From assembly GCF_900683735.1 (NCBI RefSeq), contig NZ_LR215979.1:1116001-1180000 (forward strand): a stretch of 64,000 nt of DNA. The letters run 5' to 3'. The translations under genes and the position numbers were made by a program. The stretch is from Fusobacterium ulcerans ATCC 49185 (GTDB taxonomy: Bacteria > Fusobacteriota > Fusobacteriia > Fusobacteriales > Fusobacteriaceae). The notes below the pieces were generated by a model, which was not told where the DNA came from, did no database searches, and saw only the letters and a program-made list of their open reading frames with translations. Positions 1 to 64,000 of the stretch are shown here, one piece after another (the first letter of the stretch is position 1; every line of letters begins with the position of its first letter).

Positions 1-1
1 A

Positions 2-502
2 GTAATAGTTGTAATTGGAATGATTCTAGCTATTTTTGGGTCATTAAATGGATTGATATTATCAGGACCACGTATTTATTATGCTTTGGCAAAAGAAGGA
101 CATTTCTTTAAAATGTTTTTAAATGTACACCCTGTATATAAAGTTCCAACAAATGCAATAATTGCTCAGGCAATAGTTTCAATAACTCTTGTGCTGTCAC
201 GTAATTTAGAGCAGTTGGCTACTTTAGTTGTATTTACTGGAATGATTTTTAAACTTTTAACAATATTATCAGTTGTTGTGTTCCGTAAAAAATATCCAAA
301 TATGGAGCGTCCATATAAGGTAATAGCTTACCCTGTAACAGTTATCATAACATCTTTGGTATTTTTAGGATTGATATTAAACAATCTTGCAAAAGATCCT
401 GTAAACTCTATTTTAAGCTGTGCAGTTCAGATATTTGCAGTTGCTCTGTACATGTATTTCGATAGAAAAATTAAAAAAGAAAAAATAGATACAGAAGCAT
501 AG
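2..502 (+). CDS. APC-superfamily amino-acid permease, C-terminal part
   Basis: The reading frame is open to the left edge, so this is the 3' end of a longer gene. The visible 166 residues are strongly hydrophobic, with about four membrane segments, and carry the LSGPRIYYALAKEGHFFK stretch followed by HPVYKVPTNAI. This loop is typical of the APC superfamily, especially LAT/SteT-type amino-acid exchangers. The protein is predicted to import or exchange an amino acid across the inner membrane. It ends 31 bases before the amidohydrolase start with no terminator between, so the two are probably co-transcribed and the permease may supply that enzyme's substrate. The substrate cannot be read from this fragment. 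Confidence 0.8.
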   Translation, partial: VIVVIGMILAIFGSLNGLILSGPRIYYALAKEGHFFKMFLNVHPVYKVPTNAIIAQAIVSITLVLSRNLEQLATLVVFTGMIFKLLTILSVVVFRKKYPNMERPYKVIAYPVTVIITSLVFLGLILNNLAKDPVNSILSCAVQIFAVALYMYFDRKIKKEKIDTEA

Positions 503-533
503 TACATATATTTTATAATATAAGGAGGCAGAA

Positions 534-2162
534 ATGGAAACATTATTTTATAATGCAAAAGTATATATAGAAAGAGAAAAATTTGCTGAAGCTGTCTTGG
601 TAAAAGATGGAATAATATCAAAAGTTGGAACAAGTGAAGAACTTTTAAAAGAGGCAGATAAAGATTGTAAGAAGATAGATTGTCAAGGAAAAACAATAAT
701 TCCTGGATTGAATGATTCTCATATGCATCTATTGGTATTGGGAGAATCTCTTCAAACAGTAAAACTTACAAACAGTAAATCTATTGATGAAATAATAGAA
801 AGATGCAGAAAATTTATAAAAGAAAATCCTGAATTATCAAAGAATGGTGTATTTGCAATAGGATGGAATCAAGATTTATTTGAAGGGGATAAGAGAATAC
901 CTAACAGACATGATGTAGATAAAATATCTACAGAAGTTCCAATTATTTTGAGAAGAGTATGTGGACATCAAATGGTATCAAATACAAAAGCAATAGAAAT
1001 GCTGGGAATAGATGGAAACTCTGAGCAGTATGAGGGAGGAACATTTGAGATAGGGGAAGATGGATATCCAAATGGAGTATTTACTGAAAATGCCTGTCGT
1101 CAGCTTAGAAAAGTTATTCCTGAATTTTCATTGGAAGATAGAGAAAAAATGGCTGTTGAAGCTATGAAGCATGCTGTTTCTTTTGGGATAACAAGTGTAC
1201 AGAGTAATGATTTAGGAGCAGTTGTTTTAGGAGAAAAGGATAAATATTTCAAAATGTTTCGTAAAATTTATGAGGAAGGAAAAGGACTTCTTCGTTATCA
1301 TCATCAGATAACTTTCCAATCTCCTGAGGAATTAAAGGAATATGCAGAGAATGGAGAGCTTGTAAAAGGTAATTATCCAGAAGATTCATGGGTGACATTA
1401 GGACCTTTAAAATTGTTTAAAGATGGAAGTTTAGGAGCCAGAACAGCAATGTTGGAAAATGACTATGCAGATGATCCTGGAAATCATGGAGAAGAAAGAT
1501 TTGATGAGAAATACATAGATGATTTATGTAGAGCTGCTGATGAACATGGTATGCAAATAGCTACTCATGTAATAGGAGATGCTGCAACTAACAGTGTAAT
1601 GAAAACATATGAGAAACTTATAAAGGATGGGAAAAATCCTCTACGTCATGCTTTAATTCACTGCCAGATAACAAATAAGGAAATGCTTGAAAATATAGCT
1701 GAAAAAAATGTTTTAGTAATGTATCAGCCAATATTTTTAGATTATGATATGCATATAGTAGAGTCTAGATGTGGAAAAGATCTTGCATCAACATCTTATG
1801 CCTTTAATACTTTGGATAAACTAGGTGGAAAAATTTCATATGGAACAGACTGCCCAGTAGAAGGATGTAATCCTTTCCCAAATATATATTGTGCAGTAAC
1901 TCGTAAAGACTTAAAAGGTAATCCAGCAGAAGGATTCTATCCTGAAGAATGTGTAGATGTATACACAGCTGTTGATGCTTATACTGAAGGAAGTGCTTAT
2001 GCACAGTTCATGGAGGATAAAAAAGGAAGAATAAAAGAAGGATACTATGCAGATATGGTTATATTAGACAAAGATATATTTACTGTAGATTCTCTTGAAA
2101 TAAAAGATATAAAACCATTATTAACTATGGTTGGCGGAAAAATAGTGTATGAGAAAAAATAA
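534..2162 (+). CDS. YtcJ-like metal-dependent amidohydrolase (Amidohydro_3)
   Basis: This 542-residue protein has the full amidohydrolase pattern: HxH at 63-65 (NDSHMHL), a candidate metal-bridging lysine K296 (KLFKDGS), histidines H345 (ATHVIGD) and H376 (LIHCQI), and the catalytic aspartate D439 in YGTDCPVEG. The length matches the YtcJ/exoenzyme-regulatory-protein-like branch, which hydrolyses N-acyl or cyclic amide bonds. A strong AAGGAGG ribosome site lies just before the ATG. It follows the permease closely, suggesting uptake and hydrolysis of an amidated or acylated amino-acid compound. The exact substrate is unknown. A strong terminator follows at 2201-2238. Confidence 0.85.
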   Translation: METLFYNAKVYIEREKFAEAVLVKDGIISKVGTSEELLKEADKDCKKIDCQGKTIIPGLNDSHMHLLVLGESLQTVKLTNSKSIDEIIERCRKFIKENPELSKNGVFAIGWNQDLFEGDKRIPNRHDVDKISTEVPIILRRVCGHQMVSNTKAIEMLGIDGNSEQYEGGTFEIGEDGYPNGVFTENACRQLRKVIPEFSLEDREKMAVEAMKHAVSFGITSVQSNDLGAVVLGEKDKYFKMFRKIYEEGKGLLRYHHQITFQSPEELKEYAENGELVKGNYPEDSWVTLGPLKLFKDGSLGARTAMLENDYADDPGNHGEERFDEKYIDDLCRAADEHGMQIATHVIGDAATNSVMKTYEKLIKDGKNPLRHALIHCQITNKEMLENIAEKNVLVMYQPIFLDYDMHIVESRCGKDLASTSYAFNTLDKLGGKISYGTDCPVEGCNPFPNIYCAVTRKDLKGNPAEGFYPEECVDVYTAVDAYTEGSAYAQFMEDKKGRIKEGYYADMVILDKDIFTVDSLEIKDIKPLLTMVGGKIVYEKK

Positions 2163-2200
2163 TATCAATTAATGAAATTAAAATAAATAAGTTGTTTATA

Positions 2201-2238
2201 AAAAATCCTCAGAAAAATAATTCTGGGGATTTTTATAT
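2201..2238 (+). terminator. Intrinsic terminator of the permease-amidohydrolase operon
   Basis: A 14-bp stem (AAAAATCCTCAGAA / TTCTGGGGATTTTT, one G-T pair) with a 6-base AAATAA loop ends in a T-rich tail. Confidence 0.85.
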
Positions 2239-2362
2239 TTTTTATATAAGATAATCATATTGAAAATATATTTTTAAATAGAAAAGTAATAAAATTAAGA
2301 AAATACTTCTATATAAAGTTTTTTTATTATAGCATTTTTTTCAATTTAAAGAACTTATTAGT

Positions 2363-2391
2363 TTGTAAATGCAGAAAAAATTTGATATAAT
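2363..2391 (+). promoter_or_regulatory. Sigma-70 promoter of the EAL-domain gene
   Basis: TTGTAA, a 17-base spacer and a perfect TATAAT at 2386-2391 lie about 50 bases before the gene. This is the best promoter in the 2163-2439 gap. Confidence 0.7.
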
Positions 2392-2439
2392 GAAGACATG
2401 ATTGTATTAGTTTATATTTAAAAAATTGGAGGAAGAGCT

Positions 2440-4707
2440 TTGGGAAAGAAATCTGAAATATCGTATTTTTTAAGCATCAAAAAAGTAGCTTTTTATATGG
2501 TTGCTTTAGTAGTAATAATAAGTTCAATTGCTGTAACTTATAATCAAAAAACCATAAATAAAGAAATGGAAAAATATCTTTACGAGTTATCTATTCAGTC
2601 TAAGGGAAAAATAGACACAAGAATTGATTCTAACTTTACAATTTTATATTCTATAAAAAAATATATAATAGACAATAATATGAATGATGCTGAAATTAAA
2701 GAATATGTAAAGTATCTTAAACATTGCTATCCTTTTAATTGGATTGGATATGTTGATATTAATGGAGATGCTGAAATTTCGAATGGGAAAACAGATAATT
2801 TTTTAGAATATCCTGTTATCCAGAAAGCATTAGCAGGGAAAGGGGGAATAAGCAACAATATTAAAAATATTTTTGGAGAAGATGGAGTTCTTTATACTGT
2901 TCCCTGTGATACAAATGTAAAAGGAGTTATTATAGGATTTACACCCTCATATACCTTAAGACGTCTTTTGTTTAGTGAGTCATTTAGTGGAGAAGGATTC
3001 TCTCATATAATTAATAACCAAGGGGAATTTATTCTTAAAGCAGAAAATAAAAATTCTAAAGTTAAAGGGATAAATTTTTTTGATAATTTAAAAACAATGG
3101 AAAAAAATACTAGATCTTTAAATGAATTAGAAAAAGATATTTTAGAAGATAAAGTAGGAAATATAAAGTTTGAATTAGAGTCTGTAAAATTTACTCTTAA
3201 CTATATGCCTTTAAAAAATGGAAACTGGTATGTATTATCTATTGTTCCAAGTGAAGTATATTCATCACAGCTACTTAACTATACAAGATATAATATGGCA
3301 ATTATATTTATTTCTATGCTTATATTTTTAGGAATGATTGTTTTTATTCTGAAAACAACAGCTAGAAAAAATGAGGAAATAAGTAAAATAGCATATGAAG
3401 ATCCAATAACAAAAGGATTTACAGCTGCACGTTTTGAAATAGATGTAAGAAAAAGACTAGTAAAAAAAGTTTTCAAACCTTTCACTTTCATCTCTTTAGA
3501 TATTCGTAAATTTAAACTTATAAATGAATCTTTTGGAGAAGAAAAAGGAAACTATGTATTAAAATATGTACATGACTGTATAAAGAAAAGTATTGGAGAA
3601 GGTGAGAGTGTATCTCGTGTTTCTTCAGATACATTTAATATATTATTAAATTCTACTAATGAAAGCGAAATAAGATGTAAAGTAAAAAATCTTTCTACAT
3701 TAATAAATGAATTTAATACTGATTCAGAAACTCCATATTATTTATCTATAGATTGTGGAATTTATATAGTTAATAATCAAAATCAAAATATAATAATAAT
3801 ACGTGATCGTGCTAATCATGCTAGAAAAAATAGTAAAAATTCTTCAAATACTGAATTATTCTATAATTGTATTTTCTATAATAATATAGAAATAGAAAAT
3901 TCTTTAAAAGAAAAGAGTATAGAAGATAATATGGAACGTGCTTTAGAAAATAGTGAATTTGTAGTTTATCTACAGCCTAAAGTCGAATTAAAAACCAATA
4001 AAGTAGCTGGAGCTGAAGCTCTTGTTCGTTGGATAGATCCTAAAAAGGGTATAATACCACCTCTTGAATTTATTCCAATATTTGAAAAGAATGGATTTAT
4101 AGCAAAATTAGATATTTATGTATTTGAAGAGGTATGTAAAATAATAAAAAGTTGGATGGATGAAGGGACTAATCCTGTTCCTATATCAGTAAATTTATCT
4201 CGTATACATTTACAAAATCCACATTTCTTGAAAAAATATAAAGAGATTCAGCTGAGATATAATGTTCCACCTGATCTATTAGAAATTGAATTGACTGAAA
4301 CAATGGTATTTGAAAACTTTGAGCATTTAAAAAAAGTTATAAGTGAAATTCATCAAATGGGATTCCATTGTTCTATAGATGATTTTGGAAGTGGGTATTC
4401 TTCTTTGAATCTTCTTAAAGAGATTCCAGTTGATATTCTGAAACTAGATAGAATATTTTTCAGCAAAGAAAATGATGAAAGAGGAAATAATGTAATAGAA
4501 TCAATAATATCGTTAGCTAAAAAATTAAATATGACTACAATTTCTGAAGGGATTGAAACAATATCTCAGTTAGATTTTTTAAAGAAGGTAAAGTGCGACT
4601 TAGTACAGGGATATGTATTTTCAAAACCTCTCAGTAAAGAAGCGTTTGAAAGAGGATTTTTAAAAAATAAAGATATAAAAGTAAAGGAATATAAAAGTAA
4701 AAAATAA
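2440..4707 (+). CDS. Membrane c-di-GMP phosphodiesterase with Cache-like sensor, degenerate GGDEF and EAL
   Basis: The start codon is TTG with GGAGGA 6 bases upstream; no ATG fits better. The 755 residues begin with a membrane segment (about 13-31), followed by a ~250-residue outside domain like dCache sensors, a second membrane segment (about 286-306), a GGDEF-like domain and an EAL domain. The GGDEF signature is replaced by SSDTF (395-399), so cyclase activity should be absent. The EAL domain keeps its key motifs: E526-A527-L528 in EALVRW, ELTET, D647-D648 in DDFGSGYSS, and E703 in SEGIET. It is therefore predicted to hydrolyse c-di-GMP in response to an external signal. It is a single-gene unit with its own promoter and terminator. 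Confidence 0.88.
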   Translation: MGKKSEISYFLSIKKVAFYMVALVVIISSIAVTYNQKTINKEMEKYLYELSIQSKGKIDTRIDSNFTILYSIKKYIIDNNMNDAEIKEYVKYLKHCYPFNWIGYVDINGDAEISNGKTDNFLEYPVIQKALAGKGGISNNIKNIFGEDGVLYTVPCDTNVKGVIIGFTPSYTLRRLLFSESFSGEGFSHIINNQGEFILKAENKNSKVKGINFFDNLKTMEKNTRSLNELEKDILEDKVGNIKFELESVKFTLNYMPLKNGNWYVLSIVPSEVYSSQLLNYTRYNMAIIFISMLIFLGMIVFILKTTARKNEEISKIAYEDPITKGFTAARFEIDVRKRLVKKVFKPFTFISLDIRKFKLINESFGEEKGNYVLKYVHDCIKKSIGEGESVSRVSSDTFNILLNSTNESEIRCKVKNLSTLINEFNTDSETPYYLSIDCGIYIVNNQNQNIIIIRDRANHARKNSKNSSNTELFYNCIFYNNIEIENSLKEKSIEDNMERALENSEFVVYLQPKVELKTNKVAGAEALVRWIDPKKGIIPPLEFIPIFEKNGFIAKLDIYVFEEVCKIIKSWMDEGTNPVPISVNLSRIHLQNPHFLKKYKEIQLRYNVPPDLLEIELTETMVFENFEHLKKVISEIHQMGFHCSIDDFGSGYSSLNLLKEIPVDILKLDRIFFSKENDERGNNVIESIISLAKKLNMTTISEGIETISQLDFLKKVKCDLVQGYVFSKPLSKEAFERGFLKNKDIKVKEYKSKK

Positions 4708-4730
4708 TAAAAAATGGGTCTTAATTTTAT

Positions 4731-4776
4731 AAATAGGTTAAATGGCTGGTACATTTTAACCTATTTATTTTTTTTA
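4731..4776 (+). terminator. Intrinsic terminator after the EAL gene
   Basis: A perfect 12-bp stem (AAATAGGTTAAA / TTTAACCTATTT) is followed by ATTTTTTTT. Confidence 0.85.
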
Positions 4777-4843
4777 GTGTCTAGATTATAATGAAAAGAG
4801 GCAATTTTTGAAAAATATAAGTAAAAAGGCAAATGATATACTA

Positions 4844-4859
4844 TGGCATAAAAATTGCT
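4844..4859 (+). promoter_or_regulatory. Sigma-54 (RpoN) promoter of the malY-like gene
   Basis: TGGCATAAAAATTGCT matches the -24/-12 consensus TGGCACGNNNNTTGCW with GG and GC at the exact spacing. The same 16 bases recur at 8632-8647. The start codon is 44 bases downstream. Confidence 0.85.
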
Positions 4860-4902
4860 TTATATGTAAATATAAAATTTTTGTTGTATAAAAGGAGAAA
4901 AT

Positions 4903-6087
4903 ATGAAATATTGTTTTGATGAAAAAATTGATAGAAGTAAAAATCACTCAGCTAAATGGGCAGAATTAGGAAAAAAATTTGGAACAGATGACTTATTCCC
5001 AATGTGGATAGCAGATATGGACATAAAGACAGCTCCAGAAATAGTTCAGGCAATGAAAGAAAAAGTGGAACAGGAGATATTTGGATATGTCTATAGACCA
5101 GATTCATATTATAAAAGTGCTGTAGATTGGCTAGAAAGAAGATTTGGATATAAAATATCAGAAAAAACTCTTATTCATAGTCCAGGAGTAGTACCAAGTC
5201 TATCTATTCTTGTAAAACTTATGACTAATGAAAATGAAAAAATATTAATACAGACACCTGTATATTACCCATTTGCTGAAACTATAAAGGATAATAAAAG
5301 AACTCTTGTAACAAATGAGTTGGTAAGAGATGAGAATGGATATTATACAATGGATTTTGCTGATTTAGAAGAAAAACTTTCAGATGAAAAAGTAACTTTA
5401 TTCATTCTTTGCAGCCCTCACAATCCAGTAGGAAGAGTATGGAAAAAAAAGGAACTGGCAAAAGTAGGGGAGCTATGTCTGAAATATAATGTAAGAATAA
5501 TAGCAGATGAAATTTGGAGAGATATCATCATGCCAGGAGTAACTCACACTCCTTTGGCATCTATCAGCAAAGAAATAGAAGATATTACAATAACTTGTTT
5601 TTCTCCAACTAAAACTTTTAATATAGCAGGACTTCAGGCTTCATTTGCTACATTCCCTAGAAAAGAGGAACTAGAAAGATTTGATCGTGAACTTGGAATA
5701 CTTGATATAAAAAGAAATAATCCATTCAGCTTAGTAGCTTTTGAAGCTGCATATACTAAATGTGATGAATGGGTAGATCAGTTAAATAAATTTTTAAGTA
5801 GTAATATGGATTATACAATAGATTTTATAGAAAAAAGAATTCCAGAAGTGAAAATCTGCAAAGCAGAGGGAACATATTTATTATGGCTTGATTTCTCTGC
5901 TTTAGGATTTACAAAGGAAGGATTATCTGAATTTATGAAAAGAGAAGCTAAGGTAGCAATGGATGATGGATACTGGTTCGGAGATAATGGAATTGGATAT
6001 GAGAGAATGAATATTGCATGTCCTAGATATATGCTTGAAGAAGGATTGACAAGAATAGAGAAAGCAGTAAAATCTTTGAGAAAATAA
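4903..6087 (+). CDS. MalY/PatB family PLP-dependent C-S lyase/aminotransferase
   Basis: This is a 394-residue fold-type I PLP enzyme of the usual family length. Visible motifs are MWIADMD near the N-terminus, SPGVVPSL, CSPHNPVGRVW, the cofactor-binding ADEIWRDI, and SPTKTFNIAGLQ with Schiff-base lysine K237. Family members cleave cystathionine or cysteine to a thiol or H2S, ammonia and pyruvate, or act as aminotransferases. It has a strong AAAGGAG site and a sigma-54 promoter identical to that of the glutaredoxin/D-cysteine desulfhydrase operon. That supports a role in sulfur-amino-acid breakdown under control of the adjacent enhancer-binding protein. Beta-lyase rather than transaminase activity is an inference. 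Confidence 0.88.
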   Translation: MKYCFDEKIDRSKNHSAKWAELGKKFGTDDLFPMWIADMDIKTAPEIVQAMKEKVEQEIFGYVYRPDSYYKSAVDWLERRFGYKISEKTLIHSPGVVPSLSILVKLMTNENEKILIQTPVYYPFAETIKDNKRTLVTNELVRDENGYYTMDFADLEEKLSDEKVTLFILCSPHNPVGRVWKKKELAKVGELCLKYNVRIIADEIWRDIIMPGVTHTPLASISKEIEDITITCFSPTKTFNIAGLQASFATFPRKEELERFDRELGILDIKRNNPFSLVAFEAAYTKCDEWVDQLNKFLSSNMDYTIDFIEKRIPEVKICKAEGTYLLWLDFSALGFTKEGLSEFMKREAKVAMDDGYWFGDNGIGYERMNIACPRYMLEEGLTRIEKAVKSLRK

Positions 6088-6387
6088 AAGAATAAAAAAA
6101 TTAATAAAATAGTAGAATAATACTGAGAGTAACTAGAAAATAAATTTTAGAAGTTTGGAAATTAGAAAGATTTATGAAATTAATAAAGTAAATAAAACTT
6201 AAAAAATAGACTGTTTGAATGAAGTGAGTTTTCAATGTTAAGTAATTTGAATTGCTGAAAAGAAAAACTGACACAAGCAATTATCATTTTATGTTTTATG
6301 GACAAAGTTAATAAAAAACCTTTCTATTAAAAAATTTTAAAATTATATTTTACTTAATCAAGAGTTACTCTCTTTTTTTTATTTTTT
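6088..6387. other. Non-coding spacer with a long-range inverted repeat
   Basis: No gene is visible in this A/T-rich spacer. GAGAGTAACT at 6125-6134 is the exact reverse complement of AGTTACTCTC at 6363-6372, which is followed by eight Ts. The two halves would form a terminator-like stem closing a ~228-base loop. It may be an interrupted terminator or a structured RNA. Confidence 0.4.
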
Positions 6388-6416
6388 TTGAATCATTGAG
6401 ATAAGAATGATACAAT
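6388..6416 (+). promoter_or_regulatory. Sigma-70 promoter of the sigma-54 activator gene
   Basis: TTGAAT, a 17-base spacer and TACAAT (6411-6416) lie 35 bases before the ATG at 6451. The activator thus appears to be made from a housekeeping promoter. Confidence 0.65.
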
Positions 6417-6450
6417 AAGAATATAATAATATAAAAGTCGAGGGGTGGAA

Positions 6451-8511
6451 ATGAGAAAGAAAGTAGCAATAGTAACTAATGCTAAAGAGGTAATAAGTTC
6501 ATATGCAACTCAGCTTAAAACACTTTTTGGAGATCTTGTAGAAACTGAATTGTATAACTTTGAAGATGGAAGTGCTAAAAATATAAAAAAGACTGATCTT
6601 TATCTTATCTCTACAAGTGCTTGTGAATTTTTTGATGATAAATTTTTAAAAAATAAAAATGTAGTTATATGTGATTTGACTATAACAAAGGACAAATTAG
6701 AATTTCTTAAAAAATTTCCTGAGGGAACGAGGGCAGTACTTTTTAATGTAACAGTAAAGATGACATATGAAACTATTTCATGCCTGTACCACCTAGGAGT
6801 GAATAATATAGAGTTGCTTCCAGGATATCCACAAATGGAAGAACTGCCAGATACTCCTATAATAATAACACCTGCAGAGATAGCTCTCATACCTGAGAAA
6901 TATTTAGATAGAGAAATAGTAGACATAGGTCATAGAGTGCTGGATGCTAATACAATAATAGAAATAGCACTGAAACTTGAATATGAACATATGCTTTATT
7001 ATAAGGAAATAAAAGAATACTTGAAGACAGTAGCTTCCAATGATTTCAGTCTTAATGAAATACTGGAAAAGGCTACAACAGCAGAAAGTCAGCTCCAAAT
7101 ATTGCTGAAAACAATGGATATAGGAATAGTAGGGGTAGATAAAGACAACTATGTATGTGCCTGTAATGAGGGAGCTGAGAAAATATTAAATAGAAAAGCG
7201 GATACAGTTCTAGGAGAAAAGGTGGATATATTTTTTCCTGCAATACCTTTTGATGAAGTAAAAGAAAGCAGGAAGGAGATAAAATCAAAGCTTATAAAAA
7301 TAAATGAACAGCCAATAAACTTGAATATAACTCCAATAGTAAGGACAGCTAACTATATGGGAGCTTTTGCATTCATCCAGAAGTTTCAGGATGAAGAATT
7401 AAAGCAGCAAGAGCTGAGAAGACAGCTGATGAATAAAGGGCATGTGGCTAAATATAATTTTGATGACATAATTGGAGATTCACCTCAGATAGCTAAAATA
7501 AAAGATATAGCTAAAAAAATGTCTAAAACTAATGCTGCAGTATTAATAACTGGTGAAAGCGGTACTGGAAAAGAATTGTTTGCTCACTCAATACATAATT
7601 ATTCTGAAAGAAAAGATTCCCCTTTTGTAGCAATAAACTGTGCAGCTATACCAGAGAATCTTTTGGAAAGTGAGCTTTTTGGATATGAAGAGGGAGCTTT
7701 TACAGGAGCAAAAAAAGGAGGGAAAATAGGACTTTTTGAATTTGCTCATATGGGAACATTATTTCTTGATGAGATAGAGGGAATGAGTCCTCTGCTTCAA
7801 ATAAAGCTGCTGAGAGTGATTCAGGAAAAGGAAATAATGAAAATTGGCGGGGATAAGGTAATAAAAATAGATGTAAGGCTTATTGCAGCTACTAATGAAA
7901 ATCTTAAATCTCTGATGAAAGAGGGAAAATTTAGAAAAGATTTATATTATAGAATAAATACATTGCCTATAATGATACCACCTCTTAGGGAAAGAAAAGA
8001 AGATATATCACTGTTAATGAATAAATTTATAAAAGAAACTGGAGGGGAATTTAGATTTTCTAAACAGGCAAAAGAGGCTTTTGATTTCTATAACTGGGAA
8101 GGAAATATACGAGAAATGAAAAATTATGCTGAATTCTTTTCATATCTGGATAAAGAAATAATAGAATATGAAGATCTTCCAGCAGCTATAACTGATTACT
8201 TTGAGGAGGAATATAAAAAAGATTCTGATATGAAAAAAGAAATCAGTGATGAAGAAAAATTAAGAAAAAAATCAGGAAGCAGATATGACAGTTATATTTT
8301 CATAATGAAAAAGATAAAAGAAAGTAATATGGCAGGAAAATCTTCTGGAAGAAAGGGCCTGGCAGAAGAGTGTCATAAGAATAATATTTTTCTATCTGAA
8401 CAAGAAATCAGAAAGATATTAAAAGACTTGGAAGAAATAGAATTTATAGAAGTCTATAAGGGGAGAAAAGGAAGTATACTTTCAGAAAAAGGAAAGAAAT
8501 TCATAAAATAA
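6451..8511 (+). CDS. Sigma-54-dependent enhancer-binding transcriptional activator (PAS, AAA+)
   Basis: I prefer ATG 6451, because GAGGGG is spaced 5 bases from it; an in-frame GTG at 6445 overlaps that site. The protein has 686 residues. An N-terminal ~190-residue alpha/beta sensor-like region of unknown ligand is followed by a PAS-like segment (about 200-330) and the central AAA+ domain. That domain has Walker A GESGTGKE (368-375), the sigma-54-contacting GAFTGA loop (415-420) and Walker B LFLDEIEG. The C-terminus lacks an obvious Fis-type helix and instead looks like a winged-helix (GRKGLAEECHK...SEQEIRKILKDL). It lies between two operons with identical sigma-54 promoters, so these are its likely targets. 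Confidence 0.92.
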   Translation: MRKKVAIVTNAKEVISSYATQLKTLFGDLVETELYNFEDGSAKNIKKTDLYLISTSACEFFDDKFLKNKNVVICDLTITKDKLEFLKKFPEGTRAVLFNVTVKMTYETISCLYHLGVNNIELLPGYPQMEELPDTPIIITPAEIALIPEKYLDREIVDIGHRVLDANTIIEIALKLEYEHMLYYKEIKEYLKTVASNDFSLNEILEKATTAESQLQILLKTMDIGIVGVDKDNYVCACNEGAEKILNRKADTVLGEKVDIFFPAIPFDEVKESRKEIKSKLIKINEQPINLNITPIVRTANYMGAFAFIQKFQDEELKQQELRRQLMNKGHVAKYNFDDIIGDSPQIAKIKDIAKKMSKTNAAVLITGESGTGKELFAHSIHNYSERKDSPFVAINCAAIPENLLESELFGYEEGAFTGAKKGGKIGLFEFAHMGTLFLDEIEGMSPLLQIKLLRVIQEKEIMKIGGDKVIKIDVRLIAATNENLKSLMKEGKFRKDLYYRINTLPIMIPPLRERKEDISLLMNKFIKETGGEFRFSKQAKEAFDFYNWEGNIREMKNYAEFFSYLDKEIIEYEDLPAAITDYFEEEYKKDSDMKKEISDEEKLRKKSGSRYDSYIFIMKKIKESNMAGKSSGRKGLAEECHKNNIFLSEQEIRKILKDLEEIEFIEVYKGRKGSILSEKGKKFIK

Positions 8512-8520
8512 ATAGGCAGA

Positions 8521-8563
8521 AAAAGGGTAAATAGGATTTTCTATTCACCCTTTTTATTTTTTT
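8521..8563 (+). terminator. Intrinsic terminator after the activator gene
   Basis: AAAAGGGTAAATAG pairs with CTATTCACCCTTTT (one mismatch), has a 6-base loop, and is followed by a T-rich tail. Confidence 0.8.
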
Positions 8564-8599
8564 ATAAGAATAAAATTGAAAATATTTGTTCTTTTTTAG

Positions 8600-8617
8600 T
8601 TGAAATAACTATTTCAA
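8600..8617. promoter_or_regulatory. Dyad TTGAAAT-N4-ATTTCAA upstream of the sigma-54 promoter
   Basis: A perfect 7-bp inverted repeat ends 15 bases before the -24 element. It is a candidate operator, or activator site if the activator can bind this close. I do not see the same dyad before 4844. Confidence 0.35.
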
Positions 8618-8631
8618 ATTTTTTATTTTTT

Positions 8632-8647
8632 TGGCATAAAAATTGCT
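8632..8647 (+). promoter_or_regulatory. Sigma-54 (RpoN) promoter of the grx-dcyD-symporter operon
   Basis: TGGCATAAAAATTGCT is identical in all 16 positions to the site at 4844. The -12 GC is 43 bases before the first ATG. Confidence 0.88.
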
Positions 8648-8689
8648 TTTATTTCAGCAATTAAAAAAATAAAATTAGGAGGTTTAATT

Positions 8690-8941
8690 ATGATCATTGT
8701 AATAGGAAGTAATTTATGTTCAGATACTATGGGGGCAGTGACAAAATTGAAAGAGGAAGGAATGGAATTTGAATTTCATGATATTTCAGCTAGTCTTGAC
8801 AACTTAAAAGAATACCTCGAGCTTAGAGAAAAAAGTCCTCTATATGTTCCAGTAAAAGCTGAAGGAAGAATAGGAATCCCATGTTTTATAAAAGAAGATG
8901 GAACTGAAACTATGGATTTAGATGATATATTAAAAAAATAA
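8690..8941 (+). CDS. Glutaredoxin-like small protein
   Basis: This 83-residue protein has a thioredoxin-fold pattern: a beta strand MIIVIGS, an active-site-like CSDT (one cysteine in place of CxxC), and GIPCF, whose proline fits the cis-Pro position. It resembles glutaredoxin-related proteins of anaerobes. AGGAGG lies 8 bases before the ATG. It is the first gene of the sigma-54 operon, 10 bases before the D-cysteine desulfhydrase gene, and may handle thiol/disulfide or persulfide chemistry tied to cysteine breakdown. The reaction itself is inferred. Confidence 0.7.
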   Translation: MIIVIGSNLCSDTMGAVTKLKEEGMEFEFHDISASLDNLKEYLELREKSPLYVPVKAEGRIGIPCFIKEDGTETMDLDDILKK

Positions 8942-8951
8942 GGAGAAAAAG

Positions 8952-9932
8952 ATGCAGAAAAAATTGAACTTAGCTAATTTTCCAACTAAAATAGAAAAAT
9001 TAGAAAAAATTTCAAAAGAATCAGGAATAAATATTTACCTAAAAAGAGATGATCAGACAGGATCAGAGATATCTGGAAATAAAATCAGAAAATTAGAATA
9101 TTCTATATATGAAGCTATAGAAAATGGTTGTGATACATTGATTACTTGTGGAGGTATACAATCTAATCATGCAAGAGCTACAGCAGCAGCAGGAATAAAA
9201 CTTGGGATGAGGGCAATACTTGTATTGAGATCAGATGAAATACCAGAGCTTGAGGGAAACTATTTTCTAGATAAAGTCATAGGTGCAGATGTAAGAATAA
9301 TATCAAGTGATGATTATAGAGAGAGAAGAGCTGAAATTATGGAGGATATTAAAGCTGAATCTGATGCTGAAGGGCATAAAGCATATATAATTCCAGAAGG
9401 AGCATCCAATGGAATAGGGAGTCTTGGATATTATTCATTCATGGAAGAAATCAAAGAGCAAGAAAAGGAACTTGGAATAAAGTTTGATAGAATAGTTGCA
9501 GCAGTAGGTTCTGGAGGAACTTATGCAGGACTTTGTATGGGAAATGCAGAATTTTTCAATGGAGAAAAGAAAATTACAGGATTCAACGTATGTGATGATG
9601 CAGAATTTTTTAAGAAAAGATCTGAGGAAATAATAGAGGAAGCTCAAAAATATTTAGACAAGAGTATCTTTGTAAAAGCAGAAGATATGGATATAATAGA
9701 TGGATATGTAGGAATAGGTTATGCACAAAGCAGACCTGAAGAGTTAGAGTTTATTCAGAAGACTGCTAAAAAAGAAGGGGTAATATTTGATCCAGTATAT
9801 ACTGGAAAAGCTATGTATGGAATGATGAATGAGATAGAAAAAGGAACTTTTGAAAAAGGGGAAAATATATTATTTATTCATACAGGAGGATTGTTTGGAA
9901 TATTCTCTAAAAGGAATCAATTTAAATTTTAA
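8952..9932 (+). CDS. D-cysteine desulfhydrase / ACC deaminase family PLP enzyme
   Basis: This 326-residue fold-type II PLP enzyme has the family hallmark GNKIRKLEY with the PLP lysine at K44, the CGGIQSNHARATAAAG segment that binds the substrate carboxylate, and a glycine-rich AAVGSGGTYAGL loop holding the cofactor phosphate. Relatives split D-cysteine to pyruvate, H2S and ammonia, or deaminate ACC. In a sigma-54 operon with a glutaredoxin-like protein and a transporter, D-cysteine or a related beta-substituted amino acid is the likely substrate. AAGGAG precedes the ATG at a 10-base gap from the upstream gene. Confidence 0.85.
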   Translation: MQKKLNLANFPTKIEKLEKISKESGINIYLKRDDQTGSEISGNKIRKLEYSIYEAIENGCDTLITCGGIQSNHARATAAAGIKLGMRAILVLRSDEIPELEGNYFLDKVIGADVRIISSDDYRERRAEIMEDIKAESDAEGHKAYIIPEGASNGIGSLGYYSFMEEIKEQEKELGIKFDRIVAAVGSGGTYAGLCMGNAEFFNGEKKITGFNVCDDAEFFKKRSEEIIEEAQKYLDKSIFVKAEDMDIIDGYVGIGYAQSRPEELEFIQKTAKKEGVIFDPVYTGKAMYGMMNEIEKGTFEKGENILFIHTGGLFGIFSKRNQFKF

Positions 9933-9968
9933 GGTTAAAGTATAAAACAACGTAAAAGGAGAAGGACA

Positions 9969-11207
9969 ATGGCAGAAAATAAGAAGAAAAGTGTGTGGGA
10001 AGCATATAGATTTTCCATTATATTAGTGGGAGCTATATTAGTAGGAAGTTTAATTGGAATAAAAATGGGGACTAAGGCAGTTATGTTCAAACCTTTAGGG
10101 GATTTATTTATAAATGGAATGTTCATGGTAGTAGTACCTTTGGTTTTTGTTACAATAAGTGGTTCAATATCAGCAATGAGTGATATGGCAAGATTGGGAA
10201 AAATATTGAAAAGTCTTTTATTAGTATTTGTATCTACTGGAGCAGTAGCTGGGGTACTTGTTCTGATTGTAGTAAATATTTTTCCACCAGCAAAAGGGGT
10301 AGTACTTAGTATGCCTGCTGCTGAAGCATTGAAGCCATTTTCTACAGGAAGTCAAATAGTATCTGCTCTTACAGTTACAGATTTTCCAGAACTTATATCA
10401 AGAAAAAATATGCTTCCATTAATACTATTCTCATTAGTGTTTGGAATGTGTGTAAATGCAATAGGTGAAAAAGGAAAAATAATAGCTGGAGGGCTTGAGG
10501 CATTATCTGAAGTGTTCCTAAAAATAATAGGATTGTTAATGTATTATGCACCTATTGGACTTGGAGCTTATTTTGCTGCCTTAGTAGGAGAACATGGAAA
10601 GGAACTTATTGGTTCTTATGCAAGAGCATTGGCAATATACTATCCTTTATGTTTTGTATATATGGCTACTGCTTTCCCTGTATATGCATATATTTCTGGG
10701 GGAATGAATGGAGTAAGAGCTTTGAAACATGTAATATCTCCAGCAGTTACTGCTGTTGCTACTCAAAGCAGTATAGCCACACTCCCAGTAAACTTAGAAG
10801 CTTGTGAAAATATAGGTGTACCAAAAGATATAAGAGAGATAGTACTTCCAATTGGAGCTACTGCACATATGGATGGAACTGTACTTAGTACTATATTAAA
10901 AATATCTTTTCTGTTTGGAATATTCCAAATACCATTTGCAGGTGTAGGAACTTATGTAAGTGCAATAATGCTGGCAATAGCTGGTGGAGTAGTAATGTCA
11001 GGAGTACCTGGTGGGGGACTTATTGGGGAAATGTTAATAGTAACTATGTATGGATTTCCACCAGAAGCATTTCCTATTATAGCTACAATAGGATATCTTG
11101 TTGATCCTCCTGCTACAATGATAAATGCAAGTGGAGATACATTAGCATCTATGCTTGTAACTAGATTCGTAGAGGGAAAAGACTGGATGAAAAGAAACTT
11201 AGGATAA
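9969..11207 (+). CDS. Dicarboxylate/amino acid:cation symporter (DAACS/SDF family)
   Basis: This 412-residue membrane carrier has the GltPh-like signatures: a serine-rich hairpin (TQSSIATLPVN), the MDGT sodium/substrate motif in ATAHMDGTVLST, and a second hairpin loop, MSGVPGGGLIGE. The C-terminal segment DPPATMINASGD matches the substrate-binding helix. It would import an amino acid or dicarboxylate with Na+ or H+. As the last gene of the sigma-54 operon, it probably brings in the substrate of the desulfhydrase (cysteine/cystine or a related amino acid); this is inferred from context. AAAGGAGAAGG precedes the ATG. Confidence 0.9.
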   Translation: MAENKKKSVWEAYRFSIILVGAILVGSLIGIKMGTKAVMFKPLGDLFINGMFMVVVPLVFVTISGSISAMSDMARLGKILKSLLLVFVSTGAVAGVLVLIVVNIFPPAKGVVLSMPAAEALKPFSTGSQIVSALTVTDFPELISRKNMLPLILFSLVFGMCVNAIGEKGKIIAGGLEALSEVFLKIIGLLMYYAPIGLGAYFAALVGEHGKELIGSYARALAIYYPLCFVYMATAFPVYAYISGGMNGVRALKHVISPAVTAVATQSSIATLPVNLEACENIGVPKDIREIVLPIGATAHMDGTVLSTILKISFLFGIFQIPFAGVGTYVSAIMLAIAGGVVMSGVPGGGLIGEMLIVTMYGFPPEAFPIIATIGYLVDPPATMINASGDTLASMLVTRFVEGKDWMKRNLG

Positions 11208-11232
11208 TAGATATAGACACCCTAAAATAAGG

Positions 11233-11262
11233 AGAGGCGGACGAAAGTTTGTCTCTTTTTTT
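11233..11262 (+). terminator. Intrinsic terminator of the sigma-54 operon
   Basis: AGAGGCGGAC and GTTTGTCTCT form a 10-bp stem (with G-T pairs) closed by a GAAA tetraloop and followed by a T run. Confidence 0.85.
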
Positions 11263-11370
11263 ATTTCTTAGGAAATTATAATTTGATAAATTTGTTGAAA
11301 AAATAAAAAATATTAATTATTTTGTATTCATACTAGATATATTAATTGAATAAGATTAAAATTGACAGCA

Positions 11371-11395
11371 CAAAAAAGCTGATTGTTAATCAGCT
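11371..11395 (-). terminator. Terminator of the IS91-type transposase
   Basis: On the minus strand AGCTGATT and AATCAGCT form an 8-bp stem with a 3-base loop followed by TTTTTTG, just past the transposase stop. Confidence 0.75.
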
Positions 11396-11397
11396 AT

Positions 11398-12606
11398 TTA
11401 GCGATATTCTTTCCAGCAAATGGAGCCTGTATGTATATTAAAATATGATATTTTTTTAACTTTCATTCTGGTATTACATTTAAAACAATAAAAAGGATTT
11501 ACTCCAAAAGCTTTCCATATTTCAAGCTGATAAAAAGTAAAATTGGAATATTTAGAGACATATTTTCTCATGAATTTCATGATGTTTTTAAGTTCTGATT
11601 TAATATTTCTAGAATAGATTCCAAAGCGCCTAATCATTTTGAAATGTTTAGGGGGAATGTGAATAATTAATTTGGAAAGAAATGTTTCTGCATCTAAAGT
11701 AAGCTCAATTCTTTGTTTATCATCAGCAAGACTTTCATAATAGAAAGTAACCTTATTATCATAAAAATCAATAATTTTATATTCTGCGATAGGAGCTCTT
11801 GCTAGATATCTGCCAATATATTTAATTGCATAAATATTATTATTTAAATCATTTTTTGCAACATTGAAAAAGAATCTTGTATTTTTGCGATAAAGGTAGT
11901 TAGCAGCAGCATAAGCTTTAGCTTTAATTTCAGGCTTGTCATAATTTCCAGATTTAACAATATCAATAACCATTTTTTTCCATTGTCCAGCAATGGAATT
12001 GACATGAAAATATTTTTTTTCAAGAAATTGGTAGTTTTTATTGAAACCACCTAAAGTAACAATAGCATGAATATGAGGGTTCCATTTAAGATCGCGTCCA
12101 AAGGTGTGAATAACAGTAATCAATCCATAATGAATGATATCTGAGTTAGTAAAGTATTTAGAAGAATATTTTGAAATTTTATGAATTCTTTGATTTTTTG
12201 CTTTAATGTTATGAAATTGATATTTAAAAACATCATTAACAGCATAAGCAAGCTTAGTTAAAAGATCTCTATCATAGAAGAAAAACATTCTAAGTTCTTC
12301 AGGAATAGTAAAAAGGACACTTCTATGTTTAACATCAATAAGAGAAGTGGAAGTTTTTTCAGTTCAAAGAGCAGAATAACGTTTACCGCAGGAAGGACAA
12401 AATCTAGATTTACAAGTAACTTTAATTTTATGTGCATCATGACAATTAGGGCATTGAAGAGAGAGAAAAGATTTATCAATAGAACAAGCTAAGAATTTTT
12501 GAATAGTCTGTTTAACATCCTCAAAATGCTCATTTTTAAAATATTTCTTGATTTTACCTAAAAGATTTGTTATATTGATTTTAGAGATAATATGTTTGAT
12601 TTGCAT
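11398..12606 (-). pseudogene. IS91-family (HUH, Y2-type) transposase broken by an in-frame TGA
   Basis: One continuous minus-strand frame of 402 codons is interrupted by a single TGA at 12364-12366 (codon 81). The first part has a transposase zinc-binding cluster, CPNC...CKSRFCPSC. The rest has the HUH motif NPHIHAIVT, the YIGRYLAR segment expected to hold catalytic tyrosine, and the family's HFKMIRRFGIYSR. Reading through the stop gives SAL-stop-TEKTSTSLIDVKHRSVLF, where TGG (Trp) fits the family, so a TGG to TGA change is likely. There is no other lesion, so inactivation is recent. AAGGAGA precedes the ATG at 12606. Confidence 0.88.
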
Positions 12607-12657
12607 GTATGTCTCCTTTGTATAATTAGGGTGGTAACTATATTATACAAAAAAGAG

Positions 12658-12700
12658 AGCTGAGTAAAACATTTTTTTAAATGTTACTCAGCTTTTTTTA
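12658..12700 (+). terminator. Hairpin with T tail at the upstream end of the IS
   Basis: AGCTGAGT and ACTCAGCT plus AACATTT and AAATGTT form a stem with a 2-base bulge and a 4-base loop, then a T run. It may be an IS end structure, a terminator shielding the IS from outside transcription, or both. Confidence 0.65.
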
Positions 12701-12737
12701 TTTTTTTGGAGAATAAAAGAAAACGAAACTTTATATA

Positions 12738-12768
12738 TTGACAAAGTTGTATTTGTGAGGTATATAAT
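12738..12768 (+). promoter_or_regulatory. Sigma-70 promoter of the orphan gene
   Basis: A perfect TTGACA is followed 17 bases later by TATATA (or 19 bases by TATAAT), just upstream of the gene at 12793. Confidence 0.75.
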
Positions 12769-12792
12769 TATTAAAAGAGGAGGTATTTTAAA

Positions 12793-13143
12793 GTGGAAGA
12801 ATATATAATACTAGAATTTATAGATTACACAGATGACCATTGGAAATACTTTATAAAATTTGAAGAGGGAGAAGAATATAACTGGTATATAACTTGTAAG
12901 TTCCCAAACAACAGAAAACATTTAATAAAAGTTGATTTAAAAGATGAGAAAAGCTTGAAAAAATGTATGAACCAAATTTTTAATGATAACAGCAGATATT
13001 ATGAAATAGACTGGTTGAATGGAGTAGAAATAGTAAAAAAACTCTTGAAGAAAAGGTCAGGTAGAGTAATATCTTTTGAAGAATTAAAAAGAGAAATGAA
13101 AATATTGGAAGAGATAATCAATAAACATAATGAAACACAATAA
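12793..13143 (+). CDS. Hypothetical protein, 116 residues
   Basis: The start is GTG, with an AGAGGAGG ribosome site 8 bases upstream and a consensus promoter in front, so the gene is probably expressed. The product is soluble, acidic at the N-terminus and lysine-rich at the C-terminus, with many aromatic residues (HWKYFIKF, YNWYITCKF) and a predicted C-terminal helix. I do not recognise the family. It sits between a decayed IS and decayed repeats, so it is accessory DNA. Confidence 0.6.
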   Translation: MEEYIILEFIDYTDDHWKYFIKFEEGEEYNWYITCKFPNNRKHLIKVDLKDEKSLKKCMNQIFNDNSRYYEIDWLNGVEIVKKLLKKRSGRVISFEELKREMKILEEIINKHNETQ

Positions 13144-13219
13144 TCAGAAGAAATATTAAAAAGTAAAATATTTTTTAGGAAATAAAAATGAGAATGGAGA
13201 AATAAATCAACATTATGAG

Positions 13220-13460
13220 AGATAGCAATTAGAAAAAATAGGATATTTTTCAAAAAAAGAAATTGAAATAAAAAAATAAGATAAATATGTATAATAAATA
13301 CAATAATTGGTGAAGATATTATAAAATAATTGTTTATTAAAGAAAAAATATAAAAGATGGAAATAAATATGTACAATATATACAGCGATTGGGAAGAGCA
13401 AAAAATATAGTATTTCTCAAAGAAAAAAATCGTTTTAAAAATAAAATGCGGATATTTAAG
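13220..13460 (+). repeat. Three decayed tandem copies of a ~82-bp unit
   Basis: Units beginning near 13220, 13302 and 13384 share an ATTGG-GAAGA start, a TATTTCTCAAAGAAAAAAAT-like middle and a GAAATAAATATGTACAATATATAC-like end. Read in one frame the last unit gives DWEEQK-I-stop-YFSKK, like a short protein repeat with stops. This looks like the debris of a tandem-repeat gene. It fills most of the 13144-13705 gap. Confidence 0.45.
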
Positions 13461-13464
13461 AATG

Positions 13465-13497
13465 ATGTCAGAAAAAAATCTGACATTTTTTTATTTT
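13465..13497 (+). terminator. Intrinsic terminator downstream of the decayed repeats
   Basis: ATGTCAGA and TCTGACAT form an 8-bp stem around an A6 loop, followed by a T7 run. Another small hairpin without a T tail (AAGGGC / GCCCTT) is at 13539-13558. Confidence 0.8.
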
Positions 13498-13606
13498 TTG
13501 AAATTATATTTTTTTTATTTTTTCATCCCTGTGTTTTCAAGGGCTATTTTATGCCCTTAAATTAAACTATATACAAGAATAGTTATTGTATGCTAATATA
13601 TATTTC

Positions 13607-13660
13607 TGTTTACCAAAAACAAACATAGGGATTAAAACTTGTTTGTATAGAGTGTTAATG
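13607..13660. promoter_or_regulatory. Inverted repeat AAACAAACATA / TTGTTTGTAT before the replication-like module
   Basis: The two arms flank about 18 bases and lie 50-90 bases before the start at 13706. This is the position of an operator or autoregulatory site. The link to the module is inferred. Confidence 0.35.
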
Positions 13661-13705
13661 TAAAAAAGATTTATAAATATTATTAAAAAATTACAGGAGT
13701 GAGAA

Positions 13706-14644
13706 ATGAATAATACTAGAAGCACAAGAAATCAGCCATTCTGCTGGCAGGAGAAAAAAATATTACGATTACTGAGATGTCGGTATGAGGGAAAAGAACA
13801 TGACAAGCTTAGAAATTTGTATTTAACTCTTACTGAAATCTATAGTGATTTTAATGGGAAAACTATAAAGTACTATACTGAAACAATAGCTAAATATAGT
13901 GGATTGAGTAAAGCATGGATTCCAAAAGGACTAAAAATATTTGAAGATTTAAAAATAATTTTCCTTGTGGAAGAAAAAGAGAATGGAAGATTCAAAGGAA
14001 AAAGTTTAGTATTCACTCCTGAAAATATTGATGAAATAAGTATTTCTACCGTTAAGTTAAAATCCAGTAACGGGAGAACCGTTAATGGTTTTTTGCTTAC
14101 ATCAGAAGATATTTATCTTTTAGAAGATAATAAAAGAATAGAAGATATAAATAATACACACACAGAAGAGAAAGAAAAAAATACAAATAATGCGCTTTCA
14201 GAAAAAGATACAAGTAATATTTCTGTAAAAAAGCAAGAAGACAAAGTTATTGAGAAAACAGAAGAGAACAAAGAAAATATTGCAGATATACCAGTGTTGA
14301 TACAGCAGATATTAAAAAAATACAGAGATTTAGGACTGCCGGATTTTAAATATCCTCCAGAGAACCATATTATCTTGAGGGTGTATAGAGAGCTAGGAAT
14401 TGCAAAGCTGTATGAAGCACTGACATTGATAGCTCAATCTGAATTTGTAAAAAACAATATGAGTATAAATGCAATATTTAAAATTGAAAATCTTAAAAAG
14501 GCTCTCAATGGAAATTTTAAAGATAAAGCAAATAGAATAAAGAATACCTATGAAAACAAGAAAGAGTTTGAAAGACCAGCATATGAGAATACTACAGGGG
14601 ACTTTATAAAAGACTTGCTCAATGGAGTAAATGGAGAAAAATAA
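13706..14644 (+). CDS. Phage/plasmid replication-initiator-like protein with N-terminal winged helix
   Basis: This 312-residue protein has an N-terminal winged-helix-like domain (about 15-110) with a YTETIAKYSGLSKAWIPKGLKIFEDLKII helix-turn-helix pattern. A charged, low-complexity linker (about 145-195) follows, then a C-terminal helical domain of the DnaD/replisome-organiser style. It overlaps the start of the DnaC-like gene by 14 bases, the gene order of phage replication modules, so origin binding and loader recruitment are its likely roles. Ribosome site CAGGAGTGAG precedes the ATG. The family assignment rests on layout and context and is not certain. Confidence 0.6.
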   Translation: MNNTRSTRNQPFCWQEKKILRLLRCRYEGKEHDKLRNLYLTLTEIYSDFNGKTIKYYTETIAKYSGLSKAWIPKGLKIFEDLKIIFLVEEKENGRFKGKSLVFTPENIDEISISTVKLKSSNGRTVNGFLLTSEDIYLLEDNKRIEDINNTHTEEKEKNTNNALSEKDTSNISVKKQEDKVIEKTEENKENIADIPVLIQQILKKYRDLGLPDFKYPPENHIILRVYRELGIAKLYEALTLIAQSEFVKNNMSINAIFKIENLKKALNGNFKDKANRIKNTYENKKEFERPAYENTTGDFIKDLLNGVNGEK

Positions 14645-15452
14645 GATGATAAAATGTCAATTTTGTGGGAAAGTGTATATGAAAAATCCATATAAGTATA
14701 TGGATTCTCTTCCAGAGATTTTTAAAAAGAATCTGGAATATATACCAGCCTGTAATTGTCTGGAAGAAAGTAAAACAAGGGAACTGGAGGAATTGGAAAG
14801 GAAGAGGATGCAGGAATGTATGAAAAACAGGATGAAAAAGTGTAAGGATATTTCTGTGATGGATGAAAAATTCGCAAGAAGCAGATTTGAAAGGGCTGAT
14901 ATGAAAAGTGATTATATGCAGCTGTCAAAAAGATATGCAGAGAGCTTTATGAGCAAGGACAAAAAAGAAGGAATGCTCCTGTATGGAGGAGTAGGAACAG
15001 GAAAGACATTTGCAAGTGCCTGTATAGCTAATTATCTCATGGAAAGAGGAAAGACTGTATTGGTAATTAATCTAGGACTGTATTTTAACAAACTGACTAT
15101 GGAGTGGGGAGAAGCTGAGAAAGTAGTTCTGGAGCAGACAGAGAAATGCGACTTGATGATTATTGATGATTTCGGCAGTGAAAAAGGACTGGATAGAAAT
15201 CAAACAGGATGGAGGGCTGAAAAGATATACAATCTCATTGATGGGAGATACAGAAGCGAGAAGCCCCTTATAATTTCAACAAATTTGAATTTCAGCGCAG
15301 ATGAGGGAAAATGCGAGTTAAGCGAGAAATTCTCTACACAAGGGCAGAACAGGATAAGGGACAGAATAATAGATATGTGTTTTCCAGTAGAAGTAACAGG
15401 GAAGAGCAGAAGGGGAATGACCCAGAAGAGATTTGCAGAATTTATATCTTAA
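14631..15452 (+). CDS. DnaC-like helicase-loader ATPase
   Basis: This 273-residue protein has an N-terminal cysteine cluster (C9, C12, C41, C43) that resembles a zinc site, then an AAA+ core. The core has Walker A GGVGTGKT (119-126), Walker B LMIIDDFGSEKG (D179-D180) and sensor-1 PLIISTNL. This is the DnaC/IstB layout of phage helicase loaders; the upstream initiator-like gene favours DnaC over an IstB transposition helper. The start may be 14631 or the in-frame ATG at 14646; both have GGAG nearby. No helicase or integrase is found in the window. Confidence 0.82.
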   Translation: MEKNKMIKCQFCGKVYMKNPYKYMDSLPEIFKKNLEYIPACNCLEESKTRELEELERKRMQECMKNRMKKCKDISVMDEKFARSRFERADMKSDYMQLSKRYAESFMSKDKKEGMLLYGGVGTGKTFASACIANYLMERGKTVLVINLGLYFNKLTMEWGEAEKVVLEQTEKCDLMIIDDFGSEKGLDRNQTGWRAEKIYNLIDGRYRSEKPLIISTNLNFSADEGKCELSEKFSTQGQNRIRDRIIDMCFPVEVTGKSRRGMTQKRFAEFIS

Positions 15453-15530
15453 AAAATTCAAGGGGAAAAATGGGAAGAGAGTATACAAAAGAAAAACAAA
15501 GGGATATAAACCTAAAAGGAGAGGTGCAAA

Positions 15531-15770
15531 ATGACTAGAGAAGATTATATGTGTCAAAAATTAGGAAGTCTTTCAAATTTTGATAAACTGCTGGTAGAGA
15601 AAATGGTGGAGCAACTTGGAGAATGGGCAACAATAGAGGAAGCAGCCAAGTATTTTAAAAGACATAAAAATATTATTTATGACAAAGTGGAAGGAGGAGA
15701 AGTTCTCAATAGAAGAATTGGAAATAAAATTTTAATTTATACAAGGAGCTTGATTTTTTTGATGGAATAA
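15531..15770 (+). CDS. Excisionase-like helix-turn-helix protein
   Basis: This 79-residue protein carries WATIEEAAKYFKRHKNIIYDKVEGGEVLNRRIGNKILI, the layout of HTH_17/excisionase DNA-binding domains, with a helix-turn-helix followed by a small wing. AAGGAGAGG precedes the ATG. It follows the DnaC-like gene by 78 bases. It could be a directionality factor or a small regulator of the accessory element; no partner integrase is in view. Confidence 0.65.
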   Translation: MTREDYMCQKLGSLSNFDKLLVEKMVEQLGEWATIEEAAKYFKRHKNIIYDKVEGGEVLNRRIGNKILIYTRSLIFLME

Positions 15771-15782
15771 TTTTGAGAGCTT

Positions 15783-15818
15783 CACAATTTGTAACAAATT
15801 GTAACAATTCGTCACTGT
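15783..15818. repeat. Direct repeat TTGTAACAA x2
   Basis: Two adjacent copies of TTGTAACAA (AATTTGTAACAAATTGTAACAATT) lie upstream of the small orphan gene and could be a protein-binding site. Confidence 0.35.
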
Positions 15819-15847
15819 TTAATTGCTGTCATCCAGAGTATCATATA

Positions 15848-15875
15848 CCTATGGAAACAACAAAAACATAGGAGG
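15848..15875 (+). promoter_or_regulatory. Hairpin overlapping a ribosome binding site
   Basis: CCTATG (15848-15853) and CATAGG (15867-15872) can pair, and the second arm overlaps the AGGAGG that serves ATG 15883. It could limit translation. Confidence 0.35.
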
Positions 15876-15882
15876 TAACAAA

Positions 15883-16200
15883 ATGGCATCAGAAGAAAAT
15901 CAAGTAATTTTAACAGTGGTACAAAAGGAAATTGTAAAGGTAGAAAATGCAATCAAGAGAGAAAAGGCTATATTGAAAAATATAGACGACATCACAGCAA
16001 CACTTGAACATATAGGAGAATTAGTGGAGGCAGGAACAGCATTTCCAGAAAATTCAGCATATGAATCATATACTGACTGGCAGGAAAGCGCAGAGAAAGA
16101 AATTAAGTCTTACAACACTTCACTGGGAACAATAGACAAGTACAGAAGTTTACTTGCAGCATACAGCTTTTATGTAAAAAATAATACACCAGAAGCATAG
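15883..16200 (+). CDS. Hypothetical helical protein, 105 residues
   Basis: The chosen ATG has AGGAGG 7 bases upstream; an upstream in-frame TTG at 15823 lacks a site. The product is mostly alpha-helical (VVQKEIVKVENAIKREKAILKNI; EKEIKSYNTSLGTIDKYRSLLAAY) and has no signal peptide. I do not recognise the family. It lies at the end of the replication-like module and may belong to it. Confidence 0.6.
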   Translation: MASEENQVILTVVQKEIVKVENAIKREKAILKNIDDITATLEHIGELVEAGTAFPENSAYESYTDWQESAEKEIKSYNTSLGTIDKYRSLLAAYSFYVKNNTPEA

Positions 16201-16225
16201 TTTTAATATTTAAAAGGAGGCAGTC

Positions 16226-16291
16226 ATGAAATGGGTGGTAATAAGAATTCTAAAATATATTATCTGTATTTTCAGCCTTAGGAAAAAATAG
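16226..16291 (+). CDS. Possible small hydrophobic peptide, 21 residues
   Basis: ATG 16226 has an excellent AAAAGGAGG site 5 bases upstream. The peptide reads MKWVVIRILKYIICIFSLRK plus a final K: one hydrophobic helix with positive ends. A strong terminator begins 8 bases after its stop. The perfect ribosome site and tight terminator suggest it is real; similar peptides can be membrane toxins, but nothing shows that here. Confidence 0.45.
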   Translation: MKWVVIRILKYIICIFSLRKK

Positions 16292-16298
16292 TAAAGAG

Positions 16299-16330
16299 AA
16301 TCCTCAGTATAGTTTACTGGGGATTTTTTA
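16299..16330 (+). terminator. Intrinsic terminator closing the replication-like module
   Basis: AATCCTCAGTA and TACTGGGGATT form an 11-bp stem with a 5-base loop, then TTTTT. It isolates the module from the autotransporters. Confidence 0.85.
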
Positions 16331-16353
16331 ATTAGTGAATAATTTTAAAGGAT

Positions 16354-16380
16354 GCACATTTGTATATAAAGGTGAGCAGG
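16354..16380. repeat. Third, diverged palindromic site upstream of switch A
   Basis: GCACATTTGTATATAAAGGTG resembles the reverse complement of the right-hand site at 16599-16624 (both share ATAAAGGTG next to an A/T-rich centre). It lies 50 bases outside the 195-bp element in inverted orientation to that site. Confidence 0.4.
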
Positions 16381-16429
16381 TGAAGTTGGAATTATTGAAA
16401 GTTTAGCAGAAGAAAAAGAAATAAAAAAA

Positions 16430-16624
16430 GTTCTCTTTTATACATAAAGGAGAACACTAACTACTTAATTGTTATTAAAAAAACCTTTAACCCATACTTT
16501 GAACACTTAATATCTATGATAGATAATACCTTAAATTTAATAAAAAGTCAATATTTAATCTGCAAATAATATTCTTTAAAATTGAAAAATGTTAGCAAGT
16601 ACACCTTTATGTATAAATACGAAC
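16430..16624. promoter_or_regulatory. Putative invertible promoter switch A, 195 bp
   Basis: Two 26-bp sites, 16430-16455 and 16599-16624, lie in inverted orientation. Each is itself nearly palindromic: the left site is GTTCTCTTTTAT, AC, ATAAAGGAGAAC. Between them the minus strand has TTGACT (16546-16551), a 17-base spacer and TATTAT (16523-16528), a near-consensus sigma-70 promoter now reading leftward. Inversion would point it at the autotransporter gene at 16722. The element is the same length as the one at 24060-24254, and the promoter sits at the same internal offset. The switch function is inferred. Confidence 0.65.
16523..16551 (-). promoter_or_regulatory. Sigma-70 promoter inside switch A (OFF orientation)
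   Basis: The minus strand reads TTGACT, 17 bases, TATTAT. The spacer ends TTAAATTTAAGG, identical to the matching part of the promoter in switch B. Confidence 0.75.
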
Positions 16625-16721
16625 AGTTGTTGAATATAATTATGAAGTTTTTATACGGATTTGAGAAGAATATACAGGTACTTTTTTTAAAAAATTGAAT
16701 TGAAATTTATGGAGGGGAAAG

Positions 16722-19700
16722 ATGATAGAAAGGATTATAAAAGCAGTAAAAAGAGGGAACAAAAAAAGAAGCATCAACATCACAATAGGAGCAGTAGTAG
16801 GATTTTTACTTTCATGTACAGCAGTAATGGGAGCAGATGAATATCTTTGGATAAAGAATGATGGGGGAGGAATAAAATTTAATACAGCAAAAACTACTGA
16901 GTTTGATGGTACTGATGGAACTTGGAATGAAGCAAATCCATATAATAAAAATAGCTGGGACGGAACTACCTACACAAATAATATGACATTATTATCAACT
17001 ACGAACAATGGAAAAGATAATAATGGTATTGATATAAGTTATGGATTGAGACTAAGCGGAGATTTAGGTGAATTTGAATTCATAAATAAAGGTAATATCA
17101 AAAGTGATTATAAGGCAATTGATTTTACTGTTACTACTCTGAGTAAATTAATTAATCATGGAAATATTGGTGGACCTGATGATGATAATGGTATAGATAT
17201 ATTTGGCTCTCATATAGATGAGTTATCAAATAATGGAAATATATCTGATAGTACAGAAAAGGCTATATATTTACATAGGTATTCGACTATAAAGGAATTA
17301 AATAATAATGGAAATATTGATATACGTTATGGTGTATATATGGAGGATTCAAAAATAAATAATTTTACTAACAATGGTAATATCAGTAGTAGCTTTTGTA
17401 CTACACTTTTAGTTGACTCAGAAATAAACATTTTAGAGAACTATGGAAGTGTTAGAAGTAGTTTAGATCTATATAATGAGTCAACTATCAATGTATTAAG
17501 AAATACAGGGACCATTTTTGGTGAAGACTATGCTATCAATAATGAAGGGGGAACTATAAATGATTTATATAATTATGGAATACTTATGAACAGTGATAGG
17601 ATGGTGGATACAATAGTAAATACTGGAACATTAACACTTGATAATTTTGGACTTATTTTTAAGGCAGATGTGGGGAAATATACAGCAACAGAAGGAGATT
17701 TTAAAAACTTTGGAAAAACATTTGAAGCAGGGGGATATACAATAATAAATGCTAAAGCTGAAGGAAGTTTTGATAATATAGTTAAAACTGAAAGCATACT
17801 ATCTTCAGAATTGTCAGGAGATAAAGCATATGTGTTAAATGGAATAATAAATACCTTAGAAGTAAATAAAAATATTTTTCTGCAAGAAGTGAATAATTCT
17901 GTAATCAATGCCTATAAAACAGCAATAGTGATGAATGGAAATGAATCCTATCTTGAACTAAATAATACAAAGGTGAATGGTGGATTTGATGGAAGTTCTC
18001 CTACTATATTAGTAGGAGGAACAAATAATTTCCTAACTATCAAAGGAGATACAATAGTTAATGGAGATATGGAATCAACAGGAACATTAAATACTCTAAT
18101 ACTTTCTGGAAAAGAAAATAATACAAGAAGCACTCGTGATGACAGTATGAATATTTTTAATAAAATAACAAACTTTGGAAGAATAGAGATAGAAAATAAT
18201 GTAACTTTTTTTGAAATAGCTCAGGTAACAGGAGTAGAAAGAATAACTATAAAAGAAGATGGAACTCTTAATTTAAGATTACAGGCAGGAGCAAGTCCTA
18301 TTGATAAAGCAACTCATGCACTTACAACAGGAAATACAGGTTTAACTATAGCAGGAAAAGAAAATACAGATGATAGAGCAGGAACTCTTAATTTTATGAC
18401 TAACGGAATTGGAACTAATACAGTTATAGATATGGGTGGAATAAATTTAGAAAATGTAAAGCTTAGTACTAGTAGTATTATAGATGAATTTGAAGTATTA
18501 GGTGCAGGAAGTCTTTCTGGAAATGAAGGGGATATAAAACTTGGAGTAAATGGAGATTTAAGTGGAATCTATAAAGATATAAGTTCAGATGGATATATAA
18601 AATATAAAGCACTACCAAATCATATAAATTATGATTCGTTAAATAAAATATACCAAAGTTCAATAACTCATGATAATAATGTAAATGCTTTAAGAGAGAT
18701 GATATATTCTACAGGAAAAAGTGAACAATGGCTGAATCTTCTTTCTTTTGCAGGAGATATATATACAGGAAGTCCTTACTCATATAGTTCTGAACTATCA
18801 AGAAAATCTATGGGTATGTTTAGAGATATAGTTACAGAAAACAGTTTCAGACCAGACTTAGATAAGTGGCTGATAATGGGTGGACTGACTCACGCTGATA
18901 GTGGAACTAAAGATACATACTATGGTAGAAATTATCATGGATTTGATACTGGTACATCTAATACAAAAGTTGATATGAAACTTACTGGAGCATATATGCT
19001 GGCTAAGTATGGATATTCTGAAAATATATCACTGGGAGTAACAGTTGGAGGAAATAAGAGTGAAGCTGAAATGTCTATGTCTAAAGTAAAAGGAAACAGT
19101 GGATATATTGGGGCTTTTGCTGAAAACTACAAAGGAAACCTAACATTGAAAGCAGGAGCAGGAATACAATACTCTGAATATGATGCAGATAGAAGAACTT
19201 TAGGTGAAAGTTATAGTGAAAAATATTCAGATATGGCTTACGACATCTACCTAAATGGAAGATATTCTCATAACATTGGAACTAACTTATTCTTAGAACC
19301 ATATGGAACTCTATCATATACATATGTAGATCAAAATGGAATAGATGAGGGGAGCGAAGCCCTTGCAATAAAAACAGATTCAAAATCATTTGACTACACA
19401 GTTGGAAAAATGGGAGTGGACTTGAAAAAAGTAATACCACATGAAAAAGGAAAAAGTACATTGTCAGCAGGGGTAAGTTATACAAAAATACTTGATGGAG
19501 CAGATGAGGAGTTTATTACAGGAAGATTTAAAGGTGGAACAGACTTTGATATCTTAGTAGCTCATAAAAATGAACATAGTATAGGGCTTAATGCTAAATA
19601 TACTCTTGAGCTTGAAGATGGAATTTTGTTTGATGTAAAGGGAACTTATGCAGTAGAGAGAGATTCACATAATGGGGCAGGAAAAAACAAAACTAAAGGT

Positions 19701-19739
19701 GAATGGATAGTAGGAACTGGATTGGGATATAAGTTTTAA
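16722..19739 (+). CDS. Type Va autotransporter, 1005 residues
   Basis: An extended signal peptide (MIERIIKAVKRGNKKRSINI then a hydrophobic GAVVGFLLSCTAVMGA, cut near residue 38) leads to a beta-helix passenger. The passenger has repeats of the type NNGNI (residues about 120-320). A C-terminal autotransporter barrel runs from about residue 715 (WLIMGGLTHAD) to the terminal GLGYKF with a final aromatic residue. It should be displayed on the outer membrane, probably as an adhesin. GGAGGGG lies 7 bases before the ATG. The only strong promoter nearby is inside switch A and points the wrong way, so the gene may be OFF in this assembly. It is paralogous to the next gene. Confidence 0.9.
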   Translation: MIERIIKAVKRGNKKRSINITIGAVVGFLLSCTAVMGADEYLWIKNDGGGIKFNTAKTTEFDGTDGTWNEANPYNKNSWDGTTYTNNMTLLSTTNNGKDNNGIDISYGLRLSGDLGEFEFINKGNIKSDYKAIDFTVTTLSKLINHGNIGGPDDDNGIDIFGSHIDELSNNGNISDSTEKAIYLHRYSTIKELNNNGNIDIRYGVYMEDSKINNFTNNGNISSSFCTTLLVDSEINILENYGSVRSSLDLYNESTINVLRNTGTIFGEDYAINNEGGTINDLYNYGILMNSDRMVDTIVNTGTLTLDNFGLIFKADVGKYTATEGDFKNFGKTFEAGGYTIINAKAEGSFDNIVKTESILSSELSGDKAYVLNGIINTLEVNKNIFLQEVNNSVINAYKTAIVMNGNESYLELNNTKVNGGFDGSSPTILVGGTNNFLTIKGDTIVNGDMESTGTLNTLILSGKENNTRSTRDDSMNIFNKITNFGRIEIENNVTFFEIAQVTGVERITIKEDGTLNLRLQAGASPIDKATHALTTGNTGLTIAGKENTDDRAGTLNFMTNGIGTNTVIDMGGINLENVKLSTSSIIDEFEVLGAGSLSGNEGDIKLGVNGDLSGIYKDISSDGYIKYKALPNHINYDSLNKIYQSSITHDNNVNALREMIYSTGKSEQWLNLLSFAGDIYTGSPYSYSSELSRKSMGMFRDIVTENSFRPDLDKWLIMGGLTHADSGTKDTYYGRNYHGFDTGTSNTKVDMKLTGAYMLAKYGYSENISLGVTVGGNKSEAEMSMSKVKGNSGYIGAFAENYKGNLTLKAGAGIQYSEYDADRRTLGESYSEKYSDMAYDIYLNGRYSHNIGTNLFLEPYGTLSYTYVDQNGIDEGSEALAIKTDSKSFDYTVGKMGVDLKKVIPHEKGKSTLSAGVSYTKILDGADEEFITGRFKGGTDFDILVAHKNEHSIGLNAKYTLELEDGILFDVKGTYAVERDSHNGAGKNKTKGEWIVGTGLGYKF

Positions 19740-19751
19740 TTAAATTAGTAG

Positions 19752-19780
19752 TGAAGGGCTAGCTGATATAGCCAGTCTTC
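19752..19780 (+). other. Decayed copy of the hairpin found after the next gene
   Basis: GAAGGGCTAGCTGATATAGCCAGTCTTC-like sequence resembles the perfect hairpin at 23249-23278 but has lost pairing and a T tail. Transcription can probably pass into 19864. Confidence 0.4.
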
Positions 19781-19863
19781 CGCTTAATATTAAAAGGATA
19801 AAATTTTTTAAATGAGACAGATAAAATATAAAAAATAAAAATATTCTTGGGAGGGCACATAAT

Positions 19864-22800
19864 ATGATTGAAAAGATTATGAAAGCAGTAAAAAGGGGAA
19901 ACAAAAAAAGAAGCATCAATATAACAGTAGGAGCAGTAGTAGGATTTTTACTTTCATGTACAGCAGTGATGGGAGCAGATGAATATCTGTGGATAAAAAA
20001 TGATGGTGGGAATATAAGTTTTAGTATTATTGATGATGGCGGAAGTGGGACTTGGGATGTTAAAGATCCCTATTCTGATAATAATAGCTGGAGAGAAAAT
20101 ACTTATGTAAATAATATAACACTATTTGGAAAGGGGAATGGAAGAAATAATGGTGGACCTACTGGCTATGGAGTGAGATTAAGTGGAGATTTAAAACAGG
20201 TAAAATTTATAAATAATGGCTCAATATTAGGAGAAGGACACTACGGTAGCTATGGAATCTTTAATGAGAATGGAAGTATAGGAACCCTAGAAAATAATGG
20301 AAGTATATTTAGTAAACGTCATGGAATTTATAATTGTGCTAATAAATCAGATGCAAACAGTACTATAGAAAGTCTAATAAATAATGGAAATATATATGGT
20401 GAAGATAGTGGAATTTATAATGGAAGTTTTGGCGACGATAATTCAAACATTACAGGGATTATAGAAAATATAGCAAATAATGGAAATATATATGGTAAAG
20501 ATTATGGAATTTATAATATTGCTTCTGCCTCAAGCTCAAATACAAGAGGTACTATAAAAAGTTTGACAAATAATGGAAATGTATATAGTGAAAAGTATGG
20601 AATTTTTAATATACCTAGTGTAGATGGTGAAGCTGGTATAGAAAAACTAACAAATAGTGGAGTTGTTTATGGGAAAACTAATGCCATTGGAAATAATAGT
20701 GTTACAGGAACAATTAGTAATGCAAATAACTATGGGTTACTTATATCTGGTTCTACTGATGTGGTAAATAACGAATTAACAATTGGTACTGTTCCAGGAA
20801 AAAATAAGATAGTAAACTTTGGACTAGCTTTTACAGATGATGGCTTTGGGAACTATAAAAATCATAGTAAATCTGATACAAATCATAATTTTGGAAATAC
20901 ACCTGCTTCTACTGTAAAGATTGGAGAAACTGATTACACAATTAGAAATGTAAAGGCAGATGTAAATTCTAGTGGTGGTGCTATAACAAATATAAAAAGC
21001 TTTAAAATAGAAGGTGGAAAATTACACAGTGATACTACTGAAATAACTGATGGATATTCTACAACAAGCAATGTTATTCTAAATGGAATAGAGAATACTC
21101 TTAAAGTTGTAGGAGCAGATAATAATACATTAACTAATAGTATAATCAATGCCTATGAAACAGCGGTTGAATTTGATGGAACAAGTGGTGGAAAACTTAT
21201 TCTAACAGGGACTACTGTAAATGGTGGAATAAAAACTGATACTGTTGCTATATCAGGAAGCAGTGGAGCAGGAACAACAGATATACTAGTACTTGAAAAT
21301 ACAACAATTAATGGAAAGATAGATATGAAAGATGGAACAAATACTATTGATGCAGGAAACGATACTATTGTAAATGGAGATATAATTACAGGAACTGGAG
21401 TAGATACTATAACTACTAATACAGGTGCAATAATTAATGGAACTGTAAAAATGGGAGCTGGAGATGATGTTCTTAATATTGTTAGTGGAGGAAAAATAAA
21501 TGGAATTCTTGATGGAGGAGCAGATAATGATACTCTTAATTTTAATCCAGAGACAACAAGAGCTTTGGGAAATAGCGAAATAAATATTCAGCATAATATA
21601 TCAGATTTTGAAACTATAAATATAAATACAAATGTAACTCTATTTGAAAAGGCTATTGCAGATGATGGAAGTATAGAGAAACTAGCTATTAGCGGAGTTA
21701 ATGAAATAAATATAAGTGCTAGTTCAGTACTTAATTTAAGAATAGATACTACAGAAACTAATGGAAGATATGAAGGACATGCACTCTTTGGAAATACAGG
21801 TCTGACAATCAATGGAGATGCAAGCAGCCTAGGAAAAGGAGAATCAATAATAGAATCAGAAAATGGAACATATAATGTGGGAGTATTGAATCTGGTAACT
21901 AATGGACTTGGTTTAAATTCCATAATAGCTATGGATGGGATAACTTTAGATGAAGACCTTTTTACTAAAACTAATTCTATCTTAGACAAAGCAGTAATTT
22001 TAAAAACTGATGAAGGAAATGGAAAAGCAGGAGATATTAAAGTAGAAGCTGACAAAGATATCTTTAGAGAAGCAAAAGCAAGCAGTCAAAAGTATGAAAA
22101 GCTAAATGACATATATAATGGGGTAATTTCAAGTACAGATGATAATTTTATTGCTCTAAAAAATATAATTACTATAAATAATAAAACTGAAGATTATACA
22201 TCAGTAACAGACAGTGAGCAATTAGCAAAATTACTGGATTACTTAGGAGATATCTACACTGGAAGTCCATATTCATACAGTTCTGAACTATCAAGAAGAT
22301 CAGTGGGAATGTTTAGAGATATAGTGGAAGAAAATCAGTTTATACCAAACCTAAATCAATGGCTGATAATGGGTGGTCTAACTCATGCAGATGGTGGAAC
22401 TAAAGATACATACTATGGTAAAAATTATCATGGATTTGATACTGGTACATCTGATACAGAAGCTGATATGAAACTTACTGGGGCTTATGCTCTTGCTAAA
22501 TATGGATATTCTGAAAATATATCATTAGGAGTTGCAGTAGGTGGAAACAGAAGTGAAGCTGAAATGTCAATGTCTAAAGTAAAAGGAAATAGTGGATATA
22601 TAGGGGCATTTGTAGAAAATTACAGAGGAAATCTAACATTGAAAGCAGGAGGAGGAATACAGTACTCAGAATATGATGCTGACAGAAGAACTCTTGGTGG
22701 ACATAGCTATAATGAAAAATATTCAGACATGACATATGATATCTACCTAAATGGAAGATATTCTCATAACATAGGAAACAATCTTTTCTTAGAACCATAT

Positions 22801-23235
22801 GCAACTCTATCATATACATATGTAGATCAAGATGGAGCTGATGAAGGAAATCAAACTCTAGCAATAGAAACAGATTCAAAATCATTTGACTACACAGCAG
22901 GAAAAGTGGGAGTAGACCTTAAAAAAGTGATACTACATGAAAAAGGAAAAAGTACACTATCAGCAGGAGTAAGCTATACAAAAATACTTGATGAAGCAGA
23001 TGAAGAACATATCACAGGAAGATTTAAAGGTGGAACAGACTTTGATATTCTTGTAGCTCATAAAAATGAGCATAGTATAGGATTAAATGCCAAATATGCA
23101 CTGGAACTAGAAAATGGAGTACTGTTTGATGTAAAGGGAACTTATGCAGTAGAGAGAGATTCGCATAATGGGACAGGAAAAAACAAGACTAAAGGTGAAT
23201 GGATAATAGGAGCAGGACTGGGGTATAAGTTCTAA
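19864..23235 (+). CDS. Type Va autotransporter, 1123 residues, with RTX-like repeats
   Basis: The signal region and the C-terminal barrel (about 833-1123, ending GLGYKF) closely match the gene at 16722, while the passengers differ. The passenger has four repeats of the kind NNGNIYGEDSGIYN (about 140-260). A segment at about 485-565 has aspartate-rich nonapeptide-like motifs (MGAGDDVLNI, GGADNDTLNF) resembling calcium-binding RTX repeats. GGGAGGG precedes the ATG. It lies 124 bases downstream of its paralog with no effective terminator between, so the two are probably one transcript. Role: surface display, likely adhesion; the ligand is unknown. Confidence 0.9.
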   Translation: MIEKIMKAVKRGNKKRSINITVGAVVGFLLSCTAVMGADEYLWIKNDGGNISFSIIDDGGSGTWDVKDPYSDNNSWRENTYVNNITLFGKGNGRNNGGPTGYGVRLSGDLKQVKFINNGSILGEGHYGSYGIFNENGSIGTLENNGSIFSKRHGIYNCANKSDANSTIESLINNGNIYGEDSGIYNGSFGDDNSNITGIIENIANNGNIYGKDYGIYNIASASSSNTRGTIKSLTNNGNVYSEKYGIFNIPSVDGEAGIEKLTNSGVVYGKTNAIGNNSVTGTISNANNYGLLISGSTDVVNNELTIGTVPGKNKIVNFGLAFTDDGFGNYKNHSKSDTNHNFGNTPASTVKIGETDYTIRNVKADVNSSGGAITNIKSFKIEGGKLHSDTTEITDGYSTTSNVILNGIENTLKVVGADNNTLTNSIINAYETAVEFDGTSGGKLILTGTTVNGGIKTDTVAISGSSGAGTTDILVLENTTINGKIDMKDGTNTIDAGNDTIVNGDIITGTGVDTITTNTGAIINGTVKMGAGDDVLNIVSGGKINGILDGGADNDTLNFNPETTRALGNSEINIQHNISDFETININTNVTLFEKAIADDGSIEKLAISGVNEINISASSVLNLRIDTTETNGRYEGHALFGNTGLTINGDASSLGKGESIIESENGTYNVGVLNLVTNGLGLNSIIAMDGITLDEDLFTKTNSILDKAVILKTDEGNGKAGDIKVEADKDIFREAKASSQKYEKLNDIYNGVISSTDDNFIALKNIITINNKTEDYTSVTDSEQLAKLLDYLGDIYTGSPYSYSSELSRRSVGMFRDIVEENQFIPNLNQWLIMGGLTHADGGTKDTYYGKNYHGFDTGTSDTEADMKLTGAYALAKYGYSENISLGVAVGGNRSEAEMSMSKVKGNSGYIGAFVENYRGNLTLKAGGGIQYSEYDADRRTLGGHSYNEKYSDMTYDIYLNGRYSHNIGNNLFLEPYATLSYTYVDQDGADEGNQTLAIETDSKSFDYTAGKVGVDLKKVILHEKGKSTLSAGVSYTKILDEADEEHITGRFKGGTDFDILVAHKNEHSIGLNAKYALELENGVLFDVKGTYAVERDSHNGTGKNKTKGEWIIGAGLGYKF

Positions 23236-23248
23236 AGATTAAAAAGTG

Positions 23249-23278
23249 AAAGGCTGGCTGATGAATAGCCAGCCTTTT
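23249..23278 (+). terminator. Hairpin after the second autotransporter
   Basis: AAAGGCTGGCT and AGCCAGCCTTT form a perfect 11-bp stem with a 7-base loop. The T tail is only four bases, so some readthrough into the HU-like genes is likely. Confidence 0.7.
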
Positions 23279-23316
23279 AACTCAACAAGTAATCATGATA
23301 TTTCAAGGGGGAAGTT

Positions 23317-23610
23317 ATGACAGAAGGGAAATTTATAAGATTCTATAAAAAGAGAAATGCTTTAAAGAATCAGCAGGAAGTAAAAGAAAAGATAGATTTA
23401 TTCTGGAATACATTATTAAAAGTTCTGAATGAAGGGGAAAAGGTAACCTTTAAAAATTGGGGAACATTTGAGCAAAAAGAGGTAAGATCAAGAAAAATAG
23501 TGATATCTAAAATGGATAAAGTTGGTTATACAAAAGCGAAGAAAAAGATAAGATTTAAAGCAGGAGCAGGATTACAGGATATAGTAAATGGAGCTGGTAC
23601 TGATGAATAA
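23317..23610 (+). CDS. HU-family DNA-binding protein, pair 1 first gene
   Basis: This 97-residue protein has the HU/IHF layout: an N-terminal helical pair (FIRFYKKRNALKNQQEVKEKIDLFWNTLLKVL), the conserved NWGTFEQKEVRSRK strand, a beta arm and KIRFKAGAGLQDIVN. HU-type proteins bend DNA and help recombinases and promoters. The stop overlaps the next start by 8 bases (ATGAATAA), indicating coupled translation and probably a heterodimer. The arm lacks the usual RNP tip, so it is a divergent paralog. AGGGGG precedes the ATG. Confidence 0.85.
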   Translation: MTEGKFIRFYKKRNALKNQQEVKEKIDLFWNTLLKVLNEGEKVTFKNWGTFEQKEVRSRKIVISKMDKVGYTKAKKKIRFKAGAGLQDIVNGAGTDE

Positions 23611-23869
23611 AAGAGAATTAGCAAAAGTATACAGTGAGATGAGTAATGGAGAAATATCAGAAAGAAAGGCGCTAAAAGAAATAGATATATTTATTGAAAC
23701 AGTACAGGAGGCTTTACAGAAAAGCCGTTCATTAATATTTATGAATATAGGAATATTTGAAATAAAGGAAAGAAAACCAAGAATAATATCAAATCCAGTA
23801 ACAAGAGAACTAATGAAAATCTATCCAAAGAAGACTGTAAAGTTTAGAATGTCTAAAAAAATGAAATAG
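23603..23869 (+). CDS. HU-family DNA-binding protein, pair 1 second gene
   Basis: I choose ATG 23603 (MNKRELAK) because it matches the start of the paralog at 24717 and uses the ATGAATAA overlap; an in-frame ATG at 23588 would add five residues. The 88 residues show the HU fold, with FMNIGIFEIKERKPR and the arm tip SNPVTRELMKIYP, then KTVKFRMSKKMK. Together with the previous gene it should form a heterodimeric DNA-bending protein. The end of the gene has seven As before ATGAAATAG, unlike its paralog. Confidence 0.85.
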   Translation: MNKRELAKVYSEMSNGEISERKALKEIDIFIETVQEALQKSRSLIFMNIGIFEIKERKPRIISNPVTRELMKIYPKKTVKFRMSKKMK

Positions 23870-24059
23870 CCAATAAAAAGGCAGAGAAAATATATTGTAT
23901 TTTAAATCTTAGAGATAAGATGGAGATAATAATATAAATCTCTGCTTTTTATTTTATATAAAATAAAAACATTTATAATATTCTGATAATTAGGTTTCAT
24001 TATACTGTTTATAATTGCGAATTATTCAGAATTTGCAACTATAATAAAAAAATAAAAAA

Positions 24060-24254
24060 GTTCTCTTTTATACATAAAAGAGAACACTTACAAATTTTAT
24101 AAAATAATATCTGTCTTTAATGCGGAACTTTATATTGCTAATATGTTAATTAATGATACCTTAAATTTAAAGAATTGTCAATATTTTGATTGCTCATAAC
24201 ACTCTTGAAATTTAAATAATAATATAGAATTCTCTTTTATGTATAAAAGAGAAC
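24060..24254. promoter_or_regulatory. Putative invertible promoter switch B, 195 bp
   Basis: The left 26-bp site (24060-24085) is a perfect palindrome of 12-bp arms GTTCTCTTTTAT / ATAAAAGAGAAC around AC. The right site (24229-24254) is its reverse complement at 25 of 26 positions. The minus strand inside has TTGACA (24176-24181), 17 bases and TATCAT (24153-24158). Inversion would aim this promoter at the HU-like genes at 24428. Length, sites and promoter offset equal those of switch A, while most of the remaining sequence differs. The switch function is inferred. Confidence 0.68.
24153..24181 (-). promoter_or_regulatory. Sigma-70 promoter inside switch B (OFF orientation)
   Basis: The minus strand has a perfect TTGACA -35, a 17-base spacer ending TTAAATTTAAGG, and TATCAT as -10. 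It reads away from the HU-like genes downstream. Confidence 0.78.
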
Positions 24255-24427
24255 TTTTCTAATGAATAAATGCAGATTTATTCTGCTGTAGTTCCCTAAT
24301 TAGCCAAGCTTTTAAAGTATAAAAGCTATAAAAAATGATTGTAGCCAAAATAATGCAAAGGTATAGAAAAAAATAAAAAATAGTATAATTAAAGCATGAA
24401 TTTTAATTGCTGGAAAGGAGGAATATT

Positions 24428-24724
24428 ATGACAGAGAAGGAATTTATAAAGTTTTATAGAGAAAGAAATAATGTTAAAAATTCTAAAGAAATAAAAAATA
24501 AAATAAATCTATTCTGGAATGTACTTTTAAAAGCATTAGATGAAGATAAAAAAGTGTTGTTCAAAGGCTGGGGAACTTTTGAAAAGAAAGAGGTAAAATC
24601 AAGAAAAGTTATAATGCCAAATTTTGAAGAAGTATTTTATACAAAGCCTAAAGAGGTAATAAAATTTAGGATAGGATTAGGATTTGAAGATTTTATAAAT
24701 AAAAATGGTGATGTAAATGAATAA
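24428..24724 (+). CDS. HU-family DNA-binding protein, pair 2 first gene
   Basis: ATG 24428 has AAAGGAGG 7 bases upstream and matches the start of the paralog at 23317; an upstream in-frame TTG at 24407 is not needed. The 98 residues (MTEKEFIKFYRERN...FKGWGTFEKKEVKSRK...VIKFRIGLGFEDFIN) are a clear HU-family paralog. The stop overlaps the next start by the same ATGAATAA as in pair 1, so the pair was duplicated as a unit. A TATAAT at 24384-24389 lacks a good -35. Confidence 0.85.
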   Translation: MTEKEFIKFYRERNNVKNSKEIKNKINLFWNVLLKALDEDKKVLFKGWGTFEKKEVKSRKVIMPNFEEVFYTKPKEVIKFRIGLGFEDFINKNGDVNE

Positions 24725-25040
24725 AAAACAGTTTGCAAAGATATATAGAGAGATGAATTCAAAAGAGATTACTTTAAAAGAAGCAGAAAATGAAGTAAAT
24801 AGATTTCTTGAAACGTTACAAGAAGCTTTGTTGAAAGATGGGGAAGTAAAATTTGTAGAAAAAGGAATATTTGAAATATTTTCAAGAAACCAAAGAGTAA
24901 TATCTAATCCATCAACTAGAGAATTGATGACAATTTATCCTAAAAAGACAGTAAAATTTAGAATGTCTAAAAAATATTTAAATAATGGAGAGGCAGAGAA
25001 AAAAATTCTCTGTCTTTTTATTTCAATAACCTTTTCTTAA
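24717..25040 (+). CDS. HU-family DNA-binding protein, pair 2 second gene, with frameshifted tail
   Basis: This 107-residue product matches the paralog at 23603 up to FRMSKK and then gains a tail (YLNNGEAEKKILCLFISITFS) that reads through its own terminator hairpin. After TCT the gene has six As where the paralog has seven; one more A would give SKKIFK-stop, like the paralog's SKKMK-stop. A single-base loss in the A tract, or slippage, therefore explains the odd end. The HU core is intact (KGIFEIFSRNQR, SNPSTRELMTIYPKKTVKF), so the protein may still work. Confidence 0.8.
   Translation: MNKKQFAKIYREMNSKEITLKEAENEVNRFLETLQEALLKDGEVKFVEKGIFEIFSRNQRVISNPSTRELMTIYPKKTVKFRMSKKYLNNGEAEKKILCLFISITFS
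24990..25018 (+). terminator. Terminator lying inside the 3' end of the second HU gene
   Basis: GAGGCAGAGAA and TTCTCTGTCTTTTT form a stem with an A-rich loop and a T tail. It would normally follow the stop codon that has been lost. Confidence 0.75.
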
Positions 25041-25197
25041 AATTTATATCAAGTTTCTTATAATTACTTTATTTAATTTTATTCTTTTTAATTTTTATTT
25101 TAGCAAAAATTATTTTATTTTTAAATAAAATATGGCAAGAATAATTAAAATAAAAAGTTATTAGATTTCTTTAATTATAAAAATTTCATTTATTATA

Positions 25198-25255
25198 AAA
25201 ATAGTTGTATATCTTTTTAATTTAATGTTAACAATTAAAAGGTATGTAACTATTT
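25198..25255. promoter_or_regulatory. Imperfect dyad upstream of module 1 promoter
   Basis: AAATAGTT...CTTTTTAATT and AATTAAAAGG...AACTATTT form a ~24-bp imperfect inverted repeat around AATGTTAAC, ending 7 bases before the -35. Module 2 keeps it (36678-36735); module 3 does not. It is a candidate operator. Confidence 0.45.
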
Positions 25256-25261
25256 TTTTTA

Positions 25262-25291
25262 TTGTGTAAAAAGTAGTAAGTATGTTATAAT
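25262..25291 (+). promoter_or_regulatory. Promoter of module 1
   Basis: TTGTGT, 18 bases, TATAAT. The equivalent sites of modules 2 and 3 have 17-base spacers. Confidence 0.7.
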
Positions 25292-25348
25292 CTTCTTAAA
25301 TAATAGATAATGATAACAAATTATATTTACTAAAAATATTGTTATTTA

Positions 25349-25404
25349 CTTTTATAAACCATATTTTTAGAATATTTGTTTGTCATTTTTATTAAAAAGG
25401 GGAG
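25349..25404 (+). promoter_or_regulatory. Conserved leader segment of module 1
   Basis: The stretch AACCATATTTTTAGAAT, TTTGTTTGTCATTTTTAT, then a G-run (AAAAAGGGGAGG) recurs in all three leaders (36826-36883 and 47690-47738), although the rest of module 3's leader has diverged. A role in RNA stability or translation is possible. Confidence 0.45.
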
Positions 25405-25471
25405 GAGATATTTTTATTTTCAAAAAATGTAATATTTTAAAAAGTAATTTATTCTTGAGGAGGAAAGAAAT

Positions 25472-26053
25472 ATGAAAAAAACACTGGGGTTATTTTTATT
25501 ATTATCTTGTTTGGCAACAGCGCTTTATTCACAAGAAATAAGTGAAAAAGAGGGAAAAAAAGTTCTTGAACAGATAAGAAGAGAAATACAGGCAGAGGAA
25601 AAGGCAAAACAAAAAGCTATTGAAGATGCTGAAAAAGCAAAAGCAGAAGAGGAAAAAGCTAGAATAGCAGCAGAAAAAGCTGAAGAGAAAAAAGGAAAGA
25701 AAATATTAGAAGACATCAGAAGAGATATGAATGAATCTCTAGAAGAAAAAGTATTCAGAAGTGAAAATAATCCTGAAGCTAGAATAGCAGCAGCTGGAGC
25801 AGCTTTTGAAATAGGAAAAGAAAGAATGGCATTCTTAAAAATGGAAGAAGAAGAAATTATGAAACTTGAAGAAGCTTTGGGAATGGAACCTGATGAAAAC
25901 AGAGTATTTTTAAGTCAAAAATTTGATAAAGTATATGATCAGTTTAATTCAAATAATAATGAGATTGAACTACTCTTACTTGAAAATGAGAAGCTTAATG
26001 AATACTTGAGCAGATTAGATAGAATGGAACAGAAAGTAAGAGCAGGAAATTAA
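25472..26053 (+). CDS. FadA-family coiled-coil adhesin-like protein, module 1
   Basis: This 193-residue protein has a signal peptide (MKKTLGLFLLLSCLATALYSQ, cut near residue 20) and then almost entirely charged helix (EAEEKAKQKAIEDAEKAKAEEEKARIAAEKAEEKKGKK). The C-terminus ends RMEQKVRAGN, like the RAGN end of F. nucleatum FadA. FadA itself is ~129 residues; the extra length is an Ala/Glu/Lys-rich coiled-coil insert. FadA-family genes are commonly found beside fusobacterial autotransporters, and here the autotransporter starts 17 bases downstream. It should be secreted to the periplasm or surface. AGGAGG precedes the ATG. Confidence 0.75.
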   Translation: MKKTLGLFLLLSCLATALYSQEISEKEGKKVLEQIRREIQAEEKAKQKAIEDAEKAKAEEEKARIAAEKAEEKKGKKILEDIRRDMNESLEEKVFRSENNPEARIAAAGAAFEIGKERMAFLKMEEEEIMKLEEALGMEPDENRVFLSQKFDKVYDQFNSNNNEIELLLLENEKLNEYLSRLDRMEQKVRAGN

Positions 26054-26070
26054 ATAGGGGGAAAGATTTT

Positions 26071-29000
26071 ATGAGAAAGAACGACATTGAAAAATCTCTA
26101 AAGAGATTTTTGAAAAGAAAGGTCAGTTATTCTCTTTCGCTTTTGATAGCCTTCATGATAACAGGAGGAATATCTTTAGGTGCAGGAATAACAGCAGAGG
26201 AAATACAGGAAACTAAAAGCGATCTTTTAACTAGGATACAAACAGAACGAGAAGAAATAAAAAGAAAAATAGCAGAAAATGAAAGATTAATAAAAGAATA
26301 TAATTCAGATTTTGTGGAACTTGTAAGAAAAGGAGATTTTTATTCAAAACCTCTATTCAACAGTACACAGGTATTTCTTTCATATCAATATTTAGATAGT
26401 GGAAAAATGAAAGACAGAACAGATAAAGAGTTTGCAGAAACTATAGATGCAATCAATAAACACTATGGAACAAGAAGTGGAAGAAGTCTGTTTAGATCTT
26501 CTGGAAACATTGGAAAAGATAAAATAATGGCTGGAAATGGAGTAGCTGTTGATAATGAGGTATTTAGAGAAGAGATAAATCTGGGAGCTAATATAATACC
26601 AGTAGAACCAATTTTACCAGAGGTTAACCCAGAAGTTTCGATAAATATTTCAGAACCTACTGTTAATTTAGGAGCATTACCTGGAACGGTAAATATTTCT
26701 CCAATTACAATATCAACAGTAACACCTCCAACAGTAGTACCACCATCAGCACCAGTGGGAATATTATTAACAGTAACAACACCAGATGCTGTAGATAAAA
26801 TAGCAGTTTCAACTCCAGTGATAATACCAACAACAACACCAAGTGATAAAGAAATAACAGTAACTGCACCAACTGCACCTGGAGGATATGATCCAAGTTA
26901 TATTTCAGTACCAGAAGCACCAAGCAGTCCAGTAATATCATTACCTAGTATGCCTTCAATAAATTTTGTTTCTATGTCTAATGGTAATGGAGCATATGTA
27001 GAAGTAGATGCAGTACCAGGAGGAGCAGGAAGCAGTGCAAGAATACAGAATGGAATAATTTCAGCAGTATCTGTAATAGATGGAACTTTTATGGTAAAAA
27101 GAGAGATTCTTACTCCTTATGGAATAACAACTGCTGGGGGATCTTATGGAACTGCTACTACTACAGCTAATAACTCATTTAGATACAGTTATAGTAATTA
27201 TAAAGCCTATGCTTTTGCAAAAGTAGGGGCAATAGGAGTGGGAGCAAACTCAGCTGCTGGAAGTATAGTAAATGCTGGAACTGTTGGAGATAAATATGCT
27301 ATTTCCTATGCTAATGCTTATGCTGACAGTGCTTCTGTGCAGAGAATAGTAGGAGGACAAGCTCTTACTTTTAACAATGGAAAATTTAGAGTTGCCAGAG
27401 AAAGTGATTCTTCTACTGTATATCTGGGAGAATTTCTTCACATGGATATACATGCTTCAATAGCTCATGGAACTATAAGAACACATCTAGTTAATACTGT
27501 GGATAAAATAGCATCAGATGGAGCTGGAGCTACAGCAGCTACAGCAGCTGTTCTGCCAGCATGGGATGATGTAATAGCAAACTATACAACAAATACAGCA
27601 AGAGCAATAGCATGGGTAAACAGTAATGATATAGCTTTGGAAGGTGGAAATCTAAATCTGACAAATATGTATCATCATACAAGTGCTTTAACAAGTGGAA
27701 TAGTAATAAATACAGGAAAAATACAAATTAGACCATATAAAAGTGGAGGAACAATATATGATGGATATAACTCTGTTTTTGTAGTTTCCTCAGAACAGCA
27801 GGCTAATAAAGCTCAATATGTTATGTATAATAAGGGAGAAATAAATACTTCTACACAAAATACAGGAGTATTTACAATCAATAATGGTTGGTATAGAAGA
27901 GGTGGGGCAACAACTTATTGTAATTCTTCTGAAAATTTTGTAGTAAATAAAGGTGTCATTGAAATGACAGGAAAACATTCAATAGGTGTATATGGACAGT
28001 TTTTATCATGGAATGTTTCAGGAGCTAGCCGAGGTGTTCTGCAGATGGACTTTATGGATGGAACAGATAGAAAGCCTATACAGTTATATGGTGATGAAAG
28101 TATTGGATTGTATGTATTATCAGAATTTAATTCATCTAATATTACAGGAAACTTCCATGTAGACATTGGTGGAATAAATACTGGTAACAAAAGTATAAGT
28201 ATAGATGAAAATGACACTAATGGTGGAGAATCAATAACTGACTACTGGAGTGGAAATACTTCTACAAATACTGTAGATGGAAGTGTAGGTATTTTGTCAT
28301 ATAGAGATATAAATCTTACTTCACATGGAATAGTTATACATGATAAAACTAATGGGAATATAGGAGTAGCTCCACAAAAAAAAGCTGCTTATACATGGTC
28401 ATTTACTGGAGGAGGACAGACAAGCAACTGGGCTATAACAGCTGCAAATCCAAACTTGAATCTAGGATCTGGATATATAAAAATAAATGGTGGAACAAAT
28501 AATATTGGTATATTTGCAAGAGAAGGAAATGTTACAACAACAGGAAGTGTTGATCTTACTGATGGAACTGGAAACTTAGCCATCTATGCGAAAGATTATA
28601 CTGCTGGAGTAGGAAAAGTTACAACAACAGGAAATGTAGCAAATACAGTTATACTTTTTGCTGACAATGGAACAATAAATGTAACTAATAATGTAAAATT
28701 ATTAGGACTAAAAGTAACAGGAGCAACAACAGGAAATCAAAATAATATCTTAGCAGCATATGCATCTAATACTGGAACGATAAGCATGAATAATTCTGGA
28801 ATTATTGGAAGTTTAACATCTCCTGATATTGAAGTGACAGGAATGGAACTAGGGGATGCTTCTGGTCAATACAGAGGTCTTGCATTAATGGCTGACAATG
28901 GAGTTATCAATGGAAAAAATAATTATATAAAAGTAGTAAATGGAGCAGCAGGAGTAGCTTCAATAAACTCTGGAAATATAGATATTTCAGGATCAACTAT

Positions 29001-32000
29001 TTATGTAAATAATGGTTATGCAGTATATTCAGATGGTACAGGTACTGTTAATTTAACAAATGGAAAGCTTGTATTAGATGGAAATTCTGTTGCTTTTGAC
29101 TTGGATTTTAATTTAGCAAATCCTTTAACATTAACTGGATCAGAAATACATATAGTTTCTGATGATGTTACTGCTGTAAATTTAAAAAATGTATCAACAG
29201 CATTGTCAGTTAATAATTTAAAAAGCAGTATAATTACTGCTCTAGGTGGAGCTATCAATATAACTGATGATGGAATACATGATAAGTACAAGATAGCTGC
29301 AGTTGATGGTGGAACTTTGAATATTGATACTAATATAGACAAAGCTGATCCTGATCCAGACTCAAATGGATACTTTTATTATAAAAGATTTTTAGGACAA
29401 AGACTTAAATTAAATGTGACTGGAGGAATAGAAGTAAATGCAGCAATTAACAGTGCTGAAGCAACTGCATATTTCAAAGGGCAGGTAGTAGGACTTGAAA
29501 TGAATTCCAGTTCATCAGCTTCTGGTGTCAGCGACACACAGATTAATCTAGCAACTGGTTCTAAAGTAATAGCAGACAGAACAGACAGTGGTGCTGGAGC
29601 TATCGGTTTATATATGAACTTTGGAGAAATTAAGCTTGATGCAGGTTCTAAAGTAGAAGTAGAAAAAGGAAGTAATGTTGTAAATAATGAGGCGGTAGGA
29701 GTATATGCTGTTAATGGAAGTAAAGTTGATAATGCTGGAACTATTGAAGTAGGAGGAAATAGATCTATTGGTATTTTAGGAATGGCATATAGAGAAGCTC
29801 CAATAGGAACTGTGATAGTAAATGAATTTGGAGCCAGTCTTACTGATCAGGGAAAAGTTAATATTATTAATGACAAAAATATAACACTTGATGGAATTGG
29901 AACAATAGGTATTTATGCACATAATAATAAGGCTTCTGGATTAAATACTGATGCTGTTGTAACAAATACAGTTAATGGAGTAATAACAGTTGGTTCTTCA
30001 GATAGCTCAAATGCTGCTGTAGGTATTTATGGAAAAAAAGCTACTATTTCAAATCTTGGAAAAATATCTGTAGGAGATGGGGGAGTAGCAATTTATGCAA
30101 CAGAAGGAAGTAGAATAACAGACCTCGGAATTCTTGATTTAGGAGCAGATGGAGTAGGAGTTATGGCTGATGGTACTTCAGATATAAGTGCAACATCTGT
30201 TACTCTTACATCAAATAATGCTGGAATTCTTGGAAAAACTGGTATTTTCTATAAAGGAGATTTGGGAACAGAAAGCAAAACTATAGGTGTAGCTGTAAAT
30301 GCTTCAGCTCTTGATAAAGGAACAGCTATATATGTAGAAAATATGAATATTACTTCTTCTGGAATTTTAAATATAGGTAAAGAAGGAGTAGGTATTTTTG
30401 TAAAAGGAAATTCGACTCAAACAGGAACAAATACAGGAACTATTGATCTTACATCTGGAAAAACAGGTGCAGTAGGTATGTATACTAAAACTGCTAATAT
30501 TATTAATGATATAGCTGGAATTATTGAAGTAAGAGATTCTTCTCAAATAGGTATGTATGCAGAGGGAACTAATAACAAAGCTACAAATATAGGAGCAATT
30601 AAACTAAATGTAGATGGCTCTACAGGTATCTATGTAAAATCTGGTGCAATAGCTGAACTTAATACTGGAAATAACATAACATTTGCTGGTAAGTCAAGTG
30701 TTGGAGTTTTTGCAGAAAATGCAGCAGTAAATCTTAAAAGTAATTTGACTTTTTTAAATAATAATGAAAATAAAAATATTTATGTTTATGGGAAAGATGC
30801 AACAGTTGGAATAGATGCAGGTAAAACTGTAACAATAGATGGAATGGGAACTCCAACAACAGCAGGAAATAAAACTGTAGGAATTTATCTTGAAAATGCT
30901 GGTACTGGAAGTACATTTAATGGAGCAACAGGACAAGTTGTTGTTACAAATGAAGCAGTGGGTATTTATTCTAAAGGAAATAATACTTTAAATGTAAATG
31001 TAACAGCTGATGGAGTAAAAACAACAGGAGTATTTATTGAGGATGGATCAAGTATAACAGGAACTGTAACTGCCAGAGGTGCATCAGGAGCAGGTGCAGT
31101 AGGAGTATATGGAAGTAAAGGAGCTGTAACAATAGGTGCTGTAGGACTAACTCTTAAGACAGATACAGATAAAGGAACAGGAATGTATCTTGCTGATGGC
31201 GCTTATGCATCTGGAGGAAAAATCACTATAAATAATACAGCTGCAGTTGATAACATAGGAGTATACTATAGTAAGGGAACAGCTTCAGGAACTGTGACAA
31301 ATGGCTCTGAAATTGAGCTTACAGGAAATAAAAGTATAGGAATATATGCAGCAGATGGAATAAATCTTGTAAATACTAAAAATATAAATTCAACTACTTC
31401 AAATAATATAGCTTCATATGTGGGAGGTAATTCAACACTTACTTCAAATGGAAATATAACTATGACTGGGACAGATAACATAGGGATATATACTGGAAAA
31501 GGAACTGGAGTAAATGCTGGAACTATTAACTTAACTGGAGCAGCAGGAACATCCTCAGCAGGAATGGCAGCTAAAACAGATGTTGCTGGAGACATAGCTA
31601 CTGTGGAAAATAAAAATATAATCATTGTAGGAAATAATCTTGGAATGTATGTAGCAGGTGCTGGAACAAGTTCAGGAAAGAATACAGGAACAATAACAGC
31701 AACAACAGGAACAGGAGTATATGTAGATGGTGGAGGAAACAGCTTTGATGGAACTGGAGGAAGTATCACATCAAATGCAGTAGGAATCTATTTAAAAGAT
31801 ACAGATGCTAATAAAATAACTGCTGGAACTTTGAATATAGGTTCAGGAGGAGTAGGAGTATTTGGAGAGAATGCTAAGATAGATTTTGCAGTAAATGTAG
31901 CAGGAACAGGAGCAGTAGGAGTTGCAGCTAAAAATGGTTCAGTAATATCAGGAAATGTAACAACTGGACAGGATTCAGTAGGTGCATATCTTCTTGATAG

Positions 32001-35000
32001 CACAGTAACATTTAATGGTGCAAATATAACAACAGGAACAAATAATTCAGGAACATCAGTAGGAGTTCTATTTGATGCAGGTATAACTGGTACATACACT
32101 ATGAACAATGTAAGTGTAAATGCTAAAAATGGAGTGGGAATATATCTAGGTGGAGTTGGAATGACTCTTAACCATAATGGAACTGTAACTACTGAAGGCG
32201 GAATAGGAATATATGTAAAAAATGGAACTACTTTGACAACAGGAACTTCAACATTAAATATAAGTAATGGTGGAACTGGAATATATGTAGAGCAGGGAAC
32301 AGCAAACTTAGGTTTAAGTGGAAACTTAGCATTTAATTTTGGAACTGGTGGCGGAATAGGAATATACAATAATGGTGGAACTTTAAATATTGGAAGTAAT
32401 ATTACACTTAGTGGATCTGGATCACTTGCAGCAACAACTGATGGAAGCTTTATTTCATCAGGAAATATCACAGTAGGTGAAGGTGGAACTGGTCTTCTTG
32501 GGCAATACAGCAGTTCTTCTATAGCAGTACAGAGTATAACAAATAGTGGAATAATTACAGCAAGCAGTGGTGGAATAGGGTTAGCTGCAGTTAAAGCAGG
32601 AGCAGGAGTGCCAGGAGCTGCTATAACAGTAAATAACTTTAACACTATCACTATTTCTGGAAAATCATCTGGAACATCAGAACCATCAATAGGAATATAT
32701 ACTGATATAGCAGATGTAGTAAATACTGGAAACATCAATGTAGGAACAGATGGAATAGGGATATATTCTATTCATAATGGAGTTCTTACATCAGTCCAAA
32801 ATGATAATATGAAAATGACAGGAACAGATGGAATAGGAGTATACCTTAAAGGTGCAACAAGTGGGCTTCTATCAAACAGTATAACTTCTACTGGTGGAAC
32901 AGGAAATACAGGGGTAATTCTTGAAGATATAGGAACTATTGCAATAAATGCTGGAACAATTACACTTGGTGAAGCAGGAGTAGGAGTAGTTGCAACTGGA
33001 ACAACAACTTCAACAATTACAGGATCAATTTCAGTAGGGGATTCTAATGCAATTAAAAGTGCTATAGGGATAGTAGCTGATAATGGAGCAAATATAACTC
33101 TTGCTGGAGCAACAACAATAACAGCAGGAAATGGTGGAATAGGAGTATATGCCGAAGGAGCTGGAACAACAATAACAGTTCCTAATGCAGCAAATATAAA
33201 TGTTGGAGCCAATGGTGTATATATGTATTCCAATGGAGCTAATTTAAGTTTTGCAGGAAATATCACAGCAAATAATAAGATAGGATTAGTAGCAGATGGT
33301 GGAACTGTAACTAGTACTGGAGCAACAATAAATGTTCAGAATGGTGGATTAGGAGTATTTGTTAAAAATGCAGCTCCTGTATTTACAGGAACACCAATAA
33401 ATGTTCAGGCAGGAAATTCATCACAATACTCAATAGGAGCTTATTATGATGAAGTATCTTCTATCGGAACTGCCCCAGTAATTACACAAACAGGAAGCTA
33501 TACAATAGGAATGGTATTGAATGATTCAACAGGAACAACAGCTGGAGGAATTTCTATTGGAGGATCAGGTTCAATTAATCAAATAGGAGCTATGGCAAAG
33601 AAAGGCTCTAATCTTACAATAAATGGAAATGTTTTAGTTGATGGAAATGAAAATATTGGTGTATATGGAGAAGATAGTTTAATTAGAACAATAGGAAGTA
33701 TAACTGTTTTAGATTCTTCAACATGTGTAAATAAATCAACATCATCAATAGGAGTTTCAATAAATGGAGGTTCATACATAGGAAATGGAAATCTTTCAGT
33801 AGGAAACTATAGTATAGGAGTCTTTGGAAAAGATATGACAGTGGGAAGTGTAATAACTCAAGGAACTGGAATAGAGATAATGACTGTTGGAAATAATGGT
33901 CTTGGAATCTATGGAGAAGGAACTGGTGGGACTATAACTGCTGATATGTCAAACATTACAGTAGGAACTGACAATGCAATAGGGGTATATGCAAAAGGAA
34001 TGAACTCAGTAGTAACAGGAAACATGGGTATTGGTGCAAATACAAGTATAGGTATTGCAAGTGAAGGTAATGGAAATGTAGCATATACAGGAACTATGAC
34101 AATAGCAAATAAAGCTTCTACAGCATCAGTAGGAATCTATAAAACAGATGGAACAGGAATAATTTCAACATCAGCAGGTAGCTGGTCAGTAGGAGAAAAT
34201 GGATATGGAATCTACTTAAAACAGACAAAAGGACATTCAGCAACAATTACTAATAATGCTGATATGAATTTACAGATGGCAGCAGTAGGTATATTCTCAT
34301 CTGGAGAAAACATAGTAAGTAATTCTGGAAATATAATAGTTGGATCTACAAATGTAAATGGAGATCATGCTAATTTGGAAAAACATGAAAATTCTATAGG
34401 AATATATCTAAATGGTGGAAGTACAGGAATAAATACTTCATCAGGAGTTATAACTATAAATCATGATCATTCAGTTGGAGTATATGTAGCAGGTTCAACA
34501 ACATCATTTACAAATGAAGGAACTATCAATGTAGATAATGGTGGAATAGGGATACTGGTTCAAGATAAAGGAACTGCTGAAAATAAAGGAACTATTAATC
34601 TAGGAAACACTTTAGCAGCTTGTAAAAGCCCAACTGTAGGAATGGCAGCATATGGTGGTGCAAAAATAATCAACTCTCTTTCTGGAGTAATCAATGTAAA
34701 TGAAGGAACAGGAATGTATGTAAATACAGGAGCTGAACTTATTAACAAAGGGACAATTAATGTACTCAATGGTATAGGAATAGAGGGGAATGGAAAAGTT
34801 ACAAACAGTGGGCTTATAACAGTTACTGGAACTGGAACAGATAGAAGTACTTCTGGAGTAGGGGCAGCAAATGTTGGAGCAATAGAAATAGATTCAGCAG
34901 GAAATATAAAGATAAATGATAAATATGTATCTGTTGGAGGTACTTTAACTACTGATGGAATTCTGATAATAGATGGTGCTTATGTAGATGTTACAACAGG

Positions 35001-36351
35001 AATACCATTATTCAGTGCTTCAAGTGTAAGTGGAGAAGTTAATATTATGTCAAACTTTGCTACAACAGGAAATGGAATAACATATTTGATGAAAAACTTT
35101 GTAAATACAGCAGCTGGGACAGTCACTGGAAACAAGCTTGTTCCTGTAACATCACCTCTATTTGTAGCCAAAGTGACAAGCAATGGAGACCTTGCTATTG
35201 CCAAAAGGCCATATGCAGATATAGTAATTGGAGAACAATTTGATGCTCTGCATAAAGGTTTAGATAATATTCTTGAAAATAGTGGTGGAAATGGAAGAGA
35301 TGCTGAAATTCTAAAGAAATTAAATGCTTACTTAAATGACTTCTCTGGTGAGGACTTTGAAAGAGAAGCTTCAAGAACTCTTGCTGAAACAAGAGGGGAT
35401 ATTTATGCAACTATTCAAAGCAGAATGCAGGATATCAATCAGGCCTTTGATAACTCTTTCTATGAACTTGAATCTTCATATAATCTGACTAAAGACAGCA
35501 GTAAATACAGTGTGATCTATACTGATGGAAAATATAGAGATTCTACATTAGGAATAGATGAATATGATTACAAGGTAATGGGACTTCTATATATGAAAGA
35601 AAAAGAAGGAGCAGAGTATGGAAGCAAATATGGATATACAATAGGATTTGCAGGATCGAAGTTTGACTTTGATGATGGTGGATCAAAAGAGGATGTGTAC
35701 TCATTAAGAGTAGGAGCACACAGAGTTAAAAATCTAAGTGAGGAACATAAAGTATCATGGCTGTCAAGAATAGAGCTTGGATACAATAGACATATTGCCA
35801 AGAGAAAGCTTGAGTTGGATACGACTTATGAGAATAAAGGAGAATACAATACTTACTCTGTAGCACTGGATAACAGGCTTACAAAAGTTATCTATACAGA
35901 CTTGTCTAGACAGTTGGATGTATATGCTGATTTAGATTTGGAATATGGAAAAGTAGATGACTTTAAAGAAAGCGCAGGAAGCAAAGGCGGACTTGAAGTA
36001 CAGATTAAAGATAATGACTACTTAAGCGCACAGACTGGAGCAGGAGTGAAGGCATCCCAAAGAATCTATGCAGGAAATGACATCTCAGTAAAAGTAACAG
36101 CAGATGTGAAATATGCATATGAATTTGGAGATAACTATGATGGAAACAAAGCAAGACTTAAAAATGGAGAAGAGGGATATTACAGTCTGATAACTCCAGA
36201 AGAAAGAGAAGGAAAACTGACAGGAAAAGTTGGACTTACAATAGAAAAGGCTAACCACATGGGAGTAACATTTGAAGTGGAGGCAGCAGATGAAAATCAT
36301 AAAAAAGATTCATCAATCAAATATGGAGTAAGATTCAATTACAAATTCTAA
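26071..36351 (+). CDS. Giant type Va autotransporter, module 1, 3426 residues
   Basis: Domains in order: an extended signal region (residues 1-40, MRKNDIEKSLKRFLKRK then a hydrophobic YSLSLLIAFMITGG); a coiled coil with FYSKPLFNS (41-98), part of the fusobacterial autotransporter-associated N-terminal domain; a Pro/Thr-rich stalk (about 180-300); a very long beta-helix built of GIGIY-like turns; and a C-terminal barrel (about 3135-3426, SKYSVIYTDG to VRFNYKF). The size and layout recall the RadD/Fap2 group of fusobacterial adhesins, so adhesion or co-aggregation is likely; the ligand is unknown. A 1.2-kb stretch (30781-31985) is nearly identical to module 3. AGGGGGAAAG precedes the ATG. Confidence 0.92.
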   Translation: MRKNDIEKSLKRFLKRKVSYSLSLLIAFMITGGISLGAGITAEEIQETKSDLLTRIQTEREEIKRKIAENERLIKEYNSDFVELVRKGDFYSKPLFNSTQVFLSYQYLDSGKMKDRTDKEFAETIDAINKHYGTRSGRSLFRSSGNIGKDKIMAGNGVAVDNEVFREEINLGANIIPVEPILPEVNPEVSINISEPTVNLGALPGTVNISPITISTVTPPTVVPPSAPVGILLTVTTPDAVDKIAVSTPVIIPTTTPSDKEITVTAPTAPGGYDPSYISVPEAPSSPVISLPSMPSINFVSMSNGNGAYVEVDAVPGGAGSSARIQNGIISAVSVIDGTFMVKREILTPYGITTAGGSYGTATTTANNSFRYSYSNYKAYAFAKVGAIGVGANSAAGSIVNAGTVGDKYAISYANAYADSASVQRIVGGQALTFNNGKFRVARESDSSTVYLGEFLHMDIHASIAHGTIRTHLVNTVDKIASDGAGATAATAAVLPAWDDVIANYTTNTARAIAWVNSNDIALEGGNLNLTNMYHHTSALTSGIVINTGKIQIRPYKSGGTIYDGYNSVFVVSSEQQANKAQYVMYNKGEINTSTQNTGVFTINNGWYRRGGATTYCNSSENFVVNKGVIEMTGKHSIGVYGQFLSWNVSGASRGVLQMDFMDGTDRKPIQLYGDESIGLYVLSEFNSSNITGNFHVDIGGINTGNKSISIDENDTNGGESITDYWSGNTSTNTVDGSVGILSYRDINLTSHGIVIHDKTNGNIGVAPQKKAAYTWSFTGGGQTSNWAITAANPNLNLGSGYIKINGGTNNIGIFAREGNVTTTGSVDLTDGTGNLAIYAKDYTAGVGKVTTTGNVANTVILFADNGTINVTNNVKLLGLKVTGATTGNQNNILAAYASNTGTISMNNSGIIGSLTSPDIEVTGMELGDASGQYRGLALMADNGVINGKNNYIKVVNGAAGVASINSGNIDISGSTIYVNNGYAVYSDGTGTVNLTNGKLVLDGNSVAFDLDFNLANPLTLTGSEIHIVSDDVTAVNLKNVSTALSVNNLKSSIITALGGAINITDDGIHDKYKIAAVDGGTLNIDTNIDKADPDPDSNGYFYYKRFLGQRLKLNVTGGIEVNAAINSAEATAYFKGQVVGLEMNSSSSASGVSDTQINLATGSKVIADRTDSGAGAIGLYMNFGEIKLDAGSKVEVEKGSNVVNNEAVGVYAVNGSKVDNAGTIEVGGNRSIGILGMAYREAPIGTVIVNEFGASLTDQGKVNIINDKNITLDGIGTIGIYAHNNKASGLNTDAVVTNTVNGVITVGSSDSSNAAVGIYGKKATISNLGKISVGDGGVAIYATEGSRITDLGILDLGADGVGVMADGTSDISATSVTLTSNNAGILGKTGIFYKGDLGTESKTIGVAVNASALDKGTAIYVENMNITSSGILNIGKEGVGIFVKGNSTQTGTNTGTIDLTSGKTGAVGMYTKTANIINDIAGIIEVRDSSQIGMYAEGTNNKATNIGAIKLNVDGSTGIYVKSGAIAELNTGNNITFAGKSSVGVFAENAAVNLKSNLTFLNNNENKNIYVYGKDATVGIDAGKTVTIDGMGTPTTAGNKTVGIYLENAGTGSTFNGATGQVVVTNEAVGIYSKGNNTLNVNVTADGVKTTGVFIEDGSSITGTVTARGASGAGAVGVYGSKGAVTIGAVGLTLKTDTDKGTGMYLADGAYASGGKITINNTAAVDNIGVYYSKGTASGTVTNGSEIELTGNKSIGIYAADGINLVNTKNINSTTSNNIASYVGGNSTLTSNGNITMTGTDNIGIYTGKGTGVNAGTINLTGAAGTSSAGMAAKTDVAGDIATVENKNIIIVGNNLGMYVAGAGTSSGKNTGTITATTGTGVYVDGGGNSFDGTGGSITSNAVGIYLKDTDANKITAGTLNIGSGGVGVFGENAKIDFAVNVAGTGAVGVAAKNGSVISGNVTTGQDSVGAYLLDSTVTFNGANITTGTNNSGTSVGVLFDAGITGTYTMNNVSVNAKNGVGIYLGGVGMTLNHNGTVTTEGGIGIYVKNGTTLTTGTSTLNISNGGTGIYVEQGTANLGLSGNLAFNFGTGGGIGIYNNGGTLNIGSNITLSGSGSLAATTDGSFISSGNITVGEGGTGLLGQYSSSSIAVQSITNSGIITASSGGIGLAAVKAGAGVPGAAITVNNFNTITISGKSSGTSEPSIGIYTDIADVVNTGNINVGTDGIGIYSIHNGVLTSVQNDNMKMTGTDGIGVYLKGATSGLLSNSITSTGGTGNTGVILEDIGTIAINAGTITLGEAGVGVVATGTTTSTITGSISVGDSNAIKSAIGIVADNGANITLAGATTITAGNGGIGVYAEGAGTTITVPNAANINVGANGVYMYSNGANLSFAGNITANNKIGLVADGGTVTSTGATINVQNGGLGVFVKNAAPVFTGTPINVQAGNSSQYSIGAYYDEVSSIGTAPVITQTGSYTIGMVLNDSTGTTAGGISIGGSGSINQIGAMAKKGSNLTINGNVLVDGNENIGVYGEDSLIRTIGSITVLDSSTCVNKSTSSIGVSINGGSYIGNGNLSVGNYSIGVFGKDMTVGSVITQGTGIEIMTVGNNGLGIYGEGTGGTITADMSNITVGTDNAIGVYAKGMNSVVTGNMGIGANTSIGIASEGNGNVAYTGTMTIANKASTASVGIYKTDGTGIISTSAGSWSVGENGYGIYLKQTKGHSATITNNADMNLQMAAVGIFSSGENIVSNSGNIIVGSTNVNGDHANLEKHENSIGIYLNGGSTGINTSSGVITINHDHSVGVYVAGSTTSFTNEGTINVDNGGIGILVQDKGTAENKGTINLGNTLAACKSPTVGMAAYGGAKIINSLSGVINVNEGTGMYVNTGAELINKGTINVLNGIGIEGNGKVTNSGLITVTGTGTDRSTSGVGAANVGAIEIDSAGNIKINDKYVSVGGTLTTDGILIIDGAYVDVTTGIPLFSASSVSGEVNIMSNFATTGNGITYLMKNFVNTAAGTVTGNKLVPVTSPLFVAKVTSNGDLAIAKRPYADIVIGEQFDALHKGLDNILENSGGNGRDAEILKKLNAYLNDFSGEDFEREASRTLAETRGDIYATIQSRMQDINQAFDNSFYELESSYNLTKDSSKYSVIYTDGKYRDSTLGIDEYDYKVMGLLYMKEKEGAEYGSKYGYTIGFAGSKFDFDDGGSKEDVYSLRVGAHRVKNLSEEHKVSWLSRIELGYNRHIAKRKLELDTTYENKGEYNTYSVALDNRLTKVIYTDLSRQLDVYADLDLEYGKVDDFKESAGSKGGLEVQIKDNDYLSAQTGAGVKASQRIYAGNDISVKVTADVKYAYEFGDNYDGNKARLKNGEEGYYSLITPEEREGKLTGKVGLTIEKANHMGVTFEVEAADENHKKDSSIKYGVRFNYKF
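30781..31985 (+). repeat. Passenger block shared almost identically with module 3
   Basis: It aligns with 52855-54065 with one 6-base indel. Whole 60-base lines are identical (31681-31800 equals 53761-53880). Passenger sequence on either side is related but much more diverged. Confidence 0.85.
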
Positions 36352-36372
36352 TTAAACTAATTATTAAAATAT

Positions 36373-36400
36373 TAGGCTGCTCTTATTCAGGGGCAGTCTA
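36373..36400 (+). other. Hairpin after module 1 autotransporter
   Basis: TAGGCTGCTC and GGGCAGTCTA form a 10-bp stem without a proper T tail. It recurs after module 2 (47017-47047) but not module 3. It may protect the mRNA 3' end. Confidence 0.5.
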
Positions 36401-36454
36401 TTATTATTTTAAGAAGTTTATTGAAAAAATAATTAGGAATAAAAAATCTAATGT

Positions 36455-36492
36455 AAAAAGTGTAAATGAGTTGAATTTCTTTACACTTTTTT
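36455..36492 (+). terminator. Terminator of module 1
   Basis: AAAAAGTGTAAA and TTTACACTTTTT form a perfect 12-bp stem with a T tail. Confidence 0.85.
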
Positions 36493-36740
36493 ATTTCAAT
36501 GACCTCTTCTTAAAATTTATATCAAGTTTCTATAATTACTTTATTTAATTTTATTCTTTTTTTAATTTTTTATTTTAGCAAAAAATTATTTTATTTTTAA
36601 ATAAAATATGGCAAGAATAATTAAAATAAAAAAGTTATTAGATTTCTTTAATTATAAAAAATTTCATTTATTATAAAAAATAGTTGTATATCTTTTTTAA
36701 TTTAATGTTAACAATTAAAAGGTGTATAACTATTTTTTTA

Positions 36741-36769
36741 TTGTGTGTAAAAAGTAAGTGTGTTATAAT
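36741..36769 (+). promoter_or_regulatory. Promoter of module 2
   Basis: TTGTGT, 17 bases, TATAAT, preceded by the same dyad as module 1 (36678-36735) and followed by the conserved leader segment (36826-36883). Confidence 0.72.
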
Positions 36770-36951
36770 TTTCTTGAATAATAGATAATGATAACAAATT
36801 ATATTTGCTAAAAATGCTATTATTAACTTTTATAAACCATATTTTTAGAATATTTGTTTGTCATTTTTATTAAAAAAGGGGGGATTTAATATTGGTTTTA
36901 CAAAAATCATAATATTAAAATATGCAATTTAATCTTAAGGAGGAAAGAGAT

Positions 36952-37533
36952 ATGAAGAAAATAGTTGGGGTATTTCTTTGTTTATCTTGTTTGACAACAG
37001 CGCTTTATTCACAAGAAGTAAGTGAAAAAGAGGGGAGAAAAGTTCTTGAACAGATAAGAAGAGAAATACAGGCAGAGGAAAAGGCAAAACAAAAAGCTAT
37101 TGAAGATGCTGAGAAAGCAAAAGCTGAAGAGGAAAAAGCCAGAATTGCTGCTGAAAAAGCTGAAGAAAAAAAAGGGAAAAAAATACTTGAAGATATCAGA
37201 AGAGATATGAATGAATCTCTGGAAGAAAAAGTATTTAGAAGTGAAAATAATTCTGAAGCCAGAATAGCAGCAGCTGGAGCAGCTTTTGAAATAGGTAAGG
37301 AAAGAATGGCTTTTCTGAAAATGGAAGAAGAGGAAATTATAAAACTAGAAGAGGTTTTGGGGATGGAACCTGATGAAAACAGAGTATTTTTGAGCCAGAA
37401 ATTTGATGAGGTATATGATAAGTTTAATTCAAACAATAATGAGATTGAACTTCTTTTACTTGAAAATGAGAAGCTTAATGAATACTTGAGTAGATTAGAT
37501 AGAATGGAACAGAAAGTAAGAGCAGGAAATTAA
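36952..37533 (+). CDS. FadA-family coiled-coil adhesin-like protein, module 2
   Basis: I choose ATG 36952, which has AAGGAGG 8 bases upstream and gives the same 193-residue length as the other two copies; the upstream in-frame ATG at 36922 lacks a site. The signal peptide (MKKIVGVFLCLSCLTTALYSQ) differs from the other copies, while the mature coiled coil is over 95% the same and ends KVRAGN. The autotransporter starts 17 bases later. Its role is probably the same as for module 1. Confidence 0.75.
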   Translation: MKKIVGVFLCLSCLTTALYSQEVSEKEGRKVLEQIRREIQAEEKAKQKAIEDAEKAKAEEEKARIAAEKAEEKKGKKILEDIRRDMNESLEEKVFRSENNSEARIAAAGAAFEIGKERMAFLKMEEEEIIKLEEVLGMEPDENRVFLSQKFDEVYDKFNSNNNEIELLLLENEKLNEYLSRLDRMEQKVRAGN

Positions 37534-37549
37534 ATAGGAGGAAGATTTT

Positions 37550-40500
37550 ATGAGAAAAAATGACATTGAAAAATCTTTAAAGAGATTTTTGAAAAGAAAG
37601 GTCAGTTATTCTCTTTCGCTTTTGATAGCCTTCATGATAACAGGAGGAATATCTTTAGGTGCAGGAATAACAGCAGAGGAAATACAGGAAACTAAAAGCG
37701 ATCTTTTAACTAGGATACAAACAGAACGAGAAGAAATAAAAAGAAAAATAGCAGAAAATGAAAGATTAATAAAAGAATATAATTCAGATTTTGTGGAACT
37801 TGTAAGAAAAGGAGATTTTTATTCAAAACCTCTATTCAACAGTACACAGGTATTTCTTTCATATCAATATTTAGATAGTGGAAAAATGAAAGATAGAACA
37901 GATAAAGAGTTTGCAGAAACTATAGATGCAATCAATAAGCATTATGGAACAAAGAGCGGAAGGAGTCTGCTTAGATCTTCTGGAAACATTGGAAAAGATA
38001 AAATAATGTCTGGAAATGGAGTAGCTGTAGATACTGAAGTATTTAGAGAGGAAATAGAAGTGGGGGCAAATATTGTTCCTATTGAACCAATACTTCCTGA
38101 AATAAATAAAACAATAAATGTAACTGTAGGAGTTCCTACAATTGGTGGAATTCCAAGTTTGACATCACCAACAGTAACAGCACCAACAGCACCAGGAGCA
38201 ATTATTCCTCCAACGATTAGTGTAACAACACCTGGAGCAGTTGCTTCAATAAACGTAACAGCACCAAGTGTACCTACACCAACAGTGCCAGAGGATAAGA
38301 CTATTGTTAAACCAACTGTAACAATTCCAAATGCAGTAGACCCAACAATGGTTGTAGCCCCAACAGCCCCAACAGCCCCTGTTATTGTTCCTATAACAGT
38401 AAATTCTTTTAGTATAACAACAGATGGTTCTGGTAACGGTGATGGATCTTGGTATTGGAATACTGGAGGTTCAAATGGAATTATTTCACAAGTAATTATG
38501 ACTGCAGGTACATGGAATATAAATAATTTTACAAATAATACTATTAATTCAGGATATGATAGTGAAATTACAGGATATTCAGCCTATATGCCTTTTCAAA
38601 AAGATGGAATAACACAATATGCAGGAGCACCAATAACTAATCAAACCTATAGTGGAACTGGAATTGGTTCAGGTAAAATGGGAATTTACAGAATAGTAGG
38701 ATCTCCTTATTCTTCTTTTGGAACTGGAACAACTATTAATATAAATTCAACTACAAGAAGTGGAACTGTAAATACTCTAAGACAGTTTATTCACTTTGAT
38801 CCACATGGTGAAGAGGCTACATTAATATCAAATATCACTAATGCTACAACAGATGAAAAAGCAAAGGCGCAAGCTTATTATGACATAGCCAAAGCAAATA
38901 ATGGAATGGCTGCTGGACATGAAAGAGCGATGTTTTTAACTTTAAAAGGAGATATTAATTTAACTGGAAATACAATAAATGTAGTTGGATTACAAGGACA
39001 TTCATATGGAGATGCTTCTGCTCAAGGGTCTTCACAAGTATTTGTATTCAATACTGGTAATATAAAAATAAATGGTGAAAAAAATGCAATCTATGCTTAT
39101 ACAGCGGAAGGAGATGCTGCACATAGATATTTCACATTTTCAAATCATGCATTAGATGGACAAACAGGAAGCATGAAAATAGAAGGCACTTCAAGTAAAA
39201 ATAATGCTATGGTTGTTTTTGACAGACAAAATACTGGAATTAATCATGTGCTAAGTTTTTTTAATGATGGTTTAATGGAAATAGAGGATGGAAGTCAAAA
39301 TATAGGAGTATTTATAGGAACTGGAATTAATAAAGGTACAGTTGAATTAAATGCCCCAATTATAATAAGCGGTGGAACAAATAATGTGGCAGTATATCAT
39401 GGAGCTCAAGGAGTAGGACCTACAAATCAGTTGGCACAACAATCAGTATTAAAGGCTGATATTACAGGTGGAACAAAAAATGTAGGTTATTTTACAGAAT
39501 TTGCTCAAACTTTAAATGATGCTACTGGAACAAAGCCAAATCATGCTTTCACAATATCTGGAACAGCAAAAAATTCAATTGGTGTTTATTCAAAAGCTAA
39601 TATAAATATAGGAACTGGATCTGTAGTATTAGCAGGAGGAACAAATAATGTAGGTTTATATACAGAAAGTGGAAGTATAATTTCTAAAGGTAGTATAGAA
39701 TTTGGAACAGGAACTTCTGCTGGAAATGTTGGAGCATATGCAAAAAATGGGTATTCAATTACAGTTGATTCTGCTAAAACAACAGGAACTTCAACTAATG
39801 GAACATTGTTATATTCAGATGGAGGGACTATTAATGTAACTTCAGATGTGTCAGCAATAGGAATGCAGGTAACAGGAGCAGATACTTCTAATAAGAATAA
39901 CTCTATGTTGGCTTTTTCAACTGGTGGAGGAACTATCAATTTATCAAATAATACACTTGGGTCATCTTTAGCACCAGATGTTGATGTTACAGGAATGGCT
40001 TTAAGTGATTCTTCTAGTATGTATAGAGGAATAGGATTAATGTCAGATGGTGGAACTATTAATGCTCTATCTCCTGTATATATAAAAGTTACAAATGGTG
40101 CTGCTGGAGTAGCCTCAATAAATACAAATGGAAACATAAATATAGCAGCAGGCTCAACAATAGAAGTAGATAATGGATATGCTGTATACAGTGATGGAAC
40201 TGGAAAAATAAATATGCAAAATTCAACAATAATACTTGGTGGAAATGCTACAGCATTTGATATCTATAAATCAGGAGTAAATCCATTAACAGTAACAGGA
40301 ACAACAGTAAAAGTAGTTTCTAATGATGTAATAGTTTTTAATGTTAAAAATATCACAGCACCACTAAATGTAAGTACATTAGAAGCTTCGATAAATCCAG
40401 GAGTAACAGTAACAAATGATGGAATTCATACTCAATATATAGAGGCAGCAGTGGATAAAGCTACAATAAATATAGATACTGTACTGAATAAAGCCGATAC

Positions 40501-43500
40501 ATCTGGGGCTTCATTCTACTTTTTTAATAGGTTTATAGCACAAAATACTATTTTAAATGTAAATCAAAATGTTACATCAGAACTTGCTACATCTCAAACT
40601 GCTAACTTTAAAGGACAGGTAATAGCTCTTGAAATGAATGCAAGTAAAAGTGCTGTATCAAATGCTACATCACAGATTAATATAGCTTCATCAGCAACAG
40701 TAAAAGCAGCCAGAACAGATACAGGAGCTGGAGCAGTTGGGGCATTTATTAACTATGGTCAAATAAATAATGATGGAACTATTGAAATACAGAAAGGATA
40801 TACTTCTGTAAAAGGTGGAGCTGGTGTATTTGCAACAAATGGGTCAAAAGTGGATAATAAATCTGGAGCGATAATTGATGTTTATGGAGAGGAAGCACTG
40901 GGTATCTATGCGACAGCATGGAGAAAAACTTCTTTAGGAACTTTAGCTGGGGAAGAATTTGGAGCTGCAGCTTTAAATCAAGGAGAAACTTCAGTAGTAA
41001 ATAATGGAAATATAACAACTAATGGAGATAATTCAGTAGGAATATATCTGGAAAATAACAGTAGAGATGCTAGTTTAGCTGGTGGAATGAACAGAGAGAT
41101 ATCAGCTGCAAATAATGAAACTATAACTGTTGGAAAAGATTCTATAGGTATATATGCTAGTGGAACTGGAACAGGATATGAAACTGAAACAAAAATAGGA
41201 AATACAGGAACAATAAAAGTAGGAGAAAATTCTACAGGAATATATGGAGAAAATGCTGTAACTGTAACAGATATTGGAAATCTTGAATTAGGAAAAGGAG
41301 CTACAGGTGTTGCTTTAAGTCCAGACTCAAAGTTGGATCTATCAGCAACTTTTGGAACAATAACAACAACAGGGGGAGATAGTGACAGAGTTATAATGGC
41401 AATTCATGGGGATACAAGTTCTCCATCAGCAACTTCAATAGTAATGCCTGGAGGGACATTAGATACTAGTTCAATAAGCAATATGACTTCATTGTATGTT
41501 CAAGGAGCAAATGGAGCTTCCACTGATACTGCTACTGTACTGAAAATAGGAGCAAGTGGAGTAGGAATTTATGTAAATAATGGAAGTGCATCTAATGATG
41601 GAAAAATAGAAATGACATCTGGAAAAACAAATGCTGTTGGAATGTACACTAAAAAAGGGACAGTTACTAATACTAATACTGGAACTATTGAAGTAGGAGA
41701 TTCTACTCAATTAGGAATGGTAGGAGTAAGTACTGATGCTATTTTAACAAATACAGGAATAATTGACTTAAAAGGAACTGGAGCAGCAGGAATAGTTGTA
41801 CAAAATGGTGCAACAATTACAGACAGTGGAGCTTCAAATATAGCTTTCAGTTCAACAAAATCTTTTGGTATAGCAGCAGATAATGCAAATGTTGTACTAA
41901 ATGGAGGAAATGTATCAATTGCCAATACAGGAGAAAATATCTATGTTTATGCTAAAAATAATTCAAATACAACAATAAATGGAGCATTAACAATAGATGG
42001 AATAGCAGCTAATCCTACAAAAAAATCTGTAGGAATCTACTTAGATGGAATTAATACTTTAATTAATAATTCAACTTTAACAGCAGTAAATGGTTCAATA
42101 GGTGTATATGCAAATGGAGCTAATTCTCTGACAAATGGAATATACAATTCTACTGGGGACAATACAGTAGGAATCTATTTCACAAATGGAGGAACTTTAG
42201 CTAATACTACAGTAAATTCAGGATCTTCATCTGGAAATTCAGTAGGAGTATATGCTGCAGGTGGACAAGTAAATATATCTGGAGGCCTTACTTTAAATAT
42301 AGGAACAAGTGGTAATACTGGTACAGGAATGTATTTTGCTAATGGAGCATCAGCGACTGGAGATACAATTACAGTTACTAATGGTTCTGCAACTTCATCT
42401 AACATAGGACTATACTACACAGGAACAGGCAGTACAACTCATGGAGCTAACTTAATATTAGCTGGAGCAAATAGAGAAGTAGGAATTTTTGCAGATGGAG
42501 GCTTAAATTTAACAAATACCAGCAATATAACAGATAATACAGCTACTGGTTCTGTTGGTGTTCTAGTAGGCGGGGGTTCAACATATATAGGAACAGGAGT
42601 ATTCACAGCAAATACAGCTGGAACTGCAATTGGATACTTTGTAAATAATGGAACTGCTGAAAATGGAAATAGTATAGATATTACTGGTGCTGGAGCAGCT
42701 TCAGTTGGAATGGTAGCTTCTGCTTTATCAGGAACAGCAACAGTTACAAATACTGGAAATATAAATACTTCAAGTAATGTAGGAATGGCTGTTTTGACAG
42801 GAACAGGAACAAGTGCAGGAATAAATACAGGAACTATAAATGTAACAACAGGAACTGGAGTATATGTAGAAGGAGCAAATGCAGGATTTAATGGAGCTGG
42901 AGGAACAATAAATCTGACAGGGGCAGGAACTGGTATTGTCCTTGATAATACAGGAGCTGGAAAAGTAACAAATGCAGGAACTATAACTCTTGCTGTTAAT
43001 TCAGTAGGGATATATGGAGATAATGCTAAAATAGATTTTCCTGTTACTATTAATGGAACATCAGGAACTGGTATATATGCAGAAAATGGTTCAGTAGTAT
43101 CTGGAACTATAAATGCTGGAAATTCAAAAGATACAGTTGCGGTCTATCTAGCAGATAGCACAGCTAGCGTAAATGGAGCAGTAATCACAGCTGGAGGAGT
43201 TACAAGTACATCATCTATTGGACTATATCTTGGAGGAACAGGACTTACTCATACAGTAGGAAATTCTACAATAAATGCTCCTACATCAGGAACTATAGGA
43301 ATCCTTACAGACAATGGAAATACAATGAACTATTCTGCAACTACAAATGTAGGAAATGGTGCAATAGGAATGTATTTAAAAGGAGCAGGAACTACACTTA
43401 ATGCCAATGCAGGAACTATAAACATAACAGGAACTGGAATAGGAGTATTGGTAGATACAGGAGCAACAGCAAATCTAGGAACAACTGGAACTCTTACAGT

Positions 43501-46500
43501 AAACTTTAATGGTGGAGGAGGAATACTTTCATTTAACAATGGAGGTACAGTAAATCTTGGAGCTAATATAACTATTGGAAGTGGAACAGGAACATTAGCT
43601 GCTACAAAAGATGGAAACCTTTCTAACTCAGGAACTATCACAATAGGAAATGGTTCAGCTGGACTTCTTGGAGTATATAGTGCTGGAGGACCATATACTG
43701 TATCAAATACTTCAACAGGGGTTATAAATGTACAGGCTGGAGGACTTGGACTGGTAGCTACAGGAACAGGAGCTGCAGTAACTGTGAAAAATGATAATAT
43801 CATAAATGTAACTGGACAAGATGCAGTAGGTATGTATGCTGATGTTGGAAACATTGATAATGCTTTAGGAACAATAAATGTAACTAATAGTGGTATAGGA
43901 ATGTATCTGGTAGGTTCAGGAAGTATTTTAAATTTTGGAACATTAAATGTTACAAAGGGTGTTGGATATGTAGTTAATGGAGCAACATTGGGAGGAGCAA
44001 CTGGGACAGTAACTCTTCATGCAGGAGATGCAAATAATTACTCTATTGGAGGATATTATTTAAATACTTCTGGAATTATAAATCTTCCAGCAATAACAGA
44101 TGCTGATTATTCAATTAAGGCAGCTATCTATGGTGGGACAAATACAGTAACTGGAGCAGTAACAGCAAGTGGCGGACAAAATAAAATAGGAATATTTGCT
44201 TCAAATTCCACTACAACATTAGGAACAGTAACTGCAGGAGGAAAAGGAAACATTGGAGTATATGGAACAAATAGTAATTTAGATATAAGTGGAATAGCTG
44301 TAACTAATTCAACTCTTACTGCTGCAGAAGATATGTCTGTAGGAGTAGTATTAAGTGGTGGAAGCTTTAATGGAAGTGGAAATGTTTCTGTTGGAGATAA
44401 TGGAATCGGACTATATGCAACTGGTATTCAAGGTGGAAATAATATAATACATAATGGAGGAACTCTTCATGTTGGAAACTCATCACTTGGATTCTATGGT
44501 GAAGGAGTTGGAGCAGGAACTAAGAACTTAACTGTAAATACTACAGGAATAACTATTGGAACAATGAATGCAGTAGGAGTCTATGTTAAAGATATGAATA
44601 CTGATGTAACAGGAAATATGACTATAGGAAAAGGATCAAGTGTAGGAATAGCAAGTATAGGAAATGGAAATATAGACTATACAGGATCTATAACTATTAA
44701 TGATAAAGCAGACAAAGCAGCATCAGTAGGAATCTATAAAAAGGAAGGAACAGGAATTATAGATACTTCAGCAGGAAACTGGACAGTTGGAGCTGGAGGT
44801 TATGGAATCTATGTACAACAGGCAAAAGTAACCAAAGATGCATCAGGAAATGAAATATCAACTATGACTTCTAACTCTGCTGTAATTAATAATAGTGCAG
44901 ATATGACATTAGGAATGTCATCAGTAGGGATATTCTCTAATGGAGCTAATACAGTTAATAATTCTGGGGATATAACTGTAGGAGAAACTTTTGTTCCTGG
45001 AGGAAATCACTCTGATGTAACAGAACATCTGAACTCAGTTGGAATCTATGGAGCAGGGGAAACTAAGATTTACAATGCAGCAGGAGCTACAATAAAAGTT
45101 CATGAAGATCATTCAGTTGGAGTGTATGTTGATGGAACCAACACTAGATTTGAGAACCATGGAATAATTGATATAGACAATGGTGGAGTTGGAGTTATTG
45201 TAAGAAATGGAGCAATAGCAGTAAATGAAATTGGAGGAGTTATTACATTAGGGGCAAATGCAGCTGCATGTGGAGCTGTTAATGTAGGAATGTCTGCATC
45301 TGGTTCTGGAAGTACAATAGAGAACAGAGGAATAATAACAATAAATTCTGGAGTAGGAATGACTATTGAAAATCAGGCAATTCTAAGAAATACAGGAACA
45401 ATAAATGTTAATAATGGAGTAGGAATAACAGGAAGTGGAACAATAGAAAATAGAGGAACAATGAATGTAGCTCCAGGAGCAGTAGGTGAAGGAGCAGGAG
45501 GATTAGCTACAGCTAATGTTGGAGCTGTTACAATTACACCAGATGGGACTATTAAAATCAATGGAAACTATACTTCTATAGGAGGAACTCTTTCTACTGC
45601 AGGAAATATAATAGTAGATGGAGCATATGTTGATGTAACAACTGGAACACCTCTATTTAATGCAAACAGTGTAAGTGGAGAAGTAAGACTGCTTCCAAAT
45701 TTTGCATCAACAGGAAATGGTATTTCTTATGAGATAGATGGTTTTGTAAATACAGCAATGGGAACAATTACTGGAACAAAACTTACTCCTGTAACATCAC
45801 CTCTATTTATTGCAAAAGTAACAGATAAGGGAAGTCTTGTTATTGCTAAAAGACCATACGCAGATTTAGTAATAGGAGAACAGTTTGATGCTTTACATAA
45901 AGGATTGGACAACATACTTAAAAATAGTGGTGGAAATGGAAGAGATGCTGATATTCTAAAAGGATTAAATGAATATCTGGAAGGACTTCCAGCAGATCAA
46001 TTTGAAAGAGAAACATCGTTAAAACTGGCTGAAACAAGAGGGGATATCTACGCAACTATTCAAGGCAGAATGCAGGATATCAATCAGGCCTTTGATAACT
46101 CTTTCTATGAACTTGAATCTTCATATAATCTGACTAAAGACAGCAGTAAATACAGTGTGATCTATACTGATGGAAAATATAGAGATTCTACATTAGGAAT
46201 AGATGACTATGACTATAAAGTAATGGGACTTCTATATATGAAAGAGAAAGAAGGAACAGAGTATGGAAGCAAATATGGATATACAATAGGATTTGCAGGA
46301 TCGAAGTTTGACTTTGATGATGGTGGATCAAAAGAGGATGTGTACTCATTAAGAGTAGGAGCACACAGAGTTAAAAATCTAAGTGAGGAACATAAAGTAT
46401 CATGGCTGTCAAGAATAGAGCTTGGATACAATAGACATATTGCTAAGAGAAAACTTAACCTTCATGAAACATTTGAAAATAAGGGAGAGTATAATACATA

Positions 46501-46996
46501 CTCTGTAGCACTTGATAACAGACTTACAAAAGTAATCTATACAGACTTGTCTAGACAGCTGGATGTATATGCTGATTTAGACTTGGAATATGGAAAAATA
46601 GATGACTTTAAAGAAAGTGCTGGAAGCAAAGGCGGACTTGAAGTGCAGATTAAAGATAATGACTACTTAAGCGCACAGGCAGGGGCAGGAGTGAAGGCAT
46701 CCCAAAGAATCTATGCAGGAAATGACATCTCAGTAAAAGTAACAGCAGATGTGAAATATGCATATGAATTTGGAGATAACTATGATGGAAACAAAGCAAG
46801 ACTTAAAAATGGAGAAGAAGGATATTACAGTCTGATAACTCCAGAAGAAAGAGAAGGAAAATTAAGTGGAAAAATTGGACTTACAATAGAAAAGGCTAAC
46901 CACATGGGAGTAACATTTGAAGTGGAAGCAGCAGATGAAAATCATAAAAAAGATTCATCAATCAAATATGGAGTAAGATTCAATTACAAATTCTAA
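37550..46996 (+). CDS. Giant type Va autotransporter, module 2, 3148 residues
   Basis: The first ~160 residues (signal, coiled coil, FYSKPLFNSTQVFLSYQYLD) are almost identical to module 1, and so is the C-terminal barrel (about 2856-3148). The Pro/Thr stalk and beta-helix are different: this is the most divergent passenger of the three. Within the barrel it carries KRKLNLHETFENKGE, shared with module 3, where module 1 has KRKLELDTTYENKGE, a sign of segment exchange. It should be surface-exposed and adhesin-like. AGGAGGAAG precedes the ATG. Confidence 0.92.
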   Translation: MRKNDIEKSLKRFLKRKVSYSLSLLIAFMITGGISLGAGITAEEIQETKSDLLTRIQTEREEIKRKIAENERLIKEYNSDFVELVRKGDFYSKPLFNSTQVFLSYQYLDSGKMKDRTDKEFAETIDAINKHYGTKSGRSLLRSSGNIGKDKIMSGNGVAVDTEVFREEIEVGANIVPIEPILPEINKTINVTVGVPTIGGIPSLTSPTVTAPTAPGAIIPPTISVTTPGAVASINVTAPSVPTPTVPEDKTIVKPTVTIPNAVDPTMVVAPTAPTAPVIVPITVNSFSITTDGSGNGDGSWYWNTGGSNGIISQVIMTAGTWNINNFTNNTINSGYDSEITGYSAYMPFQKDGITQYAGAPITNQTYSGTGIGSGKMGIYRIVGSPYSSFGTGTTININSTTRSGTVNTLRQFIHFDPHGEEATLISNITNATTDEKAKAQAYYDIAKANNGMAAGHERAMFLTLKGDINLTGNTINVVGLQGHSYGDASAQGSSQVFVFNTGNIKINGEKNAIYAYTAEGDAAHRYFTFSNHALDGQTGSMKIEGTSSKNNAMVVFDRQNTGINHVLSFFNDGLMEIEDGSQNIGVFIGTGINKGTVELNAPIIISGGTNNVAVYHGAQGVGPTNQLAQQSVLKADITGGTKNVGYFTEFAQTLNDATGTKPNHAFTISGTAKNSIGVYSKANINIGTGSVVLAGGTNNVGLYTESGSIISKGSIEFGTGTSAGNVGAYAKNGYSITVDSAKTTGTSTNGTLLYSDGGTINVTSDVSAIGMQVTGADTSNKNNSMLAFSTGGGTINLSNNTLGSSLAPDVDVTGMALSDSSSMYRGIGLMSDGGTINALSPVYIKVTNGAAGVASINTNGNINIAAGSTIEVDNGYAVYSDGTGKINMQNSTIILGGNATAFDIYKSGVNPLTVTGTTVKVVSNDVIVFNVKNITAPLNVSTLEASINPGVTVTNDGIHTQYIEAAVDKATINIDTVLNKADTSGASFYFFNRFIAQNTILNVNQNVTSELATSQTANFKGQVIALEMNASKSAVSNATSQINIASSATVKAARTDTGAGAVGAFINYGQINNDGTIEIQKGYTSVKGGAGVFATNGSKVDNKSGAIIDVYGEEALGIYATAWRKTSLGTLAGEEFGAAALNQGETSVVNNGNITTNGDNSVGIYLENNSRDASLAGGMNREISAANNETITVGKDSIGIYASGTGTGYETETKIGNTGTIKVGENSTGIYGENAVTVTDIGNLELGKGATGVALSPDSKLDLSATFGTITTTGGDSDRVIMAIHGDTSSPSATSIVMPGGTLDTSSISNMTSLYVQGANGASTDTATVLKIGASGVGIYVNNGSASNDGKIEMTSGKTNAVGMYTKKGTVTNTNTGTIEVGDSTQLGMVGVSTDAILTNTGIIDLKGTGAAGIVVQNGATITDSGASNIAFSSTKSFGIAADNANVVLNGGNVSIANTGENIYVYAKNNSNTTINGALTIDGIAANPTKKSVGIYLDGINTLINNSTLTAVNGSIGVYANGANSLTNGIYNSTGDNTVGIYFTNGGTLANTTVNSGSSSGNSVGVYAAGGQVNISGGLTLNIGTSGNTGTGMYFANGASATGDTITVTNGSATSSNIGLYYTGTGSTTHGANLILAGANREVGIFADGGLNLTNTSNITDNTATGSVGVLVGGGSTYIGTGVFTANTAGTAIGYFVNNGTAENGNSIDITGAGAASVGMVASALSGTATVTNTGNINTSSNVGMAVLTGTGTSAGINTGTINVTTGTGVYVEGANAGFNGAGGTINLTGAGTGIVLDNTGAGKVTNAGTITLAVNSVGIYGDNAKIDFPVTINGTSGTGIYAENGSVVSGTINAGNSKDTVAVYLADSTASVNGAVITAGGVTSTSSIGLYLGGTGLTHTVGNSTINAPTSGTIGILTDNGNTMNYSATTNVGNGAIGMYLKGAGTTLNANAGTINITGTGIGVLVDTGATANLGTTGTLTVNFNGGGGILSFNNGGTVNLGANITIGSGTGTLAATKDGNLSNSGTITIGNGSAGLLGVYSAGGPYTVSNTSTGVINVQAGGLGLVATGTGAAVTVKNDNIINVTGQDAVGMYADVGNIDNALGTINVTNSGIGMYLVGSGSILNFGTLNVTKGVGYVVNGATLGGATGTVTLHAGDANNYSIGGYYLNTSGIINLPAITDADYSIKAAIYGGTNTVTGAVTASGGQNKIGIFASNSTTTLGTVTAGGKGNIGVYGTNSNLDISGIAVTNSTLTAAEDMSVGVVLSGGSFNGSGNVSVGDNGIGLYATGIQGGNNIIHNGGTLHVGNSSLGFYGEGVGAGTKNLTVNTTGITIGTMNAVGVYVKDMNTDVTGNMTIGKGSSVGIASIGNGNIDYTGSITINDKADKAASVGIYKKEGTGIIDTSAGNWTVGAGGYGIYVQQAKVTKDASGNEISTMTSNSAVINNSADMTLGMSSVGIFSNGANTVNNSGDITVGETFVPGGNHSDVTEHLNSVGIYGAGETKIYNAAGATIKVHEDHSVGVYVDGTNTRFENHGIIDIDNGGVGVIVRNGAIAVNEIGGVITLGANAAACGAVNVGMSASGSGSTIENRGIITINSGVGMTIENQAILRNTGTINVNNGVGITGSGTIENRGTMNVAPGAVGEGAGGLATANVGAVTITPDGTIKINGNYTSIGGTLSTAGNIIVDGAYVDVTTGTPLFNANSVSGEVRLLPNFASTGNGISYEIDGFVNTAMGTITGTKLTPVTSPLFIAKVTDKGSLVIAKRPYADLVIGEQFDALHKGLDNILKNSGGNGRDADILKGLNEYLEGLPADQFERETSLKLAETRGDIYATIQGRMQDINQAFDNSFYELESSYNLTKDSSKYSVIYTDGKYRDSTLGIDDYDYKVMGLLYMKEKEGTEYGSKYGYTIGFAGSKFDFDDGGSKEDVYSLRVGAHRVKNLSEEHKVSWLSRIELGYNRHIAKRKLNLHETFENKGEYNTYSVALDNRLTKVIYTDLSRQLDVYADLDLEYGKIDDFKESAGSKGGLEVQIKDNDYLSAQAGAGVKASQRIYAGNDISVKVTADVKYAYEFGDNYDGNKARLKNGEEGYYSLITPEEREGKLSGKIGLTIEKANHMGVTFEVEAADENHKKDSSIKYGVRFNYKF

Positions 46997-47016
46997 TTAA
47001 ACTAATTATTAAAATA

Positions 47017-47388
47017 TTAGACTGCTCTTGAAATAGGGGCAGTCTAATCATATATAAAGGATCAGAGTAAAAAGAAGAAAAAAAGCCATTCTTTAGGAAG
47101 TGGAATAAAAAATTACTGTGCTCTTAAGTACTGTTTTACTGAAAAAGAATATTTTTTAATTCAAGAAAGTTAAAAAAAGCTAAAGGATGAATATGGATCA
47201 AATAATAAAATATTAATTAATCTTTTTAAAAGATATAGAAAAACTTTAGAAGATAAAAATGATAAGAACAAAATATATAGTGAAAAAATATCAAATAAAA
47301 AATATATAAAAATAGAAAAAGTCTAAAAAATAAGTTTTTTTAGGGATGATTAAAATATGTTGTTAAAAAATAAAAAATGTTAAATATT
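47017..47388. other. Module 2 to 3 spacer: hairpin and possible decayed gene
   Basis: After the hairpin at 47017-47047 there is a 340-base stretch that modules 1 and 3 lack. One frame near 47219-47326 reads LFKRYRKTLEDKNDKNKIYS and on to a stop, but has no start, and upstream frames are broken. It may be a gene remnant. No intact gene is visible up to 47806. Confidence 0.35.
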
Positions 47389-47427
47389 AAAGGTGTAAAT
47401 AGATTGATTTATTTACACTTTTTTTAT
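47389..47427 (+). terminator. Terminator of module 2
   Basis: AAAGGTGTAAAT and ATTTACACTTTT form a 12-bp stem (one G-T pair) with a 10-base loop and a T tail. Confidence 0.85.
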
Positions 47428-47597
47428 TTGCCTCTTTAATCTTAAGTATTCTACTTCAATAATCTCTTTCTAAAATTTATATCAGATTTTTTTTAAAATA
47501 TTCTATATAATACTTTTCTTTTGCATTGCTCTTTTAATTATAGATACTACCTTTTCACTGAATACTAATAACTATAATTTATATATTTCTTTTTTAA

Positions 47598-47626
47598 TTG
47601 TATGTAAAAAAATATTGTGATATAAT
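47598..47626 (+). promoter_or_regulatory. Promoter of module 3
   Basis: TTGTAT, 17 bases, TATAAT. The dyad before modules 1 and 2 is absent; a different inverted repeat (AATTATAG / CTATAATT, about 47535-47581) stands there instead. The conserved leader segment is at 47690-47738. Confidence 0.72.
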
Positions 47627-47806
47627 TAATTTATTAAAGCTATTATGTAAACTAATTTAATTATCAAAAATAAAAACTTACATATTCTAAAAACCATATT
47701 TTTAGAATTTTTGTTTGTCATTTTTATGAAAAGGGGGAATTTTATATTATTTTTTAATTAAGCTAAAACATCTTGAAAGTAATTTAATTTTAAGGAGGAA
47801 AGAGAT

Positions 47807-48388
47807 ATGAAAAAAGTAATTACTATGTTTCTTTTTCTATCTTGTTTGACAACAGCGCTTTATTCACAAGAAATAAGTGAAAAAGAGGGAAAAAAAGTTC
47901 TTGAACAGATAAGAAGAGAAATACAGGCAGAGGAAAAGGCAAAACAAAAAGCTATTGAAGATGCTGAAAAAGTAAAAGCAGAAGAGGAAAAAGCTAGAAT
48001 AGCAGCAGAAAAAGCTGAAGAGAAAAAAGGAAAGAAAATATTAGAAGACATCAGAAGAGATATGAATGAATCTCTAGAAGAAAAAGTATTCAGAAGTGAA
48101 AATAATCCTGAAGCTAGAATAGCAGCAGCTGGAGCAGCTTTTGAAATAGGAAAAGAAAGAATGGCATTCTTAAAAATGGAAGAAGAAGAAATTATGAAAC
48201 TTGAAGAAGTTTTGGGGATGGAACCTGATGAAAACAGAGTATTTTTAAGTCAAAAATTTGATAAAGTATATGATCAGTTTAATTCAAATAATAATGAGAT
48301 TGAACTACTTTTACTTGAAAATGAGAAGCTTAATGAATACTTGAGCAGATTAGATAGAATGGAACAGAAAGTAAGAGCAGGAAATTAA
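47807..48388 (+). CDS. FadA-family coiled-coil adhesin-like protein, module 3
   Basis: This 193-residue copy has its own signal peptide (MKKVITMFLFLSCLTTALYSQ). Its mature part is nearly identical to module 1 (for example SQKFDKVYDQFNSNNNEIE), with module-2-like EEVLGMEP in one place, so it is a mosaic of the two. It ends KVRAGN. AAGGAGG precedes the ATG and the autotransporter ATG is 17 bases past its stop. Confidence 0.75.
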   Translation: MKKVITMFLFLSCLTTALYSQEISEKEGKKVLEQIRREIQAEEKAKQKAIEDAEKVKAEEEKARIAAEKAEEKKGKKILEDIRRDMNESLEEKVFRSENNPEARIAAAGAAFEIGKERMAFLKMEEEEIMKLEEVLGMEPDENRVFLSQKFDKVYDQFNSNNNEIELLLLENEKLNEYLSRLDRMEQKVRAGN

Positions 48389-48405
48389 ATAGGGGGAAAG
48401 ATTTT

Positions 48406-51400
48406 ATGAGAAAGAACGACATTGAAAAATCTCTAAAGAGATTTTTGAAAAGAAAGGTCAGTTATTCTCTTTCGCTTTTGATAGCCTTCATGATAACAGG
48501 AGGAATATCTTTAGGTGCAGGAATAACAGCAGAGGAAATACAGGAAACTAAAAGCGATCTTTTAACTAGAATACAAACAGAGCGGGAAGAAATAAAAAGA
48601 AAAATAGCAGAAAATGAAAGATTAATAAAAGAATATAATTCAGATTTTGTGGAACTTGTAAGGAAAGGAGATTTTTATTCAAAACCTCTATTCAACAGTA
48701 CACAAGTATTTCTTTCATATCAATACTTAGATAGTGGAAAAATGAAAGATAGAACAAATAAAGAATTTTCTGAAACTATAGATGCAATCAACAAGCATTA
48801 TGGAACAAAAACTGGAAGAAGTCTTCTTAGATCTACAGGAAATATTGGAAAAGATAAAATAATGTCTGGAAATGGAGTAGCTGTTGATAATGAAAGCTTT
48901 AGTGAAACAATTAATTTAGGAGCAAATATAAAGCCATTAAATCCTGAATTGCCAGTAATAGAACCTAATATAAATGTAAGCGCATCAACACCAACAGTAA
49001 ATCTGGGAACATTACCAGGAACAGTAGTTCCAGGAGTAGTGACTATCCCTACTGTAATGACTCCTACATTGGTACTGCCAGGAACACCAGCAACAGTAAG
49101 TGTAAATGTAAGTACACCAAGTGCAATATCAGCAATATCAGTGACAGCACCAGCAGTAACAACACCAACAACGCCAAATGATAAAATAATAACAGTTGCT
49201 CCACCAATAGCACCAGCAGGGTTTACTCCAGCAATAATAACAACACCAAGTAAGCCAGGAGCACCACAAGTAGTAGTTCCACAAGATTTTACTCCACCAG
49301 TAATATCATTTAATGGAACTGGTTTTGGTCAAGGAGCAGCTATAGATATGCCTAAGAGTAATATCATTATGCAGAATTATGATAGTTATACTACAAGTGC
49401 TCCTGTGATAATAACAACAGGGAATACGGGAACAACTTGGACAGGAGGAACAGTAACAGCAGTAACAAGTCCTAATGGTTCTACTTATCCTACAACAGCA
49501 GGAACATATTATTTAACTCCTGGATCTACTGGAACACGTTTAAATGCATTTATTAATGAACTTAGAGATCATAATGCTAATATTGGTGGAGAATATGTAA
49601 TGAAAGATACAGGTGGACTAAACAATACTAAGATATTCTTAAGTCATAATCCTGCAGGAGTTGGTGGAATAGGAGGATCATACCAAGGGATTAATTCTCC
49701 TGGAGAGAGAAGAGCTGTATTTTCTGGAAAATTAGAGTTACAAGGAATTGCAGCTACAAATAATACTAACGTTCTAGTTGGAGTAGAGCATCAATTATGG
49801 AATTCAAATTGTCATATAGGAGCATATTCTGTATTTGAAAATAGAGGAGAAATATTATTATCTAATGGAAATAATATAATTGGAATAATGATTGATACTG
49901 AAACTTCTCCACAAGCTAATTCAGCAAGACATAAAACAATTAATACAGGGAAAATAATTATCAATAGCCAAAACAGTATAGGTATTGATTTTGGTAATTA
50001 TGTTAATAACTATTTGTTAGTGGATGTTTCTGTAGGAAATATTGAAGTTAATGGGGAAAAGAACTATGGTTTAAGAATGAATGATATTCATGGAAATACA
50101 TATTTTGATAATGGAGTTACAATAACTTCAGGTTTAGACTCAAGTAATGCTGCAACAAAAATTACTGTTGGAGGAAAAAATAATGTAGGGGTATCTATTA
50201 CAAAATTTTTATCAAGTACAGCAAATGTTAATCCAATAGCTAATATTTCAAATTTAAATATAGAAGTTACTGGAGAAAATGTTGTAGGATTCCTGAGAAA
50301 TGCTAATTATTCTACAAATAATGTTAATGATATGCTCTTAAACAGTGCAACTATAGGTACATTTAGTTTTGGAGCTGGGGCTAAAAATAGTGTTCTTGTA
50401 AGAAGTGATAAGTATGGAATTCAAATAAATAAAGATATAAGTTCTACATTAGGTTCTACAGGAAATGTATTTGCTCAGGCAACTAAAACTGGAAAAATAA
50501 TAAATAATGCAGTATTAAACAGCGCTTTAGGAGGTTTTACTGGACTTCTTTCAAGTGGGACTACAGGGGCTTCTGTAGAAAATAAGGGAACTGTACAAAT
50601 AACAGGAACTGGAAACAATAATGTAGGAATGGCAGTATTAGATACTTCTACTGGAAGTAATAGTGGAACTATAAAGGTTCTTGGAACAGGAAATAATAAA
50701 TCAGGAATATATAATACTGGAACATTTACTATTTCTAATGGAAGCAATATAGAAGTTTCTGGTGAAGCTTCTTCAGGAATATATAATGAAAATACAGTGA
50801 ATATAAGTGGAACTGTTGCTTTAAAAGGGGCAGATGGAACAACAGGAATATACAGTGATGGTGGAACAATAACATCAACATCTGGAAACAACTTAAGTAT
50901 CATAATAGATGATACATCAAATCCAGCAACAAAAGGATTAGCTGTATATGCAGAAGGTGGAGCGAATGTAACTCTTGGAGCTGCTAAAATAGAAGTAAAA
51001 AATGGAGCAGCTGGAGTAGCAGCTTTTGGAGCAGCAACAAGTATCAGCCTGATAGGTTCAGAATTGAAATATTCTGGAGAGGGATATGCAGCATATTCAG
51101 ATGGAAATGGAACAATCAACTTGAGTAATGCTAACTTAGAACTTTCAGGAAAAGCAACAGGAGTAGAACTTGATCTGCTTGCTCCAAAGATAATTTTAAA
51201 TAACACAAAAATAACAATGATGTCAAATGATGCTACAGTGGCAAATCTAAAAAATGCTACTGGTCTTCTTTCTAATAGTTTAAAGGCTACAGTTGAAACA
51301 AATTTAGGAGCAGGAGTAACAATAGTAGATGGAACTTCTGGATTAACTACATTTGATAAATATAAGATAGCAACAGTAGATGGAGGTGATTTGACTATTG

Positions 51401-54400
51401 ATGCCAATATGGATAAGTATAGTCAAAATGATACTACTGATGGATATTTCTATTCTAGAAGATTTCTAGGACAAAGACTTGATTTGACAGTTGATACAGG
51501 AGTTACAGTAACAAGTTCAACTGATACAGCATACGCTACTTCATACTTCAACAATCAAGTAGTAGGACTGGAGATGAACTCAAGTAAAGCAGCAACAAGT
51601 GCAGCAGATGCACAAATAAATTTAAAAACAGGTTCTAAAGTCATAGCTGACAGAACAGATGCAGGAGCTGGAGCAATAGGGCTATACATGAACTTTGGTA
51701 AAGTGGATATTGCAGCAGGTGCAGTAGTAGAGGTAGAAAAAGAAGCAAATGTTGTAAATGAAAGTGGAGTAGGAGTTTATGCAGTAAATGGAAGCACTGT
51801 AACAAATGCTGGTGAGATCAGTGTAGCAGGAAAAAATGCCATAGGAATATTAGGAATGACATATAGAGAACAGCCTATGGGAACTCCTCTTGTAGATGAG
51901 TTTGGAAGTGGGGGAATTTTTGCAAATCAAGGAAAAATAGAGATTACTAATAATCAGGATATTAAACTTGATGGAACAGGAACTATAGGTATTTATGCAT
52001 ATAATAACAGTGGAGGAGCAAATACAAATTCCAAAGTAACAAATGCTGGAACAATAGAGGTAGGAGAATCTACATCTACAAATGCAGCTATAGGAATCTA
52101 TGGAGATAAATCCTTTATTGCCAATAATGGAAATATTAAAACAGGAAAAGAAGGAATTGGAATATATGGAATTAAAGGTTCAACTATCAGCAGTCTTGGA
52201 ACTCTTACATTAGGAGCAGATGGAATTGGAGTAATGGCTGATGGAACATCAAGTATCACAGCTACATCAGTTACTCTTGCAGCAGGAGCAGGAACAGATG
52301 TGAATGGTAAAACTGGTATATTTTACAAGGGAATAGGTTCAGAGTTACAAAGCATAAATGTAGCTGTAGATGCTTCAGCTTTTGATAAAGGAACAGCTAT
52401 ATTTGTAGAAAAGATGAACCTGTCATCTGGAGGACAGATAGATGTAGGAAAAGATGGAGTAGGTATCTTCCTGAAAGGGAATACAAGCGCTAATACAGCA
52501 ACTAACACAGGAACTATTAATCTGACAGGAACAAAAACTGGCGCTGTAGGTATGTATACAAAGTTAGGGAAAATAATTAATACAGGAACTATCAATGTAA
52601 ATAATTCTACTCATATAGGAATGTACGCTGAAGGAACTGGCAACACAGTTGCCAATGGAAATATAATAAATCTTAATGTGAATAACTCTACAGGTATCTT
52701 TGTTAAAGATGGTGCAAAGACAGAGCTAAACATTGGAAATAATATTAATTTCATATCAGGAGTAACAAATAGTCTGGGAGTATTTGCAGATGAAGCTACT
52801 GTTGAATTTAAAGATAATATGTCATTTATAAATAGCAATGAAAATAAGAACATCTATGTTTATGGGAAAGATGCAGCAGTTGAAATAGATGCAGGTAAAA
52901 CTGTAACAATAGATGGAATGGGAACTCCAGCAACAGCAGGAAATAAAACTGTAGGAATTTATCTTGAAAATGCTGGTACAGGAAGTACATTTACAAGCAA
53001 TACAACAGGACAGCTTATTGTCCAGAAAGAAGCAGTAGGTATCTATTCAAAAGGAAATAATACTTTAAATGTAAATGTAACAGCTGATGGAGAAAAAACT
53101 ACAGGAGTATTTATTGAGGATGGATCAACTATAACAGGAACTGTAACTGCCAGAGGCGCATCAGGAGTAGGAGCAGTAGGAGTATATGGAAGTAGAGGAG
53201 CTGTAACAATAGGTGCTGTAGGACTAACTCTTAATACAGATACAGATAAAGGAACAGGAATGTATCTTGCTGATGGCGCTTATGCAACTGGAGGTAAAAT
53301 CACTGTAAGTAATACAGCTGCAGTTGATAATATAGGAGTATACTACAGTAAAGGAACAGCTTCAGGAACTGTAACAAATGGATCTGAAATTGAGCTTGCA
53401 GGAAATAAAAGTATAGGAATATATGCAGCAGATGGGATAAATCTTGTAAATACTAAAAATATAACATCTACAGGATTAAATAATAATATAGCTTCATATG
53501 TAGGAGGAAGCTCAACACTGACTTCAAATGGAAATATAATTATGACAGGAACAGACAACATAGGTGTATATACAGGAAAAGGAAGTGGAATAAATAATGG
53601 AACTATTAACTTAACTGGAGCAGCAGGAACATCCTCAGCAGGAATGGTAGCTAAAGCTGATGCAGCATCAGATACAGCTTCAGTAGAAAATAAGAATATA
53701 ATAACTGTAGGAAATAATCTTGGAATGTATGTAGCAGGTGCTGGAACAAGTTCAGGAAAGAATACAGGAACAATAACAGCAACAACAGGAACAGGAGTAT
53801 ATGTAGATGGTGGAGGAAACAGCTTTGATGGAACTGGAGGAAGTATCACATCAAATGCAGTAGGAATCTATTTAAAAGATACAGATGCTAATAAAATAAC
53901 TGCTGGTACTTTGAATATAAGTTCAGGAGGAGTAGGAGTATTTGGTGAGAATGCTAAGATAGATTTTGCAGTAAATGTAGCAGGAACAGGAGCAGTAGGA
54001 GTTGCAGCTAAAAATGGTTCGGTAATATCAGGAAATATAACAACTGGACAGGATTCTGTTGGAGCATATGTACTGGATAATACAGTTTCATTTAATGGAT
54101 CTGTAATTACAACTGGTACTAACTCATTAAATACATCAATAGGAGTACTTCTGGCAAATGGAATAGGAACATATACTATGAACAATGTAACTGTAAATGC
54201 TAAAAATGGAGTAGGAATCTATCTGGGAACAGGAGCTAATCTTACACACAATGGTACAGTTACTACTGAAAATGGAATAGGTATCTATGTAGCAAATGGA
54301 ACTACTCTTACAACAGGGACAACTGTTTTGAATGTAAAAAATGGTGGAACAGGTGTATATATAGATCAGGGAACAGCTAATCTTGGAACAACAGGAAGCC

Positions 54401-57400
54401 TTACATTTAACTTCTCATCAGGAGGAGGAATAGGAATATACAATAATGGTGGAACAATGAATATTGGAAGCAATATCAGTGTTACAGGATCAGGTTCTCT
54501 TGCAGCTACAAAAGATGGAAGCCTTACATCAAGTGGAACATTAAATATTGGAACAGGAGCAGTAGGACTTTTAGGAGAATATGGAGCAGCTACAACTACT
54601 CCTAAAGTAATAACAAATACAGCTTCAGGAATTATCAATGCTACTGGTGGAGGAATAGGACTTGCAGCTATAAAATCAGGAGCAGGGCCAGGAGCTGTAG
54701 TGACAATAACAAATGCAGGAACTATCAGCGCATCTGGAAAATCTATTGGAGATGACCCATCAATAGGAATATATACAGATACAGCAAATGTAGTAAATAC
54801 TGGAACTATTAATGTAGGAACAAATGGAATAGGAATATACGCAGTATTTAATGGAGTAGGTATTACAGTCCAAAATGATGATATAAAGATGAATGGAAGT
54901 GATGGAATAGGAGTTTATCTGAAAGATGGAGCAGGTCTTGTATCAGGAAACAGCATTACAGGAACAGGTTCAAATAATACAGGACTTGTACTTGAAAATA
55001 CAGCTGTACCAGCTTCAGTAGGAACTATCTCACTTGGAGGAAACAGTATTGGAGTAATGGCTACAGGAACAGCTACAACAGGAACAATCAATGGAAATAT
55101 ATCAGTAGGCGCTGGAAATAACTCAATAGGTCTTGTATCAGCAAATGGAGCTAATGTAACACTTGGCGCAGGGTCTACAGTTACAACAGGAGCTAATGGA
55201 ATAGGAGTATATGTAAATACAGCATCAACAGCGGTAATAAATGATGTTTCCAAAATAAGTGTAGGGACTGAAGGAGTTTATCTTTATTCAAATGGAGGTA
55301 ATTTATCATTTGCTGGAAATCTTACTGTGAATAATCAAATAGGTATAGCTGCTAATGGAGGAACTGTAACAACACTTGGAGCGACATCAATTACAGTAAC
55401 AAATGGTGGAATAGGAGCATATATCAAAGGTTCTGTACCAACACTGACAGGAACTACTATTAATCTACAAAGTGGAACAGCTTCAAAATATTCAATGGGT
55501 ATCTATTATGATGGGGTAGCTGGAATAGGAACAGCTCCAGTTATTAATCAAACAGGAAATTATACAATAGGAATGGTATTGAATGGTTCATCAGGTATAG
55601 CCAGTGGAGTAAGTATTACAGGACAAAATCAAGTAGGAATTATGGCACAGAATGGTTCTGGAATTACTGCTGGTGGAATAGTGTCAGTATTGGGAGATAA
55701 AAACATAGGAATTTATGGAGAAAATAGTAATATCATAGCAAATTCGGGAATTTCTGTAGGAAATTCTACATATACAACTGATAAGAGTAGTTCATCTATA
55801 GGAATCTTTATGAAAGGCGGTATATATACAGGAAGTGGGAATATTACTGCAGGAGATAACAGTATAGGGATCTATGGAGATCAGATGGCAGGAGGAAGCA
55901 TAACACATCTGGGAATAGGAAATGTTATGAATCTTGGAGATAAAGCTATTGGATTCTATGGCACAGGAACATCTGGAAATATGGAAGCATCATTTACAGG
56001 TGGAACAGGAACAACTGGAGGAAACGGAACAATTGCTTTTTATGGTAAGGGAATTGATATGAAAGTTACTTCAGATATATCTCTTGGAAATGATACATCA
56101 GTAGGAATTGTAAGCCATGGAACTGGAGATGTAATATATAATGGAGCTATAAGTGTAGGAGATAAGTCTATTGGTATTTATAAAGTTGATGGAGCAGGAA
56201 TAATGACAACATCAGCAGACAGCTGGAATATAGGAAAAGGTGGATATGGTATTTATGTAAACCAGTCAGGAGCATTGGAAGCAGTAGTAAATAATAATGC
56301 TAGCATGGTACTTGATACATCAGCAGTTGGAATTTTCTCTAATGGAAAGAATAAAATATATAATTCTGGAAATATAACAGTAGGCGCTACTGATTTAGGA
56401 GTATCAGGAGATCACAGTAAAACTGATGAGCATTTAAACTCTGTTGGAATGTATCTGGCAGGAGGAAGTATTGCAGAAAATACAGGAATAATCACTGTTA
56501 ATCATGATCATTCAGTAGGGGTTTATGTAACAGGTACAGGAAGCTACTTTACAAATAAAGGTACTGGAGTACTGAACCTTGATGGTGGCGGAGTAGGAAT
56601 ACTTGTAAAAGATGGAGGAATAGCATTAAATGAAGGAACTATTACTCTTGGAACTAATCTGGCAATATGTGGAGCAGAAACTGTAGGAATGGCAGCATTT
56701 AATGGAGGGACAATTCTTAATACAGGAACTATCAATGTAAATGCTGGAATTGGAATGCTGGTGGAACATGGAGGAACCCTTAACAATACAGGAGTACTTA
56801 ATGTAACTGGTGGAGTAGGAATACAAGGTGCAGGAACAGTTATCAATAAAGGAACTATCAATGTATCAGGAAGTGGAACAGAATCAAATCTTGGTGGAGC
56901 ATCTGGAACAGCTAATATTGGAGCTGTAAAAATAGAATCTGATGGAACTATTACAATTAATGATCAGTATGTAGCTATTGGAGGAACATTAAATGCAGCA
57001 GGTGCTATTGTTGTAAATGGAGCTTATGTAGATGCAACAACAGGAGTACCTATGTTCAATGCTTCAAATGTAACTGGAGAAGTAAGACTGCTGTCTAACT
57101 TTGCATCTACAGGAAATGGAATTTCATATCTATTCCAAAACTTTGTAAATACAGCAGCAGGAACTATATCAGGTTCAAAACTATCTACAAAGACATCACC
57201 ATTATTTGTAGCGAAGATAACAACAGATGGACATTTAGCAGTGGCAAAAAGACCATATGCTGATCTGACAATAGGAGAACAGTTTGATGCTATGGATAAG
57301 GGACTTGACAATATACTTAAAAATAGTGGTGGAAGTGGAAGAGATGCTGAAATACTAAAAGGTTTAAATGAATATTTAGATGGATTACCATCAGATCAAT

Positions 57401-58395
57401 TTGAAAGAGAAACATCACAAAAACTTTCAGAGTTCAGAGGGGATATTTATGCAACTATTCAAGGCAGAATGCAGGATATCAATCAGGCTTTTGATAACTC
57501 TTTCTATGAACTTGAATCTTCATATAATCTGACTAAAGACAGCAGTAAATACAGTGTGATCTATACTGATGGAAAATATAGAGATTCTACATTAGGAATA
57601 GATGAATATGATTACAAGGTAATGGGACTTCTATATATGAAAGAAAAAGAAGGAGCAGAGTATGGAAGCAAATATGGATATACAATAGGATTTGCAGGAT
57701 CAAAGTTTGACTTTGATGATGGTGGATCAAAAGAGGATGTATATTCACTAAGAGTAGGAGCACACAGAGTTAAAAATCTAAGTGAGGAACATAAAGTATC
57801 ATGGCTGTCAAGAATAGAGCTTGGATACAATAGACATATTGCTAAGAGAAAACTTAACCTTCATGAAACATTTGAAAATAAGGGAGAGTATAATACATAC
57901 TCTGTAGCACTTGATAACAGACTTACAAAAGTTATCTATACAGACTTGTCTAGACAGTTGGATGTATATGCTGATTTAGATTTGGAATATGGAAAAATAG
58001 ATGACTTTAAAGAAAGCGCAGGAAGCAAAGGCGGACTTGAAGTACAGATTAAAGATAATGACTACTTAAGCGCACAGGCTGGAGCAGGAGTGAAGGCATC
58101 CCAAAGAATCTATGCAGGAAATGACATCTCAGTAAAAGTAACAGCAGATGTGAAATATGCATATGAATTTGGAGATAACTATGATGGAAACAAAGCAAGA
58201 CTTAAAAATGGAGAAGAGGGATATTACAGTCTGATAACTCCAGAGGAAAGAGAAGGAAAACTGAGTGGAAAAATTGGACTTACAATAGAAAAGGCTAACC
58301 ACATGGGAGTAACATTTGAAGTGGAGGCAGCAGATGAAAATCATAAAAAAGATTCATCAATTAAGTATGGAGTAAGATTCAATTACAAATTCTAA
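48406..58395 (+). CDS. Giant type Va autotransporter, module 3, 3329 residues
   Basis: It has the same plan as the others: a near-invariant N-terminus (1-160), a Pro/Thr stalk (about 185-300; VVPGVVTIPTVMTPTLVLPG), a long beta-helix of GIGIY-type turns and a C-terminal barrel (about 3038-3329). The middle of the passenger (52855-54065) is almost the same DNA as module 1, while the N-terminal third of the passenger is unrelated to it. This patchwork suggests gene conversion among the three genes. It is likely a surface adhesin. AGGGGGAAAG precedes the ATG. Confidence 0.92.
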   Translation: MRKNDIEKSLKRFLKRKVSYSLSLLIAFMITGGISLGAGITAEEIQETKSDLLTRIQTEREEIKRKIAENERLIKEYNSDFVELVRKGDFYSKPLFNSTQVFLSYQYLDSGKMKDRTNKEFSETIDAINKHYGTKTGRSLLRSTGNIGKDKIMSGNGVAVDNESFSETINLGANIKPLNPELPVIEPNINVSASTPTVNLGTLPGTVVPGVVTIPTVMTPTLVLPGTPATVSVNVSTPSAISAISVTAPAVTTPTTPNDKIITVAPPIAPAGFTPAIITTPSKPGAPQVVVPQDFTPPVISFNGTGFGQGAAIDMPKSNIIMQNYDSYTTSAPVIITTGNTGTTWTGGTVTAVTSPNGSTYPTTAGTYYLTPGSTGTRLNAFINELRDHNANIGGEYVMKDTGGLNNTKIFLSHNPAGVGGIGGSYQGINSPGERRAVFSGKLELQGIAATNNTNVLVGVEHQLWNSNCHIGAYSVFENRGEILLSNGNNIIGIMIDTETSPQANSARHKTINTGKIIINSQNSIGIDFGNYVNNYLLVDVSVGNIEVNGEKNYGLRMNDIHGNTYFDNGVTITSGLDSSNAATKITVGGKNNVGVSITKFLSSTANVNPIANISNLNIEVTGENVVGFLRNANYSTNNVNDMLLNSATIGTFSFGAGAKNSVLVRSDKYGIQINKDISSTLGSTGNVFAQATKTGKIINNAVLNSALGGFTGLLSSGTTGASVENKGTVQITGTGNNNVGMAVLDTSTGSNSGTIKVLGTGNNKSGIYNTGTFTISNGSNIEVSGEASSGIYNENTVNISGTVALKGADGTTGIYSDGGTITSTSGNNLSIIIDDTSNPATKGLAVYAEGGANVTLGAAKIEVKNGAAGVAAFGAATSISLIGSELKYSGEGYAAYSDGNGTINLSNANLELSGKATGVELDLLAPKIILNNTKITMMSNDATVANLKNATGLLSNSLKATVETNLGAGVTIVDGTSGLTTFDKYKIATVDGGDLTIDANMDKYSQNDTTDGYFYSRRFLGQRLDLTVDTGVTVTSSTDTAYATSYFNNQVVGLEMNSSKAATSAADAQINLKTGSKVIADRTDAGAGAIGLYMNFGKVDIAAGAVVEVEKEANVVNESGVGVYAVNGSTVTNAGEISVAGKNAIGILGMTYREQPMGTPLVDEFGSGGIFANQGKIEITNNQDIKLDGTGTIGIYAYNNSGGANTNSKVTNAGTIEVGESTSTNAAIGIYGDKSFIANNGNIKTGKEGIGIYGIKGSTISSLGTLTLGADGIGVMADGTSSITATSVTLAAGAGTDVNGKTGIFYKGIGSELQSINVAVDASAFDKGTAIFVEKMNLSSGGQIDVGKDGVGIFLKGNTSANTATNTGTINLTGTKTGAVGMYTKLGKIINTGTINVNNSTHIGMYAEGTGNTVANGNIINLNVNNSTGIFVKDGAKTELNIGNNINFISGVTNSLGVFADEATVEFKDNMSFINSNENKNIYVYGKDAAVEIDAGKTVTIDGMGTPATAGNKTVGIYLENAGTGSTFTSNTTGQLIVQKEAVGIYSKGNNTLNVNVTADGEKTTGVFIEDGSTITGTVTARGASGVGAVGVYGSRGAVTIGAVGLTLNTDTDKGTGMYLADGAYATGGKITVSNTAAVDNIGVYYSKGTASGTVTNGSEIELAGNKSIGIYAADGINLVNTKNITSTGLNNNIASYVGGSSTLTSNGNIIMTGTDNIGVYTGKGSGINNGTINLTGAAGTSSAGMVAKADAASDTASVENKNIITVGNNLGMYVAGAGTSSGKNTGTITATTGTGVYVDGGGNSFDGTGGSITSNAVGIYLKDTDANKITAGTLNISSGGVGVFGENAKIDFAVNVAGTGAVGVAAKNGSVISGNITTGQDSVGAYVLDNTVSFNGSVITTGTNSLNTSIGVLLANGIGTYTMNNVTVNAKNGVGIYLGTGANLTHNGTVTTENGIGIYVANGTTLTTGTTVLNVKNGGTGVYIDQGTANLGTTGSLTFNFSSGGGIGIYNNGGTMNIGSNISVTGSGSLAATKDGSLTSSGTLNIGTGAVGLLGEYGAATTTPKVITNTASGIINATGGGIGLAAIKSGAGPGAVVTITNAGTISASGKSIGDDPSIGIYTDTANVVNTGTINVGTNGIGIYAVFNGVGITVQNDDIKMNGSDGIGVYLKDGAGLVSGNSITGTGSNNTGLVLENTAVPASVGTISLGGNSIGVMATGTATTGTINGNISVGAGNNSIGLVSANGANVTLGAGSTVTTGANGIGVYVNTASTAVINDVSKISVGTEGVYLYSNGGNLSFAGNLTVNNQIGIAANGGTVTTLGATSITVTNGGIGAYIKGSVPTLTGTTINLQSGTASKYSMGIYYDGVAGIGTAPVINQTGNYTIGMVLNGSSGIASGVSITGQNQVGIMAQNGSGITAGGIVSVLGDKNIGIYGENSNIIANSGISVGNSTYTTDKSSSSIGIFMKGGIYTGSGNITAGDNSIGIYGDQMAGGSITHLGIGNVMNLGDKAIGFYGTGTSGNMEASFTGGTGTTGGNGTIAFYGKGIDMKVTSDISLGNDTSVGIVSHGTGDVIYNGAISVGDKSIGIYKVDGAGIMTTSADSWNIGKGGYGIYVNQSGALEAVVNNNASMVLDTSAVGIFSNGKNKIYNSGNITVGATDLGVSGDHSKTDEHLNSVGMYLAGGSIAENTGIITVNHDHSVGVYVTGTGSYFTNKGTGVLNLDGGGVGILVKDGGIALNEGTITLGTNLAICGAETVGMAAFNGGTILNTGTINVNAGIGMLVEHGGTLNNTGVLNVTGGVGIQGAGTVINKGTINVSGSGTESNLGGASGTANIGAVKIESDGTITINDQYVAIGGTLNAAGAIVVNGAYVDATTGVPMFNASNVTGEVRLLSNFASTGNGISYLFQNFVNTAAGTISGSKLSTKTSPLFVAKITTDGHLAVAKRPYADLTIGEQFDAMDKGLDNILKNSGGSGRDAEILKGLNEYLDGLPSDQFERETSQKLSEFRGDIYATIQGRMQDINQAFDNSFYELESSYNLTKDSSKYSVIYTDGKYRDSTLGIDEYDYKVMGLLYMKEKEGAEYGSKYGYTIGFAGSKFDFDDGGSKEDVYSLRVGAHRVKNLSEEHKVSWLSRIELGYNRHIAKRKLNLHETFENKGEYNTYSVALDNRLTKVIYTDLSRQLDVYADLDLEYGKIDDFKESAGSKGGLEVQIKDNDYLSAQAGAGVKASQRIYAGNDISVKVTADVKYAYEFGDNYDGNKARLKNGEEGYYSLITPEEREGKLSGKIGLTIEKANHMGVTFEVEAADENHKKDSSIKYGVRFNYKF
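52855..54065 (+). repeat. Passenger block shared almost identically with module 1
   Basis: It is the partner of 30781-31985. The similarity drops sharply near 54065, where both genes continue with related but different codons. Confidence 0.85.
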
Positions 58396-58452
58396 TTAAC
58401 AATTAAAATATTAAACTAATTAATTTTTTCAAAAAGTAAAAAACTTTAAAAG

Positions 58453-58494
58453 AAAAAAGGTGTAAACAGATTAATTTCTTTACGCCTTTTTTTT
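58453..58494 (+). terminator. Terminator of module 3
   Basis: AAAAAAGGTGTAAA and TTTACGCCTTTTTT form a 14-bp stem (one G-T pair) with a T tail. It is a sequence relative of the terminators of modules 1 and 2. Confidence 0.85.
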
Positions 58495-58649
58495 AATTAT
58501 CTTCTTTTCAAGAAAAGAATAGAAATATTTAATTTCTTCTGGTCTTTCAAAATATAAATAATATATAATATGAAAATAAGTGAATTAAAAATTTAAAAAA
58601 AGAAAATAATTTAGTCATAAATTTAAGAATTTAAGAGTATAAAAAAACA

Positions 58650-58678
58650 AAACAATCACTTTGATGAATGGGTATAAT
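58650..58678 (+). promoter_or_regulatory. Possible promoter of the binding-protein gene
   Basis: A perfect TATAAT (58673-58678) lies 109 bases before the ATG. The -35 position holds only AAACAA, so the assignment is weak. Confidence 0.4.
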
Positions 58679-58786
58679 ACAAATAATAAATGTGACATAT
58701 TCATGCTATTTATTTGCTATTAGTGTTCTTTTCTGATAGACTTATCTAAATTGAAGCAGAAAATAAATATATTAGGGGGAATAATT

Positions 58787-60292
58787 ATGAAGAAAGTATT
58801 GTGGATACTATTGCCACTCTTACTGCTTATTGGTTGTGGAAAAGAAAAAGCAGCTGAAGCAGGAAAACCGAAAGAAAATAAACTGATATACAGCCAGAGT
58901 AGTGAAACAGTGACACTTCATCCACATGAAGCTACAGATGTGTATTCTAGAAGAATAATTTCAAATATCTTTGACAGACTTATAGAAACTAATGAGAAAT
59001 TAGAAATAGTTCCTGGATTGGCAGAAAGTTGGGAACAAGTAGATCCTTTAACATTAAAATTCAATTTAAGAAAAGGAGTTAAGTTTCAAAATGGAGATGA
59101 ATTTACTTCTGAAGATGTAAAATATACATTTGAAAATGCTAAAAAATCTGCAAAAGTAGGAACTTTATATTCAATGATAGATACTGTAGAAACTCCTGAT
59201 AAATATACAGCTATATTTAAAACAAGTACACCATCAGGGTCTCTTATGCATCACTTAACACATATAACTGCTTCAATTCTTAATAAAAAATACTATGAAA
59301 CTACAGAAAATACTAATCATAATCCACTTGGAACTGGGGCTTATGCTCTTGTAGAATGGAAACCTGGGGATTATATGACTCTTAAAAGAAATGATGATTA
59401 TTTTAGAGGGAAACCTGCTATAGAAATAGTTGAAGTAAGAGCAGTACCTGAAGAGAACAGCAGAGTTATTGCTATCGAAACAGGAGAGCACCATATAACA
59501 GGTGATATAGACTCTATAGGCAGAAAGATCCTTGCAGGAAGAGAAGACGTAAGAATAGAGGAAATAAGCTCTCTGGGAGTTGCTTATTTAGGAATCAATA
59601 CTTCTAAAGGAGCATTGCAGGATGTGAGAGTTAGAAAAGCTATTGCTATGGGAATAAATAGAGATATTATTATAGACTCAGTTTTAATGGGAGCAGTAGA
59701 AAAAGCTAATAGTCTTCTTGGACCAGGAGTGGTAGGATATTCAAAGGATACAAAGCCTTTTGAGTATAATCCAGCAGAGGCTAAGAAATTATTAAATGAA
59801 GCAGGATATGAAACTCTTGATCTTACTATAGTAACAAGTAACAATGATCTAAGAAAACAAATGGCTGAAATTATGCAAGCTCAATTAAAAGAAATTGGAA
59901 TAAATATAAAAATAGAAATACTAGAATGGGCAACTTTCTTGAATACTACTGGAAGCGGAAAGAGTGATTTATTTATGATAGGATGGTCAAATTCATCAGG
60001 AGATGCTGATTATGGACTTACACCTATGCTCCACAGCAGTATGAAAGGAAACTCTGGAAATAGAAGTTTCTTTGACAATAAAGAATTTGACACATTATTA
60101 GAAGAAGGAAAAGTGGAATTAAATCCTCAAAAGAGAGCAGAAATTTATGCAAGAGCTCAGGACGTTATGAACAGAGAAGTACCAATTCTTCCAATTTACT
60201 TTATGCCAGCAAGTGCAGGAATAAGGAAAGAAGTAAAGGGATTTGTACAATCACCAATAAATAATCCTACATTTTATAAATTATCATTTTAA
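58787..60292 (+). CDS. ABC-transporter substrate-binding lipoprotein, oligopeptide type (SBP_bac_5)
   Basis: ATG 58787 is preceded by AGGGGG; an in-frame TTG at 58751 is less likely. The 501 residues begin with a lipoprotein signal ending LLIGC, with C17 as the lipidated cysteine. The body has the family-5 pattern: IFDRLIETNEKLEIVPGLAESWE, FNLRKGVKFQNGDEFTSEDVKYTFE, GTGAYALVEWKPGDYMTLKRNDDY and RKAIAMGINRDII. It should bind peptides or a similar ligand outside the inner membrane. No permease or ATPase genes are adjacent, so it is an orphan receptor and must share a transporter encoded elsewhere. Confidence 0.88.
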   Translation: MKKVLWILLPLLLLIGCGKEKAAEAGKPKENKLIYSQSSETVTLHPHEATDVYSRRIISNIFDRLIETNEKLEIVPGLAESWEQVDPLTLKFNLRKGVKFQNGDEFTSEDVKYTFENAKKSAKVGTLYSMIDTVETPDKYTAIFKTSTPSGSLMHHLTHITASILNKKYYETTENTNHNPLGTGAYALVEWKPGDYMTLKRNDDYFRGKPAIEIVEVRAVPEENSRVIAIETGEHHITGDIDSIGRKILAGREDVRIEEISSLGVAYLGINTSKGALQDVRVRKAIAMGINRDIIIDSVLMGAVEKANSLLGPGVVGYSKDTKPFEYNPAEAKKLLNEAGYETLDLTIVTSNNDLRKQMAEIMQAQLKEIGINIKIEILEWATFLNTTGSGKSDLFMIGWSNSSGDADYGLTPMLHSSMKGNSGNRSFFDNKEFDTLLEEGKVELNPQKRAEIYARAQDVMNREVPILPIYFMPASAGIRKEVKGFVQSPINNPTFYKLSF

Positions 60293-60301
60293 AACAGAAT
60301 A

Positions 60302-60338
60302 AAAAAAGCTCCCCCAAATTTAAGGGGAGTTTTTTTAT
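60302..60338. terminator. Bidirectional terminator between convergent genes
   Basis: AAAAAAGCTCCCC and GGGGAGTTTTTTT form a 13-bp stem with A and T tails on both sides. It serves the binding-protein gene and the PAP2 gene. Confidence 0.85.
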
Positions 60339-60868
60339 ATTTGAACAAATTTATTATATAATTTTACTGAAATTATTCCTAATATACATCCAATAAAAGC
60401 TCCTATTATGACATCACTAGGAAAATGAACAAAAAGATATAATCTTGAAAACCCTATTAAAAAAGCAAGAATAAAAGCAAATATACCCCATTTTTTATTC
60501 TGGGAAATTATCACAGTGGAAGAAGAAAAAGAAGCCATTGTATGTCCAGAAGGAAAAGAAAAATCTTTTGGAGCTGAAATTAGCAATTGTGTAAAATTAA
60601 CCAAATCAAATGGTCTTATTCTCTTTACTAAAGGTTTGAGAATAATATTTCCAGTTAAAGCACAAAGGAAAATTCCTATAAAAATCATTATTCCAATTTT
60701 TCTATATTTTTTTATTAATATAAAAATACAGGCAAGTGCTATCCAGAAAAATCCTAAATCACCTAGTCTTGTCACCATTGGGATAAACTTATCCAGAAAA
60801 AGATTTCTATGGTGTTCCTGAATAAAAAATAAAATTTTAATATCAGTAGATTCAAAAAGTTGAAACAT
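60335..60868 (-). CDS. PAP2-family membrane phosphatase
   Basis: I start at the ATG at 60868 because GGAGGAATA is directly upstream; a longer frame to 61006 has no site. The 177 residues have about five membrane segments and all three acid-phosphatase signatures: KPLVKRIRP, SFPSGHTMAS and SRLYLFVHFPSDVIIG, so the catalytic histidines are present. It probably removes phosphate from a lipid such as undecaprenyl pyrophosphate or phosphatidic acid at the inner membrane. The exact lipid cannot be told. Confidence 0.88.
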   Translation of the reverse strand: MFQLFESTDIKILFFIQEHHRNLFLDKFIPMVTRLGDLGFFWIALACIFILIKKYRKIGIMIFIGIFLCALTGNIILKPLVKRIRPFDLVNFTQLLISAPKDFSFPSGHTMASFSSSTVIISQNKKWGIFAFILAFLIGFSRLYLFVHFPSDVIIGAFIGCILGIISVKLYNKFVQI

Positions 60869-61132
60869 TATTCCTCCTGGTATTTTAAAAATATATCTGA
60901 TAATTACTGTACTAATATTCACATAAAATAATTTTTTTATTAAAAGAATATCCCCATCAAATATTATTTTAACATTATAACACAAGAAATATTTTAAGTA
61001 AATCAAGAGAGGTATAAATATTTAAAAAACAATAAGAATAAAATTAAAAAATAAAGTATAGGATAGAAAGTCCACTAAAACGTGTAAAAGTGAAAAAATA
61101 GATTTAATCAATGAAAAAAATAATAATTTAAT

Positions 61133-61161
61133 TTAAATTTTTATTAAAAATATGGTATAAT
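61133..61161 (+). promoter_or_regulatory. Extended -10 promoter of the small membrane peptide
   Basis: TTAAAT, 17 bases, then TGGTATAAT, which has a TGn extension. Confidence 0.6.
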
Positions 61162-61210
61162 ATTAGAAATTTAATTTAGGTATTTTAGACTTATAGGGGG
61201 AAGCAGATAA

Positions 61211-61306
61211 TTGAAGGTAAAATTATTTTTAATTATGTTGGGAATAGGACTTATGGGAGTAGTTGTGGCTGAACTGCTGTTTTTAGAAAAACTAATGGTA
61301 ATTTAA
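61211..61306 (+). CDS. Possible small membrane peptide, 31 residues
   Basis: A TTG start has GGGGG about 10 bases upstream and a good promoter 50 bases before. The product, MKVKLFLIMLGIGLMGVVVA then ELLFLEKLMVI, is one membrane helix with a positive N-terminus and no cysteine. A strong terminator starts 14 bases after its stop, so promoter, frame and terminator form a complete tiny transcription unit. The family is not recognised. Confidence 0.5.
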   Translation: MKVKLFLIMLGIGLMGVVVAELLFLEKLMVI

Positions 61307-61319
61307 ATTTAAAAGAACC

Positions 61320-61362
61320 AATCCCTTTACAGAGTATTATATACTTTGTAAAGGGATTTTTC
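61320..61362. terminator. Strong bidirectional terminator
   Basis: AATCCCTTTACAGAGTA and TACTTTGTAAAGGGATT form a 17-bp stem (one G-T pair) with a 5-base loop and a T tail. It lies between the small peptide and the convergent sigma-factor gene. Confidence 0.85.
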
Positions 61363-61366
61363 TTTT

Positions 61367-61960
61367 CTATTCCTTTTCATATTCTTCAATAAAGTTTTTA
61401 AGTTTTTTCTTTATTCTTTGAATACTATTGTCTACAGACTTTAACTCTCTTCCAGTTTTTTCTGCTATTTCAGTATAAGTCATCTCAGCAAGCATATATT
61501 CAAAAATCTCATTCTCCATAGGGCTTAAATGTGTTTTTAAATATTTGTTCAGATATTTCATCTTTTCTTTGCTTAGATAGATTTCTTCTGGATTGTAAAA
61601 ATTAAATGACTTATTGTCATATGTAAGATCTGCTTCATCTTCATCATCTGAAGAAGTAGAAACCGCCATATTTAATATTCTGTTTTTTCCAGAATTGGAA
61701 TTTTTTAAAGCTGTTATGATCTGACGTTTGATACATAATAGAGCAAAGGTTGTAAAAGAAGCATTCTTATTTTCATCATAAGCGTTAATGGCTTTTAAAA
61801 GCCCAATCATAGCTTCCTGCATAACATCTTCTCTATCACCACCATGAAAGAAATATTTTTTTGTTTTGAAGATCATAAGTTGTTTAAAACTTTCAAAGAT
61901 TTGTTGTATGGCGTCTTCATCACCATCTTGTGCGGCATGAATAGTATGAATATTTATCAT
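61367..61960 (-). CDS. SigH-like alternative sigma-70 family factor
   Basis: This 197-residue protein has region 2 (DREDVMQEAMIGLLKAINAYDENKNASFTTFALLCIKRQI), which binds core polymerase and the -10. An acidic linker (SSDDEDEADLTYDN) follows, then region 4 (LSPMENEIFEYMLAEMTYTEIAEKTGRELKSVDNSIQRIKKKL), which binds the -35. Regions 1 and 3 are missing, as in SigH/ECF-like factors. AAGGAGG precedes the ATG. No anti-sigma gene is next to it. The regulon is unknown. Confidence 0.85.
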   Translation of the reverse strand: MINIHTIHAAQDGDEDAIQQIFESFKQLMIFKTKKYFFHGGDREDVMQEAMIGLLKAINAYDENKNASFTTFALLCIKRQIITALKNSNSGKNRILNMAVSTSSDDEDEADLTYDNKSFNFYNPEEIYLSKEKMKYLNKYLKTHLSPMENEIFEYMLAEMTYTEIAEKTGRELKSVDNSIQRIKKKLKNFIEEYEKE

Positions 61961-62045
61961 TTTTTTCCTCCTTAAGTAAATTAAGTTTATGTATAAAATG
62001 ATAAAATCTTCTCCCAGTATTAATATAGAAACATTTAACGACTAT

Positions 62046-62073
62046 ATTATATAGAAAAATAAATTTTTTTCAA
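62046..62073 (-). promoter_or_regulatory. Sigma-70 promoter of the SigH-like gene
   Basis: The minus strand reads TTGAAA, 16 bases, TATAAT, about 85 bases before the start. The rest of the 61961-62355 gap shows only A/T-rich sequence and the terminator at 62305. Confidence 0.6.
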
Positions 62074-62304
62074 TAGAAAAATAAAAAAATATATAGAAAT
62101 ATAAAATTACTTTTGTAATATTATCAACATAAAAATACTAAAAAAACAGACAACGAGCTGGTTTGTGAACGAAAGTAGATTAAAAAAATCATATTTTTTT
62201 TGTATACGAAAAAAATTTTTATATTTTTTTGAAATGGTTTTGTTTGTTTAAAAAAAATACATAATATATTAGTATAAAGTTCCGTTTAAGTACTGAGAAA
62301 ATAG

Positions 62305-62342
62305 AAAAGATATCACCAATTTATTGATTAGAGATATCTTTT
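62305..62342 (-). terminator. Terminator of the diguanylate cyclase gene
   Basis: On the minus strand AAAAGATATC and GATATCTTTT form a perfect 10-bp stem followed by CTATTTT. Confidence 0.7.
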
Positions 62343-62355
62343 AATATAGTGTATA

Positions 62356-64000
62356 TTATTTATAAAAAGAAAAGTTATTTTTAGAAGCATTTTTTATATT
62401 ATAAAGGGCTATATCTGATTTTTTGTACAACTCTTGAAATGTATTTCCATCTTGTGGAGCTATAGCAACTCCAACAGAAGCAGAAATACCTACTGAAATA
62501 TCAGAATGACCATATGTTACAGAGAAATCATTTAAGATTTTTTTCAGAATTTCTTTCAGTTCATTTTTTGAAGAAATATATTTTAAGAAGATAATAAATT
62601 CATCTCCTCCTAGCCTTCCAATGATACTTTGATTTTTAAAACATTCTACTAATTTTAATGCAAATTCCTGGAGAGCAATATCTCCCATAATATGTCCAAG
62701 AGTATCGTTGAGAGTTTTAAAATTATCCAGATCCAAAATAATAAAAGCGTGAGAAGATGTAGTATCTTCCTTTGTACTTTCAAGGAAATTGTCGATATGT
62801 TTCTTAGTAGCTCTGCGATTATATAGAGAAGTCAAAGGGTCTTTTTCTGACATTTCTTTAAGTTCTTTTATGTTGGAAATATCTTTTATGAGGAGAATAC
62901 CTTTTATTTCATCAGTGGATAATTTCTTTATCACATGTATATAGAATTCTGCCCATTTATAAACTCCATCAGCATATTTTGTACGATAGTCTACTTTGAA
63001 TTCATTGATACCATTAAAATATGAAATGAGCATATTTTTTCTTGAAAATCTTTCTCTCATGATCTCAATATCATCACTATGTATTTTACGTTTTAGAAAA
63101 TATTCAAAAAGTTTATCATAATTTTTCTTTTTACTTGAGTTATTAAAAGGGTTTATCGTATTTTTGGATAAATTTATTTCATATGTAGATATATTATCAG
63201 TCTGCAGAGCTTCAAAATATTGTTTTTTGAGAAAAAGAGATAATTCGTTTTCTTTTTCTTCAGTAATATTTTCAATAACCCCAACAGTTCTGAGTATGTT
63301 TTTATCATTATCAAAAATATTGGTAAGTGTAAGCCTTTCCCAAAGATAAGAGTCATTATTAGTTCTTACTTTAATAATCCCTGATGAAGTTTTTACGTTT
63401 TTATTAAATATTCTCTTATATATCTGCAGAAATTCATCAATAGATTCTTCAAAAATGAAATTATTTTCCACAAGGCTTTCAGGAACATTTTCAACTATCT
63501 GCATCAGTTGGTGTCCTTTAGGAACTGAATTTTTAAATGTAAGAGTTTTTGTTTTCTGATTATATTCAAAAGCTATATTTGAAGTTTTATCCATTGCAAC
63601 TCTAAATATCTCTTCATCCAGTTTGAGTTTTTCATTACTTGCAATAAGTTCATCTTTTGCTTTCTTATTAAAATAGAGAATAGAAAGTATTCCAAAAATA
63701 AAAATAATAGATACTTTTATAGTAAGAGCACTCATAATAGCCTGAATAAATTTTAAACGATTTTGTACTGCTTCAACAGAGAGTACAGATATAATATACC
63801 AATTATTTATTCCTAGAGGACTGTAATAAGCAAATTCTGCATTTCCATCATGGATATATTCAGCAAAACCATTTTGTTGAGTCACAATATCTTTTCTAAT
63901 TTTTTCAGCAGCATTGTTGTCATCAAAAGTAGCATTAGAAAGAAAATCCCAAATATTATTTTCAGCTATTATTTTATTAATATTAGAAGATTTTAAAATA
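62356..64000 (-). CDS. Membrane diguanylate cyclase (Cache-like, PAS, GGDEF), N-terminus beyond the window
   Basis: The minus-strand frame stays open to the right edge (last full codon 63997-63999), so the N-terminus is missing; a GTG at 63883-63885 is internal. The visible part has the end of an outside Cache-like sensor (AEFAYYSPLGINNWYIISVLS), a membrane segment (IKVSIIFIFGILSILYF), one or two PAS-like regions, and a GGDEF domain. The GGDEF domain has DPLTSLYNRRA and an intact GRLGGDEFIIFL. It should make c-di-GMP in response to an external signal, opposing the EAL enzyme at 2440. Confidence 0.9.
   Translation of the reverse strand, partial: ILKSSNINKIIAENNIWDFLSNATFDDNNAAEKIRKDIVTQQNGFAEYIHDGNAEFAYYSPLGINNWYIISVLSVEAVQNRLKFIQAIMSALTIKVSIIFIFGILSILYFNKKAKDELIASNEKLKLDEEIFRVAMDKTSNIAFEYNQKTKTLTFKNSVPKGHQLMQIVENVPESLVENNFIFEESIDEFLQIYKRIFNKNVKTSSGIIKVRTNNDSYLWERLTLTNIFDNDKNILRTVGVIENITEEKENELSLFLKKQYFEALQTDNISTYEINLSKNTINPFNNSSKKKNYDKLFEYFLKRKIHSDDIEIMRERFSRKNMLISYFNGINEFKVDYRTKYADGVYKWAEFYIHVIKKLSTDEIKGILLIKDISNIKELKEMSEKDPLTSLYNRRATKKHIDNFLESTKEDTTSSHAFIILDLDNFKTLNDTLGHIMGDIALQEFALKLVECFKNQSIIGRLGGDEFIIFLKYISSKNELKEILKKILNDFSVTYGHSDISVGISASVGVAIAPQDGNTFQELYKKSDIALYNIKNASKNNFSFYK

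Follow-up and report, generated by a model that had tools for sequence, protein, structure and literature searches.

Small invertible promoters upstream of surface genes are known outside the fusobacteria. In Mycoplasma penetrans there are 38 mpl (P35) genes, most of them independently switched by a tyrosine recombinase (PMC2268961, PMC8593674), and among the master DNA invertases of Bacteroides fragilis (Mpi; Tsr19/BF2766; Tsr0667) one recombinase inverts many distant envelope-gene promoters, which show an OFF bias (PMC4747536). Escherichia coli fimS is a 314-bp promoter segment inverted by FimB and FimE (PMC9993118), and in Clostridioides difficile site-specific inversion takes place upstream of several genes, with RecV flipping the flagellar switch (PMC9286219, PMC7446863). 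The autotransporters of F. varium and F. ulcerans number 32-44 and are mostly of unknown function; 44 were counted in F. varium Fv113-g1, where RNA-seq found a few with increased or relatively high expression (PMC5720691). The words inversion, promoter and recombinase are absent from the main text of that genome paper (PMC5720691), and we found no report of promoter inversion in Fusobacterium in the open PMC literature, a scope outside which subscription papers largely fall.

The window, that is, the whole stretch of 64,000 nucleotides of F. ulcerans DNA that was analysed, holds at 16430-16624 a cassette of 195 bases, placed before a surface-protein gene, which is very probably a site-specific invertible promoter in the OFF orientation. 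Its parts are as follows.

16420-16458, minus strand: distal arm as RNA, a hairpin then U7, terminator-like for a predicted OFF transcript (-7.6 kcal/mol, z -2.8)
16430-16455, plus strand: distal (left) putative recombination site, GTTCTCTTTT-ATACAT-AAAGGAGAAC, in a 10+6+10 layout, its central 6 bp the same as its partner's
16456-16598, minus strand: putative invertible interior with the promoter, 86-90% identical in five paralogous loci and flipped in L007
16523-16551, minus strand: promoter TTGACT-17-TATTAT, reading away from the autotransporter (OFF)
16599-16624, minus strand: gene-proximal (right) putative site, reverse complement GTTCGTATTT-ATACAT-AAAGGTGTAC, its inner half departing from the consensus GAAC

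The earlier note had described two inverted 26-bp arms around a minus-strand promoter reading away from the autotransporter, and we recovered both features, the arms at exactly 16430-16455 (left arm GTTCTCTTTTATACATAAAGGAGAAC) and 16599-16624, and the promoter at 16551-16523 with the ATG at 16722. The arms are complementary at 21 of 26 positions and identical over their central 8 nt, and in a dinucleotide shuffle 0.00 chance matches to the arm motif are expected in the window. On the minus strand, TTGACT (16551-16546) and TATTAT (16528-16523) are separated by a 17-nt spacer; 47 nt lie between the -35 element and the proximal arm, and 67 nt between the -10 element and the distal arm. A promoter between short inverted repeats is thus found upstream of the gene, whose ATG lies 97 bases from the right arm and is preceded by GGAGG. 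RNA folding gave no stable hairpin for the proximal arm of this cassette. The inner half of the proximal site reads GTAC where GTTC is usual, and this deviation may make the site weak. At 16430-16624 itself, we infer that the cassette flips, that its promoter is active, which enzyme acts on it, that the distal arm terminates transcription and that expression is phase-variable.

The cassette belongs to a large family. Within the 3.84-Mb genome the segment has five relatives at 86-90% identity and two that are more diverged. The arm pattern has 37 forward and 39 reverse matches genome-wide (reversed control pattern, 0), which pair at 140-260 bp spacing into at least 23 cassettes; with two more in which the second arm is altered and the core kept, the total is ~25. 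The genome encodes 39 autotransporter-domain genes, and cassettes precede the mid-size ones; we found none before the very large (>3000 aa) autotransporters. Paired HU/IHF-like genes are targets as well, as are a few other genes, and some autotransporter targets have an HU-like gene in between; a target was taken as the nearest long ORF reading away from the cassette. Among the 98 Fusobacteriota genomes searched, sites are abundant in 4 of 12 congeneric genomes (37, 29, 45 and 49 forward matches) and absent from the other 94, except for a lone place in one of them. F. varium Fv113-g1 is among the four: matches on its plasmid contigs fall at the same coordinates as in AP017969 and AP017970. We analysed 70 cassettes from the four species (23 + 15 + 20 + 12), counts that are lower bounds because only the stretches around matches were examined. 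Beyond the distal arm, 29 of the 70 have an A-run. No exact match was found in viral contigs and no related cassette on plasmids. In five places (L052:2520, L159:3720, L143:2042, L154:2045 and L156:2019) the partner ends are GGGCGC/GCGCC-like instead of GTTC/GAAC with the core kept; these are either a second site variant or decayed arms. At nine loci (L106, L110, L127, L107, L118, L108, L035, L140 and L155) cassettes stand before other envelope-type genes, which, to guess from the N-terminus only, may encode products like a chain-length determinant, a membrane acyltransferase and a small outer-membrane protein.

It is the family that gives weight to the promoter. Promoter matches alone are no more frequent here than chance predicts for such AT-rich DNA (64 promoter-like sites in the region vs 62 expected). 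Strong sigma-70-like promoters occur in 56 of 70 cassette interiors vs 3.4% of shuffled interiors, and only because of this family-wide enrichment is the promoter at 16523-16551 significant. The spacing of the family promoters is always 17 nt, and they fall into a few fixed geometries, lying 47/67, 73/23 or 73/14 nt from the arms.

The sites themselves indicate the class of enzyme. In 68 of 69 site pairs, picked by positions 1-9 and 18-26 only, positions 11-16 are identical in inverted register, and this central 6 bp differs between cassettes though matched within pairs. Positions 11, 13, 14 and 16 vary, yet in a set of 25 non-redundant cassettes they match 25/25 (10.7-19.8 expected); at the variable positions 5-7 the pair match is at or barely above expectation. 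Imperfect dyad half-sites surround a shared central overlap within the 6-8 bp usual for such crossover sites, and the pattern obeys the overlap rule known for tyrosine recombinases, here with 6 bp in a 10+6+10 site. The length of the sites and a variable central dinucleotide that is always matched within a pair would also fit a serine invertase of the Hin/Gin/Mpi type, inverting 26-bp palindromic sites across a central 2-bp overlap as in hix and gix. However, positions 11 and 16 vary between cassettes and yet match in all non-redundant pairs, which argues for an overlap of 6 rather than 2 bp, and the sole serine recombinase of the genome (PF00239) is a large-type protein of 478 aa, no short Hin/Gin-type enzyme being found there. 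We rejected the serine-invertase reading on the size of that protein and hold it to be highly improbable. The tyrosine-type crossover sites suggested earlier are instead supported, by the 68/69 overlap matches and by a short tyrosine recombinase with the same distribution, described below. The one pair of the 69 with differing overlaps (ATACAT vs ATCTAT), L132:6773-6949 in G027, sits between two other cassettes; it looks like a hybrid cassette and is predicted to be locked.

Sister cassettes are found in both orientations between conserved flanks. In G026, L115 and L117 have flanks that are 87% (left) and 90% (right) identical and cassettes that are 88% identical when one is flipped (interior alignment score 126 flipped vs 40 as-is), and the L115 interior is likewise opposed to three further relatives. 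In the genome of the window, L047 and L041 have flanks 95% and 97% identical and interior scores of 100 flipped vs 75 as-is. At L007 (957050-960241) in the same genome, an autotransporter is preceded by a cassette from the subfamily of 16430-16624 (interior local score 73 flipped, 24 as-is), with its interior flipped relative to the gene; this is the ON form, its promoter lying at matching distances, 47 nt from the upstream arm and 68 nt from the downstream arm.

Alternatively, one could envision a fixed, non-inverting repeat, in which an outward promoter lies upstream of duplicated autotransporters and the arms are terminators or regulator binding sites. Forty of the 41 callable autotransporter cassettes in the four species share the OFF orientation, as called from a consensus promoter score (number ON per species assembly: 1, 0, 0 and 0), and the distal arm with its U-run does fold like a terminator hairpin. 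A fixed repeat would not, however, place interiors in opposite orientation between conserved flanks, nor would it explain the ON cassettes of HU-like pairs elsewhere in this genome (two loci) and in other species (8 OFF and 4 ON among callable HU-pair cassettes), and the 68 of 69 matched overlaps would be needless for terminators or binding sites. We thus consider this explanation quite improbable. The observation that 40 of 41 autotransporter cassettes are OFF means that inversion is strongly biased or rare, and this bias is our chief ground for caution because a static element would look alike at most loci. A strong OFF bias is known in other switches, for example IVp-I of B. fragilis (PMC4747536). 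The proposal of the earlier note, an invertible promoter in its OFF orientation, is supported by the opposite orientations of paralogs between conserved flanks, the overlap matching, the fixed promoter geometry and the co-distributed recombinase.

The genome has 11 PF00589 matches, among them two related short tyrosine recombinases of 198 and 213 aa that are 73% identical. The 198-aa protein is encoded at contig 992076-992669 and its paralog at 1678061-1678654; neither has lost a catalytic residue (R44, K68, H146, R149, H172, Y181), and the congeneric genomes with relatives at or above 73% identity are precisely the 4 of 12 that bear sites. FimB and FimE are likewise short tyrosine recombinases, of ~200 aa. 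A catalytically intact, putatively cognate recombinase is thus co-distributed with the sites, an association only, and one that would be confounded if, as may be, the four site-bearing species are one clade. We regard the 198-aa protein, encoded away from the cassette, with its 73% paralog, as the likely invertase. Enzymes 49-64% identical to it are found on plasmids of Fusobacterium as well as in genomes that lack the sites, so the recombinase family has other work too; the plasmid relatives probably do something else. Three of them, ~59-64% identical, lie at AP017969.1 60356-60952, AP017970.1 39035-40003 and NZ_CP084160.1 18062-18667, two of the three near toxin-antitoxin or stabilisation genes, and the plasmid enzymes are possibly resolution enzymes ancestral to the invertase. 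No cassette with the arm motif was found beside the genome's own recombinase genes (around L054, L055 and L056), nor was the site family found beside more distant recombinases (G006, G007, G018, G021, Fusobacterium plasmids and Cetobacterium). We rejected a conserved linkage of recombinase and HU: HU-like genes lie near the recombinase at L054 and L055 and not within ~2 kb in G026-G028.

With 11 PF00589 matches in the genome, the inverting enzyme could also be another resident tyrosine recombinase (the 189-aa protein, an XerC/D-like protein such as L010 or L018, or a phage integrase) in place of the 198/213-aa pair; the 189-aa protein, which adjoins the housekeeping HU gene and is 28% identical, is also short. 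Yet the 189-aa type is present in at least 6 congeners without any sites, the 333-aa enzyme is found throughout the genus and three others occur patchily; the distribution of these five, the ones compared, does not fit that of the sites. We think it rather unlikely that one of these other enzymes is responsible, and return to the 198/213-aa pair.

Downstream of the cassette the window continues as follows.

16722-19739, plus strand: autotransporter AT1, 1005 aa, PF03797
19864-23235, plus strand: autotransporter AT2, 1123 aa, PF03797
23317-23610, plus strand: HU/IHF-like protein, pair 1, first gene, PF00216
23588-23869, plus strand: HU/IHF-like protein, pair 1, second gene, PF00216
24060-24085, plus strand: second cassette, left site, with the arm motif
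24153-24181, minus strand: second-cassette promoter TTGACA-17-TATCAT, pointing away from HU pair 2 (OFF)
24229-24254, minus strand: second cassette, right site, with the arm motif
24407-24724, plus strand: HU/IHF-like protein, pair 2, first gene, likely ATG ~24428
24717-25040, plus strand: HU/IHF-like protein, pair 2, second gene

Both genes directly downstream match Pfam Autotransporter, and AT2 is probably co-transcribed with AT1, as no cassette separates them. The suggestion that inversion might also switch on the HU genes holds in part: pair 1 (23317-23869) could be reached from the AT1-AT2 transcript, and only by a possible read-through past a hairpin downstream of AT2, while pair 2 (24407-25040) has an OFF cassette of its own. 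This second cassette (24060-24254) was absent from the earlier note, as was the genome-wide family. Nucleoid proteins such as IHF influence fimS inversion. One could imagine a genome-wide network in which one trans-acting recombinase, overlap-coded sites and ~25 promoters are joined by HU/IHF-like pairs feeding back on inversion or transcription, with none or one of the mid-size autotransporters ON at any given moment, an extension we offer tentatively and consider unlikely.

Some further features of the window were noted. A small gene (MASEENQVILTVVQKEIVKVENAIK...) and an adjoining HTH-like gene (MTREDYMCQKLG...) lie at 15823-16200, with copies at L039, L040, L041 and L047, and recur beside many cassettes; a family search with the former gave no match. 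Near-identical long AT-rich non-coding regions (25030-25480 and 36340-36930) precede two giant (>3000 aa) surface-protein genes, which are without an inversion cassette. For the 3426-aa product of 26071-36351, hmmscan of the whole protein returned no Pfam family and a six-frame genome search found an autotransporter domain near the C-terminus (contig 1151515-1152279); the hmmscan miss probably stems from the filtering of so long and repetitive a protein.

We propose that a short tyrosine recombinase, for which the 198-aa protein and/or its 73% paralog is the best candidate, acts in trans on the cassette at 16430-16624. Bound at the half-sites of 10 bp, it would carry out strand exchange over the 6-bp overlap ATACAT and thereby turn the interior round. 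Once ON, the TTGACT-17-TATTAT promoter would transcribe AT1-AT2 by way of the proximal arm; while it is OFF, its transcript would head outward and probably end at the distal-arm hairpin and U-run. One enzyme would serve the ~25 cassettes of the genome, and cassette-specific overlaps would hinder exchange between different cassettes. The many flip-switches in this genome suggest that the bacterium varies its surface by DNA flipping.

If inverting promoters control most of the mid-size autotransporters and usually keep them OFF, these proteins would be under-reported from laboratory cultures, and strain differences in adhesion or immunity could reflect DNA orientation rather than gene content. 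The near-perfect overlap matching within pairs offers ready-made material for testing the specificity of tyrosine recombinases, and the candidate enzymes open the system to simple two-gene genetics.

The kind of system is thus already known and, in Fusobacterium, apparently unreported. The mpl genes of M. penetrans are alike in being many, dispersed and surface-protein-encoding, in that most of them have a small invertible promoter each, and in the use of a tyrosine recombinase, but they belong to another phylum and encode lipoproteins, whereas the Fusobacterium targets are type V autotransporters and HU-like pairs. In B. fragilis, Mpi is a serine recombinase and the targets are polysaccharide, SusC/D and vesicle loci; with Mpi-Tsr, as with mpl, the likeness is of mechanism only. 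The C. difficile flagellar switch is controlled via Rho factor and not by a mobile promoter (PMC7446863), and fimS has a single target operon, in contrast to the Fusobacterium sites, which serve ~25 targets that the candidate recombinase genes do not adjoin. Unusual in Fusobacterium are the scale of the system, overlaps that differ from cassette to cassette, and the inclusion of HU/IHF-like pairs among the switched genes.
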